DNA of 43,840 bases from an uncultured Clostridia bacterium (GTDB lineage: Bacteria > Bacillota > Clostridia > Oscillospirales > Acutalibacteraceae), in NCBI GenBank assembly GCA_946407465.1, contig CAMJOD010000002.1:1-43840 (forward strand), read 5' to 3'. A model generated the notes under the pieces. The model had not been told where the DNA came from. It did no database searches and worked only from the letters and a program-made list of their open reading frames with translations. The position numbers and the translations under genes are program-made. Position 1 is the first letter of the stretch. Every line of letters starts with the position of its first letter. Below, piece after piece: positions 1-43,840 of the stretch.

Positions 1-2275
1 GCATGATGGCGTTGTAGGTGTGGCTGTGCAGCTCGGGCAGGAGCAGCATTTCGGCGTACATCACGATTGCCGCCGTGATAAACACATACATGGCGCGGTG
101 ACTGCGGCGCTTGCGGTCGAGCAGCATGACAAGCGCCATCGCGCAATAGCTGTATATTGCATATTTGAAATGCGGTTTTAGATAGAAAATAGCTTTGAAA
201 TAGATTTCAACACGGCTGCCAAAGCCACCGGTGCGGTGCTCCGGATCGTCGAGCATGTAGCGGAGATTCTCAAAAAGTCCGCTGATGCCGACGCGCGGCA
301 GCGTGAACAGCAGGAACGCAGCACCAAGGGCGGCGGCTCCCAGCGTGAAGAAAAAGAACGTGCGCGGACTGAAAAGGTCGCTGTTCAGCGTTTTGCTGCC
401 GCGCTTGCGGAGCAGACAATGCACACCCATGCACAGGGCATACAGCAGATAAACGCCAAGCAGGAACGGACAGCAGAGCACCGCGCCGCCAAAGCACAGA
501 CCGCTGAGTATCATCCACAGCTTTTTTTGGTAGTCGGCGGTTGCCAGCAGCACACCGGCGAGCAGCACCAGCTCCACGCCCATGGAGTCGTAGCTGAGCG
601 CCATGATGTTGTAGGGCGTATAGAGATGATAGAGCGCACAGGCAATCACGGAGAGAACGCCGTATTTGCGCAGGCGGCTGTAGAGCAGTACGGTCGCGGC
701 GCAGTGGACAATGATATAGAAGATACGCGCCGCGAGAATAATGCCGTCGGTGGAGCCTGCAAAGAGGGTATAGACAGCCGTGAACGGCAGCAGCAGGAAG
801 GACGACATCAGCGAGAGGTTCCATTCATCCCTGAACAGCGCATCGCCCATCAGCAGGCGGTGTGGAATCGTCTGATAAAACGGCTCGTCGTTGCTGCCAA
901 AGCCGTAGCGCACCTTCCAGACCGCAAAGAGCACGCCGCCGAGCAGCAGCGCTGCGAACAAAATATCCTGCCATTTGTTTTTGTCGTCGCGTGCGCGCTG
1001 TGCCTTGACAAAGCTCTTTATTTTCTCGTAGAGAAGAATAATTCCCTTTGCAGCCGCCGTTACTGCAAACGACGCCGCCAGCGAGCATACAAAGCACAGC
1101 GGAACGGTGATAACATAGAGCGGCAGCTTTTGATAGATATTTTCATACGCCAGATTGACCCAGCCGTTATAAATCAGCAGGTCAAAGACGAACGACAGTA
1201 AATACATGCCGAAGGTGACGTCCGAAATCTTCCACATGACCGTTCGCAGCGCCGGGTGCCAGTTGTTGGCACGCACGCGGCTGAGCAGCACAAACAACAG
1301 CGTGGCGATGATATACGGCTCTACACCATACCAGAAAATCCACGAGCCGGACTGGAAGGTGCCGCCGTAGCTGCGGTAGAAGCTGAACGCCGTGCAGAGA
1401 AAGAGCATGACGCCGAACAGCGCCAGCATGGAGCGCGTTTTGAGCTTGACGCCGTATTCGCGGATATAGGCGCCGGTGAAGTAGTAGGCGACGGGATACA
1501 TCGCGCCCATCCAGAACGACGGAATGAGCTTTTGATAGCCCTTTGTTTCGCTGATAGGCTTGAGCCACCACTCAGCGGAGTCAAAGCGGAACGCGTTGAG
1601 CAGCGAGGGCAGAATGGTGAGCACCACCAGCGTTGCCACCAGCACCTGCTTTTTGCGTTGGGATTCGAGCTTGTTGTACGCGAGGTTCAAGAACGGCGCA
1701 ATCAAAAACAGCCCGATATACATTTCGACATACCACGCGTAGTTGGCGCCGGAGAAGTCAAAGATGCTCAGTATAAAGTGCTTCAGGTCATACTTGTGCG
1801 TGTTGGCAATCGCCGTGAACATCGCCTGAAAATCAAAATGCTCAAATGCGCTCTTTGCCGCCGGCACCAAATAGATTGACTTGAAGCTCATGCAGACGAC
1901 TGTGGCGAGCACAAACACAATCAGAGTCTTGCGAATGCCCAGATAGTACTTGCGGCTGAGTGTTTTTTGGCTCATCAGATAGCCCGTCAAAATCATAAAC
2001 AAAGGCACGCACGCGGAGAACAGCACCTTCATCATCACCAGCAGGAACATCACAGGACCGTGCAGCGCGTTTGGGTCGCCGGTCTGGAAGTATTTTACAA
2101 TGCCCTCGATGGGACCAAAGCCGTCCACCGTCAGGTTGTAAAAGCCCATTTTGGCGGTGTTTTCCACCGTCTTTGAGGTGTGGTACAAAAAGTGTACCGA
2201 CATAACCAGGAACACGGCGACAATGCGAATCAGGTCCATGCTGCTGTCGCGGCGCTCCAGTCTTTTCAGATTCAT
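1..2275 (-). CDS. Acyltransferase-3 / GT-C glycosyltransferase fusion, membrane protein (3' end beyond window)
   Basis: One open frame of 758 codons runs from an ATG at 2275 (SD GGAGGG upstream) off the window edge without a stop. Residues about 1-400 look like the acyltransferase-3 (OafA/YrhL) family: many membrane helices and the family's Arg-X10-His pattern in the first helix (R17, H28). After a cytoplasmic basic linker near residue 425, a second multi-helix domain starts. Its first extracytoplasmic loop carries Asp-Glu (D463-E464), as in GT-C enzymes that use polyprenyl-phosphate sugars. Inference: it both acylates and glycosylates a surface polymer. It has its own promoter and lies downstream of the dlt-like operon, so a common substrate is plausible. 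The fusion is unusual; an alternative is two neighbouring genes joined by a sequencing error, but the frame shows no break. Confidence 0.75.
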   Translation of the reverse strand, partial: MNLKRLERRDSSMDLIRIVAVFLVMSVHFLYHTSKTVENTAKMGFYNLTVDGFGPIEGIVKYFQTGDPNALHGPVMFLLVMMKVLFSACVPLFMILTGYLMSQKTLSRKYYLGIRKTLIVFVLATVVCMSFKSIYLVPAAKSAFEHFDFQAMFTAIANTHKYDLKHFILSIFDFSGANYAWYVEMYIGLFLIAPFLNLAYNKLESQRKKQVLVATLVVLTILPSLLNAFRFDSAEWWLKPISETKGYQKLIPSFWMGAMYPVAYYFTGAYIREYGVKLKTRSMLALFGVMLFLCTAFSFYRSYGGTFQSGSWIFWYGVEPYIIATLLFVLLSRVRANNWHPALRTVMWKISDVTFGMYLLSFVFDLLIYNGWVNLAYENIYQKLPLYVITVPLCFVCSLAASFAVTAAAKGIILLYEKIKSFVKAQRARDDKNKWQDILFAALLLGGVLFAVWKVRYGFGSNDEPFYQTIPHRLLMGDALFRDEWNLSLMSSFLLLPFTAVYTLFAGSTDGIILAARIFYIIVHCAATVLLYSRLRKYGVLSVIACALYHLYTPYNIMALSYDSMGVELVLLAGVLLATADYQKKLWMILSGLCFGGAVLCCPFLLGVYLLYALCMGVHCLLRKRGSKTLNSDLFSPRTFFFFTLGAAALGAAFLLFTLPRVGISGLFENLRYMLDDPEHRTGGFGSRVEIYFKAIFYLKPHFKYAIYSYCAMALVMLLDRKRRSHRAMYVFITAAIVMYAEMLLLPELHSHTYNAIM

Positions 2276-2301
2276 ACGAACCCTCCTTTACATACACTAC
2301 T

Positions 2302-2330
2302 ACTATAGCATAATCATGCAAAAAACACAA
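2302..2330 (-). promoter_or_regulatory. Promoter of the acyltransferase/GT-C gene
   Basis: On the minus strand TTGTGT, a 17-base spacer and TATAGT, with TG one base before the -10 (extended -10). It lies between the terminator at 2331-2369 and the start codon at 2275. Confidence 0.55.
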
Positions 2331-2369
2331 GAAAAAAACAGCAATTTGTCAAAATTGGCAAATTGCTGT
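2331..2369 (-). terminator. Intrinsic terminator after the SGNH gene
   Basis: Perfect 11-bp inverted repeat (2338-2348 with 2359-2369), 10-base loop, followed on the minus strand by seven Ts. It closes the dlt-like operon. Confidence 0.85.
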
Positions 2370-2374
2370 AAAAA

Positions 2375-3511
2375 CTAATATGGCTCAATTCTGCGGAGCG
2401 TCATCATATCCTCGTTGATGCTTTCGGTGTGTCCCTTTTTGATCTGTTCGTCACAGTAACGGTACAGCTTGCCAAAGGTCTTTGCCGCCTTGTCCCAGCT
2501 CTCCTTTTGGGGACCGCTGAGCGCGTGCCTTTTTATGCCGTATTTGTTCTGTACGATTTCGCCCAGATAATCCGTCAGCTTGACGGTGCCGTAGATATTG
2601 AGGTGGTCGTAATTATAAAAATCCTTTTTGTAGTCAATGCCTGCCTGTCGCCATTCGCGCTCCAGATTGATGTAGTCGTAACCGTATTCTTGCACGATTT
2701 CAGCCGCCTCGTTGGAGCGCTTGACGCGTTCATAGGTGGCAGGATAGACCATGTGCGGCATGCGGACAAACGCCACACGCAGCTCTTGCTCCTTGCAGAA
2801 GCGCAGCAGCTCCTTCATCTTTTTTTCAAGGGTTTTGTTGAGCTTGGCGGTGCGGTTCTCAATAATGATTTTGTCGTTGAGCACCTTGTCGCTCGGCTTA
2901 AACACCTCGGTGTTGGTGCGAAAGCCTCTCAGATAGTAGGAGTCGGTGAGCTGCATTTCGATGGCGGAAGCCGTTCGCCGCAGGGAGTTCGGCAGCTCGT
3001 GCCAGAGGTCGTGGTATTTGATAAGCGGAAAATAGTATTCCATCTGCAAATCCTTGTCCACACAGCGGTTGATAAAGTCGATTTTGTTTTCTCCCAGCGG
3101 AATGTTGTCCACCAGCTTGCGCGTGTGCGCCTCTATTTTTTCATTTTTCGTTTCATTGTAGAGGTAGGCGTTCGGTTCAATCAGCAGCAGCTTGGGCTTT
3201 TGTGTGCGGATAATCTCCTTGAGCGCCAGCATCATGCCGTCGGTGGTGAGGGACTCCGACGCCACCGGATAGCTCGTAAAGCCGTATTTTTCATAGGCTC
3301 TGCATGCGGAAAAGCCCGTATAGACCTCGCTCGCGCCGAGCAGCACCACGTCCAGCTCACCCTGCTCCTGACGGTAATAGCCGTCGAGACGGGTCATGTT
3401 GTGATCCAGCTTGCGCAGCACATAGGTCTGCAAAAAGGTCAGCGTAAGAATCACAGCGAGCAGCAGGCAGGTAATCTTGGCTGTCCGCGAAAGGAATGTA
3501 TGTTTTTTCAT
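2375..3511 (-). CDS. SGNH-hydrolase-like extracytoplasmic protein (DltD/AlgX/AlgJ type)
   Basis: 378 residues. The start at 3511 is chosen because GAGG lies 8 bases upstream; an in-frame ATG at 3541 has no such site. Residues about 9-33 form one N-terminal membrane anchor. A GAS motif (S61) fits the SGNH nucleophile block and D302-H303-L-N fits the Asp-X-X-His block near the C-terminus, so the fold is probably complete. In dlt and alginate systems such proteins sit outside the membrane and pass the acyl group from the MBOAT channel to the polymer. It starts about 10 bases after the MBOAT gene stops, as dltD follows dltB. The polymer acceptor is unknown. Confidence 0.8.
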   Translation of the reverse strand: MKKHTFLSRTAKITCLLLAVILTLTFLQTYVLRKLDHNMTRLDGYYRQEQGELDVVLLGASEVYTGFSACRAYEKYGFTSYPVASESLTTDGMMLALKEIIRTQKPKLLLIEPNAYLYNETKNEKIEAHTRKLVDNIPLGENKIDFINRCVDKDLQMEYYFPLIKYHDLWHELPNSLRRTASAIEMQLTDSYYLRGFRTNTEVFKPSDKVLNDKIIIENRTAKLNKTLEKKMKELLRFCKEQELRVAFVRMPHMVYPATYERVKRSNEAAEIVQEYGYDYINLEREWRQAGIDYKKDFYNYDHLNIYGTVKLTDYLGEIVQNKYGIKRHALSGPQKESWDKAAKTFGKLYRYCDEQIKKGHTESINEDMMTLRRIEPY

Positions 3512-3521
3512 GGAAGGTGCC

Positions 3522-5156
3522 TCAGAATTGCATATAAACAAAGTCCGCCGCGTTGTAGCCGGAGCCGTAGATGCCGAACACCGCTACCGCCACCAAGCCG
3601 AGATAGATGAGGATAAAGCGCAGCGCAAAGGGAGTATCGTCCAGCATTTCACGAATGGTGGTGTGGGGATTTCTCTCCTGAATCACACCGATAAAGAACA
3701 GTATCGCCGCGCCGATTGCCAGTACGACATAGTCCTTTTCGAGCAGACCGAGCTTGTCGCATTCTTCGCCGAACAGCGCAAAATTCTGGTTGGTGAAGAA
3801 GCCGGTGATGGTGTTCATGCCGTCGGCAAAGCTGGGCGCCACGTCAAACACATAGCCGACCAGCACCACCACAAAGGTGCGCAAAATCTGGAAAACGCCG
3901 TAGCCAAAGCTCTCGCGGCGGATGTGCAGCTTGGCGACGATGCTGTCAAACACAGGCTGCAGCAAAATGCTCAGCATAATAATGCCGCCGTTCCAAATGC
4001 CGAACGCCACATATTTCCAGTCGGCGCCGTGCCAGATGCCGACCACCAAAAAGACAATCAGCGAAGCCACGCTGGTCGGCAGCACCTTGGCAACATGCGT
4101 GCCTGCCGCGGTCTTGCCAAAGCGCGTGTTCTTCATCTTTTTGCTCGCGGTGAGGAACACATTGGACATGGCGATGGGGTAGAACAGGTAGTTCTTGAGC
4201 CAAGCGCCGAGTGAGATGTGCCATCTGCGCCAGTATTCGTTGATGGATTTGGAAAAATACGGTCGCTTGAAGTTGTCGATCATGTCAATGCCGAAGATTT
4301 GCGCCACGCCGCGCGAGATGTCGATACCGCCCGAAAAGTCGGCGTAAAGCTGCAGGGCGTAGAGCAGCACAATAAAGGTCAGCGTTGTGCCGCTGTAGGC
4401 GCCGTAATCCGCCGTTACCGCCTGAATGGCGATAGCCGCGCGGTCGGCAATGATAATTTTTTTGCAGAAGCCCCACAAAATCAGCTCCATGCCGTGCTTC
4501 ATGCGTGTAAAGTCAAAGTCGTGCGGCTCAAACAGCTGATGTGCCAGCTGGTCATAGATGCTGATAGGACCCTGCACAATCTGCGGAAAGAACGAGACAA
4601 ACAGCAGCAGCTTGGCAGGATTCTTTTGCGGCGGTGTTTTTTCGCGGTAGACGTCCACGATGTAGCCCATGGACTGGAAGGTGTAGAACGAAATACCCAG
4701 CGGCAAAAACAAATTGAGCGTCGGCGCCGAAAAGTCCATGCCAAAGCTGCCCAAAATGTCGTTGAGGCTGCCCGCGAAAAAGTTAAAATACTTCAAAAAC
4801 GCCAGAATGCCGAAGTTCAGCACCAGCGCCAGCGTCATGACCAGACGCTTTTGAATCTTGATACGGTTTTTGTAGGCTTTTTTCTGATTTTTGTCCCATT
4901 CCGACTTTTTGGATTTTAACAGTGCCTTGGAATTTTTGGAGATTCTGTCAATCCACAGCGCAATCAAATACGTGCTCAGCGTGGTGAACAGAATAAAATA
5001 GGCAAAGCGGTAGCCGGCGACTGCATAGAAAAACAAGCTTGCGGCGAGCAGTACAGTCCATTTATACTTCTTTGCGGGAAATAAAAAGTACACCAGCATG
5101 GTGGCGAGCACAAAGAAGAGAAAGTTTAGGGAAGTATAGGTTATATTGAATAACAC
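3522..5156 (-). CDS. MBOAT family membrane O-acyltransferase (DltB/AlgI type)
   Basis: 544 residues starting at GTG 5156 with GGAG 8 bases upstream. About a dozen membrane helices. Conserved MBOAT features are present: YWRRWHISLGAW with H313 and GIWHGADW with the expected catalytic H376. Length fits AlgI/PatA/DltB-like members. Family role: moves an acyl group from a cytoplasmic carrier (here probably the ACP at 6437-6664) across the membrane to a surface polymer, with an SGNH partner. Its neighbours on both sides agree with that. A strong palindrome at 5189-5218 separates it from the decarboxylase, so its expression may be lower than that of the upstream genes. Confidence 0.9.
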   Translation of the reverse strand: MLFNITYTSLNFLFFVLATMLVYFLFPAKKYKWTVLLAASLFFYAVAGYRFAYFILFTTLSTYLIALWIDRISKNSKALLKSKKSEWDKNQKKAYKNRIKIQKRLVMTLALVLNFGILAFLKYFNFFAGSLNDILGSFGMDFSAPTLNLFLPLGISFYTFQSMGYIVDVYREKTPPQKNPAKLLLFVSFFPQIVQGPISIYDQLAHQLFEPHDFDFTRMKHGMELILWGFCKKIIIADRAAIAIQAVTADYGAYSGTTLTFIVLLYALQLYADFSGGIDISRGVAQIFGIDMIDNFKRPYFSKSINEYWRRWHISLGAWLKNYLFYPIAMSNVFLTASKKMKNTRFGKTAAGTHVAKVLPTSVASLIVFLVVGIWHGADWKYVAFGIWNGGIIMLSILLQPVFDSIVAKLHIRRESFGYGVFQILRTFVVVLVGYVFDVAPSFADGMNTITGFFTNQNFALFGEECDKLGLLEKDYVVLAIGAAILFFIGVIQERNPHTTIREMLDDTPFALRFILIYLGLVAVAVFGIYGSGYNAADFVYMQF

Positions 5157-5174
5157 AATATCAACTCCGATTGT

Positions 5175-5218
5175 AAAAGCTCAAAACAGGCAGCCGTTTT
5201 AGTACTAAAACAGCTGCC
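5175..5218 (-). terminator. Palindrome, probable attenuating terminator inside the operon
   Basis: A 30-base palindrome (5189-5218) with one mismatch and a GTAC loop, followed on the minus strand by TGTTTT and then TTTT. It sits between the decarboxylase stop and the MBOAT start. The T-tract is interrupted, so partial termination is more likely than full. Confidence 0.55.
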
Positions 5219-5245
5219 GGATGGTATGATAGATTGTTGAACCGC

Positions 5246-6433
5246 TTAAAGCGCAGGTGTGTTGAAAACGTCGGAATACAGCATTTCGCGGATGACGGTC
5301 AGGCCGTTTTTCTCGGAATAAACTGCCACAACCGGCATCTCGCGGCTGAGGAACACAGCCATGCCCTCGGTCACGGAATAGGCGCCTGTGCGGCAGAATA
5401 CCAGCACGTCGCCGATAGCCAGCGAGTCAAACTCCGCGTTGCGCGTCAAAATGTCCGCAGTGGTACACAGGCTGCCGCAGAGCGTCCATGCCTGCACGGT
5501 GCCGGTGTCCTCGCGGTCTTTGAGGTGAACCATCACGGGAATCTGCATGCCCTGCAGCTGTCCGTCATATTTGAGCTGGTTCATACCGCCGTCCACAATG
5601 GCGTAGTTGATGCCGTAGTTGGTCTTGACGTCAATCACCTTGGTGAGGTAGAAGCCGCAGGGAGCGGCAAAAAATCTGCCCATCTCCACCGTCAGCGCGG
5701 CTTTTTCGGCGAGTGCGCGAATGCCCTCGCTGATGGAGGCAAGGCGCTCCTCCTCAAGTCTGTCGGCGTCGGCGTCAAAATAATCGACCGCCAAGCCGGT
5801 GCCATACTCAATGCGCTCAATTGTAAAGTCAAGGTCAGCCTTGACGCGGTCAATCAAATCGGCGAGGTAGTCCAGCTCACGCAGAATCGGCTTTGCCTTT
5901 TTCTTCTGGGTGCCGGTAAAATAGTGGATACCCACGATTTCCATGCCCGGATAGTCGGCGCGGCTGCGGATAATATCCAACACCTGCGCTTCCTCCATGC
6001 CGAACTGGCTGCCGCCTCTCACATCGGTGACGCGCAGCAGCACCGGATAGACCTTGCCGCGCTTGATTGCCTCGGCGTTAATCATCTGCACATGCAGCAG
6101 GCTCTCGGCGGTAAAGGTGCCCACCTTGTCCTCGGCGGCACGCGCCACGTCCTTTTCGGTTTTGTTGACGCCGGAAAAAATGATTTTGCCGGTTTCTACG
6201 CCTGTTTTTTCGCAGACGGTCAGCTCGCCGGGGCTGCACACCTCGATTTTGTCAAAGACGTCGGGCAGTCTGCCCAGCAAAAACGGATTTGCCTTGATAG
6301 AAAAGCAAAGTCCCGTTTTGTCGCCGAAATAGCGGCGCACCATGGCGGCGCGTTTTTCGAATGCATCCAGGTCAAAGATATAGGCAGGCGTAGCCAGCTG
6401 CGACGCGAGCGTTGTTAATGTTTGCTTATCCAT
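5246..6433 (-). CDS. PLP-dependent decarboxylase, fold type III (LysA/BtrK-like)
   Basis: 395 residues. Features of the alanine-racemase-fold decarboxylases: PLP lysine K47 in FSIKANP, H170 in HYFTGTQ, a glycine-rich loop at 211-216, EMGR at 250-253, the acid/base cysteine in CGSLCTTAD (C323 to D327) and GAYS at 350-353. Two blocks differ from LysA: TGTQ replaces the usual GSQ ending of the His block, and VDGGMN replaces the LysA form. It is encoded 3 bases after the ACP gene, with the adenylating enzyme before that. By analogy with BtrK of butirosin biosynthesis, which decarboxylates an ACP-bound amino acid, it may act on a carrier-tethered substrate. That is inference; a free diamino acid is the alternative. 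Confidence 0.85.
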   Translation of the reverse strand: MDKQTLTTLASQLATPAYIFDLDAFEKRAAMVRRYFGDKTGLCFSIKANPFLLGRLPDVFDKIEVCSPGELTVCEKTGVETGKIIFSGVNKTEKDVARAAEDKVGTFTAESLLHVQMINAEAIKRGKVYPVLLRVTDVRGGSQFGMEEAQVLDIIRSRADYPGMEIVGIHYFTGTQKKKAKPILRELDYLADLIDRVKADLDFTIERIEYGTGLAVDYFDADADRLEEERLASISEGIRALAEKAALTVEMGRFFAAPCGFYLTKVIDVKTNYGINYAIVDGGMNQLKYDGQLQGMQIPVMVHLKDREDTGTVQAWTLCGSLCTTADILTRNAEFDSLAIGDVLVFCRTGAYSVTEGMAVFLSREMPVVAVYSEKNGLTVIREMLYSDVFNTPAL

Positions 6434-6436
6434 AGC

Positions 6437-6664
6437 TTATTCGTCCTGGAGCTTTTCAATCATCGCCCACATAGCCTTGGCGGAGTTGAAGTTCTCGGGA
6501 ATGAGGTTGTTGGGCTTGATTTCGATGTCAAATTCATCGTTCAGCTCGCCTACGAGCGCCACAATATCAAAGGAATCGAGTACGCCGTTGGTGATAAGCG
6601 CGGTTTCATTTTCAAAGTCAACGTCGGGTCTGAGGTTTTCCAAAATCTGCATTAATTCATCCAT
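6437..6664 (-). CDS. Acyl/aminoacyl carrier protein (DltC-like)
   Basis: 75 residues, acidic, four-helix carrier pattern. The 4'-phosphopantetheine site is S31 in GVLDSFD; the usual DSL is DSF here, which occurs in other clostridial carrier proteins. SD GGAG 9 bases before the ATG. It sits between the adenylating enzyme and the decarboxylase with gaps of 19 and 3 bases, so all three are almost certainly translated from one mRNA and work together. Standalone, with no polyketide or fatty-acid genes nearby. Confidence 0.9.
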   Translation of the reverse strand: MDELMQILENLRPDVDFENETALITNGVLDSFDIVALVGELNDEFDIEIKPNNLIPENFNSAKAMWAMIEKLQDE

Positions 6665-6683
6665 GATAAAAATCTCCTTTACA

Positions 6684-8189
6684 TCATTTAAAATAGGATT
6701 TTAATGTTTGCATATCGGTTTTGCCGTTAGGCAGCGTGGGCAGCGCTTCGAGGTTAATCAGCTTGCGCGGCACCATAAAGGCAGGCATATTCTGCCTGAA
6801 ATAGAGTACAATTTCTTTGGAGGTCGCGGGACCAACATAGAAAAGGTAGAGGGTGGCTTTGTCTTTATAGTAAAGCGCGCAGCAGTCTGTCACGCCTGCT
6901 ATCTTCTTGGCGGTCTCCTCGATTTCGCCCAGCTCAATGCGGTGGCCGAGGTGCTTAATCTGACGGTCTTTTCTGCCGTGGAAGTGCAGAATACCGTTTT
7001 CGTCAAAGTGGCCGAGGTCGCCGGTCTTATAAATCAACTCGCGGTAGTTGTCGTTGAGCGGATTCTGCAAAAAGCTCTTTTCGGTCTGCTCCTTGTTGCC
7101 GTAGTAGCCGAGCGCGAGAATCGGTCCGCTGACGCAGATTTCACCGGTTTCGCCCTGCGGCGTGGCGGTGTTGTCCTCGCTGAGCAGCATCACGTGATAG
7201 TTGTCATAGGGAGTGCCGATGGGCAGCACGGTGTCGTCGGTCACCTTTTCCTTTACCACATAATAGGTGCAGGAAGCGGTTGCCTCGGTGGGACCGTACT
7301 GGTTGACATAGAGGACGTCGGGCAGGTGCTCCTGCCAGATTTTGAGGTATTTGCAGGGCATGACCGAACCGGAGAAGCAGAGCTTTTTGAGGTATTCGGG
7401 CTTGCCCACGTCAAACGCGCCGAGCTTGGCAGGCAGCTCCACACCGGCAACACTCCAGCACAGCGCGGTGATCTTTTCGCGGTTGAGCGTGTCAAAGAGG
7501 GTGGTGGGAACGGCAAACTCGTTCTTGGGAATGATATAGGTCGAAGCGCCGAAGCTGACGGGGAAGTAAATGTCTCTGACAGCGGCAATGTAGTCGAGCG
7601 GACTCTGGTTGCCCAGGGTGTCGTCGCTGTTGATGCCGAGCACCTTTGCCACGGAGTCGATGTAGGTCATCAGGGACTGGTGCGAGGTGATAACGCCCTT
7701 GGGTACGCCGGTGGAGCCGGAGGTGAAGATGACATACAGCGGCGAGGTGCAGCCGAGGGTCTTTTCACGGGCAGCGAGCAGCGCCTCGTCCGGTTCGGTG
7801 TCGCGGATGTCCTCAAAGACGATAATCTCGCCGTCAAAGTCGAGCTTTTGGGCGGTTTCAAGGTGTGCTCTGTCAACGAGCATAAAGTCAGCGCGGATAA
7901 CGCCGATAATCTGATTCAGTCTTGTCTGCGGCATATCGCCGTCCATCGGCGCATAAAAGCAGCCTGCGCGGACAGCGCCCAAAAAGCAGGAGGGCGTCAG
8001 AATATGCCTGCCCGACATCACGGCGATGGGTGCGCCTGCCGGTACTCTTTGCGCCAGATAGGTGCCGACCGATTTTGTCAGGCGGTCAAATTCACCAAAG
8101 GTGATTTCGGCGGTTTCGTCGCGGAACATGACCTTGTCGGGAAACGCGGCGGCTGTTTTGTCCAAACGGTTAAGAACAGAAGTTTCCAT
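6684..8189 (-). CDS. AMP-forming amino-acid/acyl ligase (DltA-like adenylation enzyme)
   Basis: 501 residues, the length of DltA. Adenylation core motifs are in order: A3 YVIFTSGSTGVPKG (152-165), A5 NQYGPTEATASC (296-307), A7 YKTGDLG, A8 GRKDRQIKHLGHRIELGEIE, and A10 LPNGKTD with the catalytic lysine near the C-terminus. It should activate an amino or carboxylic acid with ATP and load it on the neighbouring carrier protein. The residues lining the substrate pocket cannot be read reliably, so D-alanine should not be assumed; the decarboxylase in the operon argues for a different amino acid. First gene of the operon. Confidence 0.88.
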   Translation of the reverse strand: METSVLNRLDKTAAAFPDKVMFRDETAEITFGEFDRLTKSVGTYLAQRVPAGAPIAVMSGRHILTPSCFLGAVRAGCFYAPMDGDMPQTRLNQIIGVIRADFMLVDRAHLETAQKLDFDGEIIVFEDIRDTEPDEALLAAREKTLGCTSPLYVIFTSGSTGVPKGVITSHQSLMTYIDSVAKVLGINSDDTLGNQSPLDYIAAVRDIYFPVSFGASTYIIPKNEFAVPTTLFDTLNREKITALCWSVAGVELPAKLGAFDVGKPEYLKKLCFSGSVMPCKYLKIWQEHLPDVLYVNQYGPTEATASCTYYVVKEKVTDDTVLPIGTPYDNYHVMLLSEDNTATPQGETGEICVSGPILALGYYGNKEQTEKSFLQNPLNDNYRELIYKTGDLGHFDENGILHFHGRKDRQIKHLGHRIELGEIEETAKKIAGVTDCCALYYKDKATLYLFYVGPATSKEIVLYFRQNMPAFMVPRKLINLEALPTLPNGKTDMQTLKSYFK

Positions 8190-8257
8190 ACGGAGAAAAT
8201 CTCCTCCTTTTCAACATAATCTTATTAACAGCATAATCGCATGAATATACATTATTA

Positions 8258-8285
8258 ATTATAGTGAAATTCTTGTCAAAGTCAA
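8258..8285 (-). promoter_or_regulatory. Promoter of the dlt-like operon
   Basis: Minus strand TTGACT, 16-base spacer, TATAAT, about 70 bases before the start at 8189. The flanks are AT-rich. It lies just downstream of the terminator of the glycosyltransferase gene. Confidence 0.65.
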
Positions 8286-8356
8286 TCGGTTTTCAAGAAT
8301 AATCCTTAATTTTTCGCGTTTTCGGTGCAAAAGGCGCCGATTATTATTCCAAATAA

Positions 8357-8393
8357 GGAAAAAGGCAAGCCGTTGTCTCCTCCGGCTTGCCTT
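8357..8393 (-). terminator. Intrinsic terminator after the GT2 gene
   Basis: 11-bp perfect stem (8362-8372 with 8383-8393), 10-base loop, then a T-rich tract on the minus strand. It separates the GT2 gene from the dlt-like operon. Confidence 0.85.
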
Positions 8394-8402
8394 GATTGCT
8401 GC

Positions 8403-9347
8403 TCAGTCCTTCAAATATTGCTCGACAATATAACGCGGACGGCGCTTTGCCTCCATGTAGATTTTGCCGATATACTCGCCGATGACGCCGATGGCGAACA
8501 GCTGCAGACCGCCCAGCGCCCAGATGGAGCAGAGGGTGCTTGCCCAGCCGCTGACGGTTGCGCCGATAAAGAAGCTGACGAGCGAATAGATGATCATAAT
8601 CAGGCTGATAAAGAAGATAATCAGTCCCAGCCACGTGATCATGCGAATGGGGCGGATGCTCAGCGAGGTCACGCCCTCCCACGCGAGAGCGAGCATCTTG
8701 CGCAGCGGATACTTGCTCTTGCCGGCAAGGCGCTCGGCGCGTTCGTAGGTGACGATAGAGCTTTTGTAGCCCACCAGCGGCACCATACCGCGCAGGAAAA
8801 TGTTGGTTTCGTGATAGAGCGAGAACGCCTGCAGCGCGCGTCTGCTCATCAGGCGAAAGTCTGCGTGGTTAAAGATAACCTTTGCGCCCATTTTGTTAAG
8901 AATGCGGTAGTAGGATTCGGCGGTAAAGCGCTTGAAAAAGCTGTCCTTGTCGCGCTTGGAGCGCACGCCGTAAACCACGTCGCTGCCCTTTTCGAACTCC
9001 TCGAGCATTTCGTCAATCGCGTTGATGTCGTCCTGCAAGTCCGCGTCAATCGAAATCACCGCGTCCGCCTTGTCCTTGAGAGTCATCAGACCGGCGAGCA
9101 GCGCGTTCTGGTGACCGCGGTTGCGCGTGAGCTTGATGCCCTGAAAAATCGGGTTCTGTCCGTGCAAATCCTTGATAATGTCCCAGGTTCTGTCCTGCGA
9201 GCCGTCGTCGATAAACACAATGCGGCTGGTCTGCGTAATCTTTCGCTCCGACATCAGGTCGTAGTATTTGTTCAGGAGCTTTTCGGCGGAGTCCCACAGA
9301 ACCTCCTCTTCGTTATAGCATGGAATGGCAAGATATAGTTTTGTCAT
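8403..9347 (-). CDS. Polyprenol-phosphate glycosyltransferase, GT2 (GtrB/DPM1-like)
   Basis: 314 residues. N-terminal GT2 domain with PCYNEEE (9-15), DDGS (47-50) and DADLQDD (101-107, the metal/nucleotide-sugar site). The C-terminus has two membrane helices (about 228-252 and 265-290) and a basic tail, the classic GtrB/CsbB architecture. It should transfer a sugar from a nucleotide donor to undecaprenyl phosphate on the inner membrane face. Such lipid-linked sugars feed GT-C enzymes, and the fusion protein at 1-2275 has a GT-C domain, so the two may form donor and acceptor steps of one pathway (inference). Confidence 0.88.
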   Translation of the reverse strand: MTKLYLAIPCYNEEEVLWDSAEKLLNKYYDLMSERKITQTSRIVFIDDGSQDRTWDIIKDLHGQNPIFQGIKLTRNRGHQNALLAGLMTLKDKADAVISIDADLQDDINAIDEMLEEFEKGSDVVYGVRSKRDKDSFFKRFTAESYYRILNKMGAKVIFNHADFRLMSRRALQAFSLYHETNIFLRGMVPLVGYKSSIVTYERAERLAGKSKYPLRKMLALAWEGVTSLSIRPIRMITWLGLIIFFISLIMIIYSLVSFFIGATVSGWASTLCSIWALGGLQLFAIGVIGEYIGKIYMEAKRRPRYIVEQYLKD

Positions 9348-9383
9348 GGTAACGCCTCTTTGTTATAAATTTTTACAAATACA

Positions 9384-9412
9384 ATAATAATACGACATTC
9401 TCTAATTGTCAA
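9384..9412 (-). promoter_or_regulatory. Promoter of the GT2 gene
   Basis: Minus strand TTGACA, 17-base spacer, TATTAT, about 40 bases before the start at 9347. Confidence 0.65.
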
Positions 9413-9485
9413 GCAATCAATCATGACAAATCAGACGGCACGGCAAAGTGTTTTGTAATATTTTTTGTGAAATTTAAAAAATCAC

Positions 9486-9514
9486 TTGTAAAGAATGCTT
9501 ATTTGTATTATAAT
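9486..9514 (+). promoter_or_regulatory. Promoter of pfkA
   Basis: TTGTAA, 17-base spacer, TATAAT, about 40 bases before the pfkA start. It is back to back with the GT2 promoter. Confidence 0.7.
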
Positions 9515-9554
9515 TGTATTGAATAATTTACAAAATTTCCATGGAGGTAATGAT

Positions 9555-10526
9555 ATGTCTGAACAAAAAAGTATTGCGGTATTAACCAGCGGAGGCGATG
9601 CACCCGGCATGAACGCGGCTCTCAGAGCGGTAGTCCGCGCCGGCATCAACAGAGGGATGCGCGTTTTCGGCGTATATCGCGGCTACAACGGTTTGCTCAA
9701 CGGCGAAGTGCAGGAAATGAATCTTCGTTCCGTATCGGATATTATCGGCAACGGCGGCACCATGCTCTACACCGCCAGAAGCGAGGAGTTCAAGACGCCG
9801 GAGGGTCAGGCGCGCGCGGCTGAGTATTGCCGCAGCCTCGGCATCAGCGGCGTGGTTGTTATCGGCGGCGACGGTTCCTTCCGCGGCGCCAGAGCGCTGA
9901 CGGCAAACGGCATCAACTGCATCGGCGTTCCCGGCACCATCGACAATGATATTGCCTGCTCCGAATACACCGTCGGCTTTGACACTGCCATGAACACCGC
10001 GCTGGAGATGGTTGACCGCATCCGCGATACCGCGCAGTCCCACGACCGCTGCTCCATCGTGGAGGTAATGGGCAGACGCTGCGGCGACATCGCTTTGCAG
10101 ACCGGTATTGCCACCGGCGCAACCGCGATTTTGGTGCCCGAGGTTGAATATAACATCGAGCGCGACGTTATCACCCGTATCATCAACACCCAAAAGACCG
10201 GCAAAAAGCACTTTATCGTCGTGGTTGCAGAGGGTGTCGGCGGCGTGCGCGACCTCGCGAAATATATCGAAAAGCGTCTTGGCATCGAGGCGAGAGCCAC
10301 CATTCTCGGTCATGTGCAGCGCGGCGGCTCGCCGTCGGTTCGCGACAGAGTGGTCGCCAGCCAGATGGGCTATGAGGCGGTTGATTTGCTCGACAAGGGC
10401 TACGGTAACCGCGTTGTCGTGATGCGCGACGGCAAGATTACCCACCTCGACATCAACGAGGCGCTGGACATGAAGCGCGTGTTCGACAAAAAGCTCTACA
10501 AAATCGCTATGTCGATTTCGATTTAA
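9555..10526 (+). CDS. pfkA: ATP-dependent 6-phosphofructokinase
   Basis: 323 residues. The start at 9555 has GGAGG 7 bases upstream. Catalyses fructose-6-phosphate plus ATP to fructose-1,6-bisphosphate in glycolysis. Visible motifs: GGDAPGMN (13-20), GGDGS (104-108), where the glycine after GGD marks ATP rather than PPi use, and GTIDND (127-132) with the catalytic aspartate. Length fits bacterial PfkA (about 320). It is a single-gene unit with its own promoter; pyruvate kinase is not adjacent. Confidence 0.97.
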   Translation: MSEQKSIAVLTSGGDAPGMNAALRAVVRAGINRGMRVFGVYRGYNGLLNGEVQEMNLRSVSDIIGNGGTMLYTARSEEFKTPEGQARAAEYCRSLGISGVVVIGGDGSFRGARALTANGINCIGVPGTIDNDIACSEYTVGFDTAMNTALEMVDRIRDTAQSHDRCSIVEVMGRRCGDIALQTGIATGATAILVPEVEYNIERDVITRIINTQKTGKKHFIVVVAEGVGGVRDLAKYIEKRLGIEARATILGHVQRGGSPSVRDRVVASQMGYEAVDLLDKGYGNRVVVMRDGKITHLDINEALDMKRVFDKKLYKIAMSISI

Positions 10527-10529
10527 TTT

Positions 10530-10558
10530 TTGGCACATATTTAGACATACTATATATT
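10530..10558 (+). promoter_or_regulatory. Candidate promoter before the MORN gene
   Basis: TTGGCA, 17-base spacer, TATATT. A GC-rich hairpin (10571-10591) followed by TGATTTTT lies between it and the gene, so the hairpin is either the pfkA terminator or part of the leader. Confidence 0.4.
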
Positions 10559-10570
10559 ATATTTGCAATG

Positions 10571-10597
10571 CGGGCGGACAGAGTTCGCCCGTGATTT
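10571..10597 (+). terminator. GC-rich hairpin, probable pfkA terminator
   Basis: 6-bp stem CGGGCG/CGCCCG with a 9-base loop and a short T-run. It lies downstream of a possible promoter for the next gene, so an attenuator role is also possible. Confidence 0.5.
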
Positions 10598-10629
10598 TTA
10601 GGACAAATCATACAGTTTGAGGAATGGCT

Positions 10630-12072
10630 ATGAGTTTGGAAATACTGCGGAAAATTTCAGAGGATATGATTCTGTATGCGGTCAGGGCGTCTGACTATGA
10701 GCCGCTTGGCTTTGACAGCGACGCGCTGGCAGGTGTGCGCGCGAATTATTTTAACGCAAAGTGCATGCCGCAGGAGGACAAAACCGATTTCAGCGTGCAG
10801 GGCGTGCCGCACAGCCTGTCTTATTCCATGAAGAACGGCAGCTCGCTGGCGTGGAAAATCACCGCCGGCAACCGCACGGAGGAGACTGTCCGCCGCTTGA
10901 CCGGCGGCAGCTATTGCGTGATGACCTACGGCGAGAACGGCGTTATCTTCAAAAGACAATATTTTGACAGCGCGCACCTCTGGCTGCGCACCGAATACTA
11001 CGACCGCGCGCTGGACAACCGGATTGTCGCTAACCTCTATCCGCACATGGCAAACGGCGTCATGGTGCTGTGCCTGCAGGAGTTTTCAAACGGCGGCATG
11101 CGCACGCGCGAGCTGTATCCCTCCATGGAGGAGCCTGCGGAGGGCTGCGCCGCAATGGTGTACGCCAACTCCGGCAACCTGTGGTATGACGAGCGTTTCC
11201 GTTTGGGAGAGCAGGCTGCCGAGGAGCCGGAAGCACCGGAAGCGTCCGAAGGCTTCCATTTTATAATGGAAGCCTTCACCGGCGCGGAGCCGGAGGATGT
11301 GCTCGGCTTGCAGAACGCCGCCTATCTCGGCGAGAGTGACGCGGCGCCGTCGGAAGAACCGCCTGCGCCTGTCCTTGATTCGGATGGAAAGCCGTATTCT
11401 GCCTACGATACCATCGAAAAAATTCTTTTTGAAGCACAAAAAACAAATAAAAATATCTTTGGCGTGCTGGCGTTGCAGGACTTCGGAGACGACGAGCCCG
11501 ATGCTGCCGACACGGCGGACGCGCCGGAGGCAGCGGAACCCGAAGCGGCTGTCACGTCCGAAGCGGAGCCGGAGCCTGCGGCACAAGCGACCGTGCAGGC
11601 GGCAGCCGTGCAAAAGCCGGATTTGCAGATTAAGACCAAGGACGGCACCTATTCCTACTACGGCGATCTGGACAAGAACAAGCACCGCAGCGGCAGGGGC
11701 AGAACCGTCACACCCGACGGCGTGACCTCCTACGACGGCACCTACCGCAATGACAAGCGAGAGGGCTTCGGCGTCTGCTACTATAAAGAGGGCAGCCCCA
11801 ACTATATCGGCGACTGGACGGACGGCAAGCGCAGCGGCAGAGGCGTTGGCTACCGCCGCAGCGACGGCACGCTGCATGCCGGCAAATGGAAGAACAACAA
11901 GCCCGAGGGAATCGGCGCAAGGTTTGACGCGCACGGCAATTTTGTTGATATCTGCACCTATGTAGACGGCAAGCGCAGCGGCAAGAGCGTTACGTTTGAC
12001 GCGGACGGCAAGCTGATTGTCACGCTCTGGCGCAACGGAGAGGCGGTCTCCAAAAAAATCATTTCCGATTAG
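10630..12072 (+). CDS. MORN-repeat protein, function unknown
   Basis: 480 residues from the ATG at 10630, chosen because GAGG is 7 bases upstream; ATG 10624 is too close. Three parts are visible: an N-terminal region (about 1-200) I do not recognise, rich in aromatic residues; an acidic Ala/Glu/Pro linker (about 225-325); and a C-terminal block of MORN-type repeats (about 337-470) with recurring YxGxW/GxGxxx units. No signal peptide or membrane helix, so probably cytoplasmic. MORN repeats are protein or membrane interaction modules. The stop is 8 bases before the MscS gene, so they form an operon. Confidence 0.8.
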   Translation: MSLEILRKISEDMILYAVRASDYEPLGFDSDALAGVRANYFNAKCMPQEDKTDFSVQGVPHSLSYSMKNGSSLAWKITAGNRTEETVRRLTGGSYCVMTYGENGVIFKRQYFDSAHLWLRTEYYDRALDNRIVANLYPHMANGVMVLCLQEFSNGGMRTRELYPSMEEPAEGCAAMVYANSGNLWYDERFRLGEQAAEEPEAPEASEGFHFIMEAFTGAEPEDVLGLQNAAYLGESDAAPSEEPPAPVLDSDGKPYSAYDTIEKILFEAQKTNKNIFGVLALQDFGDDEPDAADTADAPEAAEPEAAVTSEAEPEPAAQATVQAAAVQKPDLQIKTKDGTYSYYGDLDKNKHRSGRGRTVTPDGVTSYDGTYRNDKREGFGVCYYKEGSPNYIGDWTDGKRSGRGVGYRRSDGTLHAGKWKNNKPEGIGARFDAHGNFVDICTYVDGKRSGKSVTFDADGKLIVTLWRNGEAVSKKIISD

Positions 12073-12080
12073 GAGGCGTC

Positions 12081-12875
12081 ATGGAAGGTTTTCAGCAATC
12101 CATCAAAGAGTTTGGCGTGAAGTTTCTGGGCTTTGCCGTGGTGCTCGTGCTCGGCGTGGTGGCGGTCAAGCTGCTGCTGATGCTGATAAAGCGCGTGCTG
12201 GGCAAGACCTCGTTTGACCGCACGGTAAAAAGCTTTTTGTTTTCGGTTGTCCGTGTGCTGCTCTATGCGGTGGTGGTCGTCACGGCTCTGGGAACGGCAG
12301 GAGTGGACATTTCCTCCATGCTGACGGCGCTCGGTGCGGCGGCATTGACGGCGAGCCTTGCTTTGCAGGACACGCTCAAAAACTTTGTCAGCGGCATGAT
12401 TATTTTGCTCAACAAGCCCTTTACCTCCGGCGACTGGATTCAGGCGGACGGCTGCGAGGGCACGGTTGACACCATCCGCATTTTTTACACGCAGATTCAC
12501 ACCTTTGACAACCGCGTTGTGCAGATTCCCAATTCCAAAATGACCTCCACCAACGTTACCAACTGCTCCAGTGCCGGCACGCGCCGTGTGGATTTGGAGT
12601 TTTCCGTCAGCTATGAGGATAATCTCACGCAGGTCAAGAGCGTTATCTACGGCGTCATTGCCAAAAACGCGCTGGTGTTGACGGATCCGGAGCCGAAGGT
12701 CTATGTTTCCAAGCACCTCGACAACGGTGTGGAAATCACGGTTTTTGTCTGGACAATGCAGGAGAATTATTTCGCCGTGCAGTTTCAGATGGAGGAGGAC
12801 GTCAAAAACGCGTTTGACGAAAACGGCGTCACGATTCCGTATCCGCATGTGGAAATTGTCGGCAAGAACGCATAA
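12081..12875 (+). CDS. MscS-family mechanosensitive channel
   Basis: 264 residues, close to E. coli MscS. Three N-terminal membrane helices (about 12-36, 53-76, 80-108); the third is the pore helix with alternating Ala/Gly (LTALGAAALTASLALQD). A beta domain follows with FTSGDWIQADGCEGTVDTI and then a soluble alpha/beta end. Family role: opens under membrane tension to release solutes after osmotic downshock. SD AGGAGG. Co-transcribed with the MORN gene; a second MscS-type gene lies at 22077. Confidence 0.92.
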   Translation: MEGFQQSIKEFGVKFLGFAVVLVLGVVAVKLLLMLIKRVLGKTSFDRTVKSFLFSVVRVLLYAVVVVTALGTAGVDISSMLTALGAAALTASLALQDTLKNFVSGMIILLNKPFTSGDWIQADGCEGTVDTIRIFYTQIHTFDNRVVQIPNSKMTSTNVTNCSSAGTRRVDLEFSVSYEDNLTQVKSVIYGVIAKNALVLTDPEPKVYVSKHLDNGVEITVFVWTMQENYFAVQFQMEEDVKNAFDENGVTIPYPHVEIVGKNA

Positions 12876-12900
12876 TTCAATGCTTTTTTATTATACTAAT

Positions 12901-12926
12901 AGCGTCGTGCTTACGGCGCTATTTTT
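12901..12926 (+). terminator. Intrinsic terminator after the MscS gene
   Basis: 8-bp stem with one G-T pair, GCTT loop, then ATTTTT. Confidence 0.75.
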
Positions 12927-12948
12927 ATATAGTAAGGAAGTTGTATTG

Positions 12949-13245
12949 ATGAAAAAGATTATTTGTACGCTGGCTGCACTGCTCACCGCGGCGTCCTTTT
13001 GCGGCTGCACCGGCAGCAAGGAGGACGTCTCCAAGCGCGAATCCATGGCGTCAGGCGCACAGTCGGTCGTGTCCGGCGTCAAGTCCGACGCAGGCGAAAT
13101 GATGGAGGACATCGGCGAGGCGGTCACCGACGCGGTTTCCGCTGTCACAAGCGAGGCTGACCGCATGTTTGAAAACGGCGAAATCTCCGACGGCGACGGC
13201 GTTATCGGCAACGAGGGAGAGGACGCCACCGACAGCACCGATTGA
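12949..13245 (+). CDS. Small lipoprotein, function unknown
   Basis: 98 residues from ATG 12949 with AAGGAAG upstream. An N-terminal signal with FCGC lipobox (lipidated Cys at about residue 20) is followed by a low-complexity acidic Ser/Glu/Asp/Gly-rich body without a recognised domain. It is expected on the outer face of the membrane. It lies just after the MscS terminator, so it is transcribed separately or by read-through. Confidence 0.7.
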   Translation: MKKIICTLAALLTAASFCGCTGSKEDVSKRESMASGAQSVVSGVKSDAGEMMEDIGEAVTDAVSAVTSEADRMFENGEISDGDGVIGNEGEDATDSTD

Positions 13246-13267
13246 TTATCCGCTATTTTTCCGCACA

Positions 13268-13308
13268 AGAAAAAAGGTTGGCTCCGCGTGACAAACGGAA
13301 CCAACCTT
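13268..13308 (-). terminator. Intrinsic terminator, mainly for sigE
   Basis: Stem of 8 plus 4 bp with one mismatch (13274-13286 with 13296-13308). The minus strand continues into six Ts. The plus strand has only a weak T-rich tail, so it may also slow the lipoprotein transcript. Confidence 0.75.
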
Positions 13309-13402
13309 GCTTGCTGTTTGCTTCTTTATAATTCCTATCGTGTTCAGACCCGCCGTTGATGGCGCTTTCCGAACAGAAAAACGGAAAAAAGGCGGAGCGG
13401 GT

Positions 13403-13418
13403 GCAGCGTCACGCTGCC
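13403..13418. repeat. Fragment of the 79-bp palindromic repeat family
   Basis: GCAGCGTCACGCTGC, the diagnostic end palindrome of the family seen at 25025-25230, 38612 and 42418. It abuts the sigE stop codon. Confidence 0.7.
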
Positions 13419-13420
13419 TG

Positions 13421-14116
13421 CTAGTATTGCGCTTCCAGCGTTTTTTTCAGCTGTGAAATGATCTTTTTTTCCAAACGGGAAATATAAGACTGCGAAATGC
13501 CCAACAGCTCCGCCACCTGCTTTTGCGTGTGTTCTCTGTTGCCGTTCAGCCCGAAGCGCAGCTCCATAATGCGGCATTCGCGCGCGTTCAGCCGCGAAAC
13601 CTCCTGCAAAACCTGCCGCCGCTCCATCTCGTGCTCCAGGTTTTGGTTGATTTCTTCGGCGTCGCTGCCCAAAATATCGCAAAGCAGCAGCTCGTTGCCG
13701 TCCCAGTCGGTGTTGAGCGGCTCGTCAATGGAGACCTCATTTTTGAGCTGCGAGGATTTGCGCAGGAACATGAGGATTTCGTTTTCGATACAGCGCGAGG
13801 CGTAGGTGGCAAGCTTGATATTCTTCTCGGGCGAAAAGGTGTTGACCGCCTTTATCAGCCCGATGGTGCCGATGGAAATCAAATCCTCCGTGCCGGCGCT
13901 GGGCGACTCAAATTTTTTGGCGATATACACCACCAGCCGCAGGTTGTGTACAATCAGCGGCTCACGCGCGCGCTTGTCGCCCGAGCGAATACGCTCCATC
14001 ACCGCCAGCTCCTCCGCCTTTCCGAGCGGCGGCGGCAGCGTGTCGCTTCCGTTGATGTAAAAAACATGGTTGTCGGGCGTCAAAAACAGCTTTAGCCGCA
14101 GCAAAATATTCATCAT
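13421..14116 (-). CDS. sigE: Sporulation sigma factor E precursor
   Basis: 231 residues. Sequence closely matches the known SigE family: a pro-sequence of about 20 residues before [11 protein letters not shown], region 2 with [13 protein letters not shown] and [48 protein letters not shown], and region 4 ending in [16 protein letters not shown]. It directs mother-cell transcription after the pro-peptide is removed. SpoIIGA, its processing protease, is encoded directly upstream with a 26-base gap. In many Clostridia sigG follows sigE; here a terminator follows instead, so sigG must be elsewhere. Confidence 0.97.
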
Positions 14117-14142
14117 TTCTATAACCTCACATTAGAATTGTA

Positions 14143-14940
14143 TTATGTTTTCGTCAGCTCGTGCGGCACAATCGCGCGTACCTCTCCCTGCAGCACACCG
14201 TCGCACACGCCGATATACAGCCGGTTTGTCACCTCCTTGCCGTCAATCAGCACCTGCTCTGCCCGCATGCCCTCCAAATATCCGGCGCCGCCGAGGCTTT
14301 CAAAGGGTATAATCCTTTTTGATAATTCTAATAAAGAAAAATCTTGCAGGCAGCTCCGCTCGGCAATAATCACATATTCACCCGAAAAAGGCTCTCTCAC
14401 GCGGCAGCCCGTGTCTATCAGCGCCCGAAACGCTGTTTCCTTGCCGCCGCAGCGCAGCGTCACCGTGCACACGGGTTTTCCGGCAGCGCCCTTTGTCAGC
14501 TTTTTGAGCAGCAAAAGCGCATAATAGCACACCAGCGTGAGTATAATCAGCACAATCGGGGAAATATTAAAATAGACAACGTCGTTGCACACGGCGATTC
14601 CCTTGGGGCGAAACACGCTGCACACAAACAGCATGACGCCGCAAAAGGAGAACGACACCGAAAACAGCGCGGCAGTGCGCACCAAAAAGCGCTTGGGCGC
14701 GGCTCTTCCAAACGCGACGAGCACCAGCAGCGCCGCGCCGAGCAGGTCGAGCGGCAGGTTGAGCAGCGGCGGCAGCGGCGGCAGCAGGGCAACCGGACTC
14801 AGCGCACCGCCGGTCAGACCGCCGAGCAGCAGGCGCAGCGGCTTGGGGCGCAGGTGCAGCAGACGGCTCACACACAGCAGCAGCATCAGGTCGATAAAAA
14901 CATTTACAACCACCAACACGTCAACATACACAACTAGCAT
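14143..14940 (-). CDS. spoIIGA: Sigma-E processing peptidase SpoIIGA
   Basis: About 265 residues. The N-terminal half has five hydrophobic segments; the C-terminal half is an aspartic-protease-like domain with ALIDTGC, the catalytic D-T-G. It cleaves the SigE pro-peptide at the septum when signalled by SpoIIR. Start choice: ATG 14940 gives an N-terminus (VVYVDVLVVVNVFIDLMLLL) that lines up with other SpoIIGA proteins and has GGGTG 6 bases upstream. ATG 14946 and GTG 14949 are in frame but poorly placed. The gene start lies within a palindrome and promoter described separately. Confidence 0.93.
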   Translation of the reverse strand: MLVVYVDVLVVVNVFIDLMLLLCVSRLLHLRPKPLRLLLGGLTGGALSPVALLPPLPPLLNLPLDLLGAALLVLVAFGRAAPKRFLVRTAALFSVSFSFCGVMLFVCSVFRPKGIAVCNDVVYFNISPIVLIILTLVCYYALLLLKKLTKGAAGKPVCTVTLRCGGKETAFRALIDTGCRVREPFSGEYVIIAERSCLQDFSLLELSKRIIPFESLGGAGYLEGMRAEQVLIDGKEVTNRLYIGVCDGVLQGEVRAIVPHELTKT

Positions 14941-14956
14941 CTCCATCACCCGTCTT

Positions 14957-14999
14957 ATTATCGCATAACGGGTGCGGAAGAATTGTCACAATTTGGACA
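14957..14999 (-). promoter_or_regulatory. spoIIG-type promoter with Spo0A-box-like site
   Basis: Minus strand: GTGACA (14984-14989), 21-base spacer, GATAAT (14957-14962). B. subtilis spoIIG also has an over-long spacer (about 22) and is activated by Spo0A~P at the -35. TGTCCAA (14993-14999) differs from the 0A box TGTCGAA at one base and lies directly upstream of the -35. The expected start of transcription is only about 10 bases before ATG 14940. Confidence 0.55.
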
Positions 15000-15013
15000 G
15001 GAGGAAAATTTTT

Positions 15014-15100
15014 ATGCTGGCAGGCATTATCATCGGCACATTCATCGGCGGCTTTTTCGGCGTGGGACTTATGTGTATTTTGTACTATAGCAGAGAATGA
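15014..15100 (+). CDS. 28-residue single-helix membrane peptide (DUF3789-like)
   Basis: ATG 15014 with a strong SD (AGGAGG, 9 bases upstream) and a TGA at 15098. One hydrophobic helix rich in Gly/Ile/Phe, then LYYSRE. It resembles the tiny clostridial proteins annotated as DUF3789; that match is from memory. The strong ribosome binding site is the main evidence that it is translated. Divergent from spoIIGA and just upstream of the NSS symporter. Confidence 0.6.
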   Translation: MLAGIIIGTFIGGFFGVGLMCILYYSRE

Positions 15101-15143
15101 TTGTTATATTAACAAAAAATGCATAGAATTATTGAAATATTTG

Positions 15144-15152
15144 TGCTATAAT
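15144..15152 (+). promoter_or_regulatory. Extended -10 promoter of the NSS symporter
   Basis: TGCTATAAT about 40 bases before the start at 15193; no good -35, which extended -10 promoters can lack. Confidence 0.5.
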
Positions 15153-15192
15153 ATCCCTTGCATATTATTATTATACAAACGAGGGGTGCATT

Positions 15193-16593
15193 ATGGAACA
15201 AAAGAGAAATACCTTTTCCGGTTCCATCGGCTTTGTGCTTGCCGCGGCAGGCTCGGCGGTTGGACTCGGCAATATTTGGCGTTTCCCGTATCTGGCGGCG
15301 AAAAACGGCGGCGGTCTGTTTCTCGTCGTGTACATCATCTTGGCGCTGACCTTTGGCTTCACGCTGCTTGTCAGTGAGGTTGCTATCGGCAGAAAGACCA
15401 AGCAGAGCTGCCTGACGGCTTACGGAAAAATCAACAAGCGCTGGGGCTGGCTGGGCGGCTTTGCCAGCGCGGTGCCGTTCTTGATTTTTCCATACTACTG
15501 CGTAATCGGCGGCTGGGTGCTGAAGTATTGCATTGTGTTCATCACCGGTCAGGGCTTGGACGCGGCAAACGACAGCTTCTTCACCGGCTTTATCACCAAT
15601 CAGTATGAGCCGATTATCTTCTTTGTCATCTTTTTGGCAGCCACCTGCTTTGTCGTGTATCGCGGCGTCAACAAGGGCATTGAGGCGCTCTCCAAGGTTC
15701 TCATGCCGGCGCTGCTGGTGCTCGTTATCGGCATCGCGGTCTACTCCCTGTTTATCAGTGGCGGCGAGAAGCAGGACGGCAGAAGCGGCTTGGACGGCTT
15801 TTTGATTTATGTCATTCCCAGTGTGGAGGGCATGGGCTTTGTCGATTTCCTCCATGTCGTGATGGACGCCATGGGACAGCTCTTCTACAGCATCAGCGTC
15901 GCCATGGGTATTATGGTCGCCTACGGCTCCTATTGCAAGGACGACAGCAACCTGATGAAGTCCGTCAACCAGATTGAGATTTTTGACACAGTCGTGGCGT
16001 TCCTCGCAGGCGTCATGATTATCCCTGCGGTTTATGTTTTTCTCGGCAAAGAGGGCTTGTCCAGCGCCGGTCCCGGACTGATGTTTGTGGCGCTGCCCAA
16101 GGTGTTTGCCGAAATGGGCTTTGCCGGCAGAATCTTCGGCTCTATCTTCTTCCTGATGGTGCTCTTTGCCGCGCTCACCAGCTCGGTTTCCATTTTGGAG
16201 GCGGTCGCGTCCGGCATTATCGACAAGACAAAGACCACGCGCAAAAAGGCGACGCTCATCGAGTCCGGCATCGGCTTGATTCTCGGCGTTGTCGTCTGCC
16301 TCGGCTACAACCTCTGGTACTTTGAGGCGGTGCTGCCCAACACACCACCCGGAAAGAACGCGCAGATTCTCGATATATTCGACTACGCGAGCAACAACAT
16401 CCTCATGCCCATCGTGGCAATCGGCACCTGTATTTTGATAGGCTGGGTTGCCAAGCCCAAATATGTCATCGACGAGGTCACCAAAAACGGCGAGCGCTTC
16501 GGACGGCGCGGCTTGTTTGTCGTGATGGTAAAATTCATCGCGCCCGTGCTGCTGTTTGTGCTCCTGCTCGGCTCGCTCGGTATCATACGCTAA
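15193..16593 (+). CDS. Sodium-dependent transporter, neurotransmitter:sodium symporter (SNF/NSS) family
   Basis: 466 residues with 11-12 membrane helices. The first helix carries the NSS signature with unwound sodium/substrate site: GSAVGLGNIWRFPYL (20-34). Bacterial members (LeuT, MhsT, TnaT) import amino acids with sodium. The substrate cannot be predicted here. SD GAGGGG. Single-gene unit bounded by its own promoter and a terminator. Confidence 0.93.
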   Translation: MEQKRNTFSGSIGFVLAAAGSAVGLGNIWRFPYLAAKNGGGLFLVVYIILALTFGFTLLVSEVAIGRKTKQSCLTAYGKINKRWGWLGGFASAVPFLIFPYYCVIGGWVLKYCIVFITGQGLDAANDSFFTGFITNQYEPIIFFVIFLAATCFVVYRGVNKGIEALSKVLMPALLVLVIGIAVYSLFISGGEKQDGRSGLDGFLIYVIPSVEGMGFVDFLHVVMDAMGQLFYSISVAMGIMVAYGSYCKDDSNLMKSVNQIEIFDTVVAFLAGVMIIPAVYVFLGKEGLSSAGPGLMFVALPKVFAEMGFAGRIFGSIFFLMVLFAALTSSVSILEAVASGIIDKTKTTRKKATLIESGIGLILGVVVCLGYNLWYFEAVLPNTPPGKNAQILDIFDYASNNILMPIVAIGTCILIGWVAKPKYVIDEVTKNGERFGRRGLFVVMVKFIAPVLLFVLLLGSLGIIR

Positions 16594-16600
16594 AAACTCA

Positions 16601-16632
16601 CGCCCTGCTTTTTCGGCAGGGCGTTGCTTTTT
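16601..16632 (+). terminator. Intrinsic terminator after the NSS symporter
   Basis: 8-bp GC-rich stem (16601-16608 with 16616-16623), 7-base loop, tail TTGCTTTTT. The tail overlaps the -35 of the next promoter. Confidence 0.85.
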
Positions 16633-16652
16633 GGACAGAATCTTGCTATAAT
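16624..16652 (+). promoter_or_regulatory. Promoter of the SNF2-family gene
   Basis: TTGCTT, 17-base spacer, TATAAT with TG one base upstream. The -35 lies in the tail of the preceding terminator. Confidence 0.55.
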
Positions 16653-16680
16653 CAATCTGTATAAGAAACGAGGTGGTTTT

Positions 16681-19422
16681 ATGGCTTTCAATACAAGGGA
16701 CGCAAAGGAGCTGCTCCGTCAGCTCGACGAGCTGCAAAAACAGCAGCAGACCTTGCTTTCGCTGCCGTCGCAGTTTGCAGCCGACGCCCAAAAGCAGGCG
16801 CGTGCGATTCAGAGCATGCGCGGCTTTGACAATCTGGTGCGCGACGAGGTCGAGCGCGGACAGGACAACAGCGGCAGTCTGCGCGGTGCCGATGTGCTGG
16901 TGCGCGATATTGTATGCTGCTACAAGCTGCAGCCGATTGCGCGCTATTGCCAAAAGCTCACCGAGCCAAGGCAGGCGCAGGTGCAGGCGCTGCGCGACAG
17001 TCTTGCTGCTTGCGCGGGCGGCTTGAAGCGGTTTTTTGCGTCCTCCTCCAAAAAACAGGACGCGGAACAGGCGTATGCACAGCTCCAAGCCCTGCTAAAC
17101 AGTGATTACGCCGGTCATACACGGCAAATGACGGCGGACGCCAACGCCATTACGCAGCTGACGCCGCAGGCCGCATGGCAGGAATGGCGTCAGAACCGCG
17201 GCGCCTACCGTCAGACGGCGCGCGAAGCGCTGGGCAGTCTGTATGACGACAAGCCAATCGACGGCATAGCGGCGGTTTTGCGGCTGCATGAGCAGTTGCT
17301 GGCGCCGAAGCGGCAGATTACAGAAAAGCTGCCGCAGTGCAAAAAGAATGTCCTGAACGCCTGCAACGGTGTGGCGGCTGCGGAGAGCCTGCGCGTCTTG
17401 GAGGGCGTGCCGGTGGAGGAGGCTAACCGCGACAAGGGCGGTATCCGCGTCAAGACGCTGCGCGACAGCGGCTTTGAGACGATGGCGGATATTTACAACG
17501 CTAAGCCGGGTGCGCTTGCCGCCGTCAAGGGCATCAGCGCCGAGGGTGAGAGCGAGCTGAAAAAGATAGCGGAGGAATACCGCAGCCGCACCGCTTCCTC
17601 GGTCAAAATCAAGCTCAGCACCGACAGCCAGACGCCGGCGGCGTCCGCGCTGGTGCACGCGGTTTATGTGTATATTCGCTGTCAGGACGCGTGCGGCGGC
17701 TTTGAGCGGCTGCATCGCAGCTACGGCAAATCCCTGGAGCAGGCAGGCGCTTGTCTGCGCTCCGTCGGCAACGGCGCGCTGTGGCTGTTCACGGCGGACG
17801 CAGAGCGGCAGAATGTCGCCGGCGCCTACCGCTATTTGAACGGCTTGCTGCAGGGCGACTACGGCAGACAGGCAAAGCAGCTTGCCGCCGGGGGAGATGT
17901 CAGTCAGGCAAACACACAGGACGCGTGGAACCACTTTGCGCAGAACACCGTCCGTTATTACAATGTAATAGAAGATATTGCGCCGGGCATGCTGGGCACG
18001 GACAGCGGCATGTACGGTTTGCCGGAGGATTTGGCGCACGCGGTCGCGCAGGAGCCGTTTTATCCCGAGGGACTGCGCTGTGAGCTGCGCCGCTATCAGG
18101 AGTGGGGCGTCAAATATGCGCTCTGCCAAAAGCGCGTGCTGCTGGGTGACGAGATGGGCCTCGGCAAGACCGTGCAGGCGATAGCCGTGATGGTTTCGCT
18201 GCGCAACACGGGCAGCAAGCGGTTTTTGGTCGTTTGTCCGGCGAGCGTGCTCTCCAACTGGCACCGCGAAATCACCAAGCACAGCGACCTGCCTGTGACC
18301 GTCATTCACGGCAGCGAACGCGACAAGGCGCTGGCGGCGTGGCGGCAGTCCGGCGGCGTGGGCGTCACAACCTACGAAACAACGGCGCATTTTGACGCGG
18401 AGCAGCAGGAAACCATCGACATCATCGTGGTGGACGAGGCGCACTATATCAAGAACGCCGAGGCAAGGCGCAGCGTCAACGTCAAAAAGCTCTGCTCCAA
18501 GGCGACGCGTCTGCTCTTTATGACCGGCACCGCGATAGAAAACCGCGTGGAGGAGATGATTGCGCTGGTCGGCGTGCTGCAGCCCGAGGTGGCGGCGCAC
18601 ATCAGGGGCATGGCGTTTATGTCGTCGGCGCCGCAGTTCCGCGAGGCGGTCGCGCCGGTCTATTACCGCCGCAAGCGCGAGGACGTTCTCACCGAGCTGC
18701 CCGACAAGGTAGAGAGCGCCGAGTGGTGTACTCTGGGCAAGGAGGAGGAACGGCTCTATGAGGAGGCGGTTCTCGGCAAAAAGTACGCTGACGCGCGGCG
18801 CGTGTCGTGGGCGGTGAGCGATTTGTCGCAGTCCTGCAAGGCGAGCCGCATGAACGAGCTGCTCACCGAGGCAGGCGAGGAGGGACGCAAGGTTATCATC
18901 TTCTCCTTTTTCCTCGACACCATCACCAAAATCAGCGCGCTTCTCGGCGAGCGCTGCGTGGGACCCATCACCGGCTCCATACCGCCGCAGCGCCGGCAAG
19001 AGCTGATTGACGCCTTTGACAAGGCGCCGGCAGGCTCCGTGCTGACCGCCCAGATTCAGTCGGGCGGCACGGGACTCAACATTCAGTCCGCCAGCGTGGT
19101 GATGCTGTGCGAGCCGCAGTTCAAGCCCTCTATTGAAAATCAGGCGATTTCGCGCGCCTACCGCATGGGACAGTCGCGCAATGTGCTGGTGTACCGTCTG
19201 CTGTGCGAGGATACGGTAGACGAAAAGATAATGGATATGCTCAAAGAAAAACAGGCGGTGTTTGACGCCTTTGCCGACAAATCCACCATCGCGGAAGAAA
19301 CCATGGAGCTTGACGAAACGAGCTTTGGGGAGATTATGCGCGAGGAGGCGGCGCGTATTGCCGCCAAACGGCAGGGCGAACAGCCGAAGACAACGGAGGT
19401 GAAGCCAATTGAAGCTGAATAA
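16681..19422 (+). CDS. SNF2-family helicase-like ATPase with novel N-terminal half
   Basis: 913 residues from ATG 16681 (SD GAGGTGG). The C-terminal half is a full SNF2/DEXD motor: GDEMGLGKT (489-497), DEAH (585-588), MTGTAIENR, then the second RecA-like lobe with SGGTGLNIQ and QAISRAYRMGQ. The N-terminal half (1-470) is mostly helical with two similar stretches, and has a helix-hairpin-helix-like segment near 238-302 with GIRVKTLRDSGF and VKGIS, suggesting DNA binding. SNF2 motors translocate on DNA and remodel protein-DNA complexes. No methylase, nuclease or defence gene is adjacent. The PqqD-like gene overlaps its 3' end, implying co-expression. Confidence 0.88.
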   Translation: MAFNTRDAKELLRQLDELQKQQQTLLSLPSQFAADAQKQARAIQSMRGFDNLVRDEVERGQDNSGSLRGADVLVRDIVCCYKLQPIARYCQKLTEPRQAQVQALRDSLAACAGGLKRFFASSSKKQDAEQAYAQLQALLNSDYAGHTRQMTADANAITQLTPQAAWQEWRQNRGAYRQTAREALGSLYDDKPIDGIAAVLRLHEQLLAPKRQITEKLPQCKKNVLNACNGVAAAESLRVLEGVPVEEANRDKGGIRVKTLRDSGFETMADIYNAKPGALAAVKGISAEGESELKKIAEEYRSRTASSVKIKLSTDSQTPAASALVHAVYVYIRCQDACGGFERLHRSYGKSLEQAGACLRSVGNGALWLFTADAERQNVAGAYRYLNGLLQGDYGRQAKQLAAGGDVSQANTQDAWNHFAQNTVRYYNVIEDIAPGMLGTDSGMYGLPEDLAHAVAQEPFYPEGLRCELRRYQEWGVKYALCQKRVLLGDEMGLGKTVQAIAVMVSLRNTGSKRFLVVCPASVLSNWHREITKHSDLPVTVIHGSERDKALAAWRQSGGVGVTTYETTAHFDAEQQETIDIIVVDEAHYIKNAEARRSVNVKKLCSKATRLLFMTGTAIENRVEEMIALVGVLQPEVAAHIRGMAFMSSAPQFREAVAPVYYRRKREDVLTELPDKVESAEWCTLGKEEERLYEEAVLGKKYADARRVSWAVSDLSQSCKASRMNELLTEAGEEGRKVIIFSFFLDTITKISALLGERCVGPITGSIPPQRRQELIDAFDKAPAGSVLTAQIQSGGTGLNIQSASVVMLCEPQFKPSIENQAISRAYRMGQSRNVLVYRLLCEDTVDEKIMDMLKEKQAVFDAFADKSTIAEETMELDETSFGEIMREEAARIAAKRQGEQPKTTEVKPIEAE

Positions 19423-19669
19423 AAAATTTGTGCGCTATGACATGGACGGAAAGGCAATGGTGATTCCGCTCGGCGACGCGTCGTTTCACGGCGTTGTGCA
19501 GGGCAACAGGAGCGTCGGCGTGATTTTGGAGTGTCTGGAGCGCGGCGCCACCGAGGACGAAATCGTTCAGACCATGTACACGCGCTTTGACGGCGACCGC
19601 AATCAAATGCGCGCGGACGTGAGGGACGTTGTCGCCAAGCTGAAAAGCATCGGTGCGATTGATGAATAA
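19409..19669 (+). CDS. PqqD-family (RiPP-recognition-element-like) small protein
   Basis: 86 residues starting at TTG 19409 with GGAGGTG 8 bases upstream; it overlaps the end of the SNF2 gene by 14 bases. Fold pattern of PqqD: N-terminal beta strands with a basic start, then three helices (ILECLERGATEDEIV, RADVRDVVAKLKSIGAI). PqqD-type domains bind leader peptides for radical-SAM or other RiPP enzymes. No such enzyme or precursor peptide is seen nearby, so this is an orphan. Its tie to the helicase is unexplained. Confidence 0.8.
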   Translation: MKLNKKFVRYDMDGKAMVIPLGDASFHGVVQGNRSVGVILECLERGATEDEIVQTMYTRFDGDRNQMRADVRDVVAKLKSIGAIDE

Positions 19670-19682
19670 AATTTTTGCTGAA

Positions 19683-19714
19683 AAAAGCACCGGACGGCGT
19701 TGTCCGGTGCTTTT
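19683..19714. terminator. Bidirectional intrinsic terminator
   Basis: 13-bp perfect stem (19683-19695 with 19702-19714), 6-base loop, A-run on one side and T-run on the other. It serves the PqqD-like gene (+) and the ABC operon (-). Confidence 0.9.
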
Positions 19715-19732
19715 GGCTTGTATGGTACGGTA

Positions 19733-20158
19733 TTACTTTTTTTCGGGGAACTGGGTGCGCAGCTCGTCAATCAGCTTGTCAAAGCTCTGTCTCTGGTCTT
19801 CCGGCAAGCTCTGGGAGAGTGCGTTGCCGGGAACCTTGTTGGCGTAGTCGGCAATCATTCCGAACATGCCGCAAAAAGCAGCGGAGCCGAGACCAATCAG
19901 AATCGCAAACACGCCGACGATGATGCCTGCCTTGCGCGGACCCTGCTTGTCGGGTTCTCTGACAGCGAGAATACCGAAGATGATAGCGATAACGCCCAGA
20001 CCGGCGGCAATTGCTGCCATGGTGACGTTCATGCTGCCGGGCAGCGAGAGCGAGCTGCCGGTGATGTGTGCGGTGGGGAAGAAGAGTGCTGCGAGTGCGA
20101 GCAAAATCGCGCCGATGGCGGAAAACAGTCCGATAAATCCTTTTACATTCTTTTTCAT
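19733..20158 (-). CDS. Membrane protein with three helices, function unknown (DUF4190-like)
   Basis: 141 residues from ATG 20158 (SD AAGGAGG 8 bases upstream). Three hydrophobic segments: an N-terminal one (about 8-28), a pair with GLGVIAIIFGILAV and a loop REPDKQGPRKAGIIVG resembling DUF4190-type proteins, then a third. The C-terminal 40 residues are polar and charged. It is the last gene of the ABC exporter operon (28-base gap), so it may be an accessory of that transporter. Confidence 0.65.
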   Translation of the reverse strand: MKKNVKGFIGLFSAIGAILLALAALFFPTAHITGSSLSLPGSMNVTMAAIAAGLGVIAIIFGILAVREPDKQGPRKAGIIVGVFAILIGLGSAAFCGMFGMIADYANKVPGNALSQSLPEDQRQSFDKLIDELRTQFPEKK

Positions 20159-20186
20159 TGTTATTTCCTCCTTAACAGTCAAATAT

Positions 20187-20972
20187 TTATTTCACATCGC
20201 TTCTGTCAAAAATCTTGACTGTGAGCGTCATAAAGATAGCTATGCAAACAATTGATACGATAACGGCGTTGATAACCGCGGTGTTGGTGCCGACGCTTAC
20301 GGCATTAAAGAGCGTGTCGGGCATGAACTCTCCCAAATCAAAGCCGTCGGTGTGAAACACGGTGTCAGCCGCCGTGTTCAGTCCCATATAGGCGAGACCG
20401 AGGGAGCCGGTGCCGATGATAACGCCAACGATGCTGGCGAGAATCTTGTTCTTGATACCGATTGCCACAAACATCAAAATCGAGGTGAGCGCCATGCTGA
20501 GCAGCCATTTGAGCAGCAGGGTGAGAATCGCCTGAAATGCCATGCCGTCGTTCACAAAATTAATCATGCCCATACCGGAGAGCATCAGGTTGCCGATGGT
20601 GTTGGTCAGAGAGCCGAGCGCCAGGAACAGCAGGTTGTGCAGTCCGATGACAATGAACTTGGAGATGATTGTGTTGCTCTTGTGCGGCAGCTGACCGGCA
20701 ATATTTTTGATGTAGCCGTTGGCTATGTCCGCATAGGAGAAGCCCACGAGAGAGGCAAACATCAAAATGATAAAGAACGGCAGAAAAAACGGTGAGACGA
20801 TGGATGAGGTGAGCGTGACGGGAGTCATCACTTCCGTCGGAACAAAGAACCTTGCCGCCACAGTGAAGCCGACATTGAGCAGAATGTTGAACACGCCGAT
20901 AACAGCCAGCGAAATGAAAAACATCGGGGAGCGGAACATGCGCCGCAAATCCATTCTAATCAGATTAGCCAT
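20187..20972 (-). CDS. ABC-2 type transporter permease
   Basis: 261 residues, six predicted membrane helices, start MANLIRMDLRRMFRSP typical of ABC-2 permeases next to BcrA-like ATPases. The ATPase gene overlaps its start by 8 bases, which implies translational coupling. Family members export antimicrobial peptides or lipids or give self-protection against lantibiotics or bacitracin; the substrate is unknown here. Confidence 0.85.
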   Translation of the reverse strand: MANLIRMDLRRMFRSPMFFISLAVIGVFNILLNVGFTVAARFFVPTEVMTPVTLTSSIVSPFFLPFFIILMFASLVGFSYADIANGYIKNIAGQLPHKSNTIISKFIVIGLHNLLFLALGSLTNTIGNLMLSGMGMINFVNDGMAFQAILTLLLKWLLSMALTSILMFVAIGIKNKILASIVGVIIGTGSLGLAYMGLNTAADTVFHTDGFDLGEFMPDTLFNAVSVGTNTAVINAVIVSIVCIAIFMTLTVKIFDRSDVK

Positions 20973-21858
20973 TGTGCTTACCTCCTGTCACGCTGAGGTA
21001 GTAGTCCTCCAGCGAAGTGTTTTTAATCAGCAGCTCCTTGACGCCGATACCGGCGTTCACAAGAATACTGTTCATCTCGATTGTCTGGTGAATGGCGTCG
21101 TCCACGCGAATATCCTTGTTGTCGTCAATGACGGAGCCTGTGAAGCCGGCAGCCTGCAAAACCTCCAGCGCACGGCTGTTGTCGTCGGTTCTCACGGTGA
21201 CATATCTTCCGCAGCGGTCGGTCAGCTCCTCGGTGGTAAATTCGTCCAGCAGACGTCCTTCGTGGATAATGCCGTAGGAGTCTGCGAGCTTGCTCAGCTC
21301 GTCCAGAATGTGGCTGGAAATCATGATGGTGATGCCCTTTTCATTCTTGAGGCGTTCCAGTGTCTTTCTGACCTCCACAATACCCTGCGGGTCAAGTCCG
21401 TTTATCGGTTCGTCCAGCACAATCATTCTCGGGTCGCCCACCAGCGCAAGGCCGATGCCGAGGCGCTGCCGCATGCCCAGTGAAAAGGAGCCTGCCGGCT
21501 TTTTGCCTGTGTTTTCCAAGCCGACGGTTTTGAGCAGGCTTTGGATGTAGTCCCTGTTGTTGCAGCCGAGGGCGATGCATTTGAGGCGGATGTTTTCTTC
21601 CGCGGATATATTCGGATAAATACCCGGGCTTTCAATCAGCACACCCACGCCGAATTTGTTTTCGCCAAACAGCTCATAGCTGCCGCTTGTCGCCTTTGAC
21701 AGTCCGCTGATAACGCGCATAACGGTTGTTTTGCCGGCGCCGTTGCGTCCGATCAAGCCGTAAATCTCACCCTCGCGGACGTGAATGTTAATGTCCTTGG
21801 CGGCATCCTTTTTGCCGTAGGTCTTGGTGAGATTGGTTGTTGTTAAGATGAATCCCAT
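20965..21858 (-). CDS. ABC transporter ATP-binding protein (BcrA/lantibiotic-export type)
   Basis: 297 residues from ATG 21858 (SD AAGGAGG 9 bases upstream). Walker A GRNGAGKTT, signature SLGMRQRLGIG (a degenerate LSGGQ, as in BcrA-like members), Walker B MIVLDEPINGLDP and the H-loop ISSH. After the ATPase a C-terminal extension of about 90 residues follows, as in BcrA. Pairs with the permease downstream. Promoter and possible operator lie at 21908-21936. No regulator gene is adjacent. Confidence 0.93.
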   Translation of the reverse strand: MGFILTTTNLTKTYGKKDAAKDINIHVREGEIYGLIGRNGAGKTTVMRVISGLSKATSGSYELFGENKFGVGVLIESPGIYPNISAEENIRLKCIALGCNNRDYIQSLLKTVGLENTGKKPAGSFSLGMRQRLGIGLALVGDPRMIVLDEPINGLDPQGIVEVRKTLERLKNEKGITIMISSHILDELSKLADSYGIIHEGRLLDEFTTEELTDRCGRYVTVRTDDNSRALEVLQAAGFTGSVIDDNKDIRVDDAIHQTIEMNSILVNAGIGVKELLIKNTSLEDYYLSVTGGKHNG

Positions 21859-21907
21859 ATTCCATACCTCCTTGCGTGCTCCGTAAAGCATATCTGTTGT
21901 TTCAGTG

Positions 21908-21936
21908 ACTATACTATATCACACAGAGTGTGACAA
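21908..21936 (-). promoter_or_regulatory. Promoter of the ABC operon with palindromic operator
   Basis: Minus strand TTGTCA (21931-21936), 17-base spacer, TATAGT (21908-21913). The spacer holds TCACAC-AGA-GTGTGA (21919-21933), a perfect 6-bp inverted repeat that touches the -35. Its position suits a repressor site, for example a GntR/YtrA type, but none is encoded in the window. Confidence 0.55.
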
Positions 21937-22015
21937 AACACGGACAAATTTCTGTCCTTTTTCAAAAAACACAATTTTTTTACTTTGACGCCATTGTTTT
22001 ATCACGTGTATTTCA

Positions 22016-22044
22016 TTGAAAAAACACATCTTTTGTGATAGAAT
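22016..22044 (+). promoter_or_regulatory. Promoter of the second MscS gene
   Basis: TTGAAA, 17-base spacer, TAGAAT, about 30 bases before the start at 22077. Confidence 0.6.
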
Positions 22045-22076
22045 AGCGAAAGAAACCCAAAAGAGAGGTCATGCTT

Positions 22077-22886
22077 ATGGAACAAATGCTCTTACAAACC
22101 GTGCAGGACGCCACCCGTCAGGTCACGATAACGAGTATTATCAATATCTGTCTGGTTGCGGCGATTGTCGCCGCGGTGTTTATTGTCCTGTCCGTGGTGC
22201 GCAAGCGGCTCAAAAACAAGCTGCCGCTCGAAAACGACCTGCGGCGGCTGCATATGTACACCACCGTTTTCCGTATTGTCAAGGTGCTGGTGCTCATTTC
22301 GGGCGTGATTGCCATTTTGCAGGTGCTCGGCATCAATATTTCCGGCATTGCAGGCGGTATCGGCGTTGTGGTGGTGATATTCCTGCTCGCCATGAAGGAT
22401 TCGTTTCAGGATTTGTTTTCGGGCTTCACCATTATGACAGACAAGTATTTTTCCGTCGGCGACGCGGTGGAGTTTGACGGAAAGGACGGCATTGTGATTT
22501 CGTTCACGGTGCGCACCACCAAAATCGAATTTCTCGACGACCGCTCGGTGATGTCCGTTGCCAACCGCAATATTTCAAAAATCCGCAAGCTGACGCATAT
22601 GGTAGACATCGACCTGCCGCTGCCGTATGAGCTGGACAGAAAATCCGTCTATGACACGCTCAGCCCGATTTGTGACCAAATCAGCCGCCTTGAGGGAGTG
22701 GAGAGCTGTGAGCTAAAGGGCACCCAGAGCTTTGCGGACAGCGCGATTCTCTACAAAATCCGCTTTTTCTGCGAGCCGAAGGACCGTCCCGACATTCGCA
22801 GAGCCGTCATCAAGACGATTCAGGACGGCTTGGAAAAGGCAGGCGTGCAGATTCCGTATCGTCAGCTCGACATTCACACCAAATAA
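22077..22886 (+). CDS. MscS-family mechanosensitive channel (second)
   Basis: 269 residues from ATG 22077, chosen since GAGG lies 8 bases upstream; ATG 22071 is too close. Three N-terminal membrane helices, pore helix with INISGIAGGIGVVVVIFLLAMKDSFQDLFSGF, then the beta domain (YFSVGDAVEFDGKDGIV) and an alpha/beta end. It differs clearly from the copy at 12081, so it is a paralogue and not a recent duplicate. Monocistronic. The 259 bases that follow hold only the promoter and leader of the next gene. Confidence 0.9.
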   Translation: MEQMLLQTVQDATRQVTITSIINICLVAAIVAAVFIVLSVVRKRLKNKLPLENDLRRLHMYTTVFRIVKVLVLISGVIAILQVLGINISGIAGGIGVVVVIFLLAMKDSFQDLFSGFTIMTDKYFSVGDAVEFDGKDGIVISFTVRTTKIEFLDDRSVMSVANRNISKIRKLTHMVDIDLPLPYELDRKSVYDTLSPICDQISRLEGVESCELKGTQSFADSAILYKIRFFCEPKDRPDIRRAVIKTIQDGLEKAGVQIPYRQLDIHTK

Positions 22887-23022
22887 TATAGTATGAGTAT
22901 GCGAAAACAGAAAAGCTTCACCAAAAACACAGTCAGATTCCCAAAACTGTAACAAACCGAAGTGCTTCTCGACGGAAAATTTAGTGCTAAGGGCAAAAAT
23001 TTCTCGCGGTGTGTTTTGCCTC

Positions 23023-23052
23023 TTGACATTCGTCCACAAGATAATATATAAT
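23023..23052 (+). promoter_or_regulatory. Promoter of the transglutaminase-like gene, with a downstream 0A-box match
   Basis: TTGACA, 18-base spacer, TATAAT, about 95 bases before the start at 23146. TGTCGAA, an exact Spo0A box, lies at 23078-23084 in the transcribed leader, a position typical for repression. A 7-base match can occur by chance. Confidence 0.55.
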
Positions 23053-23145
23053 GTCTAAGGCTATAAAGGTCACATTCTGTCGAATAACAGATTGATACAG
23101 CTTCCCCCAAAAGGGTCGTAACTGTCAAATAAGGAGCGTGTTCTG

Positions 23146-23982
23146 ATGAAGGTAAGACGTTTCGCAGCAATAGCGGCGGCAATGGTGCTCGCCGTCAGCT
23201 CCCTTGCAGCCTGTTCCGGCGGCAAGGCGGTAAAAAGTGATATTCCCGGTATCGACAATACCATTACGCAGACGAGCGGCAATCAGACACAGACTGCCGC
23301 GCCAACCGAGGCGCCTGCCACCACGCCCACCGGCGAAGGCGAGCTTGTCACCGAGGACGGCAAGACATACTTATATATCAACGGCGAAAAGCAAACAGAC
23401 GGCATCGTCGGCAACGAACAAAGCGGCTTCTACTATGCAGACAGCGAGGGCGTGATTGACCTCGGCCGCTGCAACGGCGTAGAAGTCAACGGCGTCAAGT
23501 GGAACGTGATTGAGGGCAAGGCTTCCCGCGCGGAAACCGAATCCGATGAAACCCTGCACCTTGCGCTGCAGGCGGTCGCCAAGTGGACAAATACCTCCAT
23601 GACCCGCGACGAAAAGCTGCGTGCCTGCTTTGACGGAATCAAAAACGACTATCTCGAGGGCGTGCGTCACGATCCGCCCTACACCGAAATCGACTGGCCT
23701 GTGCTCTACGCCAACGATATTTTCGTCTACGGCAAGGGCGACTGCTTCAGCTACGGCGCGGCGTTTGCCTATATCGGCAAGGCGATTGGCTGCTCAGAAT
23801 GCTACGCCTGCAACAGCGGCGGTCACGGCTGGGCAGAAATCGAGGGCAAATACTACGATCCCGAATGGGATATGCACCATCAGGAGTACAACCACTTCGG
23901 CGTGCTGCCCGACGATCCCTGCGACGTTGACTATTCCAATACGCTCACCGAGGGCGTTGACTGGATGCATGTGTTAGTGTAG
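23146..23982 (+). CDS. Transglutaminase-like lipoprotein
   Basis: 278 residues. Signal peptide with LAAC lipobox (C23), then a Thr/Pro-rich linker (about 40-65), a small beta region, and a C-terminal transglutaminase-like (papain-fold) domain with the Cys-His-Asp set C200 (GKGDCFSY), H227 (GGHGWAEI) and D238 (YYDPEWD). Such lipoproteins may act as peptidases or cross-linkers at the cell surface; the target is unknown. A second lipoprotein gene follows after 60 bases, probably in the same transcript. Confidence 0.85.
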   Translation: MKVRRFAAIAAAMVLAVSSLAACSGGKAVKSDIPGIDNTITQTSGNQTQTAAPTEAPATTPTGEGELVTEDGKTYLYINGEKQTDGIVGNEQSGFYYADSEGVIDLGRCNGVEVNGVKWNVIEGKASRAETESDETLHLALQAVAKWTNTSMTRDEKLRACFDGIKNDYLEGVRHDPPYTEIDWPVLYANDIFVYGKGDCFSYGAAFAYIGKAIGCSECYACNSGGHGWAEIEGKYYDPEWDMHHQEYNHFGVLPDDPCDVDYSNTLTEGVDWMHVLV

Positions 23983-24042
23983 TTTCATCCGTTTAACAAA
24001 AAACATACCATATATTGATCAAAAAAACAGGAGGATATATTA

Positions 24043-24624
24043 ATGAAAAGACCCGTAATTTTTGCAGTTGCCGCCCTGATGGCTGCGACTTCCGTATGTG
24101 CAATGGCAGGCTGCAACTCCAAGACAGAGACCGCAAAGGCAGGCAGCGCGGCTGCTTCCGCTGTTGAAACCACCGCTGCCGCAGGCGGCGAGACCTCTCA
24201 GGCTGCTGCCGGCGGTTCCGTAACCGAGGCGGACGGCATTGCCACCATCAACGGCATTGCGGTCGAACTCAACGGCAACGCTGCCGCAGTGGTAGACCAG
24301 CTCGGCGAATACACCCTGACCTCTCAGACCACCTGTCACGGCACCGAGGGCGACGACAAGACCTATACCTACGACGGCTTTGTTGTCAACACCTATCCGC
24401 TCGACGGCGAGGATCGTGTGCTGGAGATTGTCGTCAAGTCCGCTGATATTCCCACCTCCAAGGGCATCAAGGTCGGCGACACGGTGGAGGCTGTCAAGGT
24501 AGCTTACGGCGAGGGCAAGAGCGTAGGCATGTATATTGCCTATGAAACTGCTGAGAAAAAGTCCGTTCAGTTTGTCGTTGAAAACGGCGTCGTTACCGAA
24601 ATCGACTACTACTACGACGTATAA
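24043..24624 (+). CDS. Lipoprotein, function unknown
   Basis: 193 residues. Signal with AMAGC lipobox (C24), Ala/Thr/Gly-rich linker to about residue 60, then a compact domain to the end with KGIKVGDTVEAVKVAYGEG and FVVENGVVTEIDYYY. That pattern, a helix after a G-x-T turn followed by a beta hairpin, recalls BamE/BLIP-like folds, without a firm match. SD GGAGG. It is followed by a clear terminator. Confidence 0.7.
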   Translation: MKRPVIFAVAALMAATSVCAMAGCNSKTETAKAGSAAASAVETTAAAGGETSQAAAGGSVTEADGIATINGIAVELNGNAAAVVDQLGEYTLTSQTTCHGTEGDDKTYTYDGFVVNTYPLDGEDRVLEIVVKSADIPTSKGIKVGDTVEAVKVAYGEGKSVGMYIAYETAEKKSVQFVVENGVVTEIDYYYDV

Positions 24625-24636
24625 GCAAGCATCACG

Positions 24637-24668
24637 GCAGGGACGGCATCAGGTCGTCCCTGCTTTTC
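24637..24668 (+). terminator. Intrinsic terminator
   Basis: 9-bp perfect stem (24637-24645 with 24655-24663), 9-base loop, then TTTTC. It ends the two-lipoprotein unit. Confidence 0.85.
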
Positions 24669-24686
24669 TGTATGGGAGAATCGGCT

Positions 24687-24890
24687 ATGCTGAAAAGATT
24701 ATTAAAAAACATTGGGTTTGCGGTGCTGTTTGTGGTCATGTTCAACCTGCTGGATTTTGTGTTTGACCGCGTCATCTCACACACCGCCTTCACCTTCGAC
24801 TCCCTGTCCAACATCGTCCTGCCCTTGGTGCTCGCCATACTGGTAATCGCCTACTTCGCCTTGTTTCGCAGGCATTTCCGCAGGCAATGA
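24687..24890 (+). CDS. Small membrane protein, two helices, function unknown
   Basis: 67 residues from ATG 24687, chosen because GGAG is 8 bases upstream. Two hydrophobic segments (about 8-27 and 42-60), a short charged loop between them and a very basic C-terminus (RRHFRRQ). No family recognised. It starts just after the terminator at 24637-24668, so it depends on read-through or an unseen promoter. Confidence 0.55.
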   Translation: MLKRLLKNIGFAVLFVVMFNLLDFVFDRVISHTAFTFDSLSNIVLPLVLAILVIAYFALFRRHFRRQ

Positions 24891-24944
24891 GCACTGCCGT
24901 GCCGACAAGCACTGCCGTGCCGACAAGCACTGCCGTGCCGGCAA
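24891..24944. repeat. 18-bp tandem repeat, three copies
   Basis: GCACTGCCGTGCCGACAA repeated exactly twice and a third time with one change, starting directly after the stop codon at 24890. No coding role seen. Confidence 0.9.
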
Positions 24945-25024
24945 TCCGCGCGTCAAACGTTTGCCTGTGAGATTACCGCCATACCCGCGCTATAAAAGGG
25001 AATAGCCAAAGCTATTGCATTTTT

Positions 25025-25230
25025 TGACGCGGCGTTGCAGAAACGTTATCTGCATTGCAGGCTGTCCAAAGCCGCGATGGGTGCAGCGTCACGCCGCCAA
25101 AGCAACCGAAAAATCTGTTTCTGACGCGGCGTTGCAGAAACGTCATCTGCATTGCAGGCTGTCCAAAGCCGCGCTGAGTGCAGCGTCACGCTGCCAAAGC
25201 CGCACTGGGTGCAGCGTCACGCTGCCAAAG
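25025..25230. repeat. Two and a half copies of a 79-bp palindromic repeat
   Basis: Unit 1 at 25025-25103 and unit 2 at 25122-25200 differ at only a few bases. A third, 3'-only copy follows at 25201-25230. Each unit starts TGACGCGGCGTT and ends GCAGCGTCACGCTGCC, so the ends are complementary (TGACGC/GCGTCA). Relatives in the other orientation are at 38612 and 42418. The remaining bases between 24891 and 25377 hold the promoter of the next gene and nothing else recognisable. Confidence 0.85.
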
Positions 25231-25256
25231 GTGACGAAATTGTTACTTTATGGATA

Positions 25257-25285
25257 GTGACAAGCGAGGGCTCTTGTGCTATAAT
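25257..25285 (+). promoter_or_regulatory. Promoter of the polysaccharide deacetylase gene
   Basis: GTGACA, 17-base spacer, TATAAT with extended TG. The leader is about 85 bases. Confidence 0.6.
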
Positions 25286-25377
25286 ATTTTTTAAATGTAA
25301 AGAGGGAAATTTAGGGAATAAGGGTACATTTAAGGAGAAAAGCTCCGTTGTCGGCAACGGAAAGTGTTTGAGGAGAT

Positions 25378-27246
25378 ATGAAAGAGTTTACAAATTCGGA
25401 CAACAAAAACGCCGGCAAACAGCCGCAGGAAACGGATTTCCGGACCACAAAAATTTGGATACCGGAAAAAGAGCGTGCCAAAACAACCGCTTTGAATCAA
25501 TCAGGGCAGCAACCGGCGCAGACCAGAAAAAGACCTGCGCAGCGCAAGTCTGCCGCACAGGCGCATAGTCCGCAGACAAAGCAGGCAGCCGCGCAGCCGA
25601 CGCCTGCTCCGCAGCCGGTCAGAAAGCGTCCTGCCGAGCGAAGAGCCGCGCAGCAGCCTATCGCCGCAATGACAACGCCTGCCGTGCAGGAGATTGCGCC
25701 CGCGCCCGAAAAAACAACGCAGGATAAGGCGCCCAAGACAGAAAAAAAGAAAAAGGCAAAAGAAAAAAAGCCTGTCGCAAAGATAGACAGAAAGCAGCTT
25801 GTGCGCACCGAGCTGCCGCCGCAGGAGGACAAGCTCACACCTGAGCAGGCAGCCGAGGCAGCGGCAAAGGATGCGTCCGCGCACATGGCGCAGGAGCCCA
25901 AGCTGGAAGAAAAAATCAAAAAGAAAATCAAGCGCGACATCAAGGCGCGCAAAAAACGCGTGATTGTGATTCCGATTGTCATTGCGTCGCTGATTTTTCT
26001 GTCGGTGTTCGGCGTGCTGGCAACACGGTTTATGGCGCGCGTCAACCTGGGTACGGTCGAGAATACCTATATCCACGAAACCACCTCGTTCAGCCTGACG
26101 CTGGCGTGGGACGCTGTGGACAACGCCGAGGGCTATCACGTCTACCAAAAGAAGAATGACAGTGAGGAATATCAGCAGATTGACTCCACCGAGAATCTGT
26201 ATGATATTGTCTACGGTCTGCAGCAGGCGACGACCTACAGCTTTTATGTCAAGGCGTACAGCGGCACCTACGAAAGCCGCGACTATATTCCGGTGGAGAA
26301 TGTGTACACCTATCCCAATTCGGGCAACATCACCGAGATTTATTCCGCCTCCTCCGGCACTATTCATGTCGGCTGGCAGGGCAACAACAGAGCCGACGGC
26401 TATTTGCTCGAATTTCGCACCGCCGGCAGAGATTACCGCGACGAAAACCGCATTCTGATTGAGCGCACCGATTCAACCGAGTATAATATCACTTCGCTCA
26501 AGGCGAACGATGTTATCGGTGTGCGCGTCAGCTCCTACTTTATTCACGACGGCGAGAAGGTTTTCGGTGAGCCGAGCGTGGAGCATGAAATCAAGGTTTC
26601 CGACGGAACATCCAGACATACAGAGCAAGCCAGAAGCGCCGAAAAGATGATTGCGCTCACGTTTGACGACGGTCCGCTGGACGGCACCTCGGGCGACCGC
26701 ATTTTGGATGTGCTCGAAAAATATAACGCCAAGGCGACCTTCTTTATGGTTGGCAGCGCCGTGGAGGGACATCAGGAGAATGTCAAGCGCAAGGCAGCGC
26801 TCGGCATGGAGCTTGGCAATCACAGCTACAGCCACAAGAATTACGGCGACGAGCTGCCTGCGGAGGAAATCCAGCAATGCAGCAACGCCATCTTTGACGC
26901 CTGCGGTCAGCGCCCCATTTCTTTCCGGTCGCCGGGCGGCATCACCGACGACGGTATTTTGGCGGAGTGCGCCAATGAGGGCATGCCGCTCTATACTTGG
27001 TCGATCGACACCCATGACTGGGAAACGCTGGACGCCGACAAGGTATATCACGAGGTAATGGACAACGTGCAGGACGGCGATATCGTCTTGATGCACGAGA
27101 TCTACGATTCCACCGCCGACGCGGTCGAGCGCATGGTCCCCGAGCTTGTCAAGCAGGGCTACAAGCTGGTGACCTGTCAGGAGCTTGTCAGAGCCAAAAC
27201 AGGCTCCGACCCACAGCCGGGCGTGGAATATTCGGATATGAGATAA
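25378..27246 (+). CDS. Membrane-anchored polysaccharide deacetylase with two FN3-like domains
   Basis: 622 residues. A long cytoplasmic N-terminus (1-190) is rich in Lys/Gln/Ala/Pro and disordered. One membrane helix follows (about 195-217), then two fibronectin-type-III-like domains (about 226-412), then a NodB domain (about 425-600). NodB motifs: TFDDGP (428-433), HSYSH metal histidines, RSPGG, DTHDW and LMHEIYD where most members have LLHD. It should remove acetyl groups from peptidoglycan or another surface glycan outside the cell. The FN3 domains are likely spacers or glycan contacts. SD GAGGAG is unusually close to the ATG. Confidence 0.9.
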   Translation: MKEFTNSDNKNAGKQPQETDFRTTKIWIPEKERAKTTALNQSGQQPAQTRKRPAQRKSAAQAHSPQTKQAAAQPTPAPQPVRKRPAERRAAQQPIAAMTTPAVQEIAPAPEKTTQDKAPKTEKKKKAKEKKPVAKIDRKQLVRTELPPQEDKLTPEQAAEAAAKDASAHMAQEPKLEEKIKKKIKRDIKARKKRVIVIPIVIASLIFLSVFGVLATRFMARVNLGTVENTYIHETTSFSLTLAWDAVDNAEGYHVYQKKNDSEEYQQIDSTENLYDIVYGLQQATTYSFYVKAYSGTYESRDYIPVENVYTYPNSGNITEIYSASSGTIHVGWQGNNRADGYLLEFRTAGRDYRDENRILIERTDSTEYNITSLKANDVIGVRVSSYFIHDGEKVFGEPSVEHEIKVSDGTSRHTEQARSAEKMIALTFDDGPLDGTSGDRILDVLEKYNAKATFFMVGSAVEGHQENVKRKAALGMELGNHSYSHKNYGDELPAEEIQQCSNAIFDACGQRPISFRSPGGITDDGILAECANEGMPLYTWSIDTHDWETLDADKVYHEVMDNVQDGDIVLMHEIYDSTADAVERMVPELVKQGYKLVTCQELVRAKTGSDPQPGVEYSDMR

Positions 27247-27253
27247 TGATGGA

Positions 27254-27279
27254 GAGGTAGGCTTTTGCCTGCCTCTTTT
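27254..27279 (+). terminator. Intrinsic terminator after the deacetylase
   Basis: 9-bp stem with one G-T pair, TTTT loop, TTTT tail. Confidence 0.85.
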
Positions 27280-27347
27280 GTCTGTGCGCCGGACAGCGCA
27301 GGCTTCCAAAGACTGAAAGTCGCAAAGCAAAATACTATAGAAAATCA

Positions 27348-27375
27348 TTGACAATCATTTTGGTATGTGTATAAT
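27348..27375 (+). promoter_or_regulatory. Promoter of the dockerin-protein gene
   Basis: TTGACA, 16-base spacer, TATAAT, about 35 bases before the start codon. Confidence 0.75.
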
Positions 27376-27410
27376 TATATTAAAAAATGATTTGCAAAGG
27401 AGTCGATTGA

Positions 27411-28820
27411 ATGAAAAAACTATGCAGCGTCCTGCTTACGGCGGCGCTTTTGCTCTCCGTATTTGCTGCCGGTGCGGTGAACGTTTCGGCTACGGAAAAC
27501 AGCTTTCCGCTGCTCTCCATCTACGCCGATCCCGAAATCTTCGGCAACGTGCAGCAGATGACCGCTTATATTTATGAAAAGGACGGCGGCGCCTTGTTTG
27601 AATGGGGAAGCGAGCAGTGCAATATGAGGTACGACGGCGGCGAATACTGGTCGTATGATATGGATGCGCACGGTATTGCCTATGATGCTTCCAAGACCTA
27701 TTACGTCATTTTTACCGACAGCTGGAAGAACGATACCAACGAGTTGGAGCTGCCTCTGAGTTTGTACTTCGCGACTGCCTATCCCACCGGCAAAAGCACC
27801 ACAGCTCCCTCCGACGGCAAGCGTATCTTTGAAGTCGTTTGGGAGGGTTACTCCCCCGAACCCGACAAGGAGGTCTTTTTGTATGCCGACCCCGCCGTTT
27901 TCGGTGATTACAGCGCGGCTTACGCCTGCATTTATGACGACAGCGGCAATCCGGTTTTCCCTTGGGGCAGCAACAGCTGCAAGATGGAGAACTTGGACGA
28001 CGGCAACTGGTGCTACAACCTGACCGGACACGGCGTCACCCTTCGTTCCGACACCACCTATTATATCTCCTTTTCATTTGACTGGAAGCAGCGCACGGAC
28101 AGCCTTGAGCTGACCGACCATCTCTTTGACACCGCCTGCTTCACCGGCAAAGTAACGGGAGAAGGCGGCGCGACCGTCTACGAAATCAACTGGCAGACCG
28201 CTGCCGACAGTGACGAGCTGCCTGCGCCCAAGTGGTATCGCCGTGACGACGGAAAAATCTACTACTACGCCAATCCCGAGGTCAAGTCCAATTTCAATAA
28301 GGTGTATGCCTTTATTATCACCGGCAGCGAGGATTTCCGCAGCGAGCGCTACGCGATGACCAATGAGGGCGACGGCGTTTGGTCGTACGATTTGGCGGCG
28401 CACGGCTTTGACGTTTCCAAGGCAGCCGACTGGCAGGTTATGTTCTCCTACGACTGGGAGACGTATCCGCTGACCGTGGAGCTGACCGCCAATCAGCTCG
28501 GCGACATTGCCTATGTGTCGCAGTGGAGCGACAGCGACGGCATGAGCTACTACGTTGTCAAATGGGCGGACAGCAAGGCCGCGCCGCCGCCGGTCAGGCC
28601 GGTTATTCCGGGCGACGTAGACGGCGACGGTGTGTTGACGGTAGGCGACTGCACGCTGCTGCAGCAGTATCTCGCCGAGTTCACCGTCAACGGTATGCCG
28701 GTTATCGACAGCTCCGATGAGCGAATGTTTGCCACGGCGGATTTTAACGGCGACGGTACCCTCAACGTGATGGACGTCACCGCCATGCAGCGCGCTTTGG
28801 CTGAATTTGCGGCAATATAA
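27411..28820 (+). CDS. Secreted protein with three related beta modules and a type I dockerin
   Basis: 469 residues. Sec signal peptide (1-28, cleavage after VSA). Three related modules of about 100 residues each (about 31-145, 152-263, 275-390) share YADP/YANP starts, an aromatic middle (GxxWSYDMxAHG) and a DW/SW motif. They resemble starch-binding CBM26 modules, a tentative match. The C-terminal dockerin (about 401-469) has two calcium loops, GDVDGDGVLTVGD and ADFNGDGTLNVMD, each followed by a helix. It therefore docks onto a cohesin-bearing scaffold outside the cell. No catalytic domain is present, so it is probably a binding subunit of a cellulosome- or amylosome-like complex. SD AAAGGAG. 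Confidence 0.88.
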   Translation: MKKLCSVLLTAALLLSVFAAGAVNVSATENSFPLLSIYADPEIFGNVQQMTAYIYEKDGGALFEWGSEQCNMRYDGGEYWSYDMDAHGIAYDASKTYYVIFTDSWKNDTNELELPLSLYFATAYPTGKSTTAPSDGKRIFEVVWEGYSPEPDKEVFLYADPAVFGDYSAAYACIYDDSGNPVFPWGSNSCKMENLDDGNWCYNLTGHGVTLRSDTTYYISFSFDWKQRTDSLELTDHLFDTACFTGKVTGEGGATVYEINWQTAADSDELPAPKWYRRDDGKIYYYANPEVKSNFNKVYAFIITGSEDFRSERYAMTNEGDGVWSYDLAAHGFDVSKAADWQVMFSYDWETYPLTVELTANQLGDIAYVSQWSDSDGMSYYVVKWADSKAAPPPVRPVIPGDVDGDGVLTVGDCTLLQQYLAEFTVNGMPVIDSSDERMFATADFNGDGTLNVMDVTAMQRALAEFAAI

Positions 28821-28823
28821 AGA

Positions 28824-28852
28824 AAAGGGGTCAGACGGTCTGACCCCTTTTT
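28824..28852 (+). terminator. Intrinsic terminator after the dockerin gene
   Basis: 9-bp GC-rich stem GGGGTCAGA/TCTGACCCC flanked by A and T runs, 3-base loop. Confidence 0.9.
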
Positions 28853-28909
28853 GGCTATAAAAAATGCAAGCTGTCCACACAGCCGTCAGGCGTGCATGAA
28901 CCGGCGGTT

Positions 28910-29233
28910 TTAAATTCTGAACGCTCTTGCCGCTGCCGGTGCGTATTTGGCGGCGTGTCGGAGCTTGCGCTTTGCCGCCGCGATATGACGGGAGACCGTC
29001 GAACGGCTCAGCCCGAGCTCCTGCGCAATCTCATTTTGTTTTTTGCCGTTCAGCCAAAAATCCGATGCGCAAATCCGCTGTCTTTCCGTCAGCTCGTTTT
29101 CCAGCACGTTTGTCAGAAACGCCGCCATCAGCTTGTTTTTTTCGGCGGAGGTGCGCGTCTCCTGTTTTAGGTGCTGATACTGAAAGTTGTCCTCGTTATG
29201 CTTGTCCATGTGCAGTATGGTTTTTATCTGCAA
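28910..29233 (-). CDS. Small sigma-70 region-4-like / HTH protein
   Basis: 107 residues starting at TTG 29233 directly after the stop of the upstream small gene, with a GGGGGTGG ribosome site. The C-terminal half is a helix-turn-helix of sigma region 4 or LuxR type: LTERQRICASDFWLNGKKQNEIAQ then ELGLSRSTVSRHIAAAKRKL. There is no region 2, so it is not a full sigma factor. Small proteins of this kind occur on conjugative transposons and prophages. No integrase, relaxase or phage gene is near, so it may be a remnant. Confidence 0.65.
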   Translation of the reverse strand: MQIKTILHMDKHNEDNFQYQHLKQETRTSAEKNKLMAAFLTNVLENELTERQRICASDFWLNGKKQNEIAQELGLSRSTVSRHIAAAKRKLRHAAKYAPAAARAFRI

Positions 29234-29440
29234 TCACGCCACCCCCTTGCTGCGCTCTTTCAAATGCGCCGCAATACGCAGGCTTTCGTTGCGCAGACTG
29301 CGGTAAAACGCGATTTTGTCGTCCAGTTCCTTTTTATCTGATTTGCCCTTTGCGGCACGCTGCTTTTTGAGCCGCATCACCATGCCGTCCATCTCGCGCG
29401 CCGTGTTTTCGTATTCCTGTGACCATTCAAAATAATTCAT
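29234..29440 (-). CDS. Small charged helical protein, function unknown
   Basis: 68 residues from ATG 29440 (SD AAAGGAA, 7 bases upstream). Highly charged and helical with likely coiled-coil content (MVMRLKKQRAAKG, DDKIAFYRSLRNESL). No family recognised. Its stop codon abuts the TTG start of the HTH gene, so the two are translated together. Confidence 0.6.
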   Translation of the reverse strand: MNYFEWSQEYENTAREMDGMVMRLKKQRAAKGKSDKKELDDKIAFYRSLRNESLRIAAHLKERSKGVA

Positions 29441-29990
29441 TTGCGTTCCTTTCATTTACCTTTTGCTGTATAGATGTAGGGGCGCTTCCGGTCGGGGCAG
29501 TTCCTGAAACGCCGTAGGAAATGACTTCCTGATTCTATTATAACGTATTTTTTCAGAAAATGCAAACGAATGTTCGAAATTTGGTGAAAAAATTTTTTGC
29601 AGCAGCCTGCTGTCCCAAAAACAGGACAATGCGCGTCAAAATCCATAGGAGAATGCGCAAGTTTGCACGGCAAACGGCAACTTAATCAACCTGCCGCCAA
29701 AGTGTGACAAATGCCGCAGCCGCCGGATGAACCGACGAAAAAGTCAGTATTTATGCGGATAATTGAATATGCTGTGCAAAATATCGCCATAATTTGAGCA
29801 ATATACAACTACAAAATGTGACGGAAAGAGAAATGAGTTTTTGTGACATTTGCTGATTGTGCCCGTCAAAAAATTTCATAAAAGTTCTAAAACAAGAAAT
29901 ATCAAAAAAATAATGCACAAAGATAGTCGAAAAATATTGTGCAAATCGTCATTTCGCATGTAAAGAAAAGACAAAACTGCATTTTTGCCC
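29441..29990. other. AT-rich gene-poor stretch
   Basis: No convincing gene. A TGTAGGGGCG motif at about 29474 matches the end of the nested element at 36385. Further on there are only AT-rich segments with short inverted repeats, such as GCACAA/TTGTGC around 29915-29943. Short frames here lack ribosome sites. Confidence 0.6.
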
Positions 29991-30019
29991 TTGAAAAAAT
30001 GGCTTATTAATTGTATAAT
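29991..30019 (+). promoter_or_regulatory. Consensus promoter of a candidate small RNA
   Basis: TTGAAA, 17-base spacer, TATAAT. No start codon with an SD follows. Confidence 0.65.
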
Positions 30020-30025
30020 ATACAA

Positions 30026-30160
30026 AAAAGAACAGGCAACCACAATATATTGTGTGTTGCACGGTTCACTTTCATTCCGGAAAAATGAATTGCGTTCTGG
30101 AGCATTCATTTTCATAAAACACACAATCGCGAAACAGGCTGCCTCGTGCAGCCTGTTTTG
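30026..30160 (+). ncRNA. Candidate structured small RNA, about 135 nt
   Basis: Bounded by a consensus promoter (29991-30019) and an 11-bp terminator-like hairpin (30132-30142 with 30148-30158, TTTT at the end). Two more hairpins lie between: P1 at 30036-30060 (GCAAC/GTTGC closing the palindrome CACAATATATTGTG) and P2 at 30082-30112 (9-bp perfect arms AAAATGAAT/ATTCATTTT). There is no SD-start pair inside. Family not recognised. Weak point: the U-tract after the last hairpin is short. Confidence 0.45.
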
Positions 30161-30169
30161 CGTGCGCCG

Positions 30170-30201
30170 GCGCCGGTGGTGCGCCGGTGGTGCGCCGGTG
30201 T
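30170..30201. repeat. 11-bp tandem repeat, about three copies
   Basis: GCGCCGGTGGT twice exactly, then a third copy missing its end, just after the candidate small RNA. Bases 30202-30395 hold a weak remnant of the MITE-like core (near 30219-30260) and no gene. Confidence 0.8.
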
Positions 30202-30396
30202 GCGCTTTCTCCGCCTTTTGACAGCGCGGCGTGTGAGGATAGGCTCCGCAACGGCGGTTCGGAACTTGGCTGGTGTGGGGAATAGACTGGTTTCTTTTTG
30301 ACTGTCTGCTTTTGGATTTATTACTTTTTCACATGCATCATACAAATTTTTCGCAAAACCTTTAACTGTGCCAAAACCGCACCTCAAAATAATACT

Positions 30397-30424
30397 AACA
30401 TCCTGCATACACCTGCATAAGATA
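30397..30424 (+). promoter_or_regulatory. Sigma-K-like mother-cell promoter of spoVFA
   Basis: CATAAGATA (30416-30424) fits the sigma-K -10 pattern CATAnnnTA exactly; AACA (30397-30400) 15 bases upstream fits the weak -35. spoVF is sigma-K-dependent in B. subtilis. The -10 lies inside the palindrome at 30409-30452. Confidence 0.55.
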
Positions 30425-30456
30425 GAGTATAAAGTCTATCAAATGCAGGTGTTTTT
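30409..30456 (+). promoter_or_regulatory. 44-bp palindrome holding the spoVFA -10 element and ribosome binding site
   Basis: Arms ACACCTGCAT (30409-30418) and ATGCAGGTGT (30443-30452) pair perfectly; GATAGA (30421-30426) and TCTATC (30435-30440) pair inside. Five Ts follow and then the ATG at 30457. The 3' arm contains AGGTG, the ribosome site. As read-through RNA it would look like a terminator; RNA from the internal promoter would lack the 5' arm. Confidence 0.75.
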
Positions 30457-31329
30457 ATGAGTCAACCCATCAAGACCTTTGGAATAATCGGCGGCGACAA
30501 GCGGCAGCTTTTTTTGGCGCAGTCGCTGTTGGACAGCGGCTGCAACGTGATTCTTGCCGGCTTCGGCAAGCTGCGCGACCGCGGCTTTGACAATCTGTCG
30601 GGCGTGGAGGCGGCGGTGCTCTACAGTGACGCGGTGATTTTGCCCTTGCCGTGTGTGCGTGCCGACAAAAGCGTCAACGCGCCCTTTGCGGCGCGCAGCA
30701 TCTTCTTCTCCGAAGCCGAACAGCGCGCGCTGCGCGAAAAGCCCGTGTTTGCCGCCATGTGCGACAGGCTGGTGCGCGCCTATCCGCTGCTCGACGGCGG
30801 ACAGCTCTACGACTACGCGGCACGCGAGGATTTTGCGATTCTCAACGCCGTGCCCACCGCCGAGGGCGCGGTGGAGCTGGCTATGCAGCACTACGAGGGT
30901 ACCGTTTTCGGCAGCCGTTCGCTGGTGGTCGGCTTTGGCAGAATCGGCAGGCTGCTCGCCAAAATGCTGCACGCCTTGGGCAGCGACGTCACGGTTTCGG
31001 CACGCAAGCCCGCGGACTTTGCCTATATCGAAGCGCTCGGCTACCGCGTCAAGAACACCCAAACGCTTAGCCTTGCGCGCGGCTACGATTTGATTTTCAA
31101 CACGGTTCCGTCCATGATTTTTGATGAAGCGCTGCTCAAAAACACCGACCCCGCCGTGCTTTTGATAGACCTTGCCTCTCTTCCGGGAGGAGTGGATTTT
31201 GAGAGCGCCCACCGTTTGGGCATCGACGCGCGGCGCGCGCTGGCGCTTCCGGGCAAATGCGCTCCCAAAACCGCAGGAGAAATCATCAAAAAAACCGTAT
31301 TTTCTATCATCGAGGAGGTAAATCGGTGA
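30457..31329 (+). CDS. spoVFA: Dipicolinate synthase subunit A
   Basis: 290 residues. With subunit B it makes dipicolinic acid from a dihydrodipicolinate-pathway intermediate in the mother cell; dipicolinate with calcium fills the spore core. Features: an N-terminal Rossmann-like domain (FGIIGGDKRQ), a central NAD(P)-binding motif VVGFGRIGRLLAKML, and the C-terminal ALPGKCAPKTAGEIIKKTV block typical of DpaA. Overlaps spoVFB by 4 bases. Also called dpaA. Confidence 0.96.
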   Translation: MSQPIKTFGIIGGDKRQLFLAQSLLDSGCNVILAGFGKLRDRGFDNLSGVEAAVLYSDAVILPLPCVRADKSVNAPFAARSIFFSEAEQRALREKPVFAAMCDRLVRAYPLLDGGQLYDYAAREDFAILNAVPTAEGAVELAMQHYEGTVFGSRSLVVGFGRIGRLLAKMLHALGSDVTVSARKPADFAYIEALGYRVKNTQTLSLARGYDLIFNTVPSMIFDEALLKNTDPAVLLIDLASLPGGVDFESAHRLGIDARRALALPGKCAPKTAGEIIKKTVFSIIEEVNR

Positions 31330-31901
31330 CAAAAGCAACCATAGGATTTGCCATGTGCGGTTCCTTTTGCACCTTTTCAAAGGCTTTTGAACAAATGGAA
31401 AAGCTGGTGCGCGACGGCTACGACGTGATTCCCATCATGTCGCAAAACGCCTGCGCCACCGACACGCGCTTTGGCAAGGCGGCCGACATGGTGCGGCGTG
31501 CCGAGACCATTACCGGCAAACGCGTGCTCTGCACGTCCGTAGACACCGAGCCAATCGGCCCCAAAAAGCTGTGCGACCTGCTGCTGATAGCGCCCTGCAC
31601 CGGCAACACGCTGGCAAAGCTTGCTCTGGGCGTGACGGACACCTCCGTCACCATGGCGGCAAAATCGCATCTGCGCGTGCTCAGACCGGTGCTGCTCTGT
31701 CCGGCAACCAACGACGCCCTCGGCGCGTCCGCGCAGAACATCGGCAGACTGCTCAATACCAAAAACATCTTTTTTGTTCCCATGCGTCAGGATGACCCTG
31801 TCAAAAAGCCTCATTCGCTGGTTGCGGATTTTGACCGCATACCTGCCTGTGTGGCGGCTGCCCTCAGCGGCAGGCAGGCACAGCCTGTTTTTATTGTATA
31901 A
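31326..31901 (+). CDS. spoVFB: Dipicolinate synthase subunit B (flavoprotein-like)
   Basis: 191 residues from GTG 31326, with GGAGGT upstream and a GTGA overlap with spoVFA. Flavoprotein (HFCD/UbiX-like) fold: IGFAMCGSFCTF at the start, LLIAPCTGNTLAKLALGVTD and CPATNDALG. It forms the synthase with SpoVFA. Length matches DpaB (about 195). Also called dpaB. Confidence 0.96.
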   Translation: MTKATIGFAMCGSFCTFSKAFEQMEKLVRDGYDVIPIMSQNACATDTRFGKAADMVRRAETITGKRVLCTSVDTEPIGPKKLCDLLLIAPCTGNTLAKLALGVTDTSVTMAAKSHLRVLRPVLLCPATNDALGASAQNIGRLLNTKNIFFVPMRQDDPVKKPHSLVADFDRIPACVAAALSGRQAQPVFIV

Positions 31902-31906
31902 AATTG

Positions 31907-31936
31907 CGGCGGGGTATTGCCCCCGCCGTTGTTTTG
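31907..31936 (+). terminator. Intrinsic terminator after spoVFB
   Basis: 8-bp perfect stem CGGCGGGG/CCCCGCCG, 6-base loop, TTGTTTT tail. Confidence 0.88.
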
Positions 31937-31976
31937 TGCTAAAATAATGGCGTACTAAAATAAAACGGAGTTCATT

Positions 31977-32381
31977 ATGGAAGATAATCTAAAATTTTTG
32001 GTGTCCGCTTCCGGCTTTGAGCTGGAACGCATACGCACGGCGCTGTCCGACAACGGCATTCCCAACGACAGCAAGCCGCAGAAGCGCAATTTTTCCGCCA
32101 AGGCGGTCACGGGAACTGACATTTCGATTCAGGATATTTATGTAGCCGAGAGCGACTACGAAAAGGCGTATGACCTCTGCGTCGGCATCGGCGCCATCAA
32201 GCTCGAGGGCGAGGAAACGATTTTGGAAGAAGAAGCCGCTGCCGCCGAGGAGTTTGAGGACATGCCCTCCGGCAAGCGCACGGCGGTGCGCATTGTGTCC
32301 GCAATACTGTTTATATTGCTTGCGGCTATGGTGATTTTCGGCGTAGACGCAATCACCGGCTGGATAAAAAGCTTGTTTTAA
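31977..32381 (+). CDS. DUF2007-like protein with C-terminal membrane anchor
   Basis: 134 residues. The N-terminal domain (about 5-75) reads like DUF2007 (FLVSASGFELERIRTALSDNGIP; VAESDYEKAYDL), a small ferredoxin-like fold proposed for signalling or binding. An acidic linker (EEEAAAAEEFED) leads to one membrane helix near the C-terminus (about 107-127) with a short outside tail. SD GGAG. The gap to metY is 14 bases, so they are likely co-transcribed; a shared function is not evident. Confidence 0.65.
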   Translation: MEDNLKFLVSASGFELERIRTALSDNGIPNDSKPQKRNFSAKAVTGTDISIQDIYVAESDYEKAYDLCVGIGAIKLEGEETILEEEAAAAEEFEDMPSGKRTAVRIVSAILFILLAAMVIFGVDAITGWIKSLF

Positions 32382-32395
32382 AAGGAGTAATAAAC

Positions 32396-33667
32396 ATGAA
32401 TGTAGAAACCAAATGCCTGCACGCAGGCTATGAACCCACCAACGGCGAGCCGCGTCAGCTTCCGATTTATCAGAGCACGACCTGGAAATACGATTCCTCC
32501 GACGACATGGGCAAGCTGTTTGATTTGGAGGCGGCAGGCTATTTTTACACCCGTCTGCAAAATCCCACCAATGACATGACAGCAGCCAAAATCGCCGCGC
32601 TCGAAGGCGGCGTTGCCGGTATGCTGACCTCCAGCGGACAGGCGGCAAACTTTTTTGCCCTGTTCAATATCTGCGAAACAGGCAGCCATATCGTGGCTTC
32701 CTCCGCTATCTACGGCGGCACCTACAACCTGCTGGGCGTCACCATGAAGAAGATGGGCATTGACGTGACCTTTGTTGACCAGACGCTCTCCGAGGAGGAG
32801 CTGCAAAAGGCGTTCCGTCCCAACACACGCGCCGTGTTTGGCGAGACCATCACCAATCCCACGGTCACCGTGCTGGATATAGAAAAATTCGCGCGTCTCG
32901 CGCACAAAAACGGCGTGCCGCTCATCGTGGACAACACCTTTGCCACGCCTGTCAACTGCCGTCCGATTGAGTTCGGCGCGGACATTGTGACCCATTCCAC
33001 CACCAAATATATGGACGGTCACGCGGTTCACGTCGGCGGCGCGATTGTGGACAGCGGCAACTTTGACTGGATGGCGCACGCGGACAAGTATCCGGGACTC
33101 ACCACGCCCGACGACAGCTATCACGGCATTGTCTACGCCGAAAAATTCGGCAAGCTGGGCTACATCACCAAGGCGACCTCGCAGCTCATGCGCGATCTCG
33201 GCTCAATTCAGTCGCCGCAGCACGCGTTCTATCTGAACAACGGACTCGAAAGCCTGCACGTCAGAATGAACCGCCACTGCGAAAACGCTCTCAAAATCGC
33301 GCGGTTCCTCAAAGCGCAGGACAAGGTGGCGTGGATCCACTATCCCGACCTCGAGGGCGACGACTACTATGAAATGGCGCAAAAGTACCTGCCCAACGGC
33401 TCCTGCGGCGTGCTCGCCTTTGCGGTCAAGGGCGGCAGAGACGCTGCCATCAAGTTTATGGACAGCCTCAAGCTGATGATCATCGCCACCCACGTTGCCG
33501 ACGCGCGCACCTGCCTCCTGCACCCGGCAAGCCACACCCACCGTCAGCTCACCGACGAACAGCTCCGCGAAGCCGGTGTAGCGCCCGATTTGATTCGCCT
33601 GTCCGTAGGCTTGGAGAACGCCGACGACCTGATTGCCGATCTGCAGCAGGCGCTGGACAAGATTTGA
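32396..33667 (+). CDS. metY: O-acetylhomoserine sulfhydrylase, Cys/Met-metabolism PLP enzyme
   Basis: 423 residues. Makes homocysteine from O-acetylhomoserine and sulfide (direct sulfhydrylation). PLP lysine K204 in HSTTKYMDGH, D179 in VDNTFATP, SSGQAANFFAL near 79-89, and the family start TKCLHAGYEP. The length of about 425 favours MetY over the shorter MetB/MetC (about 380-390). SD AAGGAG. No terminator is seen; a MITE-like repeat follows directly. Confidence 0.92.
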   Translation: MNVETKCLHAGYEPTNGEPRQLPIYQSTTWKYDSSDDMGKLFDLEAAGYFYTRLQNPTNDMTAAKIAALEGGVAGMLTSSGQAANFFALFNICETGSHIVASSAIYGGTYNLLGVTMKKMGIDVTFVDQTLSEEELQKAFRPNTRAVFGETITNPTVTVLDIEKFARLAHKNGVPLIVDNTFATPVNCRPIEFGADIVTHSTTKYMDGHAVHVGGAIVDSGNFDWMAHADKYPGLTTPDDSYHGIVYAEKFGKLGYITKATSQLMRDLGSIQSPQHAFYLNNGLESLHVRMNRHCENALKIARFLKAQDKVAWIHYPDLEGDDYYEMAQKYLPNGSCGVLAFAVKGGRDAAIKFMDSLKLMIIATHVADARTCLLHPASHTHRQLTDEQLREAGVAPDLIRLSVGLENADDLIADLQQALDKI

Positions 33668-33669
33668 GT

Positions 33670-33895
33670 TAGCGTTGAGAGCGGAGAGTTGAGCGTTAAG
33701 CTTTTGTGACGGACAGCGCGGCTGTTCCGAAACGGCGGCGACCCGAATATGGTTTAAATTCTTAATTCTTATTTCATAATGCGTCATTATATTTTCCGTT
33801 TATTGCAGCATTTGAGCGTGTACACGCAGCATTACAAATTCGGAGCGAAGCGACCCGATATTATTCACTATTCGTTATTCTTTATTCATTATTCT
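33670..33895. repeat. MITE-like element, copy 1
   Basis: Left core GACGGACAGCGCGGCTG (from about 33708) and right core GGAGCGAAGCGACCC (33842-33856), shared with copies at 36304, 39080, 40156 and 42541. The left arm is made of GAGTTGAGCGTTAAG-like units; the right arm of TTATTCATTATTC-like units. Here the arms are not complementary. Confidence 0.75.
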
Positions 33896-33914
33896 TTTCT
33901 TCCGGAGGTTAGCT

Positions 33915-34610
33915 ATGAGCGCATTTGTATCCGCTATTATTGTCGCTGCGGGCGGCTCTACACGAATGGGAACAGCCGACAGCAAGCAGTTTGTTCCGCT
34001 GCTGGGACAGCCTGCGATTTTGTACACACTGCGCGCGTTTCAGGCGTGTGCGCTCATCAGTGAGGTGGTGGTCGTCTGCCGCGCACAGGATATGGCGCGT
34101 ATCGAAGCGTTGGCGCAGGAAAACGGTATCTCCAAGCTGACCGCCGTCACTGAGGGCGGCGACTGCCGCGCCGCGAGCGTGCAGAACGGTATTCTTGCCG
34201 TGTCCGCACAGGCGCAGTATTTTGCGATTCATGACGGGGCGCGTCCGCTGATTACACCGGAGGAAATCACCGCTGTTACCGAAGCGGCGTTCGAGACCGG
34301 CGCGGCGACGCTCGGCACCGCCGTGACCGATACCATCAAAATTGCCGACGAAAACAACGTGATTCTCCAAACGCCCGACCGCGCCGTTTTGCGTGCGGTG
34401 CAGACGCCGCAGGTGTTTGAAAAGGAGCTCTACACCTTTGCGCTCGCTGACGCGGAGGATTTGAGCATAGTCACCGACGACTGCTCGCTGATTGAAAATA
34501 TGGGCGGCGAGGTGCAGATTGTCGAGGGCAGCCGCGAGAACATCAAGCTCACCACACCGGTGGATGTTGTGCTGGCGGAGAGCATTTTGAGCAGGAGGGG
34601 AGAGGCTTGA
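33915..34610 (+). CDS. ispD: 2-C-methyl-D-erythritol 4-phosphate cytidylyltransferase
   Basis: 231 residues. Third step of the MEP isoprenoid pathway: CTP plus MEP gives [14 protein letters not shown] (11-19) and K24 form the CTP loop; IHDGARPL and VQTPQVF are the other family blocks. SD GGAGG. The ispF start overlaps its stop codon, so the two are coupled. Confidence 0.96.
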
Positions 34611-35080
34611 TTCGTATCGGACACGGTTACGACGTACACCGCTTTGCGGAAAACAGAAAGCTGATTCTCGGCGGTGTGGAGGTTCCCTACGCTTACGGTC
34701 TGCTCGGTCATTCCGACGCGGACGTATTGGCGCACGCGATTATGGACGCGCTGCTCGGAGCCGCTGCGCTGGGCGACATCGGACAGCATTTTCCCGATAC
34801 CGACGACGCCTACAAGGGCGCCGACAGCATGCTCCTGCTGCGCGAGGTGTGCCGGATTCTCGCCGAAAACGGCTATGTCATCGGCAACATCGACGCGACG
34901 GTTATCGCCCAAAAGCCCAAGCTGAAGGATTATATTGTATCCATGCGCGAGACCATCGCCAAAAACTGCGGCATTGACCTCTCGCAGGTCAGCGTCAAGG
35001 CGACGACCGAGGAAAAGCTCGGCTTCACCGGCAGGCTGGAGGGCGTTTCGGCGCACGCGGTTTGTTTGATTCATTCGTAG
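34607..35080 (+). CDS. ispF: 2-C-methyl-D-erythritol 2,4-cyclodiphosphate synthase
   Basis: 157 residues starting at TTG 34607 (SD GGAGGGGAGAGG), overlapping the ispD stop. Converts CDP-ME 2-phosphate to the cyclodiphosphate. Metal ligands D8 and H10 in GYDVHRF and H42-region [18 protein letters not shown]; the C-terminal [12 protein letters not shown] block is typical. Length fits the family. Confidence 0.97.
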
Positions 35081-35109
35081 TTTTTATTATGTAATGGTCA
35101 TCTGTTTTT

Positions 35110-35138
35110 GTATATTACCGGCACCTCGCTCATATAGT
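35110..35138 (+). promoter_or_regulatory. Sigma-E-like promoter of the DD-carboxypeptidase
   Basis: GTATATT (35110-35116), 14-base spacer, CATATAGT (35131-35138): close to the sigma-E consensus KMATATT-N14/15-CATACAMT. The -10 is the loop of the palindrome at 35122-35149. Confidence 0.6.
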
Positions 35139-35155
35139 GGAGCGAGGTGTTTTTT
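35122..35155 (+). terminator. Palindrome: ispDF terminator and ribosome-site-sequestering hairpin
   Basis: Perfect 9-bp arms CACCTCGCT/AGCGAGGTG, 10-base loop, six Ts, then ATG at 35156. It is a good intrinsic terminator for ispDF. The 3' arm is also the GAGG ribosome site of the next gene and the loop is its promoter -10. Confidence 0.8.
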
Positions 35156-36292
35156 ATGTTTCGGAAAGTAATTTCTATAGTATTGGCATTCGCGCTGACG
35201 GCGGTTTCTGTTGTGTCTGTCGGCGCGGCAGGCGAGGAGCTGGTGTCAGCGCCGTCGGCGGTGTTGATGGAGGCTTCCACCGGAAAAATTCTCTACGAGA
35301 AAAATCCGCACGACAAGCGCCCCTGTGCGTCCGTCACCAAGGTGATGACCCTGCTGCTTGTTTTTGAGGCGATGGACAGCGGCAGGCTCAAATTGGACGA
35401 TACGATAACCGCAAGCGAGCACGCGGCGTCGATGGGCGGCAGCGATATTTGGCTGGAGCCGGGCGAGAGCATGACGGCGGACGATATGATAAAGGCGACT
35501 GTGGTTGCGAGCGCCAACGACGCGGCGGTCGCGCTTGCCGAGCATCTGAGCGGCAGCGAGGATACCTTTGTGTCGCAGATGAACGACCGCGCGGCGCAGC
35601 TCGGCATGCAGGATACCACCTTCAAAAATTGCAACGGACTGGACGAGGAGGGACATATCACCTCCGCTTACGACGTGGCGCTGATGTCGCGCGAGCTGAT
35701 AAAGCACGAAAAAATCTTTGACTACACGTCCGTCTGGCTGGATAATCTGCGAGGCGGCAAGACGCAGATTGTCAACACAAACAAGCTGCTCAAAACCTAC
35801 AAGGGCATCACCGGACTGAAAACCGGCACCACCGACGACGCAGGCTGCTGTATCTCCGCGACCGCGACGCGCGACAGCCTCTCTCTGATAGGCGTCGTTC
35901 TCGGCGCGGCAACCGGCAAGCAGCGCTTTGCGGACGCGGCGGCGCTGCTGGACTACGGCTTCTCTAATTTTGCGATAAAAAAACTGACCGTGCCCGACGA
36001 CCTGCCGCAGACCTTGCCCGTTGAGGGCGGCATGCAAAAGGAAGCGCCTATTTCCTGCGACATTACCGCCAACGCCGTCGTCAACAAGGCGAGCGACGAC
36101 GAAGCGCACTACGAAATATCCCTGCCCGAAGCCCTGCAGGCGCCGGTAGAGGAGGGCGAAAAGGTCGGCACCGTCCGCTGCAAAATCGGTGATGATGAGC
36201 AAGCCTTTGACGTTCTCGCCAAGGAGGAAATTCCGCAGGCGACCTTTGGAAAGGTCTTTGGATTCGTCGTGGATGCGATGCTGAAAATGTGA
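35156..36292 (+). CDS. D-alanyl-D-alanine carboxypeptidase, sporulation type (DacB/DacF-like)
   Basis: 378 residues from ATG 35156 (GAGG 8 bases upstream; GTG 35147 lies inside the hairpin). Signal peptide (1-25), then a peptidase S11 domain: SxxK S59-K62, SAN 119-121, KTG 222-224, and a C-terminal beta domain with a hydrophobic end that may anchor in the membrane. It trims peptidoglycan stem peptides outside the membrane. The sigma-E-like promoter suggests a mother-cell role in spore cortex, like B. subtilis DacB; a vegetative role cannot be excluded. Confidence 0.93.
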   Translation: MFRKVISIVLAFALTAVSVVSVGAAGEELVSAPSAVLMEASTGKILYEKNPHDKRPCASVTKVMTLLLVFEAMDSGRLKLDDTITASEHAASMGGSDIWLEPGESMTADDMIKATVVASANDAAVALAEHLSGSEDTFVSQMNDRAAQLGMQDTTFKNCNGLDEEGHITSAYDVALMSRELIKHEKIFDYTSVWLDNLRGGKTQIVNTNKLLKTYKGITGLKTGTTDDAGCCISATATRDSLSLIGVVLGAATGKQRFADAAALLDYGFSNFAIKKLTVPDDLPQTLPVEGGMQKEAPISCDITANAVVNKASDDEAHYEISLPEALQAPVEEGEKVGTVRCKIGDDEQAFDVLAKEEIPQATFGKVFGFVVDAMLKM

Positions 36293-36303
36293 GCGTTTTT
36301 TTA

Positions 36304-36655
36304 GAATGCGGAATGTGGAAAGTGGAATGAAGGGTCGCTGACGCTCCGATCGGTATTGTATTTGTTGCCTTTTTGCCTTGTGGATGTAGGGGCGCACCTG
36401 TGTGTGCGCCCGGGACAGGGAACCGTTGTTTCCCTTGGATAAAAACGGTTTGAGAGGATAACGCGGCTGGGTGCACACATGGGTGCACCCCTACGTCGTC
36501 AAGGAGAAATTGCACGCAACCGCAAGCCCTTCCTTACATCCATTACGCATTATGAATTAAGAATTTGATTTCTATTCTCTCCGATTGTTTCATTCGGGAT
36601 GTTGCGGCTTCGGAGCCGCCGCGTTGTCCGGCTCGATTAAATCTCCACACTCAAT
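36304..36655. repeat. MITE-like element, copy 5, inverted and interrupted
   Basis: Reads in the opposite direction to the other copies: arm and core at 36304-36350 (TGAAGGGTCGCTGACGCTCC at 36329) and the other core near 36593-36645. Between them lies a different element (36385-36500). Bases 36293-36696 hold no gene. Confidence 0.7.
36385..36500. mobile_element. Nested MITE-like element with GTAGGGG ends
   Basis: Starts TGTAGGGGCGCAC and ends GTGCACCCCTAC, so the ends are inverted repeats. Each end also folds on itself: GGGCGCAC/GTGCGCCC at the left, GGGTGCAC/GTGCACCC at the right; AACCGTT/AACGGTT in the middle forms a third hairpin. No coding capacity. Confidence 0.65.
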
Positions 36656-36696
36656 GCGGCGACTAACAAAGACTACCACTAAAAAGCAAAAAAGCC

Positions 36697-36725
36697 TTGC
36701 AAAATAGCTTGTCTTATTGTATAAT
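36697..36725 (+). promoter_or_regulatory. Promoter of pgi
   Basis: TTGCAA, 17-base spacer, TATAAT, about 35 bases before the pgi start. Confidence 0.7.
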
Positions 36726-36759
36726 AAACTTAATTAATATTTTATGGAGGAATAACCAT

Positions 36760-38097
36760 ATGGCTACAAAATTAACAGACAAGTATTTACAGGGCTTTAT
36801 CGGCGAGCAAGAATATCAGGGGGTAGCCGAACAAGTCAAGGCGGCGCATGCTGCGCTGCATAACGGCACCGGTCTGGGCAACGATTTTATCGGCTGGCTG
36901 GATTTGCCCACCAACTACGATAAAGAGGAATTTGCGCGCATCAAGGCGGCGGCTGAAAAAATCAAAAAGGACACCGACGTGTTTGTCGTTATCGGCATCG
37001 GCGGTTCCTACCTCGGCGCCCGTGCCGCAATCGAATTTTTGACCTCTCAAAACTACAATCTCACCTGCAAGGACACGCCGCAGATTTTCTTCACCGGCAA
37101 TTCCATCAGCTCCTCTGCACTGGCTGAGCTGATTGAGCTTTGCGAGGGCAAGGACGTTTCTGTCAACATGATTTCCAAGTCCGGCACCACCACCGAGCCT
37201 GCAATCGCGTTCCGCGTATTCCGCGAAATGCTCGAGAACAAGTACGGCAAGGACGGCGCCCGTGAGCGTATCTACTGCACCACCGACAAGGCGCGCGGCA
37301 CGCTCAAGGAGCTGGCGGACAAGGAGGGCTACGAGACCTTTGTGGTGCCCGATGACGTCGGCGGCCGCTTCTCGGTTCTTACGGCTGTCGGTCTGCTGCC
37401 CATCGCGGTTTCCGGCGCTGACATTGACGCGCTCATGCAGGGTGCTCAGAAGGCGCAGGAGGAGCTTGCCAACGATGATTTGATGACAAACGATTGCTAC
37501 AAATATGCCGCAATCCGCAACATTCTCTACCGCAAGGGCAAGACGATGGAAATCATGGTTTCGTATGAGCCTGCCTACACCATGATGTCCGAATGGTTCA
37601 AGCAGCTGTTCGGCGAGAGCGAGGGCAAGGACAACAAGGGCATTTTCCCGGCGAGCGTCATTTTCTCCACCGACCTGCATTCTCTCGGTCAGTTCATTCA
37701 GGACGGCAGCCGCACTATGTTTGAGACGGTTGTGCTGTTTGACAAGTGCAAAAAAGAGGTCACGCTGGGCACCGATCCCACCAATGTGGACGGACTCAAC
37801 TTCCTCGCCGGCAAGACCATGGGCTTTGTCAACCGCAAGGCGTTTGAGGGAACCGTTTTGGCGCACAACGACGGCGGTGTTCCCAACATCGTGCTCAGCG
37901 TTCCCGAGATGAACGAGACAGAGCTTGGCTATCTGATTTATTTCTTTGAGAAGGCATGCGCGATTTCCGGCTACATGCTGGGCGTCAATCCCTTCAACCA
38001 GCCCGGCGTTGAGAGCTACAAGAAGAATATGTTTGCCCTGCTCGGCAAGCCCGGCTACGAAGCGCAAAAGGCTGCGCTGGAAGCAAGACTCGGCTAA
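36760..38097 (+). CDS. pgi: Glucose-6-phosphate isomerase
   Basis: 445 residues from ATG 36760 (SD GGAGG). Interconverts glucose-6-phosphate and fructose-6-phosphate. [24 protein letters not shown] and [14 protein letters not shown] are the sugar-phosphate SIS motifs; the C-terminal [14 protein letters not shown] block is diagnostic. The length of about 445 is the short Firmicutes form. Upstream sequence is repeats only, so the promoter at 36697 is its own. Confidence 0.97.
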
Positions 38098-38186
38098 TTT
38101 GAAACACATCACTTTTGGGCGCCGCAAGCATGATGCGGCTGCCCATGAGAGGTGCCCTTTACTATAAAATTCAGGAGGAACTTAAA

Positions 38187-38603
38187 ATGGTTACTTTACT
38201 TATCGGAAAAAAAGGTACAGGCAAGACCAAAAAATTAATTGCACGCGCCAACGAGGCTGTTGCGGCTTCCAACGGTAACGTTGTTGTTATCGAAAAGGGT
38301 GCAAAGCTCACCTATGACGTGACCCACAAGGCAAGACTGATTGACACCGACCAGTATGCCATCAGCGGCTTTGATATGCTCTACGGCTTCATCAGCGGCA
38401 TCTGCGCCGGCAACTACGACGTAACGGATATTCTGGTTGATTCCACCTTTAAGATTTGCAAAGAGGGCATCGCAGGCTTGGAGGAGTTCACCAAAAAGCT
38501 GCAAAACCTTTCCGAAACCTGCTCCACCAACATTGTTCTGCTGATTTCCGCGGACGAAGCGGACATTCCCGACAGCATCAACGCCGTCTGCGAAAAAGTC
38601 TAA
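38187..38603 (+). CDS. Small P-loop NTPase-like protein, function unknown
   Basis: 138 residues from ATG 38187 (SD AGGAGGA). Walker A GKKGTGKT at 7-14, a hydrophobic strand ending in Asp (ILVDSTF) as a Walker B candidate, and a short helical middle. The family is not recognised. It is smaller than most P-loop ATPases and no partner is adjacent. A weak GC-rich hairpin around 38117-38145 separates it from pgi, 89 bases away; it may be co-transcribed. Confidence 0.7.
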   Translation: MVTLLIGKKGTGKTKKLIARANEAVAASNGNVVVIEKGAKLTYDVTHKARLIDTDQYAISGFDMLYGFISGICAGNYDVTDILVDSTFKICKEGIAGLEEFTKKLQNLSETCSTNIVLLISADEADIPDSINAVCEKV

Positions 38604-38611
38604 GCAGCGTG

Positions 38612-38684
38612 GCAGCGTGACGCTGCATCCGGCGCGGCTTTGAATAGACGGATGTAGAGATGACCGTTCATAAACGCCGCGTCA
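38612..38684. repeat. 79-bp palindromic repeat family, inverted copy
   Basis: Begins GCAGCGTGACGCTGC and ends AACGCCGCGTCA; a diverged reverse complement of the units at 25025-25200. It lies right after the stop at 38603. Confidence 0.75.
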
Positions 38685-38766
38685 GAAAAGGCTTTTGCGG
38701 TTGTTTTGGCTATTGCCTTTTTGAACGCGGCTATTGACGGATTTTTTAATTCAGACACAGGTACAC

Positions 38767-38798
38767 GTCGGCTCATGCGCTGGTATGAGCCGACTTTT
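38767..38798 (+). terminator. Intrinsic terminator
   Basis: 10-bp perfect stem (38767-38776 with 38785-38794), 8-base loop, TTTT. It lies 18 bases before the next start codon, so it ends transcripts from the P-loop gene. Confidence 0.8.
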
Positions 38799-38816
38799 AT
38801 CATACAGAGGTGTCGT

Positions 38817-39071
38817 ATGAAATACAAGGTACACTACAACAAAAACAAGAGCTGCTTTTCCAACGCAAAGGACAGCTACCGCGCCGGTGAGCAGGTAACG
38901 CTGATTTATCCGTTCATCGCCACCGACACCGACTACAGCTTTTCGGTAGACGGCGCCGACTATAAGCTGACCTACACCGACCGCGGCTACGAGCTCAGCT
39001 TTGTCATGCCCGACCACGAGGTCAGCGTTAACGTCAGCTGGAGAAACAGCATGATGTATATGGGAAGCTGA
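38817..39071 (+). CDS. Small beta-rich protein, function unknown
   Basis: 84 residues from ATG 38817 (GAGG 8 bases upstream). One compact beta domain ending in FVMPDHEVSVNVSW, a pattern of the bacterial InlB-B/Bacterial_2-type repeat (FxMPxxxVxV), but as a single copy and without a signal peptide. No partner gene. It begins just after a strong terminator, so its own promoter should lie within or next to the hairpin; none is obvious. Confidence 0.6.
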   Translation: MKYKVHYNKNKSCFSNAKDSYRAGEQVTLIYPFIATDTDYSFSVDGADYKLTYTDRGYELSFVMPDHEVSVNVSWRNSMMYMGS

Positions 39072-39079
39072 GAGCTTTA

Positions 39080-39282
39080 GAGCTTGTAGAGTTGAGAGTT
39101 GAGAGTTAAGAGTTGAGAGTTGAGAGTTGAGATTTGGTCGGGACGGACAACGCGGCGGCTTCGAACCGTCGGCGACTCACTGCCTGCCGTTGCAATCAAC
39201 TGTTGTGATATACACACGCGGCATTACAAACCGGAGCGAAGCGACCCTTCACTTAACGCTTAACGCTCCACTCTCAACGCTA
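39080..39282. repeat. MITE-like element, copy 2
   Basis: Left arm of GAGAGTTGAGAGTTAAG units (39089-39134), core GGTCGGGACGGACAACGCGG (from 39136), right core GGAGCGAAGCGACCCTTCAC (39233-39252), right arm CTTAACGCTCCACTCTCAAC. The arms are partly complementary. It fills most of 39072-39300. Confidence 0.8.
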
Positions 39283-39318
39283 AAACAAAACTTTTCAAAA
39301 AATTATCGAATTTTCTTG

Positions 39319-39347
39319 TTGACAAAGGGTCAAACCTTTTGTATAAT
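39319..39347 (+). promoter_or_regulatory. Consensus promoter of the yceD-rpmF unit
   Basis: TTGACA, 17-base spacer, TATAAT: a full sigma-A consensus, fitting a highly expressed ribosomal unit. Confidence 0.9.
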
Positions 39348-39393
39348 AGTAGACAGCGTTTTAATATGCGTTGTTATGGGCAGAGGTGTCATC

Positions 39394-39888
39394 ATGCTTT
39401 TTGAACTCAAATCGGTCTTTCTCAATGAGGGACTCGAACAACAGCTTAGCTACGAGCTTGATATCTCCGAAATCGACATGGACGGGGTTTTTCCATTCAC
39501 TTCGCCTGTCGCTGTCACCGCGATTGCCCGCAACCGCGCCGGACTGGTAACGCTCACGCTTCATTGCGGCTACGTCTACACGCGCAGCTGTGACCGCTGC
39601 GGCGAGCTGTTCACGCGGCGTGAGGACAAGACCTTTGTACACAATCTCGCGCAGACCTTGGTGGACGAGGGCAATGACGATTATATTGAAACACCGGATT
39701 TTACCGTGGAGCTGGACGAGGTGGTCATCACCGACATTCTGCTCAACCTGCCGCAAAAAAACCTCTGCCAAGAGGACTGCAAGGGACTTTGTCCCACCTG
39801 CGGTGTCAATCTCAACACGGGCAGCTGTGCGTGCAGCGGCAAGACCGTTGACCCGCGGCTGGAAATTCTGAAACAGCTTATGGATTAA
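39394..39888 (+). CDS. DUF177/YceD-family protein
   Basis: 164 residues from ATG 39394 (GAGG 7 bases upstream). Family members are linked to 23S rRNA accumulation and are almost always encoded just before rpmF, as here. It has the usual RSCDRCGE segment (first Cys pair, residues about 67-70) and a C-terminal CxxDCKGLCPTCG cluster, probably metal-binding. ILLNLPQKNLC before the second cluster matches the family pattern. Confidence 0.9.
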   Translation: MLFELKSVFLNEGLEQQLSYELDISEIDMDGVFPFTSPVAVTAIARNRAGLVTLTLHCGYVYTRSCDRCGELFTRREDKTFVHNLAQTLVDEGNDDYIETPDFTVELDEVVITDILLNLPQKNLCQEDCKGLCPTCGVNLNTGSCACSGKTVDPRLEILKQLMD

Positions 39889-39913
39889 ACTACATATAAG
39901 GAGGTCGTTTGTC

Positions 39914-40099
39914 ATGGCAGTACCCGCCAGAAAAACTTCACACGCCAGAAAAAGCTCAAGACGTTCATCCGTTTGGAAGCTCGAAGCTCCCACACTCGTA
40001 ACCTGCCCCAACTGCGGCGAGCTGACGGCAGCCCACAAGGCATGCACCAACTGCGGCATGTACAAGGGCAGACAGGTTGTCGTAAAGAAAGAAGCTTAA
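39914..40099 (+). CDS. rpmF: Large ribosomal subunit protein bL32
   Basis: 61 residues. MAVPARKTSHARKSSRRS start, then CPNCGE and CTNCGMYKGRQVV: the zinc-binding C4 form of L32 (both Cys pairs present). SD AAGGAGG. 25 bases after the DUF177 gene. Confidence 0.98.
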   Translation: MAVPARKTSHARKSSRRSSVWKLEAPTLVTCPNCGELTAAHKACTNCGMYKGRQVVVKKEA

Positions 40100-40119
40100 T
40101 CAAATAGCATGAAAATCAT

Positions 40120-40149
40120 GGGCGGCAGACTATCTGTGCGCCCCTTTTT
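40120..40149 (+). terminator. Intrinsic terminator after rpmF
   Basis: GGGCG/CGCCC stem extended by CAGA/TCTG with a mismatch, then CTTTTT. Confidence 0.75.
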
Positions 40150-40155
40150 CATTTA

Positions 40156-40352
40156 ATTTGGAATGTGGAATTTGGAATTTGGAATTGGTCGGGACGGACA
40201 GCGTGGCTGTTCCGAAAAGCCGGCTTCCCGAATGAATCCGTATGCTGCGTGATTTGTTTTTTGTTGATTTTTGTGCATCTGTACGCGGCATTATCAATCG
40301 GAGCGAAGCGACCCTTCATTTGAAATTCCAAATTTCAAATTCCAAATTTCAC
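40156..40352. repeat. MITE-like element, copy 3
   Basis: Arms of GGAATTTGGAATT units (left, 40156-40186) and AAATTCCAAATTTC units (right, 40319-40350) that are strongly complementary. Core GGTCGGGACGGACAGC at 40187-40202 and GGAGCGAAGCGACCCTTCA at 40300-40318. Confidence 0.85.
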
Positions 40353-40370
40353 TAAAGCGGAGGTGTTTTC

Positions 40371-41693
40371 ATGACAAAACCCGTTATCGCGATTGTCGGC
40401 AGACCAAATGTCGGCAAGAGCACTCTGTTTAATAAATTAATCGGACAGCGGCTGTCCATTGTGGACGATACGCCGGGCGTCACGCGCGACCGCATTTACG
40501 GCGAGACCGAGTGGTGCGGCAACACGGCTATGGTGGTGGATACCGGCGGCATTGAGCCCAAGAGCGACGATGTGATTCTTTCGCAGATGCGCCGTCAGGC
40601 ACAGCTCGCCATCGACACCGCGTCCGCGATTATTCTTGTCACCGACCTCAAAAGCGGCGTGGTTGCCACCGACGCGGACGTGGCGCAAATGCTCCAAAAA
40701 TCCGGCAAGCCGGTGGTGCTCTGCGTCAACAAGTGTGATTCCGTCGGAGAGCCGCCGATGGAGTTTTATGAGTTCTACAACCTCGGGCTGGGCGAGCCGG
40801 TGGCGGTTTCGGCGGTTCACGGCCACGGCACAGGCGACCTGCTCGACCGCGTTTTTGAATATATTCATTTTGACAGCGAAGCGGAGGAGGACGACGAGAT
40901 TGTCAACGTGGCAATTATCGGCAAGCCGAACGCCGGCAAAAGCTCTCTTATCAATAAGATAACCGCCGAGGAGCGCTGCATTGTGTCGGATATTGCTGGC
41001 ACCACGCGCGACACGATTGACACGCAGGTGGAAAACGCCTACGGCAAATTCAATCTGACCGATACCGCCGGACTGCGCCGTCAGAGCCGCATCTATGACG
41101 ATATTGAAAAATACAGCATTCTCCGCGCCAAAATGGCGATTGAGCGCAGCGACGTCTGCGTGATTATGATTGACGCGACCGAGGGCATCACCGAGCAGGA
41201 CACAAAGGTGGCAGGCTTGGCGCACGACGCCGGACGCGCGTGTGTTCTCGCTGTCAACAAGTGGGACGCGATTGAAAAGAACGACAAAACCATGCAGGAG
41301 TTCCGCAAAAAGCTCGACGCGGATTTTGCGTTCATGTCCTATGCGCCGCAGGTGTTTATCTCCGCCAAAACGGGCTTGCGCATTGACAAGCTTTTTGAGG
41401 CGATTGTGATGTGCTGGCAAAGCACCAATCTCCGTATTCGCACCGGCATGCTCAACGAGCTGCTGGCGCAGGCGACCACGCGTGTGCAGCCGCCTTCCGA
41501 CAAGGGCAAGCGCCTGAAGATTTTCTACATGACGCAGGCAGGCGTCAAGCCGCCGACCTTTGTCTTTTTCTGTAACGACAAGGAGCTGTTCCACTTCTCC
41601 TACCTGCGCTATCTCGAGAACCGCATCCGTGAAGCGTTTGGGCTGGAGGGAACTCCCGTCAAAATGATTGTGCGCGAAAGGGGAGAGAAGTAG
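40371..41693 (+). CDS. der: Ribosome-biogenesis GTPase Der (EngA)
   Basis: 440 residues. Two GTPase domains in tandem: the first with GRPNVGKS (10-17) and DTGG, the second with GKPNAGKSS (about 184) and DTAG, NKWD; then the KH-like domain ending in GTPVKMIVRERG. Needed for 50S subunit assembly. SD GGAGGTG. The stop overlaps the GTG start of plsY. Confidence 0.97.
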   Translation: MTKPVIAIVGRPNVGKSTLFNKLIGQRLSIVDDTPGVTRDRIYGETEWCGNTAMVVDTGGIEPKSDDVILSQMRRQAQLAIDTASAIILVTDLKSGVVATDADVAQMLQKSGKPVVLCVNKCDSVGEPPMEFYEFYNLGLGEPVAVSAVHGHGTGDLLDRVFEYIHFDSEAEEDDEIVNVAIIGKPNAGKSSLINKITAEERCIVSDIAGTTRDTIDTQVENAYGKFNLTDTAGLRRQSRIYDDIEKYSILRAKMAIERSDVCVIMIDATEGITEQDTKVAGLAHDAGRACVLAVNKWDAIEKNDKTMQEFRKKLDADFAFMSYAPQVFISAKTGLRIDKLFEAIVMCWQSTNLRIRTGMLNELLAQATTRVQPPSDKGKRLKIFYMTQAGVKPPTFVFFCNDKELFHFSYLRYLENRIREAFGLEGTPVKMIVRERGEK

Positions 41694-42415
41694 TGTTTCA
41701 AACATTAGTCAACATTTTTGCCGCCAACTGGTATCTGTTTTTGGCGGCGGCGGTTATCGCCTATCTGATCGGCAGCATCAATCCGGCGGTTATCGTCACC
41801 AAGATTGTCACCAAGGGCAAGCGCGACATCCGCGACATGGGCAGCGGCAACGCAGGCTTTACCAACGTGCTCCGTTCGGTGGGCAAGGTGCCGGCAATTA
41901 TCACCATTGTGTGCGACGCGCTCAAATGCATCGCGGCGGTGTTTATCGCGTATTTTTTGTTTGTATGGTTTGCCAAGCTTCCGATGGAGGACGAGTGGTT
42001 CCGCCGCTGCTTCCTCAATTGTGTCAAATACTTTGCAGGCGTGTTCTGCATTCTCGGTCACTCCTTTCCGCTTTATTTTCACTTTAAGGGCGGCAAGGGC
42101 ATCGTCACGGCGGCAGCGCTCATGCTCGCCTCCGACTGGCGCGTATTTATGCTGATTTTGGGAACGTTCTTGATTGTCTTTATCATCAGCAAAATCATCT
42201 CTCTCGCCAGCATCACAGGCGCCGCGCTGTATGCGCCCTACACCTTCTTTGTGACCTTTGTATTCGACCACCTGCTCACCCGTCCGTGCCTGTGGTACGT
42301 CCTGATTTCCGCCATTTGTGCGCTCCTGATCGGCATTTTCGCCATCGTCATGCACAAGGAAAATATCAAAAGATTATTAAGAGGCGAGGAAAAGAAAATC
42401 CACGCCAAAAAATAA
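41693..42415 (+). CDS. plsY: Glycerol-3-phosphate acyltransferase PlsY
   Basis: 240 residues starting at GTG 41693, overlapping the der stop by one base. Uses acyl-phosphate to acylate glycerol-3-phosphate, the first step of phospholipid synthesis. Five or more membrane helices; motifs MGSGNAGFTNVLR and GHSFPLYFHFKGGKGI are the PlsY active-site blocks. Slightly longer than typical (about 200) because of an extra hydrophilic insertion near residues 95-115. The der-plsY order is common in Firmicutes. Confidence 0.95.
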   Translation: MFQTLVNIFAANWYLFLAAAVIAYLIGSINPAVIVTKIVTKGKRDIRDMGSGNAGFTNVLRSVGKVPAIITIVCDALKCIAAVFIAYFLFVWFAKLPMEDEWFRRCFLNCVKYFAGVFCILGHSFPLYFHFKGGKGIVTAAALMLASDWRVFMLILGTFLIVFIISKIISLASITGAALYAPYTFFVTFVFDHLLTRPCLWYVLISAICALLIGIFAIVMHKENIKRLLRGEEKKIHAKK

Positions 42416-42417
42416 AA

Positions 42418-42432
42418 GCAGCGTGACGCTGC
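42418..42432. repeat. End palindrome of the 79-bp repeat family
   Basis: GCAGCGTGACGCTGC directly after the plsY stop, followed by CCCAAAGCCGCC as in the family. A 9-bp inverted repeat GCCGCCGTT/AACGGCGGC spans 42440-42488 next to it. Confidence 0.7.
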
Positions 42433-42509
42433 GCCCAAAGCCGCCGTTTGAAACGGTTTCCCGTTTGGAAAGCTTCATCAACGGCGGCATCAAAATTATC
42501 TATTCATTC

Positions 42510-42539
42510 AAAAAGGCGCCTGTTTTTGGGCGCTTTTTT
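42510..42539 (+). terminator. Intrinsic terminator after der-plsY
   Basis: A-run, GCGCC/GGGCGC stem, then six Ts. Confidence 0.8.
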
Positions 42540-42540
42540 G

Positions 42541-42755
42541 AGTTTGGAAGTAGAAAGATTGATTTGGAATGTAGAATTTTGGTCGGGACGGACAGCATAG
42601 TACTCCCGAATCCGTTGCGACCCGAATGAATTGATAAGGTGCGAAATCGGAGCACTTTTTCAATTTATAGCGATGTCTGAGCGTGAGGACGCAACATTAT
42701 AAATCGGAGCGAAGCGACCCTTCATTCCACATTTCAAAATTCCAAATTCCAAATT
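42541..42755. repeat. MITE-like element, copy 4
   Basis: Left arm GATTTGGAATGTAGAATTTT, core GGTCGGGACGGACAGC (42581-42596), right core GGAGCGAAGCGACCCTTCA (42706-42724), right arm of CATTTCAAAATTCC and AAATTCC units complementary to the left. The bases up to 42810 hold only the ribosome site of the next gene. Confidence 0.85.
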
Positions 42756-42810
42756 GTTCTGCAACCAAACCGACACTTTGCACCGTATTATTATCAAAGG
42801 AGGGGAACAG

Positions 42811-43302
42811 GTGAACAGCGGAAAGGCTTTTGCGGGTTTGACGTTCGAGCAGGCTGTGCGGCGGTATGCCGATACGGTGACGGGCGTGTGCGTGATGCGC
42901 TTGCAGAACTATGCCGACGCGGAGGACTGTTTTCAAAACACCTTTGCCAAGCTCTGGACAAAAGCGCCCAAGCTGGAGAGCGAGGAGCACCTCAAGGCGT
43001 GGCTGATTCGCGTGGCGATTCACGAATGTGCCGATTATATGCGCAAAAACCGCCGTACCGCGATTCTTTCCGCGCCCTGCACAGAGAGCGTGCCGTTTGA
43101 TTTTGAGCGCAGCGACATGTCGTGGGCGCTGTGCAAAACTCCAGCCAAATACCGCGATGTGCTCTATCTCTACTACTGCGAGCAATACAAGGTAAAGGAG
43201 ATTGCCGCCATCCTGCAAAAGAACGAGAACACCGTCAAATCCCTGCTCAAACGCGGACGCGAGCTTTTGAAATCCATCTACGGAGGTGATGCCAGTGACT
43301 GA
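42811..43302 (+). CDS. ECF-type RNA polymerase sigma factor
   Basis: 163 residues from GTG 42811 (SD AAAGGAGGGG, 7 bases upstream). Region 2: DAEDCFQNTFAKLW; region 4: PAKYRDVLYLYYCEQYKVKEIA then ILQKNENTVKSLLKRGRELL. Group IV sigma factors respond to envelope or other stress and are held by a membrane anti-sigma. The next gene overlaps by 8 bases and has that layout. Confidence 0.92.
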   Translation: MNSGKAFAGLTFEQAVRRYADTVTGVCVMRLQNYADAEDCFQNTFAKLWTKAPKLESEEHLKAWLIRVAIHECADYMRKNRRTAILSAPCTESVPFDFERSDMSWALCKTPAKYRDVLYLYYCEQYKVKEIAAILQKNENTVKSLLKRGRELLKSIYGGDASD

Positions 43303-43840
43303 CAAGGATTTTCGGCAGCTGAAAAGCGTGCGGACGCCCGAGGAATGGATAGAGAACGCACTGATGATTCCTAGAAAGAAAAATAAGCCGCCGTTCCTTC
43401 TCCGACCCTCCGTAATCGGCGCGGCTGCTTCGCTGCTGATTATCGCCGCCGCGGCGCTGACCTTGTTCCTGAACCTGCGGCAGCTGCCCGAGCCGTCGCC
43501 GCCAACGGTTTTTCAGACCGTGACGCCAACGGACACTTCCGCGGCGGTGACAGAAACCGTCCAAGTTGCCTCACCGTCAACAACGCAGCCGACAGCCGCT
43601 CCTTCGTCGCCGTCAACAGCGGCAGTATCGCAGGCGCCTTCATCATCACAGTCAGCACCGAATGTTTCACCCGTCCTTTCTCCGACTGTTAAGCCCACCG
43701 TGTCACCGACCGTTAGCCCAACCGTCAAGCCAACCGTGTCACCGACTGTCAGCCCAACCGTCAAGCCGACCGCCGCGCCGACAGTGCCTGCCACCTATGC
43801 CACACAGCCCTTGACCGAGCCGACGGAAGCAAAGCCCACC
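43295..43840 (+). CDS. Membrane partner of the ECF sigma, probable anti-sigma factor (cut by window end)
   Basis: 182 codons from GTG 43295 (GGAGGT 8 bases upstream), open to the last base. A cytoplasmic start of about 38 residues (DFRQLKSVRTPEEWIENAL), one membrane helix (about 41-62), then a long outside region rich in Pro/Thr/Ser/Val with SPTVKPTV repeats. Short cytoplasmic tails of this type bind the sigma factor. No zinc HxxxCxxC motif is seen, so it is not a ZAS-type anti-sigma. The rest of the protein lies beyond the window. Confidence 0.8.
   Translation, partial: MTDKDFRQLKSVRTPEEWIENALMIPRKKNKPPFLLRPSVIGAAASLLIIAAAALTLFLNLRQLPEPSPPTVFQTVTPTDTSAAVTETVQVASPSTTQPTAAPSSPSTAAVSQAPSSSQSAPNVSPVLSPTVKPTVSPTVSPTVKPTVSPTVSPTVKPTAAPTVPATYATQPLTEPTEAKPT
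43697..43768 (+). repeat. 36-bp tandem repeat in coding sequence
   Basis: Two 36-bp units (43697-43732, 43733-43768) that differ at a few bases and encode SPTVSPTVKPTV. Diverged partial units precede them. Expansion and contraction would change the length of the outside stalk. Confidence 0.8.

Follow-up and report, generated by a model that had tools for sequence, protein, structure and literature searches.

The window, by which we mean the whole analysed stretch of 43,840 nt, holds five genes on the minus strand between positions 2375 and 8189, just as the preliminary description had placed them. The genes show the dlt-like layout that was claimed there: they encode a DltA-like ligase, a carrier protein, a fold-III PLP decarboxylase (DEC in the following), an MBOAT acyltransferase and an SGNH-fold protein (Table 1). 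A Pfam scan of the window genes recognised the ligase, the carrier, DEC and the MBOAT. The fifth protein gave no match in Pfam or NCBIfam; its structural model shows the SGNH fold, and G-x-S and H-x-N are conserved in the alignment. It is presumed to be extracytoplasmic.

Table 1. Features of the operon and its surroundings in the window.
Feature	Position	Strand	Evidence or remarks
SGNH-fold protein, N-terminal hydrophobic helix	2375..3541	-	GxS at 69-71, H313; alignment, model, fold searches
MBOAT acyltransferase, 544 aa	3522..5156	-	PF03062 61 bits; C-terminal FVYMQF; His in GIWHGA
13-pair hairpin, DEC-MBOAT gap	5189..5218	-	pattern scan
DEC, fold-III (alanine-racemase-fold) PLP decarboxylase, 395 aa	5246..6433	-	Pfam Orn_Arg_deC_N, Orn_DAP_Arg_deC; BtrK-like active-site motifs
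Carrier protein, 75 aa	6437..6664	-	PP-binding 20.8 bits; phosphopantetheine Ser in VLDSF
DltA/NRPS-A-like adenylating ligase, 501 aa	6684..8189	-	AMP-binding 190 bits; pocket code by alignment
Sigma-70-like promoter TTGACA-17-AATAAT, 5' of ligase	8251..8279	-	pattern scan only
Second promoter match TTGACT-16-TATAAT	8285-8258	-	pattern scan only
GT2 glycosyltransferase (PgfS/ArnC-like), neighbour gene	8403..9347	-	own promoter-like site

Since one promoter-like site lies ahead of the ligase gene and a separate one belongs to the GT2 gene, the operon probably consists of these five genes. The GT2 gene, which accompanies part of the loci most closely related to the window (near loci) and none of the remote loci, probably lies outside the operon. 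The gap between DEC and MBOAT measures only about 20 bases in at least 8 relatives, which is too short for the hairpin seen in the window. A search of the window against Rfam gave no match at gathering scores. On the other side of the operon, positions 1-2275 of the minus strand hold an acyltransferase-3 gene that runs off the contig end. A full copy of this gene at another locus (L049, 12160-15168) encodes 1002 aa; its acyltransferase-3 domain is N-terminal, and some 600 aa match nothing in Pfam.

A genome search, which had been suggested in the preliminary description, revealed that the five-gene set recurs in uncultured Clostridia and Ruminococcus genomes and also in other families of the order. 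Among 100 genomes of the family, DEC had 9 matches of at least 259 bits, the own genome counted, and no other match above 99 bits. Scanning the contigs of genomes yielded 24 DEC loci with record titles Clostridia, Clostridiales or Ruminococcus; 19 of them bear RUG isolate names, which denote a rumen series. Where wide flanks were available (32 loci), the carrier gene was present in 32, the ligase and the MBOAT genes in 31 each and the SGNH gene in 28, the missing genes being due to contig ends. Two gene orders occur, carrier followed by DEC in the near group and DEC followed by carrier in the remote group. A DEC profile was run against 295 genomes of the order: 13 scored at least 528 bits (4 further matches had 139-206 bits), and the ligase gene adjoins DEC in all 13. 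At the level of the phylum, 4 of 398 genomes scored at least 365 bits, with 10 further matches at 139-206 bits. A genome from outside the class (G411) has ligase, DEC, carrier and MBOAT together with a fifth gene, whose match to the SGNH profile scores 51.6 bits, while in G773 ligase, DEC and carrier lie together and an MBOAT gene beside them is absent.

All three Dlt-related proteins that we compared to curated Dlt models scored below the respective cut-offs. The ligase reached 242.6 of the 559.85 bits needed for the DltA equivalog and was below both DltA cut-offs, the carrier reached 31.7 of 68 and 20.2 of 52.35 bits with the DltC models, and the MBOAT 135 of 375 bits with the DltB equivalog. 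The ligase differs from DltA in score and also in pocket code (see below), which supports the earlier interpretation in part. The Ser of the carrier motif was conserved in 43 of 43 carriers and the MBOAT His in 41 of 41 reads. The MBOAT C-terminus showed F/P-x-Y-x-x-F in 31 of 41 reads; in one Asp replaced the Tyr, and in 9 the motif was not terminal; several loci are cut inside the gene. The FVYMQF of the window belongs to the kind of shuttle motif that becomes acetylated in PatA, with Tyr as in PatA and DltX (PMC12148441). The five genes form a real, conserved operon, which is Dlt-like in its working yet falls below the Dlt cut-offs applied here.

Canonical DltA was found in none of 16 operon genomes. 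This means little, since a control of 80 genomes of the family had it only once, and for the same reason we rejected the idea that the operon replaces dlt.

DEC had been compared to BtrK, and its active-site residues are indeed BtrK-like rather than LysA-like. The LysA model TIGR01048 gave 183.6 bits, below the cut-off of 297.9. In the alignment, LysA proteins have the His of CHxGSQ in 24 of 25 rows, the Pro of EPGR in 24 of 25 and the Glu of CES in 25 of 25. The 23 operon rows carry Phe/Tyr, Leu/Met and Thr/Ser at these sites, each LysA residue being found in 0 of 23, and BtrK has Tyr, Ser and Thr. Over 44 DEC loci the aromatic-x-GTQ motif began with Phe or Tyr in every case and ended with Gln in 41 and Ala in 3; the LCT-type motif read C-T/S in 43, the remaining locus being cut. 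The DEC model (pLDDT 87.1) had BtrK as its top structural match, tied with LysA. In a quick tree, made from a set without VinO, FlvO and members of TIGR03099, the operon DECs formed one clade apart from LysA, while BtrK paired with L092 outside this clade, in a position intermediate between it and LysA but drawn on the side of LysA, on long branches. Grouping of DEC with the diaminopimelate (DAP) decarboxylases, as the only lysA of the genome, had been named as evidence against the earlier interpretation; besides the separate clade in this quick tree, we found a separate and better lysA match in 16 of 16 operon genomes tested, in 8 of them over the curated cut-off. DEC is not the lysA of its genome.

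It is therefore extremely unlikely that DEC serves lysine synthesis, be it as an ordinary DAP decarboxylase or as a second one, and came to lie in an acylation operon by chance. Database entries do name three near relatives (P0110, P0111, P0115) diaminopimelate decarboxylase, and the TIGR01048 score, although below the cut-off, points in the same direction; against this stand the better lysA matches elsewhere, the loss of the LysA residues and the retention of DEC with ligase and carrier. The fold, which is common to alanine racemase (PF01168, 30 bits on DEC), would also suit another PLP reaction on a carrier-bound amino acid, for example epimerisation. We regard this as very unlikely: of the 44 loci, the 43 that extend to the decarboxylase motifs GSLC and GAY[SC] all retain the Cys and the Tyr, and the first-listed structural matches of the model are all decarboxylases.

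We consider it moderately probable that the operon performs a Dlt-like surface acylation with built-in decarboxylation, in which a dicarboxylic amino acid is loaded, decarboxylated by DEC on the carrier and exported by the MBOAT-SGNH pair. The ligase would adenylate an amino acid with a second carboxylate, candidates being Asp, Glu, aminoadipate and DAP, and load it onto the carrier. DEC would then strip the free alpha-carboxylate from the thioester-bound residue, as BtrK does on glutamyl-BtrI and VinO on 3-methylaspartyl-VinL. The MBOAT may accept the acyl group of the carrier on the Tyr of FVYMQF at its own C-terminus, and the SGNH protein may pass it on to a surface polymer. The carboxylate that a PLP decarboxylase removes has to have an amino group adjacent to it. 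For DEC to work on a loaded substrate, attachment to the carrier must be through a different carboxyl, which makes the substrate dicarboxylic, either Asp, Glu or aminoadipate loaded via the side chain, or DAP. Both BtrK (PMC7857480) and VinO (PMC11284099) are described as acting on carrier-bound substrates, with loading preceding decarboxylation. The gene set, its conservation, the catalytic residues and the code classes of the ligases with their link to DEC were observed directly; the order of the steps, the substrate, the product and the acceptor we infer. In favour of on-carrier decarboxylation we count the gene linkage, which is conserved in two orders and across genera and families, the separate lysA matches, the clade, residues and structural match of DEC, and the basic residue at 239 and the DEC-linked codes of the ligases (see below). 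We count against it the position of BtrK outside the operon clade, the single MBOAT with Asp in place of the shuttle Tyr and the locus in G773 without an adjoining MBOAT.

The predicted pocket code of the window ligase is IARCCSQASK (PheA numbering 235, 236, 239, 278, 299, 301, 322, 330, 331, 517). It was read from an alignment with the PheA positions as placed by us; the register around 235-239 was verified on LgrA. The same code occurred in 22 of 26 near rows, while 2 had Gly at 278 and 2 were partly cut. The 17 remote rows followed the pattern DVK..S[LV]CNK, with DVKILSLCNK in most. Position 239 was Arg or Lys in 43 of 43 aligned orthologues (L068 gave no ligase), and position 235 was Ile in the subclass of the window versus Asp in the remote group. 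In Glu-activating domains, Lys239 is the residue that reads the side-chain carboxylate; the aminoadipate domain of ACV synthetase, where loading is via the side chain, can be cited for Arg239, and Asp235 is the usual anchor of the alpha-amino group. The basic residue at 239 suggests an acidic substrate, and it is expected if the loaded amino acid retains an extra carboxylate. For the subclass of the window we favour an acidic amino acid loaded via its side chain, which would give an omega-amino acyl ester (beta-alanyl or gamma-aminobutyryl). The only canonical dlt operon that was found (L129) has the ligase code DLMVLCTVAK. Our search of one open-access library for the specificity-code strings retrieved no paper.

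The reverse order, in which DEC releases a free omega-amino acid, or a similar compound, and the ligase loads it afterwards for export, has a small but appreciable probability. The gene linkage is equally compatible with this order, and most characterised fold-III decarboxylases work on free amino acids, which we count in its favour. It leaves, however, no obvious use for a basic position 239, present in every one of the 43 aligned orthologues, once the extra carboxylate is gone, and the LysA His, Pro and Glu are replaced in DEC as they are in BtrK. Rather improbable, in our view, is surface lysylation, for which meso-DAP would be loaded via one alpha-carboxylate and decarboxylated by DEC at the other end on the carrier. 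In its favour, both LysA and BtrK are among the best matches of DEC, and the remote ligases combine Asp235 with Lys239, residues for the alpha-amino group and the distal carboxylate, respectively. The Asp235 kept in the remote group suits alpha-loading, for example of DAP, and we count it against side-chain loading followed by decarboxylation. On the other hand, the CES Glu by which LysA binds the distal amino group is Thr or Ser in 23 of 23 operon rows, and position 235 is Ile in the subclass to which the window belongs.

The operon resembles several known systems in part. Like DltABCD/DltX, it combines a free-standing adenylating ligase and a free-standing carrier with MBOAT and SGNH proteins, and it has the Tyr shuttle motif. 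It differs by the additional PLP decarboxylase, by the non-DltA ligase code, by scores that leave ligase, carrier and MBOAT short of the Dlt equivalog cut-offs and by the fusion of the shuttle motif to the 544-aa MBOAT. BtrI/BtrJ/BtrK of butirosin biosynthesis pair a small carrier protein with a decarboxylase that is related to LysA and has undergone the same replacements in the active site; the BtrJ ligase is an ATP-grasp enzyme, unlike the ligase here, and the product enters an antibiotic and not an MBOAT. The preliminary description had also compared the operon to the exosortase A-associated ligase/decarboxylase pair (TIGR03098/TIGR03099), which is linked to surface polysaccharide loci. The combination of a ligase with a fold-III decarboxylase is indeed common to both, but the resemblance is only distant: the scores were 172.2 of 592.35 bits for TIGR03098 and 174.8 of 478.45 bits for TIGR03099, both far below cut-off, and the own genome, 90.8% complete, has no match to exosortase (PF09721). 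VinN/VinL/VinO of vicenistatin biosynthesis, together with the Asp-selective FlvN, resemble the operon in having an adenylation enzyme, a free-standing carrier and a PLP decarboxylase that load and then decarboxylate (PMC11284099), whereas the vicenistatin pathway supplies a polyketide starter. MBOAT-SGNH O-acetylation of the PatA/PatB type shares the fused C-terminal FxYxxF of the MBOAT and the SGNH partner but takes acetyl-CoA and uses no carrier protein (PMC12148441). The same text describes MBOAT-SGNH pathways other than Dlt as lacking a carrier (PMC12148441), while the operon here has the carrier and the fused shuttle motif together. In one open-access library we found no paper linking dlt or D-alanylation genes with a decarboxylase, or teichoic acid with beta-alanine or GABA, and nothing judged related among papers on exosortase-linked decarboxylase/ligase genes and on Dlt in Clostridia.

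We searched 376 genomes of the order with a ligase profile and obtained 68 matches, which came from 65 of them. Together with 8 hand-picked loci, the matches made up 76 operons, which were classed by code and by the presence of DEC up to three genes downstream. DEC was present in 17 of 19 operons of the DVK class and 3 of 3 of the IAR class, versus 0 of 26 for DAKC, 0 of 12 for SM, 0 of 8 for DLK/DAKL/DMR, 0 of 7 for other codes and 0 of 1 for canonical DltA. When the count is restricted to the 68 survey ligases, 20 of the 21 with a DVK/IAR code have DEC at a distance of up to three genes, and none of the other 47 has; a recognised carrier gene adjoins the ligase or its slot gene in 38 of these 47, and the stretches retrieved for the non-DVK/IAR loci contained no DEC-like frame. 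The DVK/IAR code thus goes along with the presence of DEC, which is a new observation. These numbers are a survey and not a census, as the profile was built with these same classes, up to four candidates were scored per genome and one ligase was classed per locus. Two operons had a DVK code without DEC, L122 with a GNAT acetyltransferase in the slot instead and L210 with none, and we count both against decarboxylation on the carrier. On the ligase tree a single gain suffices for DEC (SH-aLRT of the DEC clade only 86), so the link between code and DEC is one event and not many, and repeated independent gains of DEC together with the code were rejected. A basic residue at 239 was present in 57 of the 76 classed ligases, 20 with DEC and 37 without, while 56 lack DEC in all. 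We therefore rejected basic 239 as proof of decarboxylation after loading; because the 37 DEC-less ligases share it, it argues for an acidic substrate only.

In related operons the slot beside ligase and carrier, which DEC occupies here, is empty or holds a GNAT acetyltransferase. A slot gene of 254-275 codons occurs in 7 of 8 DLK/DAKL/DMR operons and was a GNAT acetyltransferase in 6 of 6 scanned. At L199, L200, L203, L205, L207, L208 and L122 the GNAT protein has an extra N-terminal region and is encoded between ligase and carrier. We tentatively propose, at somewhat less than even confidence, that carrier-dependent operons for surface acylation form a modular family in Clostridia, with the operon of the window as one branch. 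The slot enzyme (PLP decarboxylase, GNAT or nothing) would tailor the carrier-bound amino acid before MBOAT export, and the specificity class of the ligase would track the slot enzyme. D-alanylation would then be one case among a wider surface-ester chemistry.

Surface esters from Dlt and MBOAT-SGNH systems alter the cell envelope. If the function proposed for the operon is true, the surface of rumen Clostridia bears other amino acyl groups, decarboxylated or N-acylated, the surface group would be predictable from ligase code and slot gene, and database entries for diaminopimelate decarboxylase, such as the three seen here, need correcting. By one account, Dlt is the carrier-using MBOAT-SGNH pathway, with D-alanine as its cargo (PMC12148441). 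Trimming of an amino acid on the carrier by the added decarboxylase would probably bring a chemical group other than D-alanine to the surface.

Further loci show variation around the MBOAT and SGNH genes. The own genome has a second MBOAT-SGNH pair close to that of the window (937 and 378 bits) on another contig (L047, contig C121, 708-3520). On this 5.7-kb contig no ligase, carrier or decarboxylase was recognised, and the two transferase pairs may be fed by one donor supply. At L043 (11206-16682) one DEC operon comprises two MBOAT-SGNH pairs with the carrier gene between them. Six DLK/DAKL/DMR operons encode a protein of 609-663 aa 3' of the MBOAT; a polysaccharide deacetylase domain was present in both such proteins scanned (L200, L203) and likewise in the L210 protein. 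These three proteins, of 609-647 aa, are encoded at the place of the SGNH gene (L200 3194-5023, L203 6390-8333, L210 3090-4934). In place of an MBOAT gene, L214 and L215 have a gene resembling ketoacyl-ACP synthase III (scanned in L214 only) after their genes for a Dlt-like ligase and a carrier; these loci are perhaps a small natural-product cluster.
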